From Pseudomonadota bacterium (GTDB taxonomy: Bacteria > Pseudomonadota > Gammaproteobacteria > Xanthomonadales > Xanthomonadaceae), in NCBI GenBank assembly GCA_018241125.1, contig JAFEEL010000001.1, positions 1 to 50,320 of the forward strand: a stretch of 50,320 nt of DNA, written 5' to 3'. The position numbers and the translations under genes were made by a program. Of the stretch, positions 1 through 50,320 are shown piece by piece. The notes under the pieces are model-generated. The model saw only the letters and a list, made by a program, of their open reading frames with translations. It was not told the origin of the DNA and did no database searches. Every line of letters begins with the position of its first letter. Positions within the stretch are counted from its first letter, which is position 1.

Positions 1-120
1 AAAAGTCAGGGGTGGGGGCGAAAAGTCAGGGGTGGGGGCGAAAAGTCAGGGGTGGGGGCGAAAAGTCAGGGGTGGGGGCGAAAAGTCAGGGGTGGGGGCG
101 CAAAGGTTGGGGTGGGGGCG
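1..120. repeat. G-rich 20-bp tandem repeat array, at least 6 units
   Basis: Five identical copies of aaaagtcaggggtgggggcg (1-100) are followed by one diverged copy (101-120; first half caaaggttgg). The array starts at the first base of the window, so its true length is unknown. Each unit carries GGGG-T-GGGGG on the plus strand, so two adjacent units could form a G-quadruplex. There is no variable spacer between units, so it is not a CRISPR. It ends 120 bp before the amtB start. Function unknown. Confidence 0.9.
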
Positions 121-147
121 ATGAAATGCGATATGCAATGAGGTAGC

Positions 148-219
148 ACCCCCTCATCCGCCCTTCGGGCACCCCCGCCTTCGCGGGGGCAAGTTCTTCT
201 CCCGGAGGGAGAAGGGCAA
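148..219. repeat. REP-like palindromic element upstream of amtB
   Basis: Two hairpins in tandem: CCCCCGC-cttc-GCGGGGG (172-189) and CTTCTCCC-gga-GGGAGAAG (196-214), preceded by an ACCCCCTCATCCG stretch. It belongs to the same dispersed family as copies near 4196, 25759, 29505, 29928 and 41518. It lies between the tandem array and the amtB ribosome binding site (ggagg at about 231), so it would be in the amtB leader if transcription starts upstream. Confidence 0.75.
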
Positions 220-240
220 GCAGTTGATTCGGGAGGAACG

Positions 241-1542
241 ATGCCTGTCATCCGCCTCAAGCGAATCCTCGCCGCGCCGATGGCGGCGCTGTTGCCCGCC
301 TGCGCGTTGGCGCAAACGCACGCCGATATCGATCAGGGCGACACCGCCTGGATGCTGGTCGCCACCGTGCTGGTGGTGCTGATGATCGTGCCCGGGCTGG
401 CGTTGTTCTACGGCGGGCTGGTGCGCTCGAAAAACATCTTGTCGGTGCTGATGCAGGTGCTGGTGGTGGCCGCGCTGGCGCTGGTGTTATGGGTGATCTA
501 CGGCTACAGCTTGGCCTTCGTCGGCGGCAACGGATCGCTCGGCGATTTGTCGAAGGCGCTGCTGCGCGGCATCGGGCCCAGTTCGATCGCCGCCGACACG
601 CGCGTTCCCGAGTTGGTCTACGTCTGCTTCCAAGGCGCGTTCGCGGCGATCTCCTGCGCGCTGGTGGTCGGGGCCATCGCCGAGCGCGCCAAGCTGGCGG
701 CGGTGCTGGCGTTCACCGCGCTGTGGTTTTCGTTCGCCTACCTGCCGCTGGCGCACATGGTGTGGGCGGCGAATGGACTTCTGGCGCGCATGGGCGCGCT
801 GGATTTCGCCGGCGGCACGGTGGTGCACATCAATGCCGGCATCGCCGGGCTGGTCGGTGCCTACGTGCTCGGGCCGCGTTTGGGATTCGGGCGCGAGCGC
901 TTGTCGCCGCACAGCCTGCCGCTGACCTATTGCGGCGCGGGTTTGCTGTGGGTGGGCTGGTTCGGCTTCAATGCCGGCTCGGCGCTGGCCGCCAACGGCA
1001 TCGCCGCGCTGGCCTTCATCAACACCCTGATCGCGCCGGCTGCCGCGGTGCTGGCGTGGTGCGCCATCGAGGCGAAACTGCGCGGCCATGCCTCGATGCT
1101 CGGCGCGGCGTCGGGGGCGGTCGCCGGGCTGGTCGGGATCACCCCGGCCTGCGGCACGGTCGGGGTCGGCGGCGCGCTCATCATCGGCGCGGTCAGCGGG
1201 CTGGCCGGCTTCTGGGGCGTGAACGCGCTCAAGCGCCGGCTGCGCGCCGACGACTCGCTGGATGTGTTCGGCGTGCACGGCGTGTGCGGCATCGTCGGCG
1301 CGCTGCTCACCGGCGTGTTCACCGCGCCGGCGCTGGGTGGCATGGGTGCGGCGGACTATGCGATGGCGCACCAGCTCGGCGTGCAGGCGCTGGGCGTGAC
1401 GATCACCTTGATCTGGTCGGGAGGCATGTCGCTGCTGGCTTTCGCCATCGTGCGTGCGACGCTGGGCCTGCGCGTGGATCACGACGCCGAGCGCGAGGGC
1501 TTGGACATCAGCACGCACGGCGAGTCGGCTTACGAGTTGTAG
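241..1542 (+). CDS. amtB: Ammonium transporter, Amt family
   Basis: 433-residue inner-membrane channel for NH3/NH4+ uptake. A signal peptide is visible at about residues 1-24 (ends ACALAQ), then the family opening DTAWMLVATVLVVLMIVPG and about 11 membrane segments. The twin pore histidines are present: H196 in VVHINAG and H346 in VFGVHGVCG, matching H168 and H318 of E. coli AmtB. FYGGLVRSKN and NAGSALAANG are also conserved. Start ATG 241 follows GGAGG at good spacing. AmtB is normally gated by the PII protein GlnK, often encoded just upstream; no glnK is visible in the 240 bp available here. The nearby ntrB/ntrC pair fits nitrogen control. I saw no clear sigma-54 site upstream. Confidence 0.96.
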   Translation: MPVIRLKRILAAPMAALLPACALAQTHADIDQGDTAWMLVATVLVVLMIVPGLALFYGGLVRSKNILSVLMQVLVVAALALVLWVIYGYSLAFVGGNGSLGDLSKALLRGIGPSSIAADTRVPELVYVCFQGAFAAISCALVVGAIAERAKLAAVLAFTALWFSFAYLPLAHMVWAANGLLARMGALDFAGGTVVHINAGIAGLVGAYVLGPRLGFGRERLSPHSLPLTYCGAGLLWVGWFGFNAGSALAANGIAALAFINTLIAPAAAVLAWCAIEAKLRGHASMLGAASGAVAGLVGITPACGTVGVGGALIIGAVSGLAGFWGVNALKRRLRADDSLDVFGVHGVCGIVGALLTGVFTAPALGGMGAADYAMAHQLGVQALGVTITLIWSGGMSLLAFAIVRATLGLRVDHDAEREGLDISTHGESAYEL

Positions 1543-1617
1543 GCGGCGCGTTGCCGGTAGCTTGCCTGCACGCCACCGGCTGCGTACCGTGCGCGTTCAC
1601 GCAGCGCCGAGGCGGCG

Positions 1618-2979
1618 ATGGAAGCGATCTTGCAGTTCATCAAGTGGTGCCTGATCGTCGTCTTTGGCCTGGCGGTGCTGTGGGCGGTGGTCGCACTCAC
1701 GCACTGGCTGCCGCGCCCGAACGCGGTCGAGCGGCAATCGTTGGCGATCCTCGCGCAACCGCCGACGCAGGCGACCGGCCAGCGCAACGCATTCGCCGCG
1801 ATCTGGTTGCTGGGTTACGACATCCCCGCCGGTGAGCGCGAACAAGTCGCCGCGCGCGATGTCGCGCGCTTTGCAGCGGCCAGCCCGGCGCAACGCCGGC
1901 AGTTCGTGACTTCCGCGCAGGGCCGGTACCCGTATGACGACCTGAGCGAGCTTTCCAATGCAGCGCTGTGCGTGCCGGTCGATGACGACTGCTTGGGCAA
2001 AATCCGCACACACGCCGATGCCACACGCGCAGCGCTGGCGGCGCATGCGCTGACGCTGGCGCAGATGCAGGCGCTGGGCGGGTTCGATCATTATCGCGGC
2101 GGGTTTCGCACGGCCGATCACGAACTGGTCGCGCCGATCGCCGGCCCGGCGTGGTTGCTGGAAAGCGATGCCGCGCTGCGCTTCGTCGATGGCGAGCAAG
2201 TCGAAGGATTGCGTCGGGCGTGTGCCGCAGCGAGCACTTGGCGGATGCTGGCCTTGCGCAGCGACAGCTTCAGCCAGCAGATCGTCGCCAGCGGCCAGTT
2301 CATCACCGACGCGCAGCTGGCGGCGGCGATGCTGGCGCAGATGCCCGTGGATGCGCCGGCGCCCGCGCAATGCACGCAGGCGTTCGCGGTCGTGCCCGAT
2401 CCGGTGCACGGGGCCTGCGATGCGGCCAAGGTGGCGTTCGCCGGGTTCAACGCGTTCTTGCAAGACACTGCAACCGCGCCGGGGATGGCGCAACACCTCT
2501 CGACGTTTTCCCGCTGGCGCATCCGCGCCTTGTTCAATCCGCAAGCCGCCACCGCGTTGGCCGCGCCGCAGTTCGCCAGTTATTGCACGGATGATGCGGG
2601 CGTGAACCAACAAGCCGGCCGCCTCGATCATGCCCGCTCGGCGTGGGCGCTGGGCTGGCAGCAGGCAGGATTCAACCCGTTCGGCGTGGTGCTGGCGCAA
2701 GTCAGCAACCCGCGCGGCTGGCGGCCGCCGGCGCAGATGCGCGCACGCCTGCGCGACGTGGTGCGCATGGCCACGCTGATGCGTGCCGCTCTTGCATGGC
2801 GCGCGCACGCCATGACGCCGCCGCAGGCGGGTTTGCCCGCCGACGTGGCCTACGACGCCAAGGCACGCGTGTTTCGCAGCGCGCGCGACCTCCCGCCCGC
2901 CAATGCGCCGGGCACGCTGCTGGTTCCGCTGCCGGGTTCGCGGTTGGATCCGCGGAAGCTATCCACCAACGCCCCGTAG
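1618..2979 (+). CDS. Membrane-anchored protein of unknown function
   Basis: 453 residues, not recognised. One hydrophobic segment at about residues 7-28 (FIKWCLIVVFGLAVLWAVV) is followed by a long soluble part, so it is probably an inner-membrane protein with a periplasmic domain. The soluble part is alanine-rich with several cysteines (for example PVDDDC near 122 and TQAF/GACDAAK near 260), but I see no catalytic motif. Start ATG 1618 has GAGGCGG upstream. It lies 75 bp after amtB and 74 bp before ntrB on the same strand, so it may be co-transcribed with amtB. A role in nitrogen metabolism is only inferred from position. Confidence 0.8.
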   Translation: MEAILQFIKWCLIVVFGLAVLWAVVALTHWLPRPNAVERQSLAILAQPPTQATGQRNAFAAIWLLGYDIPAGEREQVAARDVARFAAASPAQRRQFVTSAQGRYPYDDLSELSNAALCVPVDDDCLGKIRTHADATRAALAAHALTLAQMQALGGFDHYRGGFRTADHELVAPIAGPAWLLESDAALRFVDGEQVEGLRRACAAASTWRMLALRSDSFSQQIVASGQFITDAQLAAAMLAQMPVDAPAPAQCTQAFAVVPDPVHGACDAAKVAFAGFNAFLQDTATAPGMAQHLSTFSRWRIRALFNPQAATALAAPQFASYCTDDAGVNQQAGRLDHARSAWALGWQQAGFNPFGVVLAQVSNPRGWRPPAQMRARLRDVVRMATLMRAALAWRAHAMTPPQAGLPADVAYDAKARVFRSARDLPPANAPGTLLVPLPGSRLDPRKLSTNAP

Positions 2980-3041
2980 CGGTGTTCGCGACAAGTTCGC
3001 ACAACCCACCGTGGGCAGACGGCCACCAGGGCGGTATGCAC

Positions 3042-3047
3042 TAGAAT
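3042..3047 (+). promoter_or_regulatory. Candidate -10 element for a leaderless ntrB transcript
   Basis: TAGAAT ends 6 bases before the ATG at 3054, which would place the transcription start on or very near the A of the start codon. No Shine-Dalgarno sequence lies upstream of this ATG, consistent with a leaderless message. No convincing -35 box at standard spacing was found, so this is only a candidate. Confidence 0.35.
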
Positions 3048-3053
3048 GGTGCA

Positions 3054-4094
3054 ATGTCCGTTGCGCCCGCCCTCGACCAGCTCGCCACGCCCATCGTCTG
3101 GGCCGCTGCCGATGGTCGCATCGCGGGCTGCAACGCGGCCTTCGCGCGCTGGTTGGGGGTGAGCGGGCGGCGGCTGCTCGGCGCGGCGCTGGCCGATCTG
3201 GACGCCGAGCCGGGGCGCATCGCCGGCCTGTTCGATCGCTTGCCGGAAGACGGCGCGCCGCTGCGGGTGCGGCGGGCGCGCCTGCGCGCGCCGGGCGGGG
3301 CGGAGTGTTTCGCCGATTTGTTGCTGGCCCGCGATGGCGACGGCCTGCGCATCGAGGTACACCCGGCCGACGAGTTTCCCGGCGAAGACCCCGCCGGCGC
3401 GCTGCCGGCGGCGCTGCATGCCGCGCTCAAGGGGCTGGCGCATGAAATCCGCAATCCGCTGGCGGGCTTGAAGGGCGCGGCGCAACTGCTGGCGCGACGG
3501 GCCGCCGTGCGGCTGGACAACGACGAGGAGCGTGAGCTGATCGACCTGATCGGCGAGGAAGTGCAGCGGCTGGCGAGCCTGCTGGAGCGGCTGGTCGACC
3601 CGTCCCCGCCGCGCGCGTTCGAGGCGGTCAACATCCACGCCGTGCTCGAGCGCGTGCGCGTGCTGGCCGCCGCCGATGCCGGCTGGGCGGTGAAGATCGA
3701 GCGCGATTACGACCCCAGCCTGCCGGCGACCTGCGGCGATCCCGACCGCCTCGTGCAGGCGCTGTGGAACCTGTTGCGCAACGCCATCCAGTCCGGCGCC
3801 GGCAACGTGGGCCTGCGCACCCGTGCCGAGCACGGCGTGCTGATCGGCGAGGTGGCGCACAAGCTGGCGCTGCGGGTGGAGATCGTCGACGACGGTCGCG
3901 GCGTGCCCGAGGATCTGGCCGAGCGCATATTCCTGCCGCTGGTTTCAGGCCGCGCCGAGGGGTCGGGACTGGGGCTGGCGCTGGCGCAGCAGGTCGCCCG
4001 CGAGCACGCCGGTGCGCTCAGCTACCGTTCGCGCCCGGGGCACACGGTGTTCACCTTGCTGATACCCGTGACGGATGAAATCGAGGTCAAGTGA
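3054..4094 (+). CDS. glnL: Nitrogen regulation sensor histidine kinase NtrB
   Basis: 346-residue cytoplasmic histidine kinase without membrane segments, as expected for NtrB/NRII, which phosphorylates or dephosphorylates NtrC according to nitrogen status relayed by PII. Visible domains: PAS at about 5-100; HisKA with phospho-acceptor H130 in GLAHEIRNPLAGLKGAAQLL; HATPase_c with N-box WNLLRNAIQSG, G1 DDGRGVPEDL and G2 GSGLGLALAQ. Length is typical. The ntrC gene follows after a 139-bp gap that holds a REP-like palindrome. The start has no Shine-Dalgarno sequence but has TAGAAT just upstream. Confidence is high because the cytoplasmic PAS-kinase is paired with a sigma-54 activator. Confidence 0.93.
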   Translation: MSVAPALDQLATPIVWAAADGRIAGCNAAFARWLGVSGRRLLGAALADLDAEPGRIAGLFDRLPEDGAPLRVRRARLRAPGGAECFADLLLARDGDGLRIEVHPADEFPGEDPAGALPAALHAALKGLAHEIRNPLAGLKGAAQLLARRAAVRLDNDEERELIDLIGEEVQRLASLLERLVDPSPPRAFEAVNIHAVLERVRVLAAADAGWAVKIERDYDPSLPATCGDPDRLVQALWNLLRNAIQSGAGNVGLRTRAEHGVLIGEVAHKLALRVEIVDDGRGVPEDLAERIFLPLVSGRAEGSGLGLALAQQVAREHAGALSYRSRPGHTVFTLLIPVTDEIEVK

Positions 4095-4195
4095 TGCAAG
4101 CGAAAACGCTGTCCGTCTCCCTGCGGGGCTCGATGTCGCGCATGCGAACGGCCGGGGCACGCAGCGAGACGCCCGTAGGGCGGATGAGGTATGTG

Positions 4196-4231
4196 CCCCT
4201 CACCCCCACCCCTCTCCCGATGGGAGAGGGG
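4196..4231. repeat. REP-like palindrome directly abutting the ntrC start codon
   Basis: CCCCTCTCCC (4209-4218), loop GAT, GGGAGAGGGG (4222-4231), preceded by the CCCCTCACCCCCA arm. This is the canonical family copy. The right arm, GGGAGAGGGGAG, supplies the purine-rich sequence just upstream of the ntrC ATG at 4234, so folding of the hairpin would bury the ribosome binding site. Confidence 0.85.
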
Positions 4232-4233
4232 AG

Positions 4234-5646
<1,413 letters not shown>

Positions 5647-5758
5647 TCGCGCCGTACAGCCGCCGATCACCCGGTTCGGGTTAGCATCGCCGCTTGCCCA
5701 GTTGGGAGCGGCCTGGCGGCCGCGATGCATCCCCAGCCGTCCGCCGAGGAGTTCGCGT

Positions 5759-6304
5759 ATGCCCCGCTACATCCTGTTGCCTGCCTGCCTGAGCACGCTC
5801 GTGCTTGCCAGCTGCGCGTCCGTCCCGAACATCCCGTTGCTCAAGTCGGAGAAGAAGCCGGTGCTGGCCGTGCTCGAGCCGGTCGCCGGCAGCGGCGTGT
5901 CCGGGACACTGGAAGTCGCCGCGGTCGCCGACGGCGTGCGCATCGCCGGACGCATCACCGGGGTGGCACCGGGCAGCATGCATGGCTTGCACATCCACGA
6001 GCGCGGCGACTGTTCAGCCCCGGACAGCAGCCCGGGCGGGCACTTCAATCCACGTGGGGCCGACCACGGCGATGCGGCGGCGCTGGTACACCACCTGGGT
6101 GATTTGCCCAACCAGGGCGCCGATGCGCAAGGCAACATGGCGGTCGATGTCACCGTCCATCAAGCCACGCTGGACAGCAAGCTCAACGACGACGTGCTCG
6201 GTCGTTCGCTGGTGTTGCGTGCCGGCCCGGACGACTACAGCACGCAGCCCGATGGCGGCGGCGGGGCGGCGATTGCCTGTGGGGTGATCTTGCGCAAGCC
6301 GTGA
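5759..6304 (+). CDS. sodC: Cu/Zn superoxide dismutase-like lipoprotein, probably catalytically impaired
   Basis: 181 residues. The lipobox LASC puts the lipidated cysteine at residue 19, so it is a periplasm-facing lipoprotein. The Cu/Zn SOD fold is clear: copper ligands H78 and H80 (GLHIHERGD), bridging H95 (GGHFNP), zinc ligands H103, H112 and D115 (HHLGDLPN), and disulphide cysteines C85 and C174. Two active-site residues differ from the family: the fourth copper ligand (human H120) is R154 in SLVLRAGPDDY, and the catalytic arginine (human R143) is A171 in GAAIACG. It may therefore bind zinc but dismutate poorly. Start ATG 5759 has GAGGAG upstream. It overlaps the next gene by 4 bp. Confidence 0.88.
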   Translation: MPRYILLPACLSTLVLASCASVPNIPLLKSEKKPVLAVLEPVAGSGVSGTLEVAAVADGVRIAGRITGVAPGSMHGLHIHERGDCSAPDSSPGGHFNPRGADHGDAAALVHHLGDLPNQGADAQGNMAVDVTVHQATLDSKLNDDVLGRSLVLRAGPDDYSTQPDGGGGAAIACGVILRKP

Positions 6305-6801
6305 GCCGGATCGCCGCCAGCGCCGGCGACGCGTGCGTGCGCGCCGCCCGCCCCGGCGATGCGCCGCTACTGGCGGCGTGGAACGCGGCGATGGCGTGGG
6401 AGACCGAGCGCAAGCGGCTCGACCCGGATGTCCTGGCGCGCGGCGTGGCCGCGATTTTCGAGCAGCCCGCGCGCGGCCACTACTTCGTCGCCGAATGCGT
6501 CGATGCCGATGGCACCGCCCACCCCGCCGGTTGCCTGCTGGTCACCCACGAGTGGAGCGATTGGCGCTGCGGTGACTGGTGGTGGATCCAGAGCGTGTAC
6601 GTCGTCCCCGAATGCCGCCGGCGCGGGGTCTACCGCGCCCTGCACGAGCACATTCGCAATCTGGCCCGCGCCACGCCACACGTCTGCGGTTTGCGGCTGT
6701 ATGTGGAAAAAGCCAACGGCGACGCGCAGCGCACCTACGCCACGCAGGGGATGGCCGATGCGGGGTACTTCATGTTCGTCGAGGAGTTCGCAAGCCGCTG
6801 A
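6301..6801 (+). CDS. GNAT-family N-acetyltransferase
   Basis: 166 residues with the GNAT acetyl-CoA binding core: strand WIQSVYVVPECRRRGVYRAL (motif A with RRRGV) and a C-terminal YVEKANGDAQRTYATQGM segment typical of the fold. The acyl acceptor cannot be predicted. The GTG start overlaps the sodC stop (GTGA), indicating translational coupling and a shared transcript. It is soluble and cytoplasmic. Confidence 0.85.
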   Translation: MSRIAASAGDACVRAARPGDAPLLAAWNAAMAWETERKRLDPDVLARGVAAIFEQPARGHYFVAECVDADGTAHPAGCLLVTHEWSDWRCGDWWWIQSVYVVPECRRRGVYRALHEHIRNLARATPHVCGLRLYVEKANGDAQRTYATQGMADAGYFMFVEEFASR

Positions 6802-6905
6802 CCGGTGATGGCGCGCGGCCAGCGCGCCGGTTGCTGGTTGCCAGAGTTTGTTACCGACCGTTACAATCCAGCGGTGGGTCTGCGCCCGGCGGAGGTCGGT
6901 CGTCG

Positions 6906-7451
6906 ATGATCGAGGTGCATGCGGGAACGCCGGGGTGTGGGTTGACTCGGCTGGTTCTGCGCCCGCCGCGGGCACTGAGCGGGCGGCAGGTCGGCGCGCT
7001 GTTTGCACTGCTGAGCGGCACGATGTGGGTGGTGGCGTTGTTGGGCGCGGCGTTCGGCAACGTATTTGCGCCGCCCTTCGCGTTGTTGCACAGCCTGATC
7101 GTGGCCGCGGCCTTGCGTTGGATGTGGCGTCTGGGCGAGCGCCGGGAACAGATCGACGTCGATGGAACGACGATCAGCGTGCGCCGCATGGCCGGGCCTG
7201 TCAGCCCCGGTGGGCCGGTGGACGCCGCGCCGGTGTTTCAGGCGCATCCGTATTGGGTGCGGCTGCGACTGGCGCGGGCCGGCAGTGAGTTGCACGTGGT
7301 GTTGGGGGTGCGTGACCAGCAGGTGGAAGTGGGCGGGTTCCTGGCGCTGGACGAGCGCACAGAGCTGGCCGAAAAGTTGCAGGATGCGCTGCTGGCCGCT
7401 TCGGGCCGCAGTGGCGGCAAGATCGAACGACCGGCCACGTGCCATTCATGA
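6906..7451 (+). CDS. DUF2244 integral membrane protein
   Basis: 181 residues. Two membrane segments at about 30-50 (ALFALLSGTMWVVALLGAAF) and 55-75 (FALLHSLIVAAALRWMW) are followed by a soluble beta-rich domain (IDVDGTTISVRR; YWVRLRLARAG; LHVVLGVRDQQVEVGGFL). This matches DUF2244 proteins, which often sit beside cytochrome oxidase genes in proteobacteria. It is 20 bp upstream of coxB and in the same direction, so a role in oxidase expression or assembly is inferred from context. Start ATG 6906 begins the recognisable family part; the frame is open further upstream but that is shadow sequence over the GNAT gene. Confidence 0.82.
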   Translation: MIEVHAGTPGCGLTRLVLRPPRALSGRQVGALFALLSGTMWVVALLGAAFGNVFAPPFALLHSLIVAAALRWMWRLGERREQIDVDGTTISVRRMAGPVSPGGPVDAAPVFQAHPYWVRLRLARAGSELHVVLGVRDQQVEVGGFLALDERTELAEKLQDALLAASGRSGGKIERPATCHS

Positions 7452-7471
7452 TTCGCCCAGGAACGATCCGC

Positions 7472-8365
7472 ATGAAAGCAGTCCGCAGCATCCGCAACGC
7501 CGTCGCCACCCTCGGCGCGATCTTCGCCGTCGGCGCAGCGCAGGCCAACCCCGTGCCGTGGCAGCTCAATCTCACGCCGGGCGTGACCACGGTGTCGCGG
7601 GAAATCTACGACCTGCACAACCTGACCATGATCATCTGCACGGTGATCGGTGTGATCATCATCGCCGCGATGATCTGGTCGATCTTCCACCACCGCAAGT
7701 CGAAAGGCGCGGTCGCGGCCAACTTCACCCATAACACCACCGCCGAGGTGATCTGGACGGTCGTGCCGATCCTGCTGTTGATCGTGATGGCGGTACCGGC
7801 GACCAAGACGCTGTTCAAGATGTACGACACCACCGATTCGGCGATGACGGTCAAGATCAACGGTGCGCAGTGGCTGTGGCGTTACGAGTATCAGGGGCAG
7901 GGCGTGCAGTTCACCAGCCGCCTGGCGCGTGATTCGGACCGCACGCGCACGCTCGACTCCGGGCTCGATCCGGCCAAGGTGGTGGACAAGGGCGAGAACG
8001 TCTACCTGCTCGACGTCGATCATCCGCTGGTGCTGCCGATCGATACCAAGATCCGCTTCGTGGTGACATCCGACGACGTGATCCACTCCTGGTGGGTGCC
8101 GCAGTTCGGCTGGAAGCAGGACGCCAACCCGGGCCTGATCGGCGAGAACTGGACGCGCATCGACAAGCCCGGCATCTACCGCGGCCAGTGCACCGAGCTG
8201 TGCGGGCGCGACCACGGGTTCATGCCGATCGTCGTCAAAGCCGTGTCCAAGGCCGAGTTCCAGACCTGGCTGGCGCAGGAAAAGGCCGCCGAAGCGGCGG
8301 CCAACATGGCGCAGGCCGGCGGCACCGCTGCGGCGGCCGCACCGGCCGTGGCCACCGCGCCGTAA
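7472..8365 (+). CDS. coxB: Cytochrome c oxidase subunit II
   Basis: 297 residues. Signal peptide about 1-27 (ends GAAQA), two membrane segments (NLTMIICTVIGVIIIAAMIW; VIWTVVPILLLIVMAVPATK) and a periplasmic cupredoxin domain with the CuA site C240-TEL-C244-GRD-H248 and M251, plus the upstream DVIHSWWVP histidine. It accepts electrons from cytochrome c and passes them to subunit I. No cytochrome c domain is fused to the C terminus; the tail is alanine-rich. ATG 7472 is preferred over upstream starts because AGGA precedes it and the signal peptide begins there. First gene of the coxB-coxA-(small ORF)-ctaG-coxC run. Confidence 0.97.
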   Translation: MKAVRSIRNAVATLGAIFAVGAAQANPVPWQLNLTPGVTTVSREIYDLHNLTMIICTVIGVIIIAAMIWSIFHHRKSKGAVAANFTHNTTAEVIWTVVPILLLIVMAVPATKTLFKMYDTTDSAMTVKINGAQWLWRYEYQGQGVQFTSRLARDSDRTRTLDSGLDPAKVVDKGENVYLLDVDHPLVLPIDTKIRFVVTSDDVIHSWWVPQFGWKQDANPGLIGENWTRIDKPGIYRGQCTELCGRDHGFMPIVVKAVSKAEFQTWLAQEKAAEAAANMAQAGGTAAAAAPAVATAP

Positions 8366-8401
8366 GGCTGCGCGATCCTTCATTTTCCAAGGCATCCGAA
8401 C

Positions 8402-10027
8402 ATGGCGACCGACAGCGCAGTCCACCACGACGACCACGGCCACAAGGAAGGCTTCTTCCACCGCTGGTTCATGTCCACCAATCACAAGGACATCGGTACG
8501 CTGTACCTGATTTTCTCGCTGACGATGTTCCTGATCGGCGGCAGCATGGCGATGGCCATCCGCGCCGAGCTGTTCAAGCCCGGCTTGCAGTTCTTCGAAC
8601 CGGAGTTCTTCAACCAGCTCACCACCATGCACGCGCTGGTGATGATCTTCGGCGCGGTGATGCCGGCCTTCGTGGGCCTGGCCAACTGGATGATCCCGAT
8701 GCAGATCGGCGCGCCGGACATGGCGCTGCCGCGCATGAACAACTGGTCGTTCTGGATCCTGCCGTTCGCCTTCATGATGCTGTTGATGCCCTTCGTGCTG
8801 GGCATGTTCGGCATCGGCGGCGGCGGCCCGGCCGGCGGCTGGACGATGTACCCGCCGTTGTCGATCCAGGGCGCCGACAACGTCGCCTTCGTGGTGTTCG
8901 CCATCCACATGATGGGCATCAGCTCGATCATGGGCGCGATCAACATCATCGCCACCGTGCTCAACATGCGCGCACCCGGCGTGGACCTGCTGAAGATGCC
9001 GGTATTCGTGTGGAGCTGGCTGATCACCGCCTTCCTGCTGATCGCGGTGATGCCGGTGCTGGCCGGCGCGGTGACCATGATGCTCACCGACCGCTACTTC
9101 GGCACCAGTTTCTTCAACGCCGCCGGCGGCGGTGACCCGGTGATGTACCAGCACATCTTCTGGTTCTTCGGGCACCCCGAGGTGTACATCATGATCCTGC
9201 CGGCGTTCGGGATCATCTCCGAGATCATCCCCACCTTCGCCCGCAAGCCGCTGTTCGGATATCAGGCGATGGTGTACGCGATCGCCTCGATCGCCTTCCT
9301 GAGCTTCATCGTGTGGGCGCACCACATGTTCACGGTCGGCATGCCGCTGGGCGGCGAGCTGTTCTTCATGTACTCGACCATGCTCATCGCCATCCCCACC
9401 GGCGTGAAGATCTTCAACTGGGTTTCGACCATGTGGCGCGGTTCGATGACCTTCGAAACCCCGATGCTGTTCGCCATCGCCTTCGTGATCTTGTTCATGA
9501 TCGGCGGCTTCTCCGGGGTGATGCTGGCGATGGTGCCGGCGGACTTCCAGTATCAGGACACCTATTTCGTGGTCGCGCACTTCCACTACGTGCTGGTCAG
9601 TGGCGCGGTGTTCGCGATCATGGCCGGCGTGTACTACTGGATCCCGAAGTGGACCGGGCACATGTACAACGAGACCCTGGGCAAGACCCACTTCTGGCTG
9701 AGCACGATCTTCGTCAACGTGCTGTTCTTCCCGCAGCACTTCCTCGGGCTGGCCGGCATGCCGCGGCGCATCCCGGATTACAACGTCGCCTTTGCCGACT
9801 GGAACATGGTGTCCTCGATCGGCGGCTTCGGCTTCGGCTTGAGCCAGTTGCTGTTCGTGTACATCGTGTGGAGCACCGCGCGCGGCGGCAAGAAAGCGCA
9901 GGCGCGTTCGTGGGAAGGCGCGGTCGGTCTGGAGTGGACCTTGCCTTCGCCCGCGCCACACCACAGCTTCACCACTCCGCCGGTGATCAAGGCAGGCGAT
10001 CTCGCCCATGGCGATGTCACCCACTGA
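8402..10027 (+). CDS. coxA: Cytochrome c oxidase subunit I
   Basis: 541 residues, about 12 membrane segments. The heme a ligand region is TTMHALVMIFGAVMP; the CuB/heme a3 site shows GHPEVYIMILPAFGI (His-Tyr cross-link), WAHHMFTVGM (paired His) and VAHFHYVLVSGAVF (heme His). This is an aa3-type heme-copper oxidase that reduces O2 to water and pumps protons. Start ATG 8402. The last 20 bases overlap the start of a 41-codon gene in another frame. Confidence 0.98.
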   Translation: MATDSAVHHDDHGHKEGFFHRWFMSTNHKDIGTLYLIFSLTMFLIGGSMAMAIRAELFKPGLQFFEPEFFNQLTTMHALVMIFGAVMPAFVGLANWMIPMQIGAPDMALPRMNNWSFWILPFAFMMLLMPFVLGMFGIGGGGPAGGWTMYPPLSIQGADNVAFVVFAIHMMGISSIMGAINIIATVLNMRAPGVDLLKMPVFVWSWLITAFLLIAVMPVLAGAVTMMLTDRYFGTSFFNAAGGGDPVMYQHIFWFFGHPEVYIMILPAFGIISEIIPTFARKPLFGYQAMVYAIASIAFLSFIVWAHHMFTVGMPLGGELFFMYSTMLIAIPTGVKIFNWVSTMWRGSMTFETPMLFAIAFVILFMIGGFSGVMLAMVPADFQYQDTYFVVAHFHYVLVSGAVFAIMAGVYYWIPKWTGHMYNETLGKTHFWLSTIFVNVLFFPQHFLGLAGMPRRIPDYNVAFADWNMVSSIGGFGFGLSQLLFVYIVWSTARGGKKAQARSWEGAVGLEWTLPSPAPHHSFTTPPVIKAGDLAHGDVTH

Positions 10028-10133
10028 TCTGGACCTGCAACGCGCCCGTGCCAAGCGCACGGTGGCGGTGCTGGCGGCGGTGGCGGCGACGATCTACGTG
10101 GCCTTCATCCTGCATTCGGTGCTGCACTGGTGA
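10008..10133 (+). CDS. 41-residue single-pass membrane peptide between coxA and ctaG
   Basis: Short gene reading [20 protein letters not shown], then [22 protein letters not shown] charged N terminus is followed by one membrane helix ending in HSVLHW. It overlaps the coxA 3' end and its TGA overlaps the GTG start of ctaG, so it is translationally linked on both sides, which supports real coding. A start at the second ATG (10014) would give 39 residues. Small peptides at this position occur in other proteobacterial cox operons and are thought to assist oxidase assembly; that role is inferred here from position and topology. Confidence 0.72.
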
Positions 10134-10792
10134 GCGCGCCCGACGACCGCCGCGACCAGCGGCCTGCCGACCCGGCGCCGGGCGCCACAGCGCTCGCAGG
10201 CGCAGGTTCGTCGCGGGCCGGTGACACCGGCAAGCTGGTCAAGCGGCTGGCGCTGGTGCTGGTCGGCGGTTTCGTGTTCACCTTTTCGCTGGTGCCGTTG
10301 TATCGCATCGCCTGCGAAAAAGTGCTGGGCATCAAGGTACAGCCCGGGCCGGCCGGTCAGAACCGCGTGGTCGGCATGCGTGCCGACGAAAGCCGCTGGG
10401 TGACCGTGCAGTTCGATGGCAACGTGCATTCGGATCTGCTGTGGGATTTCCATCCCAGTCAGGCGAGCATGCGCGTGCATCCGGGCGAGCTGTACAAGGC
10501 CACGTTCTGGGCCAGGAACGAATCCGACCATGCCATTGTCGGCAATGCGTCGCCCTCGATCGCCCCGGACAGCGCCTCGCGTTACTTCAACAAGACCGAG
10601 TGCTTCTGCTTCACCCAGCAGACCTTGCAGCCGGGCGAAGGCAAGCTGATGCCGGTGCGCTTCATCGTCGATCCGGCGTTGCCGGCCAGCGTGCACACGC
10701 TGACCTTGGCCTACACCTTCTACGACAACCAGATCGCCACCGCCAAGCTTGCCGCACAGGCGCCGGCGGTGGCGGCGCGCACGATCCCGTAA
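10130..10792 (+). CDS. ctaG: Cytochrome c oxidase assembly protein CtaG/Cox11
   Basis: 220 residues. A cytoplasmic, disordered N terminus (1-36) precedes one membrane helix (about 37-60, [20 protein letters not shown]) and the Cox11 domain. The copper-binding motif C158-F-C160 lies in [14 protein letters not shown] and the family end LAYTFYDN is present. It delivers copper to the CuB centre of subunit I. The GTG start overlaps the preceding small gene by 4 bp. The N-terminal extension before the membrane helix is rich in Ala, Pro and Arg. Confidence 0.95.
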
Positions 10793-10829
10793 ACTCCACA
10801 CGCACAAGCAATCCTCAGGAAGCGTACCC

Positions 10830-11705
10830 ATGGGCAACAGCACGCACGACGACAACGTCTACTTCGTTCCGCACGGCAGCCGTTGGCCGATCTTCGGCTC
10901 GGTGGCGATGTTCACCACGATGTTCGGCGTGGCGCATTGGGTCAACGACATCGAGTGGGGCAAGCCGGTGTTCTTCGTCGGCATCGCCATGATGCTCGCC
11001 ATCTTGTTCATGTGGTTCCGCGATGTCATCCGCGAGAGCCTGTCGAAGTATTACAACAATCAGGTGGACATCTCCTTCCGCATGGGGATGCTGTGGTTCA
11101 TCTTCTCCGAAGTGATGTTCTTCGCGGCTTTCTTCGGCGCCTTGTTCTACGCCCGCAATCTTGCGGTGCCGTGGCTGGGCGGGCAGGGGCACGGCGCGCT
11201 GACCAACAACTTCCTGTGGTCGGGCTACGATGCGGCGTGGCCGACCAATGGCCCGGGCCACATCGGCGGGCATTTCGAGACCATGAGCGCGTGGGGCATC
11301 CCGCTGCTCAACACCATGATCCTGCTCACGTCCGGCGTCACGGTGACGCTGGCGCACCACTTCCTGCGCGCCGGTCGCCGCGGCCAGTTGCTGTTGTGGC
11401 TGGGGCTGACGGTGCTGCTGGGCGCCACCTTCCTGGGCTTCCAGGTGCACGAGTACATCGAGGCGTACACCAAGAACAACCTGACCCTGGACACCGGCAT
11501 CTACGGCTCGACCTTCTTCATGCTCACCGGCTTCCACGGCCTGCACGTGACCCTGGGCGCGATCATGCTGTCGGTGATCTGGCTGCGCTGCCTGCGCGGG
11601 CACTTCAACAAGGATCACCACTTCGCGTTCGAGGCGGTGGCGTGGTACTGGCACTTCGTGGACGTGGTGTGGCTGGGCCTGTTCGTGTTCGTGTACGTGC
11701 TGTAA
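10830..11705 (+). CDS. coxC: Cytochrome c oxidase subunit III
   Basis: 291 residues with about seven membrane segments. Family signatures include SFRMGMLWFIFSEVMFFAAF, GVTVTLAHHFLRAG and FHGLHVTLGAI; the protein ends WYWHFVDVVWLGLFVFVYVL. It stabilises the oxidase core and supports sustained proton pumping. ATG 10830 (MGNSTHDDNVYF) has AGGA upstream and begins the conserved part; the frame is open 27 codons further up, inside the ctaG 3' end. A hairpin terminator follows. Confidence 0.97.
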   Translation: MGNSTHDDNVYFVPHGSRWPIFGSVAMFTTMFGVAHWVNDIEWGKPVFFVGIAMMLAILFMWFRDVIRESLSKYYNNQVDISFRMGMLWFIFSEVMFFAAFFGALFYARNLAVPWLGGQGHGALTNNFLWSGYDAAWPTNGPGHIGGHFETMSAWGIPLLNTMILLTSGVTVTLAHHFLRAGRRGQLLLWLGLTVLLGATFLGFQVHEYIEAYTKNNLTLDTGIYGSTFFMLTGFHGLHVTLGAIMLSVIWLRCLRGHFNKDHHFAFEAVAWYWHFVDVVWLGLFVFVYVL

Positions 11706-11727
11706 GCACGGAGGCGAACCCTTCGCG

Positions 11728-11755
11728 AGGGCCGGCGCTGCCGGCCCTTCGCCTT
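11728..11755. terminator. Hairpin terminator after coxC, possibly bidirectional
   Basis: AGGGCCGGC (11728-11736), loop GCT, GCCGGCCCT (11740-11748), then a short T-containing tail. It lies between coxC and the converging DUF2909 gene, so it could end transcription from both sides. The U-tract is weak. Confidence 0.6.
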
Positions 11756-11771
11756 TGTCGGGCCGAGGCGA

Positions 11772-11981
11772 TCAGCGCTGCATGCCGTGCGGCTCGATCC
11801 AGCCGGTGGCAATGCCCAGGCCGATCAAGGCGATGAGCGCGATCGACAGGCCGATGCGCCAGGTCAACGAGCGCACCATGCGGTTCGACTCGCCCTTGTC
11901 GACCATCATGAAGTACAGCCCGCTGCCGAGGTTGTAGACGATCACCACGAGGAAGGCGATGATCACGACTTTCTGCCACAT
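11772..11981 (-). CDS. DUF2909 twin-transmembrane protein
   Basis: 69 residues with two membrane helices (VVIIAFLVVIVYNLGSGLYF and GLSIALIALIGLGIATGWI) and a short central loop (VDKGESNRMVRSLTWR). This matches the DUF2909 family, which commonly lies next to coxC and SURF1 genes in gammaproteobacteria. Function unproven; a role in oxidase biogenesis is inferred from conserved position. It is transcribed against the cox genes and diverges from the SURF1 gene, with a 60-bp shared spacer. Confidence 0.85.
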   Translation of the reverse strand: MWQKVVIIAFLVVIVYNLGSGLYFMMVDKGESNRMVRSLTWRIGLSIALIALIGLGIATGWIEPHGMQR

Positions 11982-12041
11982 GGGACGATTCCGTTGAGAG
12001 GAGCGGCCAGCGCATTATCGCGCCAAAGCGCGGGAGGGGCG

Positions 12042-12800
12042 ATGCGACGGGCGCTGTTGTGGCTGTTGGCGATCGCGCTGGTGGCCGGCTTCGTGCGCTT
12101 GGGGCTCTGGCAGGTGCATCGCGCCCAGTACAAGGAAAACCTGCTCGCGCAAAGCCGGCAGATTCTCAGCGAGCGCAAGCCCGATCTGCTGTCGATGGCC
12201 GCCGACGCGCCGGCGCCGGCCAGCGAAGCCGACGCCTACGAGTGGGCCGCCGGATCCGGGCATTTTCTGCCGCTGCCGCCGATCCGCTTGGACGACCAGA
12301 TCCGCAACGGCGTGGCCGGCATCCGCGTGTACCGCGTGTTCCAGCCGGACAACGCGATGCACGCCATTCTCGTCGAACTGGGCTGGCGGCCATTGCCTTC
12401 ACACGAGCAGATCCCGCCCGAGCCGGCGCCGCCGGATGTCAAGGCGATCCGCGGTTTGCTCACCCCGCCGCCGGTGGCCGGGATTCGCCTCGGCGGCAAC
12501 GGCATCCAGAAACAACCCGACGGTTCGTTGCTGCTGGTGTGGATGAACCCGGACAAGGTCGCCGAGGCGCTCAAGCTCAAGGGCGGTCTGGCCCCGCGCG
12601 TGCTGCGTCTGGATCCGACCCTGAAGATCGGCTACAAGCGTGACCTGTCGGTGCTCAGCGGCACCTTGCCGCCCGAACGGCACCGCGCTTACGCGGTGCA
12701 GTGGTTCGGGCTGGCACTGGCTTTGACGATCGTGGTGCTCGTCGTCGCCCGTCGCGACTGGCGTCGACGCCGAGGCATCGTCGCCCCGGATGACATCTGA
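12042..12800 (+). CDS. SURF1-family cytochrome oxidase assembly protein
   Basis: 252 residues with two membrane anchors, at the N terminus (LLWLLAIALVAGFVRLGLWQ) and C terminus (WFGLALALTIVVLVVAR). Signatures are the first-helix end GLWQVHRAQYK and the closing RHRAYAVQWF. SURF1 proteins help insert heme a into subunit I. Start ATG 12042 follows GGGAGGGG. The stop codon shares a base with the ATG of the next gene, so the two are translationally coupled. Confidence 0.92.
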   Translation: MRRALLWLLAIALVAGFVRLGLWQVHRAQYKENLLAQSRQILSERKPDLLSMAADAPAPASEADAYEWAAGSGHFLPLPPIRLDDQIRNGVAGIRVYRVFQPDNAMHAILVELGWRPLPSHEQIPPEPAPPDVKAIRGLLTPPPVAGIRLGGNGIQKQPDGSLLLVWMNPDKVAEALKLKGGLAPRVLRLDPTLKIGYKRDLSVLSGTLPPERHRAYAVQWFGLALALTIVVLVVARRDWRRRRGIVAPDDI

Positions 12801-13366
12801 TGACGGCCATGCCCGAAGCCCAGCGTCGCCGTGGTCGCCGTCTGGTGTTGCTGATCACCGCGCTGTTCATGGCCCCGCTGGTGGCGGCGTTGGTGCTGTA
12901 TTACCGCGACTGGCAACCCACGCACACGAAGAACTACGGGCAACTGCTGCACCCGGTGCGCGATCTGCGCGATGTGCGTTTCACCCGCGCCGATGGCAGC
13001 GCGTTCCGTTTCAACCATGAAGACCACGTCTGGCGCTTGCTCGTTGCCCCGCCGGCGAACTGTGCGGTGGCCTGCGAGCGCCTGGAAGACGCGTTGCAAC
13101 GCATCTGGATCGGTCTTGGCAACAACGCCGACAGCGTGCAACTGCTGTGGGTCGGTGCCGCGCCCACGCGGACGTTTCGCAACTTGATCGTGGTGCACGC
13201 CGATACCGGCCTGGCGCCGCGGCTGCCGGACGTGGCCACGCCCGCCGCGATCCCGGTGTACCTGGTCGACCCGACCGGCTTCCTGTTCATGCGCTACCCA
13301 CCGGGCTTCGACCCCGGCGGCCTGCGCCGCGATCTCAAGCGACTGACCGGGCAAGCCGGGATGTGA
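12800..13366 (+). CDS. Membrane-anchored thioredoxin-fold (Sco-like) protein of the cox cluster
   Basis: 188 residues. One N-terminal membrane helix (LVLLITALFMAPLVAALVLYY) precedes a periplasmic domain. A CxxxC pair in PANCAVACERLEDAL lies where Sco proteins carry their copper-binding CxxxC, and VYLVDPTGFLFMRYPPGFDP resembles the Sco C-terminal strand. I see no clear equivalent of the third Sco ligand (His). Proteins like this follow SURF1 in related genomes and are usually annotated as hypothetical. A metallochaperone or thiol-redox role in oxidase assembly is inferred. Start ATG 12800 overlaps the SURF1 stop; ATG 12809 is also possible. Confidence 0.75.
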   Translation: MTAMPEAQRRRGRRLVLLITALFMAPLVAALVLYYRDWQPTHTKNYGQLLHPVRDLRDVRFTRADGSAFRFNHEDHVWRLLVAPPANCAVACERLEDALQRIWIGLGNNADSVQLLWVGAAPTRTFRNLIVVHADTGLAPRLPDVATPAAIPVYLVDPTGFLFMRYPPGFDPGGLRRDLKRLTGQAGM

Positions 13367-13384
13367 GCCACGCTGTTCGCAGCC

Positions 13385-13747
13385 TCAACCCGGCGGCGGT
13401 CGCTGGCGCTCGATCAGCACGCCCACCGCGCGCGCGCCGCGCACCGCGCCGGGCTTGCTCAGCTTCAGTCGCAACCAGTGCACCGGGAACTCGTCGAGGA
13501 TGATTTGCGCGCAGCGCTCGGCCAGCGTTTCCACCAGCCCGAATCCCGACTCGGGAACGAACGCGATCAGGCGCTTGCTGACCGCCTTGTAGTCGAGCGT
13601 GTCGGCGATGGCGTCGGAAGCCGCCGGCACGCGGTTGTCGAAGCCCATTTCGATGTCGAACACCAGCGGCTGGCGGATCTTGCGTTCCCAATCGTAGATG
13701 CCGATCAGGGTTTCGATTTGCAGCCCTTCGATGAAGACCTTGTCCAT
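13385..13747 (-). CDS. folB: Dihydroneopterin aldolase
   Basis: 120 residues. It cleaves 7,8-dihydroneopterin to 6-hydroxymethyl-dihydropterin in folate synthesis. Signatures: IGIYDWERKIRQPLVFDIEM near the N terminus, LDYKAVSKRLIAFV, LVETLAERCAQIIL, and LKLSKPGAVRGARAVGVLIE with the catalytic-region lysine. The start at 13747 (MDKVFIEGLQ) begins the conserved protein; the frame is open upstream into a simple-sequence stretch (attggtg repeats), and no strong ribosome binding site is seen. Downstream of tsaD on the same strand, 117 bp apart. Confidence 0.93.
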   Translation of the reverse strand: MDKVFIEGLQIETLIGIYDWERKIRQPLVFDIEMGFDNRVPAASDAIADTLDYKAVSKRLIAFVPESGFGLVETLAERCAQIILDEFPVHWLRLKLSKPGAVRGARAVGVLIERQRPPPG

Positions 13748-13864
13748 GTGGCCGTGATTGGTGATTGGTGATTGGTGAATCGTGCAAACGAAAAACCGAA
13801 CACGGCAAAGTCCACGCGCCATTGCAACTCACGGGCCAATGGTCGCGCGGCACTCGGAGCTTGG

Positions 13865-14929
13865 CTACCGCGCAGTCGCCAGTCCCGAGTCCCGAGTCCC
13901 GAGCCCCGCCGGCAACGCCGGCAAACTCGCCATATCCCAGCGTGGCCGCACCTCCACCGCCGCTGCGTCGTGCAGGCCGGCGGCCAGCCGCAGCGCGCCG
14001 GCGTAGGCGATCATCGCGCCATTGTCGGTGCAAAACGCCAGCCGTGGGAAGCTCACCTTGCCGCCGCCGCGCGCCGCCTGTTCCTGCAACTTCGCGCGCA
14101 GCCGCAAGTTCGCGCCGACGCCACCGGCGACGATCAAGGTATCCATGCCGGCCGCATCCAGGGCGCGCGCGCACTTGATCGCCAGCGTATCGACCACCGC
14201 GTCCTCGAAGCCGCGGGCGATGTCGGCGCGGGTCTGCTCGGATCGGTCGGATTTCTGCCACGCCAGCAGCACCTGCGTCTTCAGCCCGGAGAAGCTCAGG
14301 TCCAGCCCGGGACGGTCGGTCATCGGGCGCGAAAATTTGTACGCGCCGGGCGTGCCGCGCTCGGCGATCCTGGCCAGATGCGGGCCGCCCGGATACGGCA
14401 GGCCCATCAGCTTGGCGGTCTTGTCGAAGGCCTCGCCGGCGGCGTCGTCCAGGCTCTCGCCGAGCAATTGGTAATCGCCGATGGCGCGCACGCCGATCAG
14501 TTGCGAATGCCCGCCCGACACCAGCAGCGCCACGAACGGCGGCTTGAGGTCGGCATCTTCCATCAACGGGGCCAGCAGGTGGCCTTCCATGTGATGCACG
14601 CCGATCGCCGGCACATCCAGCGCCCACGCCAGCGCGCGGCCCACGCCGGCGCCGACCAACAGCGCACCGATCAAACCCGGCCCGGCGGTGTAGGCCACGC
14701 CGCCCAGATCGCGCACGCTCATGCCGGCTTCGGCCAGAGTCTGCCGGATCAGCGGCAGCAGCTTGCGTACGTGGTCGCGGCTGGCCAGCTCGGGTACCAC
14801 GCCGCCGTATTGCGCGTGCAGCGCGACCTGACTGTAGAGCGCGTGCGCACGCAGCCCGGAGGCAAGGTCGTAGACCGCCACCCCGGTCTCGTCGCAGGAG
14901 GTTTCGATGCCGAGGACTGCTGGGTTCAT
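13865..14929 (-). CDS. tsaD: tRNA threonylcarbamoyladenosine synthase subunit TsaD
   Basis: 354 residues, ASKHA fold. It transfers threonylcarbamoyl to A37 of ANN-decoding tRNAs with TsaB and TsaE. Visible: opening [16 protein letters not shown], metal-binding [27 protein letters not shown] and [11 protein letters not shown]. Start ATG 14929 matches the family N terminus; the frame is open 57 codons upstream through repeat DNA. Oddity: the last residues ([13 protein letters not shown]) are encoded by heptanucleotide repeats at 13881-13908, giving a nonconserved tail. It diverges from rpsU, as is common in this group. Confidence 0.96.
13881..13908. repeat. Heptanucleotide repeat (AGTCCCG)3 plus one variant unit, inside the tsaD 3' end
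   Basis: Three exact AGTCCCG units and one AGCCCCG unit. The array crosses the last codons of tsaD, so gain or loss of a unit would shift the frame of only the final residues. Confidence 0.85.
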
Positions 14930-14950
14930 GCGGCTTGCCCTCGTTGCGTA

Positions 14951-15041
14951 GAAGCGGCTTCTGGCCGCGATTGCCTTGGGAGCGGCATCCGTCCGCGACG
15001 CCCTGCCGCGATTCCCTGTGGGAGCGGCGTCCCGCCGCGAC
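14951..15041. repeat. Imperfect copies of a dispersed GGGAGCGGC/GCCGCGA repeat
   Basis: Three related units in the tsaD-rpsU spacer: AGCGGCTTCTGGCCGCGA, GGGAGCGGCATCC...CCGCGACG and TGTGGGAGCGGC...GCCGCGACG. Similar sequence occurs near 5704 (TTGGGAGCGGCCT) and in the purC-rpe spacer at 33403-33430 (GCCGCTCCCACAAA). They form short imperfect hairpins. They lie upstream of the candidate rpsU promoter. Confidence 0.65.
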
Positions 15042-15081
15042 GCTCTGCCAACCACCACCGATTCCTGAAATCGGGCTTGGC

Positions 15082-15111
15082 TTGCGTCGCGCCACGCCAT
15101 TCCGGTATCAT
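15082..15111 (+). promoter_or_regulatory. Candidate sigma-70 promoter of rpsU
   Basis: -35 TTGCGT (15082-15087), 18-bp spacer, -10 TATCAT (15106-15111). Transcription would start near 15118, about 42 bases before the rpsU ATG at 15160. It is the best promoter-like sequence in the tsaD-rpsU divergent spacer. Confidence 0.55.
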
Positions 15112-15159
15112 ACGCGGCTCGCCCGTCCTTCTGGACGGTTTTCAGTCTCCGGAGTCTCC

Positions 15160-15375
15160 ATGCCGTCCGTCAAAGTCCGCGAAAACGAGCCCTTCGAGTT
15201 TGCGCTGCGCCGCTTCAAGCGCACCTGCGAGAAGGCTGGCGTCCTCGCCGAAACCCGCAAGCGCGAGTTCTACGAGAAGCCCACGCAGGAGCGCAAGCGC
15301 AAGGCCGCCGCCGCGGTGAAGCGCCAGATCCGCCGTTCCTCGCGCGACGTGACCAAGCGCCAGCGGTTGTACTGA
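15160..15375 (+). CDS. rpsU: 30S ribosomal protein bS21
   Basis: 71 residues, the full family length: [20 protein letters not shown]..., with [20 protein letters not shown] and a basic C terminus ending KRQRLY. It binds the small subunit near the mRNA 3'-end interaction site and aids initiation. The start has CCGGAG upstream. A clear terminator follows, so rpsU may be largely a separate transcript from yqeY-dnaG, with read-through for the classic rpsU-dnaG linkage. Confidence 0.98.
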
Positions 15376-15392
15376 TCGACGCGATTCGAGCG

Positions 15393-15425
15393 AAAGCCGG
15401 CCACGCTCCGCGTCGCCGGCTTTTT
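15393..15425 (+). terminator. Rho-independent terminator after rpsU
   Basis: Perfect 9-bp stem AAAGCCGGC (15393-15401) / GCCGGCTTT (15415-15423), with a 13-base loop and a T-run (15421-15425). It follows the rpsU stop by 17 bases and would attenuate transcription into yqeY-dnaG. Confidence 0.85.
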
Positions 15426-15508
15426 GCGTTTCTGGGGACTGTATCGAGACGAATCCGCGCTCTTGCTCGTCATTGACCGGCTTGGCCGTTGTGAAGCACT
15501 TCCGCGTT

Positions 15509-15573
15509 GGCGGGAATCGCTTCTGAACGACATCGGATTCCTCCTGAAGAGCGATTCCCGCCTTCGCGGGAAT
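15509..15573. repeat. Inverted repeat and hairpin in the rpsU-yqeY spacer
   Basis: GGCGGGAATCGCT (15509-15521) is perfectly complementary to AGCGATTCCCGCC (15550-15562). The right arm also forms a compact local hairpin, ATTCCCGC-cttc-GCGGGAAT (15554-15573). The two folds are mutually exclusive. It resembles widespread ATTCCCGC-type intergenic repeats. The rest of the 249-bp spacer (15376-15624) shows only the terminator described separately. Confidence 0.75.
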
Positions 15574-15624
15574 GACGTACGAGATCAATTCGTTTTGATG
15601 CCTGTGAAACATCTGGAGTAGTCC

Positions 15625-16071
15625 ATGTCCCTGAAAGCCCGCCTCACCGACGACATGAAAGCCGCGATGAAATCCGGCGACAAGCAGCGTCTGGGTGTGA
15701 TCCGCCTGATCCTGGCTGCGGTCAAGCAGCGCGAGGTGGACGAGCGCATCGTGCTCGACGACGCGCAGGTGCTGGCCGCGCTGGAGAAGATGCTCAAGCA
15801 GCGCAAGGATTCGGTCGCGCAGTACGAAGCCGCCGCACGCGAGGACCTGGCGCAGGTCGAGCGCGATGAAATCGTGGTGATCCAGACGTATCTGCCGCAG
15901 CAGATGTCCGCCGATGAACTGGCCGCCGAAGTCGCCGCCGCGATCGCGGCATCCGGCGCGACCGGCCCGGCGGACATGGGCAAGGTGATGGCCGTGCTCA
16001 AGCCGAAGATCGCTGGCCGCGCCGACATGGGGCAGGCTTCGGCGCTGGTGAAGCACAAACTCGCCGGATGA
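15625..16071 (+). CDS. GatB/YqeY domain-containing protein
   Basis: 148 residues, the full length for stand-alone YqeY proteins: MSLKARLTDDMKAAMKSGDK opening, ILAAVKQREVDER, helical middle, and GPADMGKVMAVLKPKIAGRADMG near the C terminus. The domain is related to the tRNA-binding tail of GatB; the cellular role is not firmly known. It lies between rpsU and dnaG, a common arrangement, and 31 bp upstream of dnaG. Confidence 0.94.
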   Translation: MSLKARLTDDMKAAMKSGDKQRLGVIRLILAAVKQREVDERIVLDDAQVLAALEKMLKQRKDSVAQYEAAAREDLAQVERDEIVVIQTYLPQQMSADELAAEVAAAIAASGATGPADMGKVMAVLKPKIAGRADMGQASALVKHKLAG

Positions 16072-16102
16072 TGCGCGCGGGACGTTGCACTAAGCTGCTG
16101 GC

Positions 16103-17821
16103 ATGGCCCGCATCCCCGACGCCTTCATCGACGATCTGCTGGCCCGCACGGACATCGTCGAGCTGATCGGTGCGCGCGTGCCGCTCAAGCGGCAAGGCCA
16201 CGAGTACGCGGCGCGTTGCCCGTTCCACGACGAGCGCTCGCCGTCGTTCACCGTATCTCCGAACAAGCAGTTCTATCATTGCTTCGGCTGCGGCGCGCAC
16301 GGCACCGCGATCGCTTTCCTGATGAACTACGACCGGCTGGAGTTCCTCGACGCGGTCGAGGAGCTGGCCAAGCGCGCCGGCGTGGAGGTGCCGCGCGAGG
16401 CCCGGCGCAGCGGCGGTGGCGGCGATGCCACCGATTTGTACGACATGCTGGAGGCGGCCGCGCAGTTCTTCCGTCGCCAACTGCAAGACACCCCGGTCGC
16501 GCAGGACTACCTGCGCCAGCGCGGGGTGGACACGGACTGCCGCCAGCGCTTCGGCATCGGCTACGCACCCGATGCCTGGGATGCACTGAAGAATGCGCTG
16601 GGCACCGATGAGCGCCGCCTGCGCCTGCTGGAAGCCGCGGGCCTGTTTTCCAAGGGCGATTCCGGGCGCGTGTACGACAAGTTCCGCAAGCGGATCATGT
16701 TCCCGATCCACGACCGTCGCGGGCGCGTGATCGCCTTCGGCGGGCGGGTGACGAGCAAAGACGATTCACCGAAGTACCTCAACTCGCCCGAGACCAGCCT
16801 GTTCCACAAGGGCCGCGAACTGTACGGCCTGTGGCAGGTGCGGCAGGCGCATTCGAAGATCGAGCGGCTGATCGTGGTCGAGGGCTACATGGACGTGGTC
16901 GCGCTGTTCCAGTACGGCGTCACGCAAGCGGTGGCCACGCTCGGCACCGCGACCACGCCCGACCATGCAGAACTTCTATTTCGCAACGCGCCCGACGTGG
17001 TGTTCTGTTTCGACGGCGACAAGGCCGGGCGCGGCGCGGCGTGGAAGGCGCTGGAAGCGGCGCTGCCGCGCATGCGCGACGGCCGGCAGGCGTTCTTCCT
17101 GTTCCTGCCCGAAGGCGAAGACCCGGATTCGATCGTGCGCAAGGACGGTGCGGCCGGTTTCGAGGCGCGCTTGCAGCACGCCACGCCGCTGTCGGAATTC
17201 GTGTTCGCCGAACTGGGCAAGGACGTGAACTTGTCCACCTTGGATGGCCGTGCGCGGCTGGCCGAGCGTGCGCGTCCCTTGCTGGCGCAGATCCCCGACG
17301 GCGCCTTTCGCGATCTGATGCACGCGCGGCTGACGCAAATCACCGGCGCGAATGTCGCCAAGGCGCAAGAGAATGCGACGCGCGCGCCGCCGCCACGCCC
17401 GCTTGCGAGCGGTCGGCGCAGCCTCGTGCGCAGCGCGATCACGTTGCTCTTGCAAGATCCGACGCTGGGCTTGGACGTCGCTTGGCCGCCGCTGTTTTCG
17501 GCCCTGCGCCAACCCGGGGTGGATCTGCTGGTGGAACTGATCACGCTGGTGCGTGCGCGCCCGCAAATCGCCACTGGCGCCCTGCTCGAACTGCTGGCCG
17601 GGCGCGAGGAAGAAGCCGCGCTGCGCAAGCTCGCCTTGCAGGCGTTGCCGGGCGAGCCGGCCGGTTGGCTTGCGGAATGGCGTGGCGCGCTGGCCCAGCT
17701 CGATCAGCAAACCCTGAGCCAGCGTGTGGACGAGTTGCGGGCGCGCCAATCCGAAGCCGGATTGTCGGATGAGGAAAAGAACGAACTGCGCGAACTGATG
17801 AAGGTGTTCGCCCGACGCTGA
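16103..17821 (+). CDS. dnaG: DNA primase
   Basis: 572 residues. N-terminal CHC2 zinc finger with C39, H42, C60 and C63 (CPFHDERSPSF; FYHCFGCGAHG); catalytic core; TOPRIM motifs IVVEGYMDVVAL and FCFDGDKAGRGA; helical C-terminal DnaB-interacting region (about 430-572). It makes RNA primers for replication. ATG 16103 is the family start; TAAGCT lies 7 bases upstream and the Shine-Dalgarno sequence is poor, so a leaderless start is possible. rpoD, the usual next gene of the macromolecular synthesis operon, is not present: the next gene, rlpA, converges on dnaG. Confidence 0.97.
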   Translation: MARIPDAFIDDLLARTDIVELIGARVPLKRQGHEYAARCPFHDERSPSFTVSPNKQFYHCFGCGAHGTAIAFLMNYDRLEFLDAVEELAKRAGVEVPREARRSGGGGDATDLYDMLEAAAQFFRRQLQDTPVAQDYLRQRGVDTDCRQRFGIGYAPDAWDALKNALGTDERRLRLLEAAGLFSKGDSGRVYDKFRKRIMFPIHDRRGRVIAFGGRVTSKDDSPKYLNSPETSLFHKGRELYGLWQVRQAHSKIERLIVVEGYMDVVALFQYGVTQAVATLGTATTPDHAELLFRNAPDVVFCFDGDKAGRGAAWKALEAALPRMRDGRQAFFLFLPEGEDPDSIVRKDGAAGFEARLQHATPLSEFVFAELGKDVNLSTLDGRARLAERARPLLAQIPDGAFRDLMHARLTQITGANVAKAQENATRAPPPRPLASGRRSLVRSAITLLLQDPTLGLDVAWPPLFSALRQPGVDLLVELITLVRARPQIATGALLELLAGREEEAALRKLALQALPGEPAGWLAEWRGALAQLDQQTLSQRVDELRARQSEAGLSDEEKNELRELMKVFARR

Positions 17822-17860
17822 GGGATGAAGTCCGGCTGGGGCGGGAGCCCGGTCGATGGC

Positions 17861-19153
17861 TCACTGCTTGAAGAACGGCGGCTCGCCAAAGCCCAGCGCC
17901 TGCATCCGCTCGGACAACGCGTCGGCGGCATCGGCGCGCAGCGGGCCGACATGCACGCGCCACATCTGCCGGTCGGCGACCTGCACCGCGACCAGCTCGA
18001 CCGGGCCGATGCCGGCACGTTGCAGACGTTCGCGCATGTGCTCGGCGTTGTCGCGGTCGCCGTAGCTGGCCACTTGCAGGAAACCCACGGTGGACGGATC
18101 GATGGCCGGACGGCCGACTTGCGGCGCGGTGGTCGGCGGCGTGGTTTGCTGCCGCAGCGGTGCGGTCGCGGCGGCCGTGGTGCTGGTTGCCGACACCGCC
18201 GCGAACGGCGTGGGCAGCGTGGTCTCCGGGATCGCCGGGCGGGTTGCGCTATCGCCCGGTTCGGGTGTGGGTGCCGGAACCGACGCTACCGTCGGGGTGG
18301 CGTCGTGGCGGTCGCGTGCCGGTGGCGTGGCAGCGCTTTCCGCTGCGTCCTGGGGCGGCACGGGTTTGGCGGCGAACGCAGCGATCGGGTCGGAGGCAGG
18401 TGTCGCCACGCGCGGCGCTGGCGCCGAAATTTCCGGCGAAACCGTGTGGACCGACGCCGGACGTGGCGCAGCCGGGCGGGCCAGCGCGACCGGGTTGGTG
18501 GTGCCGGCCGGCAATGCCTTGCCGGTGTCGATGCCTTGGACCTCCACCCGCGCGGTGCCGTGCACGTTGACGCCCAGCTTGATCGCCGCGGCGTAGGACA
18601 GGTCGATCAGGCGGCCGTCGTGGAACGGGCCACGGTCGTTGATGCGCACGATCACGCTGCGCCCGTTTTCCAGATTGGTCACGCGCGCGTAGCTGGGCAG
18701 TGGCAGGGTGCGGTGCGCGGCACTGAACTGCGACAGGTCGTAGGGCTCCAGCGAGGAAGTCACGCGGCCGTCGAACTTGGTGCCGTACCACGAGGCGACG
18801 CCGGTTTCGTCGTAACCGGCCGCGGACGGCAGCACCGTGTAGGTCTTGCCGAGCACCACGTAAGGCGAGCGATTGCCGTAGCGGGCCAGCGGCTCGGGGT
18901 GCGGCACCGGCTCGGGCAGGTTGGCCACGTCCGGAGGCACCGCCGGCGCGCCGTCGGCCACGCCCGGTGCGTACAACCCGCCCGGGGTGTAGGGGCCGAG
19001 TGGCTGCCACGGTTTTTTCCCGTGATGGGCGGGCGTGTTGGCGGTGCGGGTCGGCTTGGGTTTGTCGCCCGCGCAGGCGGCCAACAGCAGCGCGGCCACC
19101 GCCAGCGCCAGCGCGCGCAGGATCGGTTCGGCGCGGCCGGACACGCCTTTCAC
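17861..19153 (-). CDS. rlpA: Septal ring lytic transglycosylase RlpA (lipoprotein with SPOR domain)
   Basis: 430 residues. The lipobox LAAC gives lipidated C27. A double-psi beta-barrel lytic domain runs from about 115 to 205 (GVASWYGTKFDGRVTS), with E136, D139 and H147 in EPYDLSQFSAAHRTLP; E136 and H147 match the catalytic pair of P. aeruginosa RlpA in spacing. A long Pro/Ala/Thr linker (about 225-350) leads to a C-terminal SPOR domain (GFLQVASYGDRDNAEHMRER; WRVHVGPL) that binds denuded glycan at the septum. It cleaves stem-free peptidoglycan during daughter-cell separation. The GTG start (19153) overlaps the mltB stop (GTGA), so the two are translationally coupled. Confidence 0.93.
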   Translation of the reverse strand: MKGVSGRAEPILRALALAVAALLLAACAGDKPKPTRTANTPAHHGKKPWQPLGPYTPGGLYAPGVADGAPAVPPDVANLPEPVPHPEPLARYGNRSPYVVLGKTYTVLPSAAGYDETGVASWYGTKFDGRVTSSLEPYDLSQFSAAHRTLPLPSYARVTNLENGRSVIVRINDRGPFHDGRLIDLSYAAAIKLGVNVHGTARVEVQGIDTGKALPAGTTNPVALARPAAPRPASVHTVSPEISAPAPRVATPASDPIAAFAAKPVPPQDAAESAATPPARDRHDATPTVASVPAPTPEPGDSATRPAIPETTLPTPFAAVSATSTTAAATAPLRQQTTPPTTAPQVGRPAIDPSTVGFLQVASYGDRDNAEHMRERLQRAGIGPVELVAVQVADRQMWRVHVGPLRADAADALSERMQALGFGEPPFFKQ

Positions 19154-20214
19154 GGCGACGGCGGCGTGTCGGGATCCTTGCCGGCGATCGCCTCGGCGAG
19201 CTGGTAGACCGCCATCGCGTACATCGGCGAGCGGTTGTAGCGGGTGATCGAATAGAAGTTCTGGAAGACGATCCAGTCCTCCGTGCCGTTGGCGCCATCG
19301 AGCGTGAGCAGCGAGCCCATCATCGGCTTGCCGAGCGCCACCTTGGGCTGGTAACCCTTGGCCTCCAGATCGGCCAGCGAATACTTGGGCGTGAAGTCGT
19401 CGGGCGCGAAGGCGATCGTGGATGGATCGTGCACCGCGCGCACCGCGACTGGTTCGCCCTTCTGCCAGCCGTTGGCGACGAAATAGTTGGCCACCGAAGC
19501 AAACAGGTCGGGCATCGAACCGCCGAACAGGTCGATATGGCCGTCGCCGTCGCCATCGACCGCGTACTGGCGATAGCTCGACGGCATGAACTGGCCCCAG
19601 CCCATCGCCCCGGCGTAACTGCCGGTGAGCGCGGTGACGGTGAAGTGCTGCTCGTTGGCCAGTGCGAACAACTGCGCCAGTTGGTCGCGGAAGAATGCCT
19701 GACGGTCGTTCTCGCGCTGGATCTTGGCCGGGTCGCCGCTGCGCGGGTACCAGAACGCCAGCGTGTACAGCGCGTCGAGCACGCGGTAACTGCCGGTGTT
19801 GCCGCCGTAGCCGGTCTCCACACCGATGATCGCGCAGATCAGCTCGGCCGGTACGCCGGTGGCGTCCTCGACTTTTTGCAGTTGTTTGTGGTGCGCGGCG
19901 AAAAACGCACGCCCGGCGGCGATGCGACGGGCAGTGACGAAGATCGGCCGGTACTGCTTCCAGGTCTTCACCGACTCGGCCGGGCGCGACATCGCATCGA
20001 CGATGGACTGCCGGTAATGCGCCTTGTGCAGGTCGGCGAGGATGTCTTGTTCGTTCAGGTGATAGGTGGTGGCGGTGGCTTGCGCGAAGGCATCCAGATC
20101 GGCCGGCGGCGGCGGATCGGCGGCCCATGCCGGCGCGGCGACGAGCGCGCAAACGAGGGTGGCGGCGAGCGCGCGCAAGCGCGCGGGGACGGTGAGATGC
20201 GGGCGTGGGTTCAT
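19150..20214 (-). CDS. mltB: Membrane-bound lytic murein transglycosylase B-type
   Basis: 354 residues. Signal peptide about 1-31 (APAWA-AD) with no lipobox cysteine at the cleavage site, so it is probably soluble periplasmic rather than a classical MltB lipoprotein. Slt-family core: ELICAIIGVETGYGGNTGSY with catalytic E133, GAMGWGQFMPSSYRQYAVDGDGDG-type region, and a C-terminal NRSPMYAMAVYQLAEAI. It cleaves peptidoglycan to 1,6-anhydro-muropeptides. It is the first gene of the mltB-rlpA operon. Confidence 0.94.
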   Translation of the reverse strand: MNPRPHLTVPARLRALAATLVCALVAAPAWAADPPPPADLDAFAQATATTYHLNEQDILADLHKAHYRQSIVDAMSRPAESVKTWKQYRPIFVTARRIAAGRAFFAAHHKQLQKVEDATGVPAELICAIIGVETGYGGNTGSYRVLDALYTLAFWYPRSGDPAKIQRENDRQAFFRDQLAQLFALANEQHFTVTALTGSYAGAMGWGQFMPSSYRQYAVDGDGDGHIDLFGGSMPDLFASVANYFVANGWQKGEPVAVRAVHDPSTIAFAPDDFTPKYSLADLEAKGYQPKVALGKPMMGSLLTLDGANGTEDWIVFQNFYSITRYNRSPMYAMAVYQLAEAIAGKDPDTPPSP

Positions 20215-20546
20215 GCTGCGAATCTAGCACGCGCGGCGACGGGGCGGGTTCTCGAAATCTCCGTTCGTGGTGAGGAGGATCGCTAGAGAACCCTCCGACA
20301 AAGCTCAGGGCAGGCTACGTTCGAGCCGATCCGACTCGAACCATGCTGACGATGTTCCCGGTAATGGCAGTGCCAGACCGTGGTTCGATCGCGGCCTCGA
20401 CCCTGCGGGTCTCGATCCGCGCCTCACCACGAACGGGTCATGAGGGTGGCCTCGACCCTGCGGGTCTCGCTCCGCGCCTCACCACGAACGGGTCATGAGG
20501 GTGGCCTCGACCCTGCGGGTCTCGCATCGCGCCTGCCCACGAACGG
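20215..20546. repeat. Repeat-rich spacer with a 55-bp tandem repeat (about 2.8 units)
   Basis: Units begin at 20395, 20450 and 20505 (period 55; core CCTCGACCCTGCGGGTCTCG...CTCACCACGAACGG); the third is truncated at about 20546. An inverted partial copy, CCGTTCGTGGTGAG, lies at 20261-20274, and a 29-base identical copy of the core occurs at 27719-27747 after another gene. The array makes artificial open frames upstream of the next gene. No gene is seen in 20215-20546. Confidence 0.85.
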
Positions 20547-20566
20547 AGGAGGCTTCAGGGTCGCCC

Positions 20567-20650
20567 CTGCTCCCCGCTCACTGCTCCCTGCTCCCCGCTC
20601 CCTGCTCCGCGCTCCCTGCTCCGCGCTCCCCGCTCCCTGCTCCCTGCTCC
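20567..20650. repeat. Heptanucleotide array, 12 units of CTGCTCC and variants
   Basis: Twelve contiguous 7-bp units of the form CTGCTCC, CCGCTCC or GCGCTCC, with one CCGCTCA. It ends 86 bp before the kinase start codon at 20737 and about 30 bp upstream of a TAAAAT candidate -10 box. Confidence 0.88.
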
Positions 20651-20680
20651 CTGCGGATGCCATCCACCGCCCGCGCACGA

Positions 20681-20686
20681 TAAAAT
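20681..20686 (+). promoter_or_regulatory. Candidate -10 box for the PfkB kinase gene
   Basis: TAAAAT within CGATAAAATGCG lies 50 bp before the ATG. No good -35 hexamer is found at 16-18 bp upstream. It is the only AT-rich patch in this spacer. Confidence 0.35.
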
Positions 20687-20736
20687 GCGTGGCTTGGGTT
20701 CCGGCCCCTCATGCCGGCCATCAGGAGACGTGCTCG

Positions 20737-21672
20737 ATGTCGGTTTTGATCTGCGGTTCGCTCGCCTACGACACCATCATGGTGTTCCAGGATCGATTCA
20801 AGAATCACATCCTGCCCGACAAGGTGCACATCCTGAACGTGTCCTTCCTGGTGCCGCGGATGCGCCGCGAGTTTGGCGGCTGCGCCGGCAACATCGCCTA
20901 CAACCTCAAGCTGCTCGGCGGCGAGCCGCTGCCGATGGCCACGGTCGGGCAGGATTTCGGGCCCTACCGCGAGCATTTCGAAGCCTGCGGCATCGGCATG
21001 GATCACATCAAGGTGCTGCCGGACCTGTTCACCGCGCAGGCCTTCATCACCACCGATCTGGACGACAACCAGATCACCGCCTTCCACCCCGGTGCGATGA
21101 TGCGCTCGCATGAAAATCACGTCGGCGACGCGAGCGGCGTGAAGCTGGGTATCGTCGGCCCCGATGGGCGCGATGCGATGTTGCAGCACGCGGCCGATTT
21201 TGCGCGGCTGGGCATCCCCTTCATCTTCGATCCGGGGCAGGCGCTGCCGCTGTTTTCCGGCGAGGAGTTCCGCGCCTTCATCGAGCAGGCCGATTTCGTC
21301 ACCGTCAACGATTACGAATCCAACCTGTTGCAAGAGCGCACCGGCTGGAACGCCGAGCAGATCGCGGGCAAGGTGAAGGCCTACATCGTCACCCACGGTG
21401 CCAAGGGCTCGCTGATCCACGCCGATGGCCAGCAGCACGAGATCCCGCCGGCGCACGAGCGCCGCGTCAGCGACCCGACCGGCTGCGGCGATGCCTACCG
21501 CGCCGGCCTGCTGTTCGGCATCGAGCACGGCTACGACTGGCCCACCATCGGGCGCATGGCCTCGCTGATGGGCGCGTTGAAGGTCGAGCACCCCGGCACG
21601 CAGAACCAGCGCTTCGACTACGCGCAGTTCGCCGAACAGTTCCGCCAGCAGTTCGGCCACGCGCTGAAGTGA
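20737..21672 (+). CDS. PfkB-family carbohydrate/nucleoside kinase (adenosine kinase-like)
   Basis: 311 residues of the ribokinase fold. N-terminal [16 protein letters not shown] is the PfkB signature 1 region; [20 protein letters not shown] is signature 2, with catalytic base D252. [12 protein letters not shown] and [12 protein letters not shown] are the usual strands before the nucleotide site. Close relatives in this group are annotated as adenosine kinase or unspecified sugar kinases, so the substrate is uncertain. ATG 20737 follows AGGAGA; the upstream open frame is repeat DNA. Confidence 0.9.
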
Positions 21673-21766
21673 GCGGCGGGGCGGTGCGCGTTCTGGTAGC
21701 GTGGATGCTGCGGCCGCGGCTGACGCTGTAGCCCGCGCACCGGCACCGTTACCGGAGTCCATCGCG

Positions 21767-22627
21767 ATGACCACCCCCGAAAACCAGCGCCCGCTCGAGG
21801 CGGGCATCACCACCGATTTCCGCAACCAGCTCAGCTACGGCAAGTACCTGCACCTGGACACCCTGCTGTCGGCGCAGCATCCGCTGTCGGCGCAGCACGA
21901 CGAGATGCTGTTCATCGTCCAGCACCACGTTGCCGAGCTGTGGCTCAAGCTGACCTTGCACGAGCTGCGTGCGGTGCTGGCGCACCTGCGCGAGGACAAG
22001 CTCGCGCCGTGCTTCAAGATGTTTTCGCGGATCAAGCTGATCCAGCAGCAGCTGATCGGGATGTGGTCGGTGCTGGAAACCCTCACCCCGACCGACTATC
22101 TGGCCTTCCGCGACATCCTCGGGCCGTCCTCGGGTTTCCAGTCGCTGCAATACCGATTGGTGGAGTTCGCGCTGGGCAACAAGAACGCCGACATGCTGGT
22201 CGCGTTCGCGCACGACGCGCCGGCACAGGCGCAACTGCGCGCCGCGCTGGAGGCCCCGTCGTTGTACGACGAATGTCTGGGTTGGTTGGCGCGTTGCGGG
22301 CACGCGGTGCCGGCCTCGCTGCTGCAGCGCGACTTCGCGCGCGCGCACGTGCGTGAGCCGGCCCTGGTTCCGGTGTTAGTGCGCATCTACGAGAACACCG
22401 AGCAGTTCTGGGACGCCTACGACCTGTGCGAATCGCTGGTGGACATCGAGGTCAACTTCCAGACCTGGCGCTTCCGACACATGAAGACCGTCGAGCGCAT
22501 CATCGGCTACCGTCGCGGTACCGGTGGCTCGTCGGGTGTGGGCTTCCTCAAGCAGGCGCTGGATCTGACGTTCTTCCCGGAGCTGTTCGAGGCACGTACT
22601 TGCATCGGCGTATCTGCGCCAAAGTGA
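21767..22627 (+). CDS. kynA: Tryptophan 2,3-dioxygenase
   Basis: 286 residues. Heme enzyme that opens the indole ring of L-tryptophan to N-formylkynurenine, the first step of the kynurenine pathway. F49 and H53 (MLFIVQHH) and proximal heme ligand H238 ([20 protein letters not shown]) keep the spacing of the Xanthomonas enzyme (F51, H55, H240); [12 protein letters not shown] is also conserved. ATG 21767 begins the conserved part; 22 further in-frame codons upstream have no support. No other kynurenine gene is adjacent; peptide transporters follow, consistent with amino acid catabolism. Confidence 0.96.
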
Positions 22628-22713
22628 TCCAGTAACAGCGCTGGCGTCGGGCCACGGCGCCAACGTTCCGAGTCCCGAACCCTGAACAATTCCCGCACCC
22701 CGGAGCCTCCCGC

Positions 22714-24213
22714 ATGAGCGCCACGCAAACGCCCACGCCCGCCATCGCCCCGCCGGAGTTCCGCACGGTAATGGGCCATCCACGGCCGCTGTGGATGTTG
22801 TTCATGACCGAGTTCTGGGAGCGCTTCGCCTTCTACGGCATGCGCTGGGCGCTGACCTTGTACATCGTGGCGCAGTTCTTCGGCGGCCAGGCCAGCGGTC
22901 AGGCCGAGGCCAGCCGCACCTACGGCGCGTTCCTGGCGCTGGTGTACGCCACCGCGATCTTCGGCGGCTTCGTCGCCGACCGCCTGATCGGCTTCCAGCG
23001 TTCGATCCTGGTGGGCGCGCTGGTGTCGGCGGCCGGGTATTTCATGGTCACGGTGCCCAACCACATCGTGTTCCTGTTCGGCCTGGCCACCATCATCGTC
23101 GGCAACGGTCTGTTCAAGCCCAACATCTCCACCCAGGTCGGCCAACTGTACGCGCAGGGCGACGAGCGCCGCGATTCGGGCTTCACCATCTTCTACATGG
23201 GCATCAACGCCGGTGCCTTCGTCGCCCCGATCGCGACCGGCATCCTCGCCAATCGCTATTTCGGCAACCAGGCCATGCCTGCCTACAAGGTGGTGTTCAT
23301 GGCCGCCGGCATTGGCATGTTGATCTCGACCGTATGGTTCTGGATCGGTCGCCGCCAGCTCGGCGCCATCGGTCGCCCACCGCAGGGCGGCGAAAGTCCG
23401 CTGCGGGTGATCGGCGTGCTGGCCGGCGTGGCCGTGGCGATTCCCGGGGTGTACCTGCTGATGTCCATCGACGCGGCGATCGTGGCCTGGATCCTGGCCA
23501 CACTGTTCGTGGCGCTGTGCGTGATGGTGCTGGTGGAGGGCTTGCGTGAAGGCGCCGTGTACCGCGATCGCGCCATCGCGATGCTGATCATCTTCGCCTT
23601 CAACGTGTTGTTCTGGTGCTTCTTCGAGCAGGCCGGCAGCTCGTTCAACTTCCTCGCCCAGAACATCGTCGATCGCGCCATCGGCGGCTGGGAGTTCCCG
23701 GTCGGCTGGTTCCAGTCGATCAATGCGCTGGGTATCCTGGCCTTCGCGCCGGTATTCGCCTGGGCGTGGATGGCATTGGGTCGATCCAACCCGTCGATCC
23801 CGCGCAAGTTCGGCCTCGGGCTGATCTTCAACGGGCTGGCCTTCGCGTTGCTGATGTTCGCCCTGTCGAGCCAGGTGGACACCCACGGCAAGATTCCGCT
23901 GTGGCCGCTGGTCGCGGTGTATCTGATCCAGACCTGCGGCGAGCTGTGCTTGTCGCCGATCGGGTTGTCGATGGTGACCAAGCTGGCGCCGCTGCGTGTG
24001 GTCGGGCTGGCGATGGGTGGCTGGTTCCTGTCCACCGCGATCGGCAACAACCTGTCGGGCATCTTCGCCAGCCACGTCAGTGGCGAGGGCGGCATGAACG
24101 TGCATTCGGCGCTGGCCGGCTACACCTTTGGCTTCTGGGCGCTGGTGATCCCCGGAGTGTTGTTGTTCCTGATCGCGCCGCTGATCCAGAAGCTGATGCA
24201 CGGGGTGAAATGA
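22714..24213 (+). CDS. POT-family proton-coupled oligopeptide transporter (copy 1)
   Basis: 499 residues, about 12-14 membrane helices. The proton-coupling motif is intact: E33-F-W-E36-R37-FAFYG in helix 1. GNGLFKPNISTQVGQLY and FTIFYMGINAGAFVAP are the two PTR2 signatures, and FFEQAGSSFNFLAQN carries the helix-7 glutamate. It imports di- and tripeptides with protons. Its stop overlaps the start of copy 2 (ATGA). Confidence 0.94.
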   Translation: MSATQTPTPAIAPPEFRTVMGHPRPLWMLFMTEFWERFAFYGMRWALTLYIVAQFFGGQASGQAEASRTYGAFLALVYATAIFGGFVADRLIGFQRSILVGALVSAAGYFMVTVPNHIVFLFGLATIIVGNGLFKPNISTQVGQLYAQGDERRDSGFTIFYMGINAGAFVAPIATGILANRYFGNQAMPAYKVVFMAAGIGMLISTVWFWIGRRQLGAIGRPPQGGESPLRVIGVLAGVAVAIPGVYLLMSIDAAIVAWILATLFVALCVMVLVEGLREGAVYRDRAIAMLIIFAFNVLFWCFFEQAGSSFNFLAQNIVDRAIGGWEFPVGWFQSINALGILAFAPVFAWAWMALGRSNPSIPRKFGLGLIFNGLAFALLMFALSSQVDTHGKIPLWPLVAVYLIQTCGELCLSPIGLSMVTKLAPLRVVGLAMGGWFLSTAIGNNLSGIFASHVSGEGGMNVHSALAGYTFGFWALVIPGVLLFLIAPLIQKLMHGVK

Positions 24214-25685
24214 GCGGGCTGCCTGCACGCCGCGCCGACGGTCTGCCGGAGCCCGCCGCCGGCGACCTCCTCGGCCATCCGCGCGGGGTGTGGATGCTGC
24301 TGGCGGTCACGATCGGGCTCAACTTCGCCTTCTACGGCTTTCGTGCGTTTCTGGCGCCGTACGCGGCCGATACCTTCTTCGCAGGCCTGACCAAGGCCGA
24401 TGCGCTCAAGCAGGCCGACCTGCTGCTGGCCGGTTTCGGCACGCTCACTTACGCCACCGCGATCATCGGCGGCTGGATCGCCGACAACGTGCTCGGCGAG
24501 GCGCAGGCGCTGCGCATCTCCCTGTGGGCCACGACGCTGGGGTTGTTGGGATTGGCGTGGCCCAGTCGCGAAGGGTTCACCTTGGCGCTGTCGTTCTTCG
24601 TGCTCGCCGCCGGGCTGGGCATCCCGCTGACGGTTCTCGTCGGGCGCAACTACGCCGACGACGACCCGCGCCGCGACGCCGGCTACACGCTGTTCTACCT
24701 CGCCATCAATCTGGGTGCGTTCGTTGCCCCGCCGGTGTGCGCGGCGTGGATCGGCAAACGCTTCGGCTATGACTGGGGTTTCGTGGCCGCTGCGGCGGGG
24801 ATGGCGGTGTCAGCGCTGATCTTCGAACTGCGCCATCGCCGCATCCCCGGTGCGGCCGATCGCCCACCGCTGCACCGCGCGTGGTCGACGCCGGCGGTAT
24901 TGATCTGCACGCTGGCGCTGGTGTGGCCGTGCGCGTTGTTGCTGGCGCACCCGGATGCACTGCACGTGGCGGTGTACGTGCTGATGGCGTTGATGATCGT
25001 GTATTTCGTGGTGCGCTCGCTGCTGCGCGGCGATGCCGTGCAGAGCCAGCGTTACCTCGCGATGTTGCTGCTGTTCGCGGCGATGGTGCTGTTCTGGGCG
25101 TGGAGCCTGCAAGGGGCGACCTCGCTGAACTTCTTCGCCCGCGACCACGTGCGCGCGCCGTTCGACTACAGCTGGTTCCAGTCCGCCAACCCGCTGTACA
25201 TCCTCGTGCTCGCCCCGGCGCTGGCGGCGCTGTGGCCGTGGCTGGATCGGCGCGGCCTGAATCCGTCCACGCCGATGAAGTTCGGCATCGGCCTGTTGCT
25301 GGTGGCATTGAGTTACGGGGCGATGGTGTACGCGGTGCGGTTTCTGGTCGGCCATGACGGACGCACGCCGTGGTGGCCGCTGGCGCTGTGTTACCTGCTT
25401 TCGACGCTGGGCGAACTGGCACTGTCGCCGATCGGCTACGCGATGATCGGCAAGCTGGCCGCGCCCGAGGACGCCTCGCTGGCGATGGGCGGCTGGTTCT
25501 TCGGGGTGGGCGTGTCCTACGACCTGTCCGGGCGCATCGCGGCGATGACCACCCACGCCGACGGCAACGCGCTGGCCGGTTACGACCACGTGTTCACGAT
25601 GCTGCTGTACAGCGGCATCGGCATCGCGCTGGTGTACCTGCTGACCGCGCCGTGGATCGTCAAGCTGATGCATGGGGTGAAGTGA
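24210..25685 (+). CDS. POT-family transporter (copy 2) lacking the ExxER motif
   Basis: 491 residues, clearly homologous to copy 1 throughout (GHPRGVWMLL, GYTLFYLAINLGAFVAP, ending VKLMHGVK like copy 1). Helix 1 reads T34-IG-L37-N38-FAFYGF where copy 1 has E-FW-ER-FAFYG, so all three charged residues of ExxER are replaced; helix 7 reads WSLQGATSLNFFA without the glutamate of copy 1. It may not couple to protons in the usual way, or may act as a facilitator or in a pair with copy 1. The start overlaps copy 1 by 4 bp, indicating a tandem duplication kept in one operon. Confidence 0.9.
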   Translation: MSGLPARRADGLPEPAAGDLLGHPRGVWMLLAVTIGLNFAFYGFRAFLAPYAADTFFAGLTKADALKQADLLLAGFGTLTYATAIIGGWIADNVLGEAQALRISLWATTLGLLGLAWPSREGFTLALSFFVLAAGLGIPLTVLVGRNYADDDPRRDAGYTLFYLAINLGAFVAPPVCAAWIGKRFGYDWGFVAAAAGMAVSALIFELRHRRIPGAADRPPLHRAWSTPAVLICTLALVWPCALLLAHPDALHVAVYVLMALMIVYFVVRSLLRGDAVQSQRYLAMLLLFAAMVLFWAWSLQGATSLNFFARDHVRAPFDYSWFQSANPLYILVLAPALAALWPWLDRRGLNPSTPMKFGIGLLLVALSYGAMVYAVRFLVGHDGRTPWWPLALCYLLSTLGELALSPIGYAMIGKLAAPEDASLAMGGWFFGVGVSYDLSGRIAAMTTHADGNALAGYDHVFTMLLYSGIGIALVYLLTAPWIVKLMHGVK

Positions 25686-26108
25686 AGGTGGGGTGGCGAG
25701 AAGTGCCGCCTGAGGAATCCCGCAACTGCGGCACGTGCAACGTCCGTGGCTTCGTTCGCCCCTCACCCCCACCCGCACCCCGGCCATCGCAAATAGCGCG
25801 ATGGCGCTCATCGGTGCGCGAACCCGTGGTTCGCCAGCGCGCCGCTTCGCCCCGAAGGGAGAGGGGCTTTGCCACGCCCTTCTCCCATCGGGAGAAGGTG
25901 GCGCGAAGCGCCGGATGAGGGGGTGAAGCAATTCGGAGTGCATATACAACGCTCGGTGCCATTTGCCCTTCACCCGCACCCCGACCACTGCGCGCCGCTT
26001 CGGCCCGAAGAGAGCGATGAGCGCTGCTGCAACGCAACATGACGCGACCGGCTGCGCAGGCCATGCTACCCGGCCCCTCGCGGGCACCCATCCCAACGCG
26101 AATCCGCC
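25686..26108. repeat. 423-bp spacer filled by REP-like repeats
   Basis: No gene is seen. From 25759 to 25925 there is a compound element: CCCCTCACCCCCACCC arm, an internal insertion-like stretch, CCCGAAGGGAGAGGGG, CCTTCTCCC-atc-GGGAGAAGG and a terminal CGGATGAGGGGG. A second partial element (CTTCACCCGCACCCCGACC) lies at about 25969-26010. Together they resemble two family copies facing each other. They precede the third POT gene by about 100 bp. Confidence 0.75.
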
Positions 26109-27665
26109 ATGACCGCCGCCAATCCGCCCGTACCGCAATCCAAGTCGTTCTCCACCGTGTTCCTGATCGAGCTGTGGGAGCGCTTCGGCTACTACGGCAT
26201 GCAGGCGCTGATCGTGTTCTACATGGTGCAGCGGTTGGGGTTTCAGGACGAGAAGGCCAATCTGGTGTGGAGTGCGGCGGCGGCGTTGATCTATGTCGCC
26301 CCGGCGATCGGCGGCTGGATCGGCGACAAGATCCTCGGCACCCGCCGCACGATGCTGCTGGGCGCGGTGGTTCTGGGCTTGGGTTACGCCCTGATGACCA
26401 TCCCCAGCGAGAACACCTGGGCACTGTTCGGCGCGCTGTCCGTGATCGTGATCGGCAACGGCCTGTTCAAGCCCAACGCCGGCAACCTGGTGCGCAAGAT
26501 CTACGAGGGCGACGATTCCAAGATCGACAGCGCCTTCACCATCTACTACATGGCGGTGAACATCGGCTCGACGGTGTCGATGTTGCTCACGCCGAAGATT
26601 CGCGACTGGGTCAACGCGCTGTATCACAACGAGTTCGGCTGGCACGCGGCGTTTGGCGTGTGCGCACTGGGGCTTTTGATCGGTCTGGTCAACTACTTCT
26701 TCATGCGCAAGGCGATGGAGCACATTGGCTCGGAACCCGACGAGCGCCCGGTGGACATGGGCAAGCTGGCGATGGTGCTGATCGGCGCGGCGCTGTGCGC
26801 CGGTGGCGCAGCGGCGGTGCTGCAGTACGAGTCGTTGGCGCGCATCTTCGTCTACGGGGCTGGCGTGGTGCTGCTGGGCATCTTCGGCTACCTGATCGTC
26901 GGCAGCCATCGCGACGAGCGCGCCGGCTTGATCGCCGCGCTGATCCTGGTGGTGCAGACGATCTTCTTCTTCGTGTTCTACCAGCAGATGTCCACCTCGC
27001 TGAACCTGTTCGCGCTGCGCAACGTGGACTGGAGCTTCGATCTGTTCGGCAGTCACCTGTGGACATGGACGCCCGAGCAGTTCCAGGCCTTCAACCCAAT
27101 CTGGATCATGTTCCTCTCGCCGATCCTGGCCTGGGCTTACACCCACTTCGGCAAAACCGGCCGCGACCTGTCGGTGGCGGCCAAGTTCGCCACCGGCTTT
27201 GCCGCGGTGGCGCTGGGCTTCTACATCTACGGTGCCGCCGGCCACTTCACCACCGCACCGGGCAAGACCAATTCCTGGGTGATGGTGTGGGGCTACGGGC
27301 TGGGTTCGCTGGGCGAGCTTCTGACCAGCGGCCTGGGGTTGGCGATGATCGCCCGCTACGTACCTGCGCGCATGGGTGGCTTCATGATGGGCGCGTACTT
27401 CGTCGCCTCGGGCATCTCGCAGTATCTGGGCGGCATCGTCGCCAACTACGCCGCCGTTCCGCAAAACGTGACCGACCCGGTGCAGACCATGCCGATCTAC
27501 ACGAACCTGTTCAACCTGCTCGGTCACTGGGGCGTGGGCATCACCGTGGTGTCGTTCATCCTCGTTTTGCCGATGCGCAAGCTCTCGGCGATCCATCATG
27601 CCGCCCGCGCTTCCGACGAGCGCGTGGAGGCCGAGGTGCCGGTGCACGTGCGTTCGTCGAACTGA
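26109..27665 (+). CDS. POT-family proton-coupled oligopeptide transporter (copy 3)
   Basis: 518 residues. Intact E21-LW-E24-R25-FGYYG motif, GNGLFKPNAGNLVRKIYEG and IYYMAVNIGSTVSMLLTPKI signatures, and about 14 helices. It is less like copies 1 and 2 than they are to each other and closer to the DtpA/DtpB-type layout. Start ATG 26109 follows CGAATCCGCC without a strong ribosome binding site. It probably has its own promoter because a 423-bp repeat spacer separates it from copy 2. Confidence 0.93.
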   Translation: MTAANPPVPQSKSFSTVFLIELWERFGYYGMQALIVFYMVQRLGFQDEKANLVWSAAAALIYVAPAIGGWIGDKILGTRRTMLLGAVVLGLGYALMTIPSENTWALFGALSVIVIGNGLFKPNAGNLVRKIYEGDDSKIDSAFTIYYMAVNIGSTVSMLLTPKIRDWVNALYHNEFGWHAAFGVCALGLLIGLVNYFFMRKAMEHIGSEPDERPVDMGKLAMVLIGAALCAGGAAAVLQYESLARIFVYGAGVVLLGIFGYLIVGSHRDERAGLIAALILVVQTIFFFVFYQQMSTSLNLFALRNVDWSFDLFGSHLWTWTPEQFQAFNPIWIMFLSPILAWAYTHFGKTGRDLSVAAKFATGFAAVALGFYIYGAAGHFTTAPGKTNSWVMVWGYGLGSLGELLTSGLGLAMIARYVPARMGGFMMGAYFVASGISQYLGGIVANYAAVPQNVTDPVQTMPIYTNLFNLLGHWGVGITVVSFILVLPMRKLSAIHHAARASDERVEAEVPVHVRSSN

Positions 27666-27718
27666 GCTTCTTGTCCGCCCGTGGTTTGATCTGGCCCTCG
27701 GCGCCGAATGCGGCCCGG

Positions 27719-27747
27719 GGTCTCGATCCGCGCCTCACCACGAACGG
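27719..27747. repeat. Dispersed copy of the 20395-type repeat core
   Basis: 29 bases identical to 20408-20436 (starts GGTCTCGATCCG, ends CACCACGAACGG). It lies in the 115-bp spacer between the third POT gene and the converging marR gene. Confidence 0.85.
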
Positions 27748-27780
27748 ATGAACCTACCAGGGACTGCGCACTGCAAGCGA

Positions 27781-28287
27781 TCAACCCGCCTGCGCCACCT
27801 CGGCGGCATCCAGCCGGTCGAGGATGCGCGCCAGCGCGGCGCGATCTTCGCCATCCAGACCGGCCAGCAAGTCGCGCTCCAGTTGCAGCGCCAGCGGCGC
27901 GATCGCATCGAACACCCGGTAGCCCTTGGCCGATAGCGTGAGCACGCTGCGCCGGCGGTCGTGCCCGTGCGCGGCGCGCTTGAGCCGGCCGTCGCGCAAC
28001 AGGCGCGCCACCGCGCGGCTGATCGCCACCTTGTCCATCGCGGTGCGCTCGGCCAGTTCGCTCGCCGACAGGCCCGGATAGCGGCCCAGTACAGCCAGCA
28101 CCCGCCATTCGGTGGTGCCCAGCGCGAAGCGTTGCGCGTACAGGCGCGCGATGTCCTGGCTGATGCGGTTGGCCAGCACCGAGATCCGGTAGGGCAAGAA
28201 GCGCTCGAGTTCCAGCACGGCGTGGCGCGCGGCGGGGACGTCGCCGCCGAAGTCGGGAACGCCAACGGACGGGAGGTTGCGGGCCAT
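27781..28287 (-). CDS. MarR-family transcriptional regulator, divergent from hppD
   Basis: 168 residues from MARNLPSVGVPDFGG. Winged-helix MarR core: LTTEWRVLAVLGRYPGLSAS-like helix-turn-helix (ELAERTAMDKVAISRAVARL) and wing HGHDRRRSVLTLSAKG. Probably a repressor of hppD responding to an aromatic intermediate; the divergent position and a palindrome over the hppD promoter support this. Start choice: an ATG at 28329 has a better Shine-Dalgarno sequence (GGAAGGAAG) but would put the operator inside the gene and leave only 35 bp for two divergent promoters, so 28287 is preferred. Confidence 0.88.
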   Translation of the reverse strand: MARNLPSVGVPDFGGDVPAARHAVLELERFLPYRISVLANRISQDIARLYAQRFALGTTEWRVLAVLGRYPGLSASELAERTAMDKVAISRAVARLLRDGRLKRAAHGHDRRRSVLTLSAKGYRVFDAIAPLALQLERDLLAGLDGEDRAALARILDRLDAAEVAQAG

Positions 28288-28300
28288 GTTGCGTCGCGGC

Positions 28301-28329
28301 TTGCGGATGGTTGCATATGAAACTATCAT
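28301..28329 (+). promoter_or_regulatory. hppD promoter with MarR operator in its spacer
   Basis: -35 TTGCGG (28301-28306), 17-bp spacer, -10 TATCAT (28324-28329), start near 28336. The spacer holds an imperfect palindrome GTTGCATATGAAAC (28310-28323), symmetric at 12 of 14 positions, a typical MarR-site layout. A bound dimer would block RNA polymerase at hppD and lies just upstream of marR, so autoregulation is likely. Inferred from sequence only. Confidence 0.6.
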
Positions 28330-28364
28330 CGTCGCTTCCTTCCCGCAAGCCACGCGAGCACGCC

Positions 28365-29477
28365 ATGAACGCACAGGCGCAGACCCAGTCGACCAACATC
28401 GGAATGCAGCCCACCACCTTCGCCAACCCGATGGGCATCGATGGTTTCGAGTTCGTCGAGTTCGCTGCCCCCGACGCCGCCGGCGTGGCCGCGCTGCACG
28501 CGCTGTTCGGCCGCATGGGCTTCACCGCCGCGCTGCGCCACAAGAGCCGGCCGATCACCGTCTATCGTCAAGGCGGGATCAACCTGCTGCTCAACGAGGA
28601 GCCCGATTCGTTCGCGTCGGATTTCGCCAAGGCGCACGGGCCGTGTGCCTGTGGCTTCGCGATCCGCGTGGCGCGTCCGGCGCTGGGCGTGCGTGACGAG
28701 GTGCTCGCGCGCGGCGGCGAGGCGATCGGCCACCACGAAACCAGCAAGGCGGTGCCGGCACCGGTGGTCAAGGGCATCGGCGATTGCATGCTGTATCTGG
28801 TGGATCGCTACGGCGAGGCCGGCAGCATCTACGATTTCGACTACGAGCCCATTCCCGGCGCGGCGGCAAATCCGCAGGGCTTCGGGTTGACCTTCATCGA
28901 CCACCTCACCCACAACCTGTATTTCGGCAACATGGAGAAGTGGGCGGACTACTACGAGAAGCTGTTCAACTTCCGCGAGATCCGCTACTTCGACATCAAG
29001 GGCGCCAAGACCGGGCTGGTGTCCAAGGCGATGACCGCACCGGACGGCATCGTGCGCATCCCGCTCAACCAGTCCTCTGATCCCAAGAGCCAGATCAACG
29101 AATACCTCGACCAGTACAAAGGCGAGGGCATCCAGCACATCGCCCTGTTCACCGACGACATCTACGCGACGGTGGAGGCGATGCACGCGGCCGGTGTGGA
29201 GTTCCTCGACACCCCCGACACCTATTTCGACGTGGTGGATCTGCGCATCCCGAACAACGGCGAGGACGTGCCGCGGCTGCGCAAGAACAAGATCCTGATC
29301 GACGCCGATCCGGAAACCAAGCAGCGCAAGTTGTTGCAGATCTTCACCCAGAACTGCATCGGCCCGATCTTCTTCGAGATCATCCAGCGCAAGGGCAACG
29401 AAGGCTTCGGCGAAGGCAACTTCCAGGCCCTGTTCGAATCCATCGAACGCGACCAGATGAAGCGCGGGGTGTTGTAG
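28365..29477 (+). CDS. hppD: 4-hydroxyphenylpyruvate dioxygenase
   Basis: 370 residues. Fe(II) enzyme converting 4-hydroxyphenylpyruvate to homogentisate in tyrosine and phenylalanine breakdown. Two vicinal-oxygen-chelate halves with iron ligands H180 (DHLTHNLYFGN), H258 (IQHIALFTDD) and E338 (FFEIIQRKG); the C-terminal gate helix GFGEGNFQALFESIERDQ is present. ATG 28365 is the family-like start; 18 upstream codons are in frame but lie over the promoter. The leader just before the ATG (CGCGAGCACGCC) is identical to that of rnk. hmgA, the next enzyme, lies 650 bp downstream past the DUF559 gene. Confidence 0.96.
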   Translation: MNAQAQTQSTNIGMQPTTFANPMGIDGFEFVEFAAPDAAGVAALHALFGRMGFTAALRHKSRPITVYRQGGINLLLNEEPDSFASDFAKAHGPCACGFAIRVARPALGVRDEVLARGGEAIGHHETSKAVPAPVVKGIGDCMLYLVDRYGEAGSIYDFDYEPIPGAAANPQGFGLTFIDHLTHNLYFGNMEKWADYYEKLFNFREIRYFDIKGAKTGLVSKAMTAPDGIVRIPLNQSSDPKSQINEYLDQYKGEGIQHIALFTDDIYATVEAMHAAGVEFLDTPDTYFDVVDLRIPNNGEDVPRLRKNKILIDADPETKQRKLLQIFTQNCIGPIFFEIIQRKGNEGFGEGNFQALFESIERDQMKRGVL

Positions 29478-29504
29478 TTGCGAACGAAGCGGGCGCTTCT
29501 CTAG

Positions 29505-29540
29505 CCCCTCTCCCATCGGGAGAGGGGTTGGGGTGAGGGG
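29505..29540. repeat. REP-like element, inverted orientation, left of the DUF559 gene
   Basis: CCCCTCTCCC (29505-29514), loop ATC, GGGAGAGGGG (29518-29527), then TTGGGGTGAGGGG. Its reverse complement matches the copy at 29928-29963 almost base for base, so the DUF559 gene sits between two inverted copies. Confidence 0.88.
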
Positions 29541-29570
29541 CAAAGGCCACGCAGTCACGACAGGACGCCA

Positions 29571-29978
29571 ATGCCTACACACCTCCGACCACCCAATGCG
29601 ACCTTGAATCTGGAGCGCTCGCGCGAGCTGCGGCAGTCCCTGACCGACGCCGAACGCGAACTATGGTTCCACCTGAGGGGCCGCCGACTGCAAGGTCTGA
29701 AGTTTCGTCGCCAGCATTCGATCCCGCCTTACTTCGTGGATTTCTTCTGTGAGCAGGCGAAGCTGGTGGTCGAACTGGATGGCTCGCAACACGACGAAAT
29801 GACCGACGCTGCGCGTACTCGATTTCTTGAAGCATGCGGACTGCGGGTGCTGCGGTTCTGGGATAACGAGGCGTTGACGGAAACGGAAGCGGTGCTCGAA
29901 GCGATCTTGAACGCTATCGGGCATCCACCCCTCACCCCCACCCCTCTCCCGTTGGGAGAGGGGCTTCAAGACAAATGA
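29571..29978 (+). CDS. DUF559 endonuclease-fold protein
   Basis: 135 residues. The DUF559 core is complete: LRQSLTDAERELWFHLRGRR, LKFRRQHSIPPYFVDFFC, LVVELDGSQHD and GLRVLRFWDNEAL. The FVDFFC...VVELDGSQH arrangement corresponds to the acidic D...ExD-type site of Vsr/restriction-like nucleases (inference). The C-terminal tail [18 protein letters not shown] is translated from a REP-like repeat. ATG 29571 lacks a strong ribosome binding site. It interrupts the hppD-hmgA pair. Cellular role unknown; repair or mobility of the associated repeats are possibilities. Confidence 0.88.
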   Translation: MPTHLRPPNATLNLERSRELRQSLTDAERELWFHLRGRRLQGLKFRRQHSIPPYFVDFFCEQAKLVVELDGSQHDEMTDAARTRFLEACGLRVLRFWDNEALTETEAVLEAILNAIGHPPLTPTPLPLGEGLQDK

Positions 29979-30117
29979 ACGCTATCGGGCATCCACCCCT
30001 CACCCCCACCCCTCTCCCGACGGGAGAGGGGCTCAACAGCAAGCGATCTTGAACGTATTCGGCCCACAACCCCTCACCCCCACCCCTCTCCCGTTGGGAG
30101 AGGGGCTTCAAGACAAA
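29900..30117. repeat. Three copies of the DUF559 3' end fused to a REP-like element
   Basis: Unit 1 (29900-29975, 76 bp) is the end of the DUF559 gene plus the palindrome, with the stop codon directly after it. Unit 2 (about 29976-30040) repeats GAACGCTATCGGGCATCCA and the palindrome (loop differs: GAC versus GTT; 68-bp offset). Unit 3 (30042-30117, 76 bp) repeats AGCGATCTTGAACG, the palindrome and CTTCAAGACAAA with scattered substitutions. Unit 3 ends 10 bp before the hmgA start codon. Confidence 0.9.
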
Positions 30118-30127
30118 GGCCATTGAA

Positions 30128-31435
30128 ATGTCCGCGACGACGCATCACCACGGCTATATGACCGGCTTCGGCAACGAGTTCGCCAGCGAGGCCATCCCCG
30201 GCGCGCTGCCGGTCGGGCACAACTCGCCGCAGGCTGCGCCCTTCGGCTTGTACGCCGAGCAGCTCACCGGCACCGCGTTCACCGCGCCGCGCCACGCCAA
30301 TCGCCGCAGTTGGCTGTACCGCATCCGCCCGGCGGCGGTGCACGGCGAGTTTTCGTTGCTCGACCATGCACACTTCCACAACCGTTTCGGCGACGGCCCG
30401 ACCACGCCGGCGCAGCTGCGCTGGAGTCCGCGTCCGTTGCCGGCGCAACCAACCGATTTCATCGACGGCTTGTTTACCGTCGCCGGCAACGGCGGCCCGG
30501 CGGCGCAGGCCGGCATCGGCATCCACCTGTACGCCTGCAATCGCTCGATGCAGATGCGCTTTTTCTGCGATGCCGACGGCGAGCTGCTGATCGTGCCGCA
30601 GCAAGGGCGCCTGCGCATCGAGACCGAACTGGGCGTGCTGGACATCGAGCCGCAGCAGATCGCGGTGATCCCGCGCGGCATCCGCTTCCGCGTGCACCTG
30701 CCCGACGGCCACGCCCGCGGCTACGTGTGCGAGAACTTCGGGGCGATGCTCAAGCTGCCCGATCTGGGGCCGATCGGCAGCAACGGGTTGGCCAACCCGC
30801 GCGATTTCGAGTATCCGGTGGCCGCGTTCGAGGATGTCGAGGGCGACTTCGAACTGGTGACCAAATTCCAGGGCCACCTGTGGCGCGCGGCGATCGGTCA
30901 TAGCCCGCTGGACGTGGTGGCGTGGCACGGCAACTGCGCGCCGTATCGCTACGACTTGCGCCGCTTCAACGTGATCGGCTCGATCAGCTACGACCACCCG
31001 GATCCGTCGATCTTCCTCGTGCTGCACTCGCCGTCGGATACGCCAGGCACCAGCAACGTGGATTTCGCGATCTTCCCGCCGCGTTGGCTGGTCGCGCAGG
31101 ATACGTTCCGGCCGCCGTGGTTCCACCGCAACATCGCCAGCGAGTTCATGGGACTGGTGCATGGGGTGTACGACGCCAAGGCCGAAGGCTTCCTGCCCGG
31201 CGGCTGCTCGTTGCACAACTGCATGAGCGCGCACGGGCCGGATGCGGCGACGTTCGAGAAAGCCACCGGCGCCGACCTGTCCCGGCCCGATGTCATCGCC
31301 GATACCATGGCGATCATGTTCGAGACCCGTGCGGTGATCCATCCGACCGCACAGGCGCTGGCCGCGCCCGAGCGGCAGGCGAACTACGCCGATTGCTGGC
31401 AGGGGTTGCGCAAGCACTTCACGCCGCCGGCATAA
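30128..31435 (+). CDS. hmgA: Homogentisate 1,2-dioxygenase
   Basis: 435 residues. It opens the ring of homogentisate to maleylacetoacetate. Opening [19 protein letters not shown] and iron ligands H333, E339 ([17 protein letters not shown]) and H369 (SAHGPD) match the family, as does length. The maleylacetoacetate isomerase and fumarylacetoacetase genes are not in the window. The start at ATG 30128 follows AAGG at about 9 bp, at the edge of the third repeat unit, so expression may depend on read-through or a promoter in repeat DNA. Confidence 0.96.
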
Positions 31436-31457
31436 GCGACCACGCGCGGACGCGGCG

Positions 31458-32339
31458 GTGCGACGCGCCCTCGTATTCGGCGGCAGCGGACAGATCGGCG
31501 ACGGTCTGCTGCCGCTGCTGCGTGGCGCTGGATGCGAAGTGCTGGCGGTGTCGCGGCAACCGCATGCGGACGCTGATGGACTGCGCTGGATCGTCGGCGC
31601 GCTCGACGACGGCCTGTCGATACCGACAGATGCTTTCGATGCGGTGTTCAGCCTCGGCCCGCTGGATGCCTTTGTGCGTTGGCACGCGCGTGTCGGCCCG
31701 ATCGCGCCGCGGGTGGTCGCGTTCGGCTCGACCAGCGTCGCAACCAAGGCCACATCCGTCGAGCCGACCGAGCGCGATGTCGCGCAGCGCCTGCGTGTGG
31801 CCGAGGACACCTTGCTCGCACTGGGCCCACGCGAAACCGTGGGCGTGACGATCCTGCGCCCGACCCTGATCTACGGTCGCGGCCGCGACCGCACACTCAC
31901 CCGCATCGCCGCATTCGCGCAGCGGCGCGGATTTTTCGTGCTGCCGCGCAACGCCCACGGACTGCGCCAGCCAGTGCACGTCGATGATCTGGCGCGGGCC
32001 GCGCTGGCTGCTGCCGATTCGCCCACCGCCGCTGGCCGCGCCTACGACCTGCCCGGCGGCGAGGTCGTGGCGTTCGATGCGATGGTGCAGCGCGCGCTTG
32101 CCTGTTTGCCGAATCACCCGCGGCTGTTGCGGGTTCCCTCGCCGATTTTTCGCGCGATGATCGCCAGCGCAAGGGCGCTGCGAATGATCGACGCCGTCAC
32201 GCCGGCGATGGGCGAGCACTTGCAGGTCGATCAGGTGTTCGACGGCGCCGCTGCGCAGCGGGATTTCGGCTACGCGCCGCGCGCGTTCGCACCGGAGGCG
32301 CGGATGTTCGCCGCGAACGTTGTCGCCAAGCAGCCGTGA
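31458..32339 (+). CDS. NAD-dependent epimerase/dehydratase family protein
   Basis: 293 residues, atypical/extended SDR. Rossmann start ALVFGGSGQIGDGLLPLL (GxxGxIG); VVAFGSTSVATKATS in the Ser position, and LRPTLIYGRGRDRTL in place of the usual YxxxK region, so the catalytic Tyr-Lys pair is not obvious. QPVHVDDLARAAL is a typical extended-SDR segment. The GTG start at 31458 begins the Rossmann motif directly. It follows hmgA by 22 bp and may be co-transcribed. Substrate unknown. Confidence 0.85.
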   Translation: MRRALVFGGSGQIGDGLLPLLRGAGCEVLAVSRQPHADADGLRWIVGALDDGLSIPTDAFDAVFSLGPLDAFVRWHARVGPIAPRVVAFGSTSVATKATSVEPTERDVAQRLRVAEDTLLALGPRETVGVTILRPTLIYGRGRDRTLTRIAAFAQRRGFFVLPRNAHGLRQPVHVDDLARAALAAADSPTAAGRAYDLPGGEVVAFDAMVQRALACLPNHPRLLRVPSPIFRAMIASARALRMIDAVTPAMGEHLQVDQVFDGAAAQRDFGYAPRAFAPEARMFAANVVAKQP

Positions 32340-32374
32340 GTTGACGCTCGGCAATGCCGGGCGCCGCGCCGTGC

Positions 32375-33271
32375 TCAGGCCGCCTCGATCCCCGCCAGCT
32401 TCTGCAATGCCTCGGCGTACTTGGCGCGGGTGGCCTCGATGATCGCCGCCGGCACGCGCGGGCCGGGCGCGGTCTTGTTCCAGTCCAGCGTTTCCAGATA
32501 GTCGCGCACGAACTGCTTGTCGTAACTGGGCGGGCTGATGCCAACGCGGTATGTATCGGCTGGCCAGAAGCGCGAGGAATCCGGCGTGAGCATTTCGTCC
32601 ATCACCAGTAGCCGACCATTTTCGTCGGTGCCGAACTCCAGCTTGGTGTCGGCGATCAGGATGCCGCGCTGCGCGGCGAAATCGGCCGCGAAGCGGTAGA
32701 TCGCCAACGTGGCCGCGCGCACCTGCTCGGCCAGATCGGCGCCGATGGCCGCGACCACCGCGTCGAAACCGATGTTCTCGTCGTGCGCGCCGGCGGCGGC
32801 CTTGGTCGATGGCGTGAAGATCGGTTCGCGCAGTTGTTCGGCCTGTCGCAAGCCTTCGGGCAAGCGGATTTCGCTGACCCGGCCGGTGCGCTGGTAATCC
32901 TTCCAGCCGCTGCCGATCAGGTAGCCACGGGCGATCGCCTCGATCGGGACGGGCTTGAGCCGTTTCGCCACCACCGCGCGCCTGACGTACAGCGCGACAT
33001 CGGTACCCGCCGGCAGCACGTCGGCAACGCTGCGCCCGGTGAGGTGGTTGGGCATCAGATGCGCGGTCTGGCCGAACCAGAAATTGCTGATCTGGCACAG
33101 CATCTCGCCCTTGCCGGGGATCGGATCGGGCAGCACCACGTCGAACGCCGACAGGCGGTCGCTGGCGACGATCAGCAACTGGTCGTTCGGCAGCGCGTAC
33201 ACGTCGCGCACCTTGCCACGGTGCAGCAGGTGCAGGCCGGGCAGGTCGGATTGCGACAAGGTGGTGGCCAT
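32375..33271 (-). CDS. purC: Phosphoribosylaminoimidazole-succinocarboxamide synthase
   Basis: 298 residues. It joins CAIR and aspartate using ATP to give SAICAR in purine synthesis. Signatures: [47 protein letters not shown] and [15 protein letters not shown]. The length is of the long (yeast-like) PurC type, usual in Xanthomonads. ATG 33271 begins the conserved part; the open frame further up is repeat DNA. A TACAAT candidate -10 box lies at 33299-33304 on this strand. Confidence 0.96.
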
Positions 33272-33308
33272 GGCCTGGCTCCGCAGAAAAAGACGGTCAT
33301 TGTAACGG

Positions 33309-33431
33309 CTCCCCTGTGGGAGGGTCGTCCTCGGCCCGATGGCGACTCCCTTGTGGGAGGGCCGTCCTCGGCCCGATGGATGATTGAAGTCGCGGCTACA
33401 AGCCGCTCCCACAAAAGCCGCTCCCACAAAC
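33309..33431. repeat. Repeats in the purC-rpe spacer
   Basis: Two 37-bp direct units (33309-33345 and 33346-33382; each has TGTGGGAGGG, then GTCCTCGGCCCGATGG), followed by two GCCGCTCCCACAAA units (about 33403-33430) that are partly complementary to the TGTGGGAG stretches. They belong to the dispersed TGTGGGAGCGGC family. The rest of the divergent spacer has no gene; a TAAAAT box (33467-33472) upstream of rpe is a possible -10 element. Confidence 0.8.
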
Positions 33432-33500
33432 GCCGCGCTTCCAAAAGCACCCAGCCCAAGCCGCGTTAAAATCGAACCCCGCGCCAGCACTGGAATCGCC

Positions 33501-34178
33501 ATGTCCGATTGCATCATCGCCCCTTCGATCCTCTCGGCCGACTTCGCGCGCTTGGGCGATGAAGTGAACGCGGTGCTGCAAGCCGGCGCGGACTGGATTC
33601 ATTTCGACGTGATGGACAACCACTACGTCCCCAATCTCACCATCGGCCCACTGCTGTGTTCGGCGCTGCGCAAGCACGGCGTGACCGCGCCGATCGACGT
33701 GCACCTGATGGTCAAACCCGTGGATCGGATCATCCCTGATTTCGCCGCCGCCGGCGCCAGCCTCATCAGCTTCCATCCGGAGGCCAGCGAGCACGTGGAT
33801 CGCACCCTGCAACTGATCCGCGACCACGGCTGCCGCGCCGGGTTGGTGTTCAACCCGGCCACCTCGCTGGAGTGGCTGGATTACGTGCTCGACAAGATCG
33901 ACCACGTGCTGATCATGTCGGTCAATCCCGGATTCGGCGGGCAAAGTTTCATCCCCGCGGCGCTGGACAAGCTGCGGCGCGCGCGGGCGATCATCGACGC
34001 CAGCGGCCGCGACATCCGGTTGGAAGTCGACGGCGGGGTGAAGGCCGACAACATCGGCGCCATCGCCGCGGCCGGCGCGGATACCTTCGTCGCTGGTTCT
34101 GCCATTTTCGGGGCGAAGGACTATGCGGCGGAAATCGCGGCGATGCGTGCGGCGGTGGCAGCGGCGCGGCGGGCGTGA
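33501..34178 (+). CDS. rpe: Ribulose-phosphate 3-epimerase
   Basis: 225 residues, TIM barrel. It interconverts ribulose 5-phosphate and xylulose 5-phosphate. Signatures: [64 protein letters not shown] and [13 protein letters not shown] with catalytic aspartates and metal histidines in place. ATG 33501 (MSDCIIAPS) is the family start. It diverges from purC. Confidence 0.97.
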
Positions 34179-34271
34179 TGGCGCCGGAGACTTGAATCGG
34201 CATCGAAGTGCCGCATGTTGTACCTTGAACCTCTCCGTAAAACTCCCCGCCACCCACCCCGCGAGCACGCC

Positions 34272-34685
34272 ATGGGCAACCGACCGGACATCACCATTTC
34301 CTCGACCGACGCCGAACGGCTGGATCAACTGTTGACCGGGCTGCCCGGCGGCAGCGTGTTCGGGCGCGCCGAACTGGAAGCCGAACTGGCCCGCGCCCAC
34401 GTGGTCGAGCCGGCCGCGATGCCGCCGAATGTGGTGACGATGAACTCCACCGTGCGCTTCACGGTGGAGTCCACCGGCGAGGATTTCGAGCTGACCCTGG
34501 TGTACCCCAAGGATGTCGATGGCAGCGGCAAGACCATCTCGATCCTCGCCCCGGTCGGCAGCGCCTTGCTCGGGCTGTCGCCGGGCGATGGCATCGACTG
34601 GCCGGCGCCCGGTGGCGGGCACCTGCGGGTGGTGGTCAAGGCGGTCACCTTCCAGCCCGAGCGGGCCGGGCAATTGCATCGCTGA
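34272..34685 (+). CDS. rnk: Rnk-type GreA/GreB C-terminal domain protein (nucleoside diphosphate kinase regulator)
   Basis: 137 residues. An N-terminal short helical segment (ISSTDAERLDQLLTGLPG) and a C-terminal FKBP-like GreA/GreB domain (TVRFTVESTGEDFELTLVYP; KTISILAPVGSALLGLSPGD; RVVVKAVTFQPERAG). Rnk proteins bind RNA polymerase without the GreA coiled-coil tip. ATG 34272 is chosen by family N terminus; its leader CGCGAGCACGCC matches that of hppD. It converges with the ABC ATPase gene. Confidence 0.9.
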   Translation: MGNRPDITISSTDAERLDQLLTGLPGGSVFGRAELEAELARAHVVEPAAMPPNVVTMNSTVRFTVESTGEDFELTLVYPKDVDGSGKTISILAPVGSALLGLSPGDGIDWPAPGGGHLRVVVKAVTFQPERAGQLHR

Positions 34686-34712
34686 AACCGGTACGCGCCG
34701 ACCGCGCGGGCG

Positions 34713-36062
34713 TCAGCCTTCCTCGGTGGGATTTTCCAGCGTGAACAGGTCGCGTTCCTCGTCGTAGGCGAACAACTCGGCATAGCGCGCCCAGTTGGTC
34801 ACCGAGCGCACCGTGGCCTCGGCGTAGCTTTCCGACATGTGGTCTTCCAGTTCGTCGCGGAAACGCCGCGCCGGCGCCTGCTGGGTCGGGCGCTCGTCGA
34901 GCACGCGGCGGATGTGCGCGGCCAGCGGCACGTAGACCATCAACTGCTGCGCGAACAGCTGCTTGCGCTCGTCCACCGACATGCTGGCAAAGCGCATCCC
35001 GGTCGGTGTCAGGGTGAGATCGCCGCCTTCGAGTTCGGCCAAGCGCAGCAATTGCAGGGTTTCGGCCACCGGGAACAAGTCGTCGACTTCCATCTGCAAA
35101 CCGCCGGCGAGCGCGGGCAGGTCGGCGCGGCCGTCGTAGGGCGTGCCGGCGACGGTTTCGATCAGGCCGGCCAAGCGGTTCGGCGACACCCGCGGCAGCA
35201 CCATCGCGATGCCGGTGCCGGGGAACAAGCCATCGCGCACCGGCGCGGCGCGCTCGGTCATGCGCGCGTAGATGTGCTCGACCAGATTGCGGAACGCCGG
35301 ATCGAGGCGGTTGCGCGGCTGCGGCAGCGGCACCCGCACCTCGCCGACCACGCGCCCCGGATTGGAGCCGAAGATCAGGATGCGGTCGCACATCAGCACC
35401 GCTTCTTCGATGTTGTGGGTCACCAGCAGGATCGATTCGATCGGCATGCTGCCCTCGCACCACAGGTCGAGCAGGTCGGTGCGCAGGGTTTCGGCGGTCA
35501 GCACGTCCAGCGCCGAGAAGGGTTCATCCATCAACAGCACTTTGGGATGCACCACCAGCGCACGCGCCAAACCCACACGCTGGCGCATGCCGCCGGATAG
35601 TTCCTTCGGATAGGCGCTCTCGTAGCCGTCCAGGCCGATCAGATTGATCGCCGCCAGTGCGCGCTTGCGGCGCTCGTCCACCGCCACCCCACGCGCTTCC
35701 AGCCCGACCTCGACGTTGTCCAGCACGGTCAGCCACGGGAACAGCGCGAAACTCTGGAACACCATCGCGATCTCGCCGCGCCCGGCCTCGGCCGGCTGGC
35801 CGGGGAAGTCGATGGAGCCGGCGGTGGGCTGGGTCAGGCCGGCGATCGAACGCAGCAAGGTGGACTTGCCCGAGCCCGAGCGCCCGAGCAGGCCGACGAT
35901 CTCGGCCGGGCGCAGTTCCAGATCGACCCGATCGAGCACCAGCCGCGCCTGCGGCTCGCTCTGGTCGTAGGCCTTGCACAGCCCGCGCACGCACACCAGC
36001 GGCTCTTTGCGGGCTTCGACGGCGACGTTCATGGGCCACACCTCCAGCTTGTATTCGCTCAT
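34713..36062 (-). CDS. ABC transporter ATP-binding protein (nitrate/sulfonate/taurine class) with C-terminal AAA-associated domain
   Basis: 449 residues. ATPase part about 20-270: Walker A GLLGRSGSGKST, Q-loop FQSFALFPWLTV, signature LSGGMRQRVGLARAL, Walker B VLLMDEPFSALD and H-loop LLVTHNIEEA. The remaining about 170 residues form the AAA-associated C-terminal domain (LFPVAETLQLLRLAELEGGD; MSESYAEATVRSVTNWARYAELFAYDE) found in ATPases paired with double-domain permeases. Start ATG 36062 has AAGGTGG upstream. Third gene of the porin-permease-ATPase operon. Substrate unknown. Confidence 0.93.
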   Translation of the reverse strand: MSEYKLEVWPMNVAVEARKEPLVCVRGLCKAYDQSEPQARLVLDRVDLELRPAEIVGLLGRSGSGKSTLLRSIAGLTQPTAGSIDFPGQPAEAGRGEIAMVFQSFALFPWLTVLDNVEVGLEARGVAVDERRKRALAAINLIGLDGYESAYPKELSGGMRQRVGLARALVVHPKVLLMDEPFSALDVLTAETLRTDLLDLWCEGSMPIESILLVTHNIEEAVLMCDRILIFGSNPGRVVGEVRVPLPQPRNRLDPAFRNLVEHIYARMTERAAPVRDGLFPGTGIAMVLPRVSPNRLAGLIETVAGTPYDGRADLPALAGGLQMEVDDLFPVAETLQLLRLAELEGGDLTLTPTGMRFASMSVDERKQLFAQQLMVYVPLAAHIRRVLDERPTQQAPARRFRDELEDHMSESYAEATVRSVTNWARYAELFAYDEERDLFTLENPTEEG

Positions 36063-36092
36063 TGCATTCCACCTTTGCGCCACGGCGCGGCG

Positions 36093-37841
36093 TCAGTTCA
36101 TGCGCATGCGCCGCTCGGCGTACACGTACAACGGCCGCCACACGAGGCGGTTGAACACGGTCACCAGCAACGACATCACCGCGATCCCCAGCACCACCTT
36201 CTGGTAGTTGCCGTCGGCGGTGGCGCGGGCGATGTACGCGCCCAGCCCGAAGGCCTCGACGTGGGTTTTGCCCCAGTCGGCGTATTCGGCCACGATGCTG
36301 GCGTTCCACGAGCCGCCCGAGGCGGTGAGCGCGCCGGTGATGTAATACGGGAAGATGCCCGGCAAGATCACCCGCCGCCACCACGTCCACGAGCGCAAGC
36401 GGTACACCGTGGCGACGTCGCGCAGGTCATTGGGAAATGCGCTGGCGCCGGCGATCACGTTGAACAGGATGTACCACTGCGTGCCCAGCACCATCAGTGG
36501 CGACAGCCAGATGTCGGGATTGGCGCGGGTGGCGACGATCGCCACCACCGCCACCGGAAACAACACGTTGGCCGGGAACGCGGCCAGGAACTGCGCCAGC
36601 GGTTGCAGCTTGCGCGCCAGCGTCGGCCGCAGCCCGATCCACACGCCCAGCGGCACCCAGATCACGCTCGCCAGCCCGATCAGCACCGCCACCCGCAGCA
36701 GGGTCGCCAGCCCGGCGGCGAACGCCACGCCCAGATCGTGCAGCCCCAGCGTCTGCCGCACGTAGGCAAACGCGCTCCACGCGCCGGCCAGCACCAGCGC
36801 GCCCAGCAGCACGTTCCACAGCACGTCGGCGGTGCGGCTGGGCGGCGTGGTCGGTCGCGCGCTCTGGCGCGGGCGCAACGCCAGCGTGCGCATCAGCCCT
36901 GCCGACATCCACTCGAACGGTGCCGACAGGTGCTTGACCAGCCGCGTGCGCCGCAGCAGCGCGTGCAGCCACGAGCGCTCGACCGCGCCACCGGCGGTCT
37001 GCTCGAAGCGGAACTTGTCGGCCCAGGCGACGATCGGGCGGAACAGCAGTTGGTCGTACAGGCCGATCAGCACTGCCATCGCCAGCACCGCCCAGCCGAC
37101 CGCAGAAAAATTCTGCCGCTGGATCGCCAGCGCCAGATACGAACCGATGCCGGGCAGGGCGATGGAGGTGTTGCCCACCGTGATCGCCTCGGAGGCGACC
37201 ACGAAGAACCAGCTCCCGGACATCGACATCATCATGTTCCACACCAGCCCGGGCGTGGCGAACGGGGCTTCCAGCCGCCAGAAGCGCTGCCACGCCGAGA
37301 ACCCGAAGCTGCGGCTGACCTCGTCCAGATCCGAGGGGATGGTGCGCAGCGACTGGTAGAACGAGAACGCCATGTTCCACGCCTGCGCGGTGAAGATGGC
37401 GAAGATCGAGGCGCACTCGGGGCCCAGCACGCTGCCCGGGAACAGGCCGAGGAAAAAGGTCACGGTGAAACTCAGAAAACCCAGCACCGGCACCGATTGC
37501 AGGATGTCCAGCGCCGGCACGATGATCGATTCGGCACGACGATTTTTCGCCGCCAGCGTGGCCACCACGAAGGTGAACAGCAGTGAGGCAATCATCGCGG
37601 CGAACATGCGCAGCGTTGTGCGCAGGCCGTATTCGGGCAGGCGCGCGATGTCCAGATCCACCGGCGCGCGCGAGAGCGTGCTCAGCGGCGCGTGCATGCC
37701 GGCAAAGCCGTGCGCGGCCAGTGCGATCGCACCGATCACCAGCGCGAAGGCGACCACGTCGCTGCGATTGGGCAGGATGCGCCCGCTGACCTGCTCGGCC
37801 AGCGCGGTCTGCTCGCTGCGGCTGCGCGGCAGGAAGAACAT
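36093..37841 (-). CDS. Double-domain ABC transporter permease (NitT/TauT class)
   Basis: 582 residues carrying two BPD_transp_1 units in one chain: unit 1 about 70-275 with the EAA loop SRSFGFSAWQRFWRLEAPFA, and unit 2 about 375-575 with loop DVATVYRLRSWTWWRRVILP. A linker with few helices (about 280-340) separates them. It forms the membrane pore with the downstream ATPase. It starts 12 bp after the porin gene and ends 30 bp before the ATPase. No periplasmic binding protein is encoded in the operon. Confidence 0.93.
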   Translation of the reverse strand: MFFLPRSRSEQTALAEQVSGRILPNRSDVVAFALVIGAIALAAHGFAGMHAPLSTLSRAPVDLDIARLPEYGLRTTLRMFAAMIASLLFTFVVATLAAKNRRAESIIVPALDILQSVPVLGFLSFTVTFFLGLFPGSVLGPECASIFAIFTAQAWNMAFSFYQSLRTIPSDLDEVSRSFGFSAWQRFWRLEAPFATPGLVWNMMMSMSGSWFFVVASEAITVGNTSIALPGIGSYLALAIQRQNFSAVGWAVLAMAVLIGLYDQLLFRPIVAWADKFRFEQTAGGAVERSWLHALLRRTRLVKHLSAPFEWMSAGLMRTLALRPRQSARPTTPPSRTADVLWNVLLGALVLAGAWSAFAYVRQTLGLHDLGVAFAAGLATLLRVAVLIGLASVIWVPLGVWIGLRPTLARKLQPLAQFLAAFPANVLFPVAVVAIVATRANPDIWLSPLMVLGTQWYILFNVIAGASAFPNDLRDVATVYRLRSWTWWRRVILPGIFPYYITGALTASGGSWNASIVAEYADWGKTHVEAFGLGAYIARATADGNYQKVVLGIAVMSLLVTVFNRLVWRPLYVYAERRMRMN

Positions 37842-37853
37842 GCGTGCGGCTGC

Positions 37854-39182
37854 TCAGAACGCCGCGTGCACACGCACCGCCATCGCCCACACCGGGCCGC
37901 GCGCCGCGTCGTAGGCGGGGTTGTCCACGTGTTGCAGGTCCATGGTCAACCCCAGATGGTCGGAGAGGGAGGCGTCATAGTAAGCCTCGCCGATGCGTTC
38001 GCAGCCATAGCGCGGCAACTGCCCGTCGCCGATCAGGATGCCCATGCCGCCGGCGGCGAGGTAGGCGCGCGCGGCAGCCGAGATGCCGCTGACCTCCACC
38101 GCCGCGCCCAGGGTGTCCTTCGCCCGGCCCCAGCGGCTGCCCTTGAGCGCCACGCCGGCGGCCAGCGAGCGGTTGATTTCGGTGAACTCGAAGGCTTCCT
38201 TGCTGCCATCGTTGGCGCTGGCGCGAATGAACACACCGAGGCTGTCGTCGATCTGCTGCTCGACGTTCAGCGCCACGCCCGTGCGCGAAGCCCAGCGGCG
38301 TACCAAGGATGTATCCGGCGGCGATCCGGTTGTCGTCGCGAGCGCCAGCGCATCGGCGTAGGAGCCCATCTTGCCGTGGTTGTCGAACCACAGCACCCGC
38401 ACCTTGCCCGGCTGGCCGGCCAGCGTGTGCCGATGTTCGATTTCCAGCACCGATTCGTGCTGGTGGAAATCGCTCTCGAGTTTTTCCGAGTTCGGGACTT
38501 TCGACAGGTTGAACAGGCCCGCGCGCAGGCTCCAGTGGCCAAGGTTCAGCTCCGATGCCGCGCCGTAGCTGTAGCCCCAGGCGTCGGCGGCGTAGTCGAA
38601 CGCGCCGGCATCGATGATCGACCAGTTCAGAAAATCTCCGCGCGGATCGTGCGCGTAGCCGTTGCCGTCGAACACGTCGGTCACCGCGAACTTGCCGAGC
38701 GTCAACACAAGGTTGTTTTGCGTGCGCGTGCCGGCCAGCTGGTTGGCATCGGCAGCGAGGGTTTGCTCAGGTCCGCCCAGGTCGAACGTCTGCCGCATGA
38801 AGGCCCGTTGCAGCCGGAAGTACGGATGCGACTTGCCGACCTTGTAGGCCTCGCCGCTGGAAAACCCGGCCAGCCCCAGCGTATTGCTCAGGCCGAAGCC
38901 TTGATCGATCTCGGGGTTGACGTAAATCTCCGCGCCGCGCCACAGCCGCGCGCCGGCGAACAGGGTGGCGTCGAAGGTTTCCTTCGCGCTGGCGCGTGGG
39001 CCGAGGCTGTTGGCGCCCTGGAACGGCGAGGTGAACGACGGGTGGTATTGATCGGTGAACGTGGCCTGCCCGTGCAGCGACCAGTCTTCGACGCTCGGCG
39101 CTTCGTCGGCACGCGCCGGCAACGCCGATGCCGCCAGCAAGGCGCAGACGAAAGGCACGAACCGATGCAGTGGCATGGACAT
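37854..39182 (-). CDS. Carbohydrate-selective porin, OprB-like
   Basis: 442 residues. Signal peptide about 1-25 (FVPFVCALLAASALPARA-DE), then alternating beta-strand sequence ending in a terminal aromatic (WAMAVRVHAAF), typical of an outer-membrane beta-barrel. WSLHGQATFTDQYHPSFTSP and EIYVNPEIDQGFGLSNT match the OprB-like group of porins in Xanthomonads. Start ATG 39182 has GGGAG upstream; ATG 39176 is an alternative. First gene of an operon with the ABC permease and ATPase, suggesting it admits their substrate. Confidence 0.85.
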   Translation of the reverse strand: MSMPLHRFVPFVCALLAASALPARADEAPSVEDWSLHGQATFTDQYHPSFTSPFQGANSLGPRASAKETFDATLFAGARLWRGAEIYVNPEIDQGFGLSNTLGLAGFSSGEAYKVGKSHPYFRLQRAFMRQTFDLGGPEQTLAADANQLAGTRTQNNLVLTLGKFAVTDVFDGNGYAHDPRGDFLNWSIIDAGAFDYAADAWGYSYGAASELNLGHWSLRAGLFNLSKVPNSEKLESDFHQHESVLEIEHRHTLAGQPGKVRVLWFDNHGKMGSYADALALATTTGSPPDTSLVRRWASRTGVALNVEQQIDDSLGVFIRASANDGSKEAFEFTEINRSLAAGVALKGSRWGRAKDTLGAAVEVSGISAAARAYLAAGGMGILIGDGQLPRYGCERIGEAYYDASLSDHLGLTMDLQHVDNPAYDAARGPVWAMAVRVHAAF

Positions 39183-39538
39183 CCGGTGGACTCCCGGCAG
39201 AGCCATCGGCCGCGACGCAGCGGCGGTCGATGCGCAAGATGAAAAAAACAGGCGGTGGGGTGCGATGGCGAGCCTCGCCGCGAAGGGCGATGCGGGCGGT
39301 CGGCGGTTGTTGGCGCGGTGGGCGACGGGGCCGGGATTGCAGCGTGTCGGCCAAGTATCGCGACCGCGCCGGCGGCATCGTAAACGCATCGGCATGGAAA
39401 TGGGCGATATTGGAACCTTGTAACGCGCGCCCGACTCGACGCGCGGGCCTCGACGATGAGCGTACGCGGCCACGGTTGCCGGCGCATGACGCCGCCCGCA
39501 AGGCGGGCTAGACTCAGCCTCAGGCAGTGGGTCAGGAG
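39183..39538. other. Divergent spacer between the porin operon and the GltD-like gene
   Basis: No gene recognised. On the minus strand TTTACG (about 39386-39381) and GATACT (about 39361-39356) make a weak candidate promoter for the porin operon, with a 19-bp spacing. A poly-A patch (ATGAAAAAAACAGG, about 39238-39252) is the only AT-rich stretch. The plus-strand promoter of the GltD-Kor operon should lie here but is not identifiable by eye. Confidence 0.4.
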
Positions 39539-41377
39539 ATGGCCGTGCGTCCGACCGATGTGCGCGATCCGCAGTATTTCCACAAGGTGGTGGACTGCCA
39601 GTGGGCATGTCCATCGCATACGCCGGTGCCGGCCTACATCCGCTTGATCGCGGCCGGGCGCTACACCGATGCCTATCTGGTCAACTGGGAGTCCAACGTG
39701 TTCCCGGGCATCCTCGGGCGCACCTGCGACCGGCCCTGCGAGCCGGCCTGCCGGCGCGGTCGCGTCGAGGAACACAACACCGGCAAGCCCGAGCCGGTGG
39801 CGATCTGCCGGCTCAAACGCGTGGCCGCCGATCACAAGGATGCCGATGTCGGCCAGCGTCTGCGGCAGATGCTGCCAGCCACCCAGCCGCGCAACGGCAA
39901 GCGCATCGCCTGTGTCGGCGCCGGGCCGTCGTCGTTGACCGTGGCGCGCGATCTGGCGCCGCTGGGATACACCGTCACCGTGTTCGAGGCCGACCCCAAG
40001 CCCGGCGGCTTCATGCGCACGCAAGTCCCGCGCTTCCGTCTGCCCGAAGCAGTGATCGACGAGGAAACTGGCTACATCCTCGATCTGGGCGTGACCTTCG
40101 TCGGTGGCCGTCGCATCGAGTCGATGCAGGCGCTGCTTGCCGAAGGTTACGACGCGATCTTCGTCGGCTGCGGCGCGCCGCGCGGGCGCGATCTGCACAT
40201 CCCCGGGCGGCAGGAAGCCGCCGCGCACATCCACGTCGGCCTGGATTGGCTGGCGAATGTCTATTTCGAGCATGTCAAGACCGTCGGCAAGCGCGTGCTG
40301 GTGCTCGGCGGTGGCAATACCGCGATGGATTGCTGCCGCAGCGCGCGACGCATCGGCGGGCAGTCGGTGAAGGTGCTGGTGCGCTCGACCTTCGAGGACA
40401 TGAAGGCCAGCCCGTGGGAAAAAGAAGACGCGCAGCACGAGGGCATCCCGATCCTGCCGTGCCGGGTGCCCAAGGCGTTCCTGCACGAGAACGGCAAGCT
40501 GGTCGGGATGAGTTTCGAGATCGTCAAATCCGTCTATGACGACAAGGGCCGGCGCAAGCTGGTGCCGACCGGCGAACCCGACGAGATCCACGACTGCGAC
40601 GAGGTGCTGATCGCGGTCGGGCAGGAAAACGCCTTCCCGTGGATCGAGCGCGATTGCGGCATCGCGTTTGGCGAGTGGGACATGCCGGTGGTGGACAAGC
40701 TCACCATGCAGTCCTCGCTGCCGCACGTGTTGTTCGGTGGCGATGCCGCGTTCGGGCCCAAGAACATCATCTGGGCGGTGGCGCACGGCCACGAGGCGGC
40801 GGTGTCGATCCACGCGCTGCTGTCGGGCGGCAATCCGGCGCAGCGACCGCCGCCGATGACCCACCTGATGTCGCAGAAGATGGGCATCCACGAGTGGAGC
40901 TACGACAACGACATCGTGCGCGACGAGCGTTATGTGGTGCCGTGGTCGGAACAAGCGAAAAAGCTCGATTCGATCAAGGTCGAGGTGGAGCTGGGTTTCG
41001 ATGCCGCCACCGCATTCAAGGAAGCCCAGCGCTGCCTGAACTGCGACGTGCAGACGGTGTTCGCCGACAAGTTGTGCATCGAGTGCGACGCCTGCGTGGA
41101 CATCTGCCCGATGGACTGCATCACTTTCACCGACAACGGGCAGGAGGACGAGTTGCGCACCCGCTTGAACGCGCCGGCACTCAACCTCGCGCAAGACCTG
41201 TACGTGTCGGGCGAGTTGAAAACATCGCGGGTGATGGTGAAGGACGAAGACGTGTGCCTGCACTGCGGCCTGTGCGCCGAGCGCTGCCCGACCGGCGCGT
41301 GGGACATGCAGAAGTTTTTGTTCGGCCAGCCGCACGCCGGGGCGGGCTGCGGGGCGAAGCAGAAGGTGGCGGCGTGA
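39539..41377 (+). CDS. GltD-like FAD/NAD(P) oxidoreductase fused to a 2x[4Fe-4S] ferredoxin
   Basis: 612 residues. An N-terminal Fer4_20 domain with cysteines (VDCQWACPSH; GRTCDRPCEPACRRG) binds [4Fe-4S] clusters as in GltD. FAD- and NAD(P)-binding Rossmann segments are IACVGAGPSSLTVARDLAPL and VLVLGGGNTAMDCCRSARRI. The C terminus has two ferredoxin motifs, CIECDACVDICPMDCI and CLHCGLCAERCPTGAW. It lies upstream of korA and korB in one direction and probably takes electrons from 2-oxoacid oxidation to NAD(P)+ or another acceptor. Start uncertain: GTG 39527, ATG 39539 and GTG 39545 are in frame; AGGAG at 39534-39538 fits GTG 39545 best. Confidence 0.9.
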   Translation: MAVRPTDVRDPQYFHKVVDCQWACPSHTPVPAYIRLIAAGRYTDAYLVNWESNVFPGILGRTCDRPCEPACRRGRVEEHNTGKPEPVAICRLKRVAADHKDADVGQRLRQMLPATQPRNGKRIACVGAGPSSLTVARDLAPLGYTVTVFEADPKPGGFMRTQVPRFRLPEAVIDEETGYILDLGVTFVGGRRIESMQALLAEGYDAIFVGCGAPRGRDLHIPGRQEAAAHIHVGLDWLANVYFEHVKTVGKRVLVLGGGNTAMDCCRSARRIGGQSVKVLVRSTFEDMKASPWEKEDAQHEGIPILPCRVPKAFLHENGKLVGMSFEIVKSVYDDKGRRKLVPTGEPDEIHDCDEVLIAVGQENAFPWIERDCGIAFGEWDMPVVDKLTMQSSLPHVLFGGDAAFGPKNIIWAVAHGHEAAVSIHALLSGGNPAQRPPPMTHLMSQKMGIHEWSYDNDIVRDERYVVPWSEQAKKLDSIKVEVELGFDAATAFKEAQRCLNCDVQTVFADKLCIECDACVDICPMDCITFTDNGQEDELRTRLNAPALNLAQDLYVSGELKTSRVMVKDEDVCLHCGLCAERCPTGAWDMQKFLFGQPHAGAGCGAKQKVAA

Positions 41378-41399
41378 CGATGACGGGCTTTGCTGTTGA

Positions 41400-41567
41400 G
41401 CCACTCTGCCTGCGGGAGAGGGGTGGGGGTGAGGGACAGGATTCTTCATCGCGCCCGCACTCGCGGCTTCCATCCACAAGCGTGCTTGGCAGGTGCGCAG
41501 ACATGTTCGCAATCCAACCCCTCATCCGGCGCTGCCGCGCCACCTTCTCCCGATGGGAGAAGGGCAA
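41400..41567. repeat. Pair of REP-like elements in opposite orientation inside the Kor operon
   Basis: A degenerate inverted copy (41400-41435, GGGAGAGGGGTGGGGGTGAGGG) and a direct copy (41518-41567, CCCCTCATCCGG...CCTTCTCCC-gat-GGGAGAAGG). They fill most of the 205-bp gap between the GltD-like gene and korA. The direct copy ends 16 bp before the korA ATG. Confidence 0.82.
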
Positions 41568-41582
41568 GCAAGGCGCTGTCGT

Positions 41583-43412
41583 ATGACCCCCATCACCGCC
41601 ACCAACGACTTCGTCGTCAAGTTCGCCAACGTCAACGGCTCGGGTTCGGCGTCGGCGAACGAACTATTCGCCAAATCCATCCTGCGCATGGGCGTGCCGG
41701 TCAGCCCACGCAACATCTTTCCGTCCAACATCCAGGGCCTGCCGACGTGGTACGAGGTGCGGGTGTCCGAGGCCGGCTGGCTCGGGCGGCGCGGCGGCGG
41801 GGTGGAGTTGATGGTGGCGATGAACCCGCAGACGTGGGCTGCGGATGTGGCCGAGATCGCGCCGGGCGGGTATTTGTTTTACGACAGCACCAAGCCGCTG
41901 CCCAAATCGATGTTCCGCGACGACATCGTGGTGCTGGGCATGCCGTTGACGGCGATCTGCAACGCGACGTATTCCGACCCGCGCCAGCGCCAGTTGTTCA
42001 AGAACATCATGTATGTGGGCGCGCTCTCGCACCTGCTGGGCATCGACGCGCAGGTGATCGAGCAGTTGATCGGCGAGCAGTACCGCAGCAAGGAGAAGCT
42101 GCTGCATGCCAACCGGGAGGCCCTGCATCTGGGCCGCAGCCACGCCGCGGAAAACCTCGGCGAGCCGATCGGCCTGCGCGTGCGCCGCGCCGACAACGTC
42201 GGCCAGCGCATCTTCGTGGACGGCAACACCGCCGCCGCGCTGGGCTGCGTGTACGGAGGGGCGACGGTGTGCGCGTGGTATCCGATCACGCCCTCGTCTT
42301 CGTGCGCCGAGGCATTCGAGAAATACTGCGCGAAGTTGCGCAAGGATGAAAACGGGCGCAGCCGCTACGCGATCGTGCAAGCCGAGGACGAGATCGCCTC
42401 GATCGGCATGGTGGTCGGCGCCGGCTGGAACGGCGCGCGCGCCTTCACCACCACCTCGGGCCCCGGCATCTCGCTGATGACCGAGTTCATCGGGCTGGCG
42501 TATTTCGCCGAGATCCCGGTGACGTTGATCGACGTGCAGCGCGGCGGGCCATCCACCGGCATGCCCACGCGCACCCAGCAGGCCGATTTGCGGTCGTGCG
42601 CGTGGGCCTCGCATGGCGACACCAAGCACGTGCTGCTGCTGCCGGAAGACCCGCGCGAGTGCTTCGATTTCGCCGCTGCCGCGCTGGATCTGGCCGACCG
42701 CTTGCAGACGCCGATCTTCGTGCTCACCGACCTCGACATTGGCATGAACCAGCGCCTGTGCGAGCCGTTCGCGTGGGACGAAAGCCATCGCTACGACCGC
42801 GGCAAGGTGATGACCGCCGAAGAACTCGAAGCCGGCCGCGACTTCGGGCGCTATCTCGATGTCGATGGCGACGGCATCCCGTACCGCACGTATCCGGGCA
42901 CGCATCCGAGCAAGGGCGGCTACTTCACCCGCGGCACTTCGCGCGATGCCTACGCGCGCTATTCCGAGCGCGGCGCCGATTACACCTACAACATGCAGCG
43001 GCTGCTGCAGAAGTTCGAAACCGCCAAGGCGCTGGTGCCGCAGCCGGTGCTGCGCAAGGCCAAGGCGCCGGCCAGGCATGGCGTGATCTTCTTCGGGTCC
43101 ACCAGCCCGGCGATGGCCGAGGCCACCGCGCTGCTGGACGATCGCGGCGTGCACCTGGACAGCTTGCGCCTGCGCGCCTATCCGTTCCCGCAATCGGTCG
43201 CCGACTTCATCGCCAGCCATGAAATCGTCTACGTCATCGAGCAAAATCGCGACGCGCAGATGAAGACCTTGCTGGTGGAAGCGTTCGGCATCGATCCGGC
43301 GCGCCTGCACTCGGTGCTGCACTACGACGGAACGCCGATCACCGCGCGCTTCATCGTCGGTGCCATCGACGCCCGCGAGCAGCCGGCGGTGGCGACGGAG
43401 AAGCTGGCGTGA
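41583..43412 (+). CDS. korA: 2-oxoacid:acceptor (2-oxoglutarate:ferredoxin) oxidoreductase, fused gamma-alpha subunit
   Basis: 609 residues. Gamma domain about 1-200 (FANVNGSGSASANELFAKSI; GVELMVAMNPQTWAADVAEI) and alpha domain (YPITPSSSCAEAFEKY; QAEDEIASIGMVVGAGWNGA; TTTSGPGISLMTEF; DVQRGGPSTGMPTRTQQADL). This fused layout and size match the KorA of the KorAB type (for example in Mycobacterium). With KorB it oxidatively decarboxylates a 2-oxoacid to acyl-CoA and CO2. 2-Oxoglutarate is the likely substrate by family resemblance, not proven. ATG 41583; GAAGGGCAAG of the REP-like repeat lies upstream. The stop overlaps the next gene (GTGA). Confidence 0.92.
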   Translation: MTPITATNDFVVKFANVNGSGSASANELFAKSILRMGVPVSPRNIFPSNIQGLPTWYEVRVSEAGWLGRRGGGVELMVAMNPQTWAADVAEIAPGGYLFYDSTKPLPKSMFRDDIVVLGMPLTAICNATYSDPRQRQLFKNIMYVGALSHLLGIDAQVIEQLIGEQYRSKEKLLHANREALHLGRSHAAENLGEPIGLRVRRADNVGQRIFVDGNTAAALGCVYGGATVCAWYPITPSSSCAEAFEKYCAKLRKDENGRSRYAIVQAEDEIASIGMVVGAGWNGARAFTTTSGPGISLMTEFIGLAYFAEIPVTLIDVQRGGPSTGMPTRTQQADLRSCAWASHGDTKHVLLLPEDPRECFDFAAAALDLADRLQTPIFVLTDLDIGMNQRLCEPFAWDESHRYDRGKVMTAEELEAGRDFGRYLDVDGDGIPYRTYPGTHPSKGGYFTRGTSRDAYARYSERGADYTYNMQRLLQKFETAKALVPQPVLRKAKAPARHGVIFFGSTSPAMAEATALLDDRGVHLDSLRLRAYPFPQSVADFIASHEIVYVIEQNRDAQMKTLLVEAFGIDPARLHSVLHYDGTPITARFIVGAIDAREQPAVATEKLA

Positions 43413-44962
43413 GCATTGCGGCGCCGGTCGCGGCGACATCGCTCGCAGGCGCGGCGGCAGCCGAACTGGCCGTGCTGGAACGGGCCGCCGGCGACGGCGA
43501 CGAGGGCGCGCGGATCGCCCTGGCCGACCGCCTGTTGTCCACCCACCGCCACGACACCCCCGAACATCGCCGCGGGCTGGAGTTGCTGCGCGCCGCGGCC
43601 GATGGCCCGCGCTGGCGCGATGCCTGCTGGCGGCTGGGCGCGTACTACCTGCAAGTCACCGTGTGGCCGGACGCGCACGCGCAGGCGGCGCAGTGGCTGG
43701 AGCGCGCCGCGCAGGCCGGGGTGGCGCCGGCGATCGACCGGCTGGCCACCCTGCACCTGCAGGGCTTGGGCGTGGGTTTCGATCCGGCGCGTGCGTTGCG
43801 GCTGCAAACGCATCTGGCCGATGCCGGCTTCCAGCAGGCGGCGTGGGAAACCGGCTACCTGCGCGATCAGTTCGGAGAAGGCACACCGGGCGACGCGGCC
43901 AGCGCGTTCGCGCGTGCCTGCGCGCTCGGGTATCCGCCGGCCTATTACTCGCTGGGCTTGCGGATGGCGCGGGCGGCGAGCGACACGCGGGATGCGGCAT
44001 TCGCGCGCGCCCTGCTGCTGCGCGCCGCCGATGCGGGCTTTCCGGATGGGCGCGCGGCCGCCGACGAACTCGTGCCCGAGGCGTTGTGTGGAGCTGCCGC
44101 CATACAATGGCATGCGCGGCTGAAGCAGAACCTCGTCGCCGCGCGGTCGTTGCTGAACCAGCTCGCGCCGACCGATGCGCCGTTGGATCGACCTGCGCTG
44201 CATCCGCGCCTGCCGCAGGTGGAAGCGCACTTCGCCGGCATCGGGCACCCGGCGATCGGGCTGGACGCGCACGGCAGGCTGCGCGTGGTGGACTCGGCGG
44301 TCGGCTCGTTGCGCGCCGCCCCGAGTGCGTTGCAGTGGTTGTGCCGGGAGCCGAAGATCGCGGTCAGCCGCGGCTTCGCCAGCCGCGAGGAATGCGCGCA
44401 CCTGATGCACAAGGTGGCCCCGTCGCTGCGCCGCGCCGACGCCTACGTCAAACGCGACCGCGACAACGACGCATCGGAAGCCAGCCAGTTCGACGGGCAG
44501 GGCCATCCGCCCGGCGCGCTGCACGCCGATGCGGTGGTGCGCCTGATCGAACGGCGCATCGTCGCGGCGGCCGGATGGAACATGGCCGCGCTGGAGCCGC
44601 ATTCGGTGATCCGCTACCAGCCCGGCGAACAATACTTGCCGCATGTGGATTCGTTCACCCCCGAGCAGATCGCGCGCGATCGCGCGCGCGGTGATTTCGG
44701 CGGCCAGCGCAGTGTGACGTTTCTGTTGTGCCTGCGCGCGCCCGACGAAGGCGGAGAAACCTGGTTCCATCATCCGCAACTGGCCGTGCCTGGGCTCGCC
44801 GGGCAAGCGTTGCTGCACTACAACGCGGTGCCGGACGGCGGGATGGACGTGCAATCGTTGCACAGCGGTCGTCCGGTGGTGCGCGGGGAGAAATGGATGT
44901 GGCGCTCGACCCTGCGCGAGCACTCGCTGTACCCCACCGGCGCCGACATCGCGCCGGCGTGA
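43409..44962 (+). CDS. Sel1-repeat protein with C-terminal prolyl 4-hydroxylase-like 2-oxoglutarate/Fe(II) dioxygenase domain
   Basis: 517 residues. Residues about 15-240 are Sel1/TPR-like helical repeats (WLERAAQAGVAPAIDRLATL; AFARACALGYPPAYYSLGLR; ALLLRAADAGFPDGRAAADE). The C-terminal P4Hc domain (about 325-510) has the iron triad H412-V-D414 (YLPHVDSF) and H485 (SLHSGRPVVRGEKW), with K495 ten residues later to bind 2-oxoglutarate. It probably hydroxylates a protein; the repeats may bind the target. The GTG start overlaps korA by 4 bp, so the gene is translationally coupled within the Kor operon. No signal peptide. Confidence 0.9.
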   Translation: MSIAAPVAATSLAGAAAAELAVLERAAGDGDEGARIALADRLLSTHRHDTPEHRRGLELLRAAADGPRWRDACWRLGAYYLQVTVWPDAHAQAAQWLERAAQAGVAPAIDRLATLHLQGLGVGFDPARALRLQTHLADAGFQQAAWETGYLRDQFGEGTPGDAASAFARACALGYPPAYYSLGLRMARAASDTRDAAFARALLLRAADAGFPDGRAAADELVPEALCGAAAIQWHARLKQNLVAARSLLNQLAPTDAPLDRPALHPRLPQVEAHFAGIGHPAIGLDAHGRLRVVDSAVGSLRAAPSALQWLCREPKIAVSRGFASREECAHLMHKVAPSLRRADAYVKRDRDNDASEASQFDGQGHPPGALHADAVVRLIERRIVAAAGWNMAALEPHSVIRYQPGEQYLPHVDSFTPEQIARDRARGDFGGQRSVTFLLCLRAPDEGGETWFHHPQLAVPGLAGQALLHYNAVPDGGMDVQSLHSGRPVVRGEKWMWRSTLREHSLYPTGADIAPA

Positions 44963-45005
44963 TCGTTTGCCGACCCAATCGCCAGCACACTTCCGGAATC
45001 ACGCC

Positions 45006-46061
45006 ATGACCTACCTCGCCAAACCCAAGCTCCATCACCCCAGCCTGGCGCGCAACAAGGTCGGTTACACGCGCCGCGATTACGAGGGCAAGATCAGCAC
45101 CTTGTGCGCCGGTTGCGGGCACGACTCGATCTCGGCGGCGATCATCCAGGCCTGCTGGGAGCTGGACATCGAACCGCACCGCGTGGCCAAGCTGTCCGGG
45201 ATCGGTTGTTCGAGCAAGACCCCCGACTACTTCCTCGGCAACTCGCACGGCTTCAACACCGTGCACGGACGCATGCCCTCGGTGCTGACCGGCGCCAACC
45301 TCGCCAACCGCGAGCTGCTGTATCTGGGCGTGTCCGGCGATGGCGACAGCGCATCGATCGGCATCGGCCAGTTCGTGCACGCGCTGCGGCGCGGGGTGAA
45401 CATGGTCTACATCGTCGAGAACAACGGCGTGTACGGGCTGACCAAGGGCCAGTTCTCGGCCACCGCCGACCAAGGCTCGGTGTCGAAGAAAGGCGTGGTC
45501 AACACCGACGCGCCGCTGGATCTGATCGGGCTGGCGCTGCAACTGGGCGCGACCTACGTCGCCCGTGGATTCTCCGGCGACAAGCGCCAACTGGTGCCGT
45601 TGATCATGGGCGCGATCGCGCACCGCGGCGCGGCTTTCATCGACGTCATCAGTCCCTGCGTGGCGTTCAACAACCACGCCGGCAGCACCAAGAGTTACGA
45701 GTACGTGCGCGACCACAACGAAGTCGCCAACCGGCTGGATTTCGTGCCGTGCCGCGACGAAATCGTGGTCGATTACGAGCCCGGCGCGGTGGTCGAAGTC
45801 GAGCAGCACGACGGCAGCGTGCTGCGCCTGCGCAAGCTCGCCGCCGGCTACGACCCGCGCGACCGCACCGCCGCGATCCGCTTCGCGCGCGCTGCCACCG
45901 CCGACGGCGAAGTGGCCACCGGCCTGTTGTATTGCAACCCCGAGGCACAGGATCTGCATGCGCACTTGAAGACCGTCGCCACCCCGTTCAACCGCCTCAC
46001 CGAGGCGCAGTTGTGCCCGGGCAGCGCGGCGCTGGAAAAGATCAACGCGTCGTTGCGCTGA
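45006..46061 (+). CDS. korB: 2-oxoacid:acceptor (2-oxoglutarate:ferredoxin) oxidoreductase, beta subunit
   Basis: 351 residues. Thiamine diphosphate/Mg site GDGDSASIGIGQ (from G111) with VENNGVYGLTKGQ. Cluster cysteines C34 and C37 (TLCAGCGHD), C68 (SGIGCSSK) and C218 (ISPCVAFNNH). It pairs with KorA. ATG 45006 (MTYLAKPKLHHP) follows a GGAA-containing leader. It is separated from the dioxygenase gene by 43 bp and is the last gene of the operon; a converging monooxygenase gene ends 131 bp away. Confidence 0.93.
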   Translation: MTYLAKPKLHHPSLARNKVGYTRRDYEGKISTLCAGCGHDSISAAIIQACWELDIEPHRVAKLSGIGCSSKTPDYFLGNSHGFNTVHGRMPSVLTGANLANRELLYLGVSGDGDSASIGIGQFVHALRRGVNMVYIVENNGVYGLTKGQFSATADQGSVSKKGVVNTDAPLDLIGLALQLGATYVARGFSGDKRQLVPLIMGAIAHRGAAFIDVISPCVAFNNHAGSTKSYEYVRDHNEVANRLDFVPCRDEIVVDYEPGAVVEVEQHDGSVLRLRKLAAGYDPRDRTAAIRFARAATADGEVATGLLYCNPEAQDLHAHLKTVATPFNRLTEAQLCPGSAALEKINASLR

Positions 46062-46191
46062 GGCTCGCGGTCGACAGCGGTCGATTTCCCGATGGAGGCG
46101 GGCTTCACCGCTCCGTTTTGCTACCCAATGCCGTCGTGTGGACGCAACGGAGCACTCCGGGCGCGCGCACCGGTGCGGTGCAGCCCCACCA

Positions 46192-49522
<3,331 letters not shown>

Positions 49523-49605
49523 GATGCCTCCGAGTCCTGCCATCGAGCGTAATCTCAACGTGGTCGATTACGACGATCAAATGATTCGGTACTGTTGGGG
49601 CATTC

Positions 49606-50289
49606 ATGGAATTTGAAGTAGGCACCTTGGTCATGCACAAGATCCGCACGGATGTGGGTGTCGGCAGAGTGAATGCGCTGTATCCAGAAGGGCGTTGTGA
49701 TGTCCAATTTGAGACATGCATTTTTAGCTGGGTCGAAGTGGATGCGTTTGTTAGCCTTGTTATGGTGGAAGAGTTCAAGAGGCGCGTGACACTTCACGCT
49801 GCATTGGATCGGTTGCTGCGCGATGAGAAATTCGAGCAGGCGAAGGCCTTTTACGAAGATAACTGCGCGAATTGGTTGCCAAGGACGGAGTTCGAACAAG
49901 ATTTGAGAGCCGCCGTGGGCAAGGCTGATGTTCATCGACGGGAGCGCGAAGAGTCGAGGCGGCAGAAGCGAACGTCCTACATCCTGCGTCTGCTGAAAAG
50001 TGGCGAAGTCGATAAAGCTGATTTCGCCTATGCAGAGGATGGTGCCGAATGGTGGGATCGGGCCGATTACACCCGGCACCGTGACCATGCAATAGCTTTA
50101 GCCGTGCTTGGCGCCTGTCTTTCGGACAACTTTCTCGCCACCGATTCGCTTTATCTAGACCATTACAAGGATGCACTTCAGGAACGGGAATATGTGGCGG
50201 ATTCAACTTTGAAGTGCAACGTGGTCGTAGTTGAAGAATACCTCGGCTGGCGTCAAGTAGCCCAGACGTTTGCGTGGTCGATTGTTTAG
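49606..50289 (+). CDS. Hypothetical protein, AT-richer than its neighbours, with a possible SH3-like N terminus
   Basis: 227 residues, not recognised. The first about 45 residues (VGTLVMHKIRTDVGVGRVNA, then a V.F-type strand and a tryptophan-containing segment) resemble small beta-barrel domains of the DUF3553/CarD-N kind (weak inference). The rest is helical and charged, with Lys/Glu/Arg-rich segments (RREREESRRQKRTSYILRLL) and no membrane segment. Codon and base use is visibly more AT-rich than thiC upstream, suggesting more recent acquisition. GGGG lies 6-9 bases before ATG 49606. It ends 31 bp before the window edge. Confidence 0.75.
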   Translation: MEFEVGTLVMHKIRTDVGVGRVNALYPEGRCDVQFETCIFSWVEVDAFVSLVMVEEFKRRVTLHAALDRLLRDEKFEQAKAFYEDNCANWLPRTEFEQDLRAAVGKADVHRREREESRRQKRTSYILRLLKSGEVDKADFAYAEDGAEWWDRADYTRHRDHAIALAVLGACLSDNFLATDSLYLDHYKDALQEREYVADSTLKCNVVVVEEYLGWRQVAQTFAWSIV

Positions 50290-50320
50290 CTTGTCCTCCA
50301 CGGCTTGCAGCTCTTCGGCG

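Follow-up and report, generated by a model that had tools for sequence, protein, structure and literature searches.

The locus between hppD and hmgA

The stretch analysed here (the window, 50,320 nucleotides of a genome from the Xanthomonadaceae) carries a DUF559 gene with a short repeat on either side, the two copies (hereafter called arms) being inverted relative to each other. The features of this locus are as follows.

28311-29477, plus strand: upstream neighbour, hppD (longest frame; name taken from an earlier note on this DNA)
29503-29540, plus strand: left arm, hairpin CCCCTCTCCC-ATC-GGGAGAGGGG followed by a putative third-strand tail TTGGGGTGAGGGG directed into the DUF559 gene
29571-29978, plus strand: DUF559 gene (YcjD-like PD-(D/E)XK nuclease family, 135 aa), domain at 29613-29918
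29899-30117: tandem triplication of the 3' end of DUF559 together with the right arm, in steps of 68 and 74 nt
29928-29965, minus strand: right arm, inverted, tail directed into the gene; codes for the C-terminal tail of the protein
29996-30033, minus strand: second right-arm copy
30070-30107, minus strand: third right-arm copy
30128-31435, plus strand: downstream neighbour, hmgA (name from the same note)

An inverted-repeat search of the window recovered the two arms (29503-29540 and 29928-29965) as 38-nt elements that are 95% complementary and lie 387 nt apart, and a Pfam profile search placed the protein encoded between them in PF04480 with 134.2 bits against a curated cut-off of 20.6. The earlier note had described two nearly complementary inverted elements with a DUF559 frame between them, the right one supplying a 12-residue C-terminal tail, and this description is borne out, the last codons running through 29928-29965. 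The note also held that the unit interrupts hppD and hmgA; the gene does sit between the two, but a DUF559 gene is found in the same place in 16 genomes including the source, so it is better regarded as an old resident. The core of the palindrome, CCTCTCCCNNNGGGAGAGG, occurs nine times in the window with up to two mismatches, against 0.01 occurrences expected. The 3.07-Mb source genome contains 41 copies of a strict 21-mer of the arm, none of the reversed control, and five DUF559 genes. The triplicated gene end at 29899-30117 is a local amplification at the motif. A variant palindrome family, CTTCTCCC...GGGAGAAG, is present at window positions 196-214, 25879-25897 and 41544-41562.

The only other Pfam match of the window protein, MTES_1575 REase, fell below its cut-off, and the same search found no HUH tyrosine (Y1) transposase domain in it. 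The protein has a PD-(D/E)XK/Vsr-like fold together with the conserved acidic and histidine residues that are the putative catalytic residues of the family (D57, E68, D70 and H74). In a structure comparison the top fold match after DUF559 itself was the catalytic domain of the homing endonuclease I-Bth0305I; this domain and Vsr are the nearest solved folds outside DUF559, and a mitoribosomal protein had a Z score similar to that of Vsr. Vsr acts in T:G mismatch repair and I-Bth0305I is part of intron homing, and we know of no framing by triplex motifs for either enzyme. A role in a defence system was considered and set aside, PADLOC having given only a weak match to DpdF (16.6 bits). Among 18 pairs of DUF559 genes, NG86 dN/dS lay between 0.11 and 0.24 in 14; dS was close to saturation, and two pairs gave no interpretable value. 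The highest values (0.35 and 0.43) came from two pairs without arms, hinting, from these two pairs only, at relaxed selection on DUF559 where the arms are gone.

The arms as intrastrand triplex motifs

The repeat had been called REP-like, and as a GTAG-type REP it does not stand up to inspection. One of 102 arms has GTAG or its complement CTAC in the 8 nt that flank the hairpin on the outside, and one of 102 has either of them inside the hairpin. The letters of the arm instead identify it as the BoxC/PIT/TM intrastrand triplex motif, a repeat described by Hoyne and Maher (2000, 2002; as cited in Holder et al. 2015, PMC4666352) and earlier named BoxC or PIT, in which an antiparallel third strand meets the purine strand of a hairpin (PMC4666352). 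Holder et al. give 23 copies in E. coli and report that the E. coli motif, rather than the window sequence, forms a triplex in solution; the footprinting described there saw no stable triplex in vivo, which counts against a function that depends on the fold.

The arms follow the triplex rule, which asks for a stem of 7 bp or more and, after the hairpin, an antiparallel third strand made of legal triads. Both window arms score 10, with 10 of 10 triads legal in the left arm. A third strand legal for its own stem (score at least 8) is present in 74 of 101 arms of bracketed loci, compared with 2.1% of shuffled tails and 16% of tails taken from other stems. In distant bacteria the stem and the third strand change together, as in the pairs (third strands reversed) GGGGGAAGG with GGGGGTAGG, GGGGGAGGA with GGGGGTGGA, AGGAGAGGG with TGGAGAGGG, and GGGAAAGA with GGGATAGA. 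The four runs of G in the arm could also be read as a G-quadruplex, but the triplex is favoured because the third strand covaries with the stem.

Subfamilies of the arm are strongly divergent in sequence (CTCTCCC, CCTTCCCCC, CCCTCCCTTTCGC and others), while the two arms of one locus usually belong to the same subfamily. The usual plan of bracketed loci has the palindrome outside and the G-rich tail toward the gene. The right arm lies a median of 11 nt from the end of the domain in these loci, and in 46 of 63 of them the stop codon lies in or past it, which explains the repeat-encoded C-terminal tail of the window protein. A partnership of gene and repeat would also explain annotated protein ends such as the 12-residue tail of the window type or PHPNPLPQAGEG. 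Two-hairpin arms may be rhizobial mosaic elements (RIME). An Rfam search of five loci returned one tRNA only. The GGGAATC heptamer of PMC4692102 is a different repeat. In one chromosomal context (L199, L210) DUF559 is framed by another arm family, CCCCCCTTTTTCAAAGGGGGG plus a CCCCCC tract on its outer side. Judged by eye, the complement of this arm also allows a triplex, its tail then facing outward.

Bracketing of DUF559 across genomes

DUF559 was sought in 100 genomes, the source and 99 relatives, of which 55 had a match. The 106 matches were reduced to 94 by removal of 12 short or weak ones, and to 90 in the main count by removal of four with short flanks. For each locus, the 300 bp upstream of the domain were aligned to the reverse complement of the 300 bp downstream, with a threshold score of 18, and random positions in the same regions, rather than size-matched genes, served as controls. 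Inverted arms were found in 59 of 90 DUF559 loci and at 10 of 2700 control positions (43/60 versus 8/1800 in the first batch), and 21 of 32 chromosomal contexts contain a bracketed locus. An enrichment of flanking palindromes far beyond their genomic density, which the earlier note had proposed to look for, is thus present. The remaining 31 of 90 loci have no scored inverted arms, and this counts against a unit that always keeps them. A rule-based scan of the same 90 loci found the motif in either flank of 68 and in both flanks of 38, with 21 hits in 1800 control segments; the tail faced the gene in 94 flanks and away from it in 12.

Bracketing extends well outside the family. A phylum-wide draw gave 14 bracketed loci among 28; among 165 shifted controls, not all of them clear of the arms, there were 2. 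Among a further set of named loci, 54 of the 73 with full flanks were bracketed, against 1 of 2190 controls, in records titled Chloroflexi, Planctomycetota, Deltaproteobacteria, Gastranaerophilales and Rickettsiales; several of the named records come from metagenome bins and may be mislabelled. This sample consists of the best 80 of at least 590 candidate stretches, and its C-side results are inflated because the query used for ranking had a repeat-encoded tail. Named loci without a matched tail were bracketed in 8 of 17 cases. For the motif scan the 80 were reduced to 62 (12 top xanthomonad-like loci and six at contig ends were removed). The motif was present in either flank of 51 and in both flanks of 30, compared with 12 of 902 control segments; 43 had it on the N side, which lies outside the query, and tails pointed inward in 54 cases and outward in 18. 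We regard the association of DUF559 with the motif as near certain.

Six DUF559 loci taken from plasmid records (E. coli, two Azospirillum, N. gonorrhoeae, P. aeruginosa and K. pneumoniae) all stayed below the inverted-arm threshold, though motif-like stretches lie near most of them. In a P. aeruginosa record (L327, near 3001-3249) a DUF559-like stretch follows gtrS where the incomplete PLSDB table has no gene.

Dispersed copies of the motif

Three patterns (A, B and C) were chosen from the arms of bracketed loci and counted in the same 100 genomes, the source genome being left out of the co-occurrence count and five genomes with weak DUF559 matches being scored as negative. The repeat was found in 43 of 49 DUF559-positive and 6 of 50 negative relatives, with 1034 and 20 copies respectively, and within the family of the source in 35 of 37 positive and 5 of 22 negative genomes, kinship being ignored in both comparisons. 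RAYT, which could have been the spreader and was sought in the same genomes, was not predictive: the repeat occurs in 35 of 64 genomes with PF01797 and 14 of 35 without, a coarse test because PF01797 also covers IS200-type enzymes. That the dispersed repeats go with DUF559 rather than with RAYT supports the suggestion of the earlier note that DUF559 and the palindrome form a nuclease-repeat unit analogous to that of RAYT.

The motif population is often far above two copies per DUF559 gene; in one genome, 127 copies of pattern A accompany a lone DUF559. The DUF559-negative carriers are G004, G048, G055 and G060 (pattern A), G041 (pattern B) and G039 (pattern C, 10 copies). In the phylum draw, 75 of the 109 genomes with a strong DUF559 match carried the one pattern searched, compared with 28 of the remaining 288, again ignoring kinship. 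Reversed-pattern controls were nonzero in many genomes, both here and in the 100 genomes above, because one motif variant reads identically backwards. Two results of this draw weigh against a strict dependence of the repeat on the gene, namely the absence of the single pattern searched from 34 of the 109 strong DUF559 genomes and its presence in at least 10 copies, up to 140, in eight DUF559-negative genomes.

Pairs of motifs also occur away from the gene. In G002 all six listed inward pairs of 68-70 bp combine an N-side GGGCAGGATGGGGG with a C-side TTGGGATGGGGG variant; these REPIN-like pairs resemble the two ends around DUF559 in the genus of G002. Among the inward pairs listed that lie 350-500 bp apart, six of seven hold DUF559 and the seventh (G026) holds other DNA. 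Close pairs among the positions listed were direct in 53 cases, inward in 19 and outward in 6, a preponderance of direct pairs that does not favour spread as inverted pairs. The G026 unit (C1:1152987-1153430; about 588-1050 of L229) is of DUF559 size, with inward A-type arms and no DUF559 frame, and is possibly a non-autonomous relative. In G022 and G020, C-type motifs also stand in direct tandem arrays, some of them within L241; the step in G022 is often about 155 or 180 bp.

Chromosomal places and inheritance

DUF559 loci were grouped by their flanking genes because the neighbours showed many loci to be orthologous; the resulting contexts were built by single linkage, so that chaining is possible. 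Ten contexts common to at least two genomes account for 72 of the 94 loci, and these shared contexts make the gene look like a resident, as RAYT is, rather than a freely moving element. The hppD-hmgA context comprises 16 loci that form one clade, with matching arms in all 16. Three of the 10 multi-member contexts are strict clades in a tree of about 100 residues without support values, so that chromosomal place matches protein lineage only partly. In the largest context arms are kept in 9 of 22 loci and missing from 13, which is at odds with a nuclease that maintains its arms. A tblastn search with one query gave matches in 42 of 72,556 plasmid records, some of them chromosome-sized, and 2 of 50,697 phage records. 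A reading of the unit as a mobile transposon is weakened by the shared contexts and by this rarity on plasmids and phages, but it keeps some weight, since only 3 of 10 shared contexts are strict clades. With orthologous sites removed, the likeness of the arms was weakly related to the relatedness of the DUF559 proteins (rho -0.249; 2 of 2000 permutations were as strong), and the closest foreign arm was more alike than the same-genome arm in only 22 of 38 cases. Such weak coevolution of arm and protein counts against the resident unit proposed below.

The earlier note had proposed to compare the hppD-hmgA spacers of relatives for empty sites, and counted DUF559 in all of them amid unrelated spacer sequence as evidence against the unit. 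This is not what they contain. In addition to the 16 gene-bearing loci, all with arms, there are 24 spacers without the gene: four with a solo palindrome (G001, G003, G046 and G048), two with a single motif (G007 and G042), one with a pair (G058) and 17 with something else. The solo palindrome of G048, one of the DUF559-negative carriers of the repeat, is as expected of a lineage that has lost the gene. The single motif of G007 fits this less well, this genome having neither DUF559 nor patterns A-C. At hppD-hmgA, the sole place examined, no target-site duplication and no clean empty site were found. Another repeat family uses the same place in G012 and G041, where the spacers (L171 and L177) hold an unrelated inverted repeat of the GTAGGGCGGG..GACCCGCC type.

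The solo palindromes could also be understood if DUF559 were a homing-like selfish gene that cuts sites with a bare palindrome and has the unit copied into them, the dispersed motifs being its targets and not its products. The nearest fold outside DUF559, that of I-Bth0305I, points in this direction, and contexts that are mostly not strict protein clades leave room for movement. Loci in shared contexts and the single clade of 16 copies at hppD-hmgA speak instead for an old presence with losses, and genomes without DUF559 are mostly without targets too. We therefore think homing unlikely.

ycjD and the motif in E. coli

In E. coli the DUF559 gene is ycjD, between sapF and fabI, and a query for this region was covered by at least 80% in 3333 of 5426 genomes. 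Two strains without ycjD have an efflux operon after sapF (L329 and L330), an exchange that is described in PMC12817139. One E. coli record has a motif directly after ycjD and another farther on, and 2 of its 13 strict copies lie within 300 bp downstream of the gene. The repeat near ycjD matches the printed letters of BoxC/PIT (PMC4666352).

We sampled 117 strains at even steps down two rankings (a short record, H281, was excluded), with the presence of ycjD inferred from query coverage and the numbers of matches per strain being at least those given. The median number of matches listed was 35 in strains with ycjD (n=72) and 9 in strains without it (n=45), a difference that follows lineage. 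At most 10 matches were listed for none of the strains with the gene and for 25 of those without. Several strains without ycjD keep 25-37 matches, and O157 strains without it keep 26, which counts against a dependence of the motif on the gene. The contrast is no more than suggestive because of the O157 exceptions and the split along lineages.

A proposed role for DUF559

Repeat and protein family had both been described before, and what appears to be new is their partnership; our literature search, which covered papers other than subscription articles and preprints, found none that links DUF559 to the BoxC/PIT repeat. Holder et al. (PMC4666352) report no shared function of the flanking genes and no mobility gene, and DUF559, ycjD and nuclease are absent from the main text of that paper. 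The motif was thus published as an orphan repeat, whereas the one described here, with the same hairpin and mirror third strand, inverted pairs and many dispersed copies (41 strict), is paired with DUF559. YcjD/DUF559 (PF04480, structure 3hrl), of the same family and fold and with the same conserved residues, has been filed as a putative nuclease, whereas here it is tied to a specific DNA motif. Among REPs, which are palindromic repeats too, the CGTC type is reported to have no dedicated transposase, and untagged families are also mentioned (Di Nocera 2013, PMC3733652); the passages on these repeats propose no enzyme partner, and "DUF" is absent from the main text. A close parallel is the REPtron, in which a resident nuclease gene (RAYT/TnpAREP) also lies in inverted palindromes, with dispersed copies and inverted pairs, and repeat presence tracks the nuclease gene. 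Its enzyme is a HUH Y1 transposase rather than a PD-(D/E)XK/Vsr-fold protein, and its repeats carry a GTAG tag where the present ones have a third strand for an intrastrand triplex and RAYT is not predictive. The recurrence of the pairing in many bacteria suggests that DUF559 is the enzyme so far lacking for this repeat family, which was first noted in the 1990s.

The explanation that we favour, with a probability of about 0.58, is a resident unit in which a Vsr/homing-like DUF559 nuclease lies within inverted triplex motifs and would recognise, nick, and maintain or spread the motif. Catalysis on the motif is inferred. DUF559 may recognise the motif once it is single-stranded and has folded as a hairpin or a triplex, as might happen on the lagging strand, and could nick the folded motif at or near its foot. 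Repair of the break by copying would keep both arms alike, and would in trans spread motifs and REPIN-like inverted pairs, and loss of the gene would leave solo palindromes.

The same folded DNA might be something that DUF559 removes. As a repair or clearance enzyme acting at forks it would be kept by motif-rich genomes, some other enzyme would spread the motif, and motifs beside DUF559 would be autoregulatory or accidental. The superfamily of DUF559 includes Vsr, MutH and Holliday-junction nucleases, which have roles in repair or on branched DNA (PMC1189080), and motif loci are reported to be unstable in E. coli (PMC4666352). This would leave unexplained why both copies around the gene come from one subfamily and mostly turn their tails inward, and the obvious alternative spreader, RAYT, shows no association with the repeat; we consider this reading improbable. 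That motifs merely settle by small dispensable genes or act as terminators, with no biochemical link to DUF559, is highly improbable: the stop codon in or past the right arm marks a plausible place for a terminator, but random control positions (not size-matched genes) are almost never bracketed, gene and repeat co-occur at the genome level, stem and third strand covary, and earlier work quoted in PMC4666352 did not find promoter or terminator activity.

More tentatively, and with the odds somewhat against it, DUF559 may found a widespread class of repeat nucleases that read the capacity for triplex folding and not the sequence, in keeping with stems and third strands that change together from phylum to phylum under a constant design. 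The BoxC/PIT/TM motifs of E. coli, Neisseria and others would then be products of spread in trans by this one nuclease family. If the partnership is real, it would be a second one between a repeat and a nuclease, with RAYT-like logic and an unrelated fold, possibly reading the shape of DNA in the form of a triple helix. It would give BoxC/PIT/TM a specific candidate partner with a solved relative (3hrl), and ycjD of E. coli K-12, together with natural strains without the gene, would offer an experimental system in which to study it.
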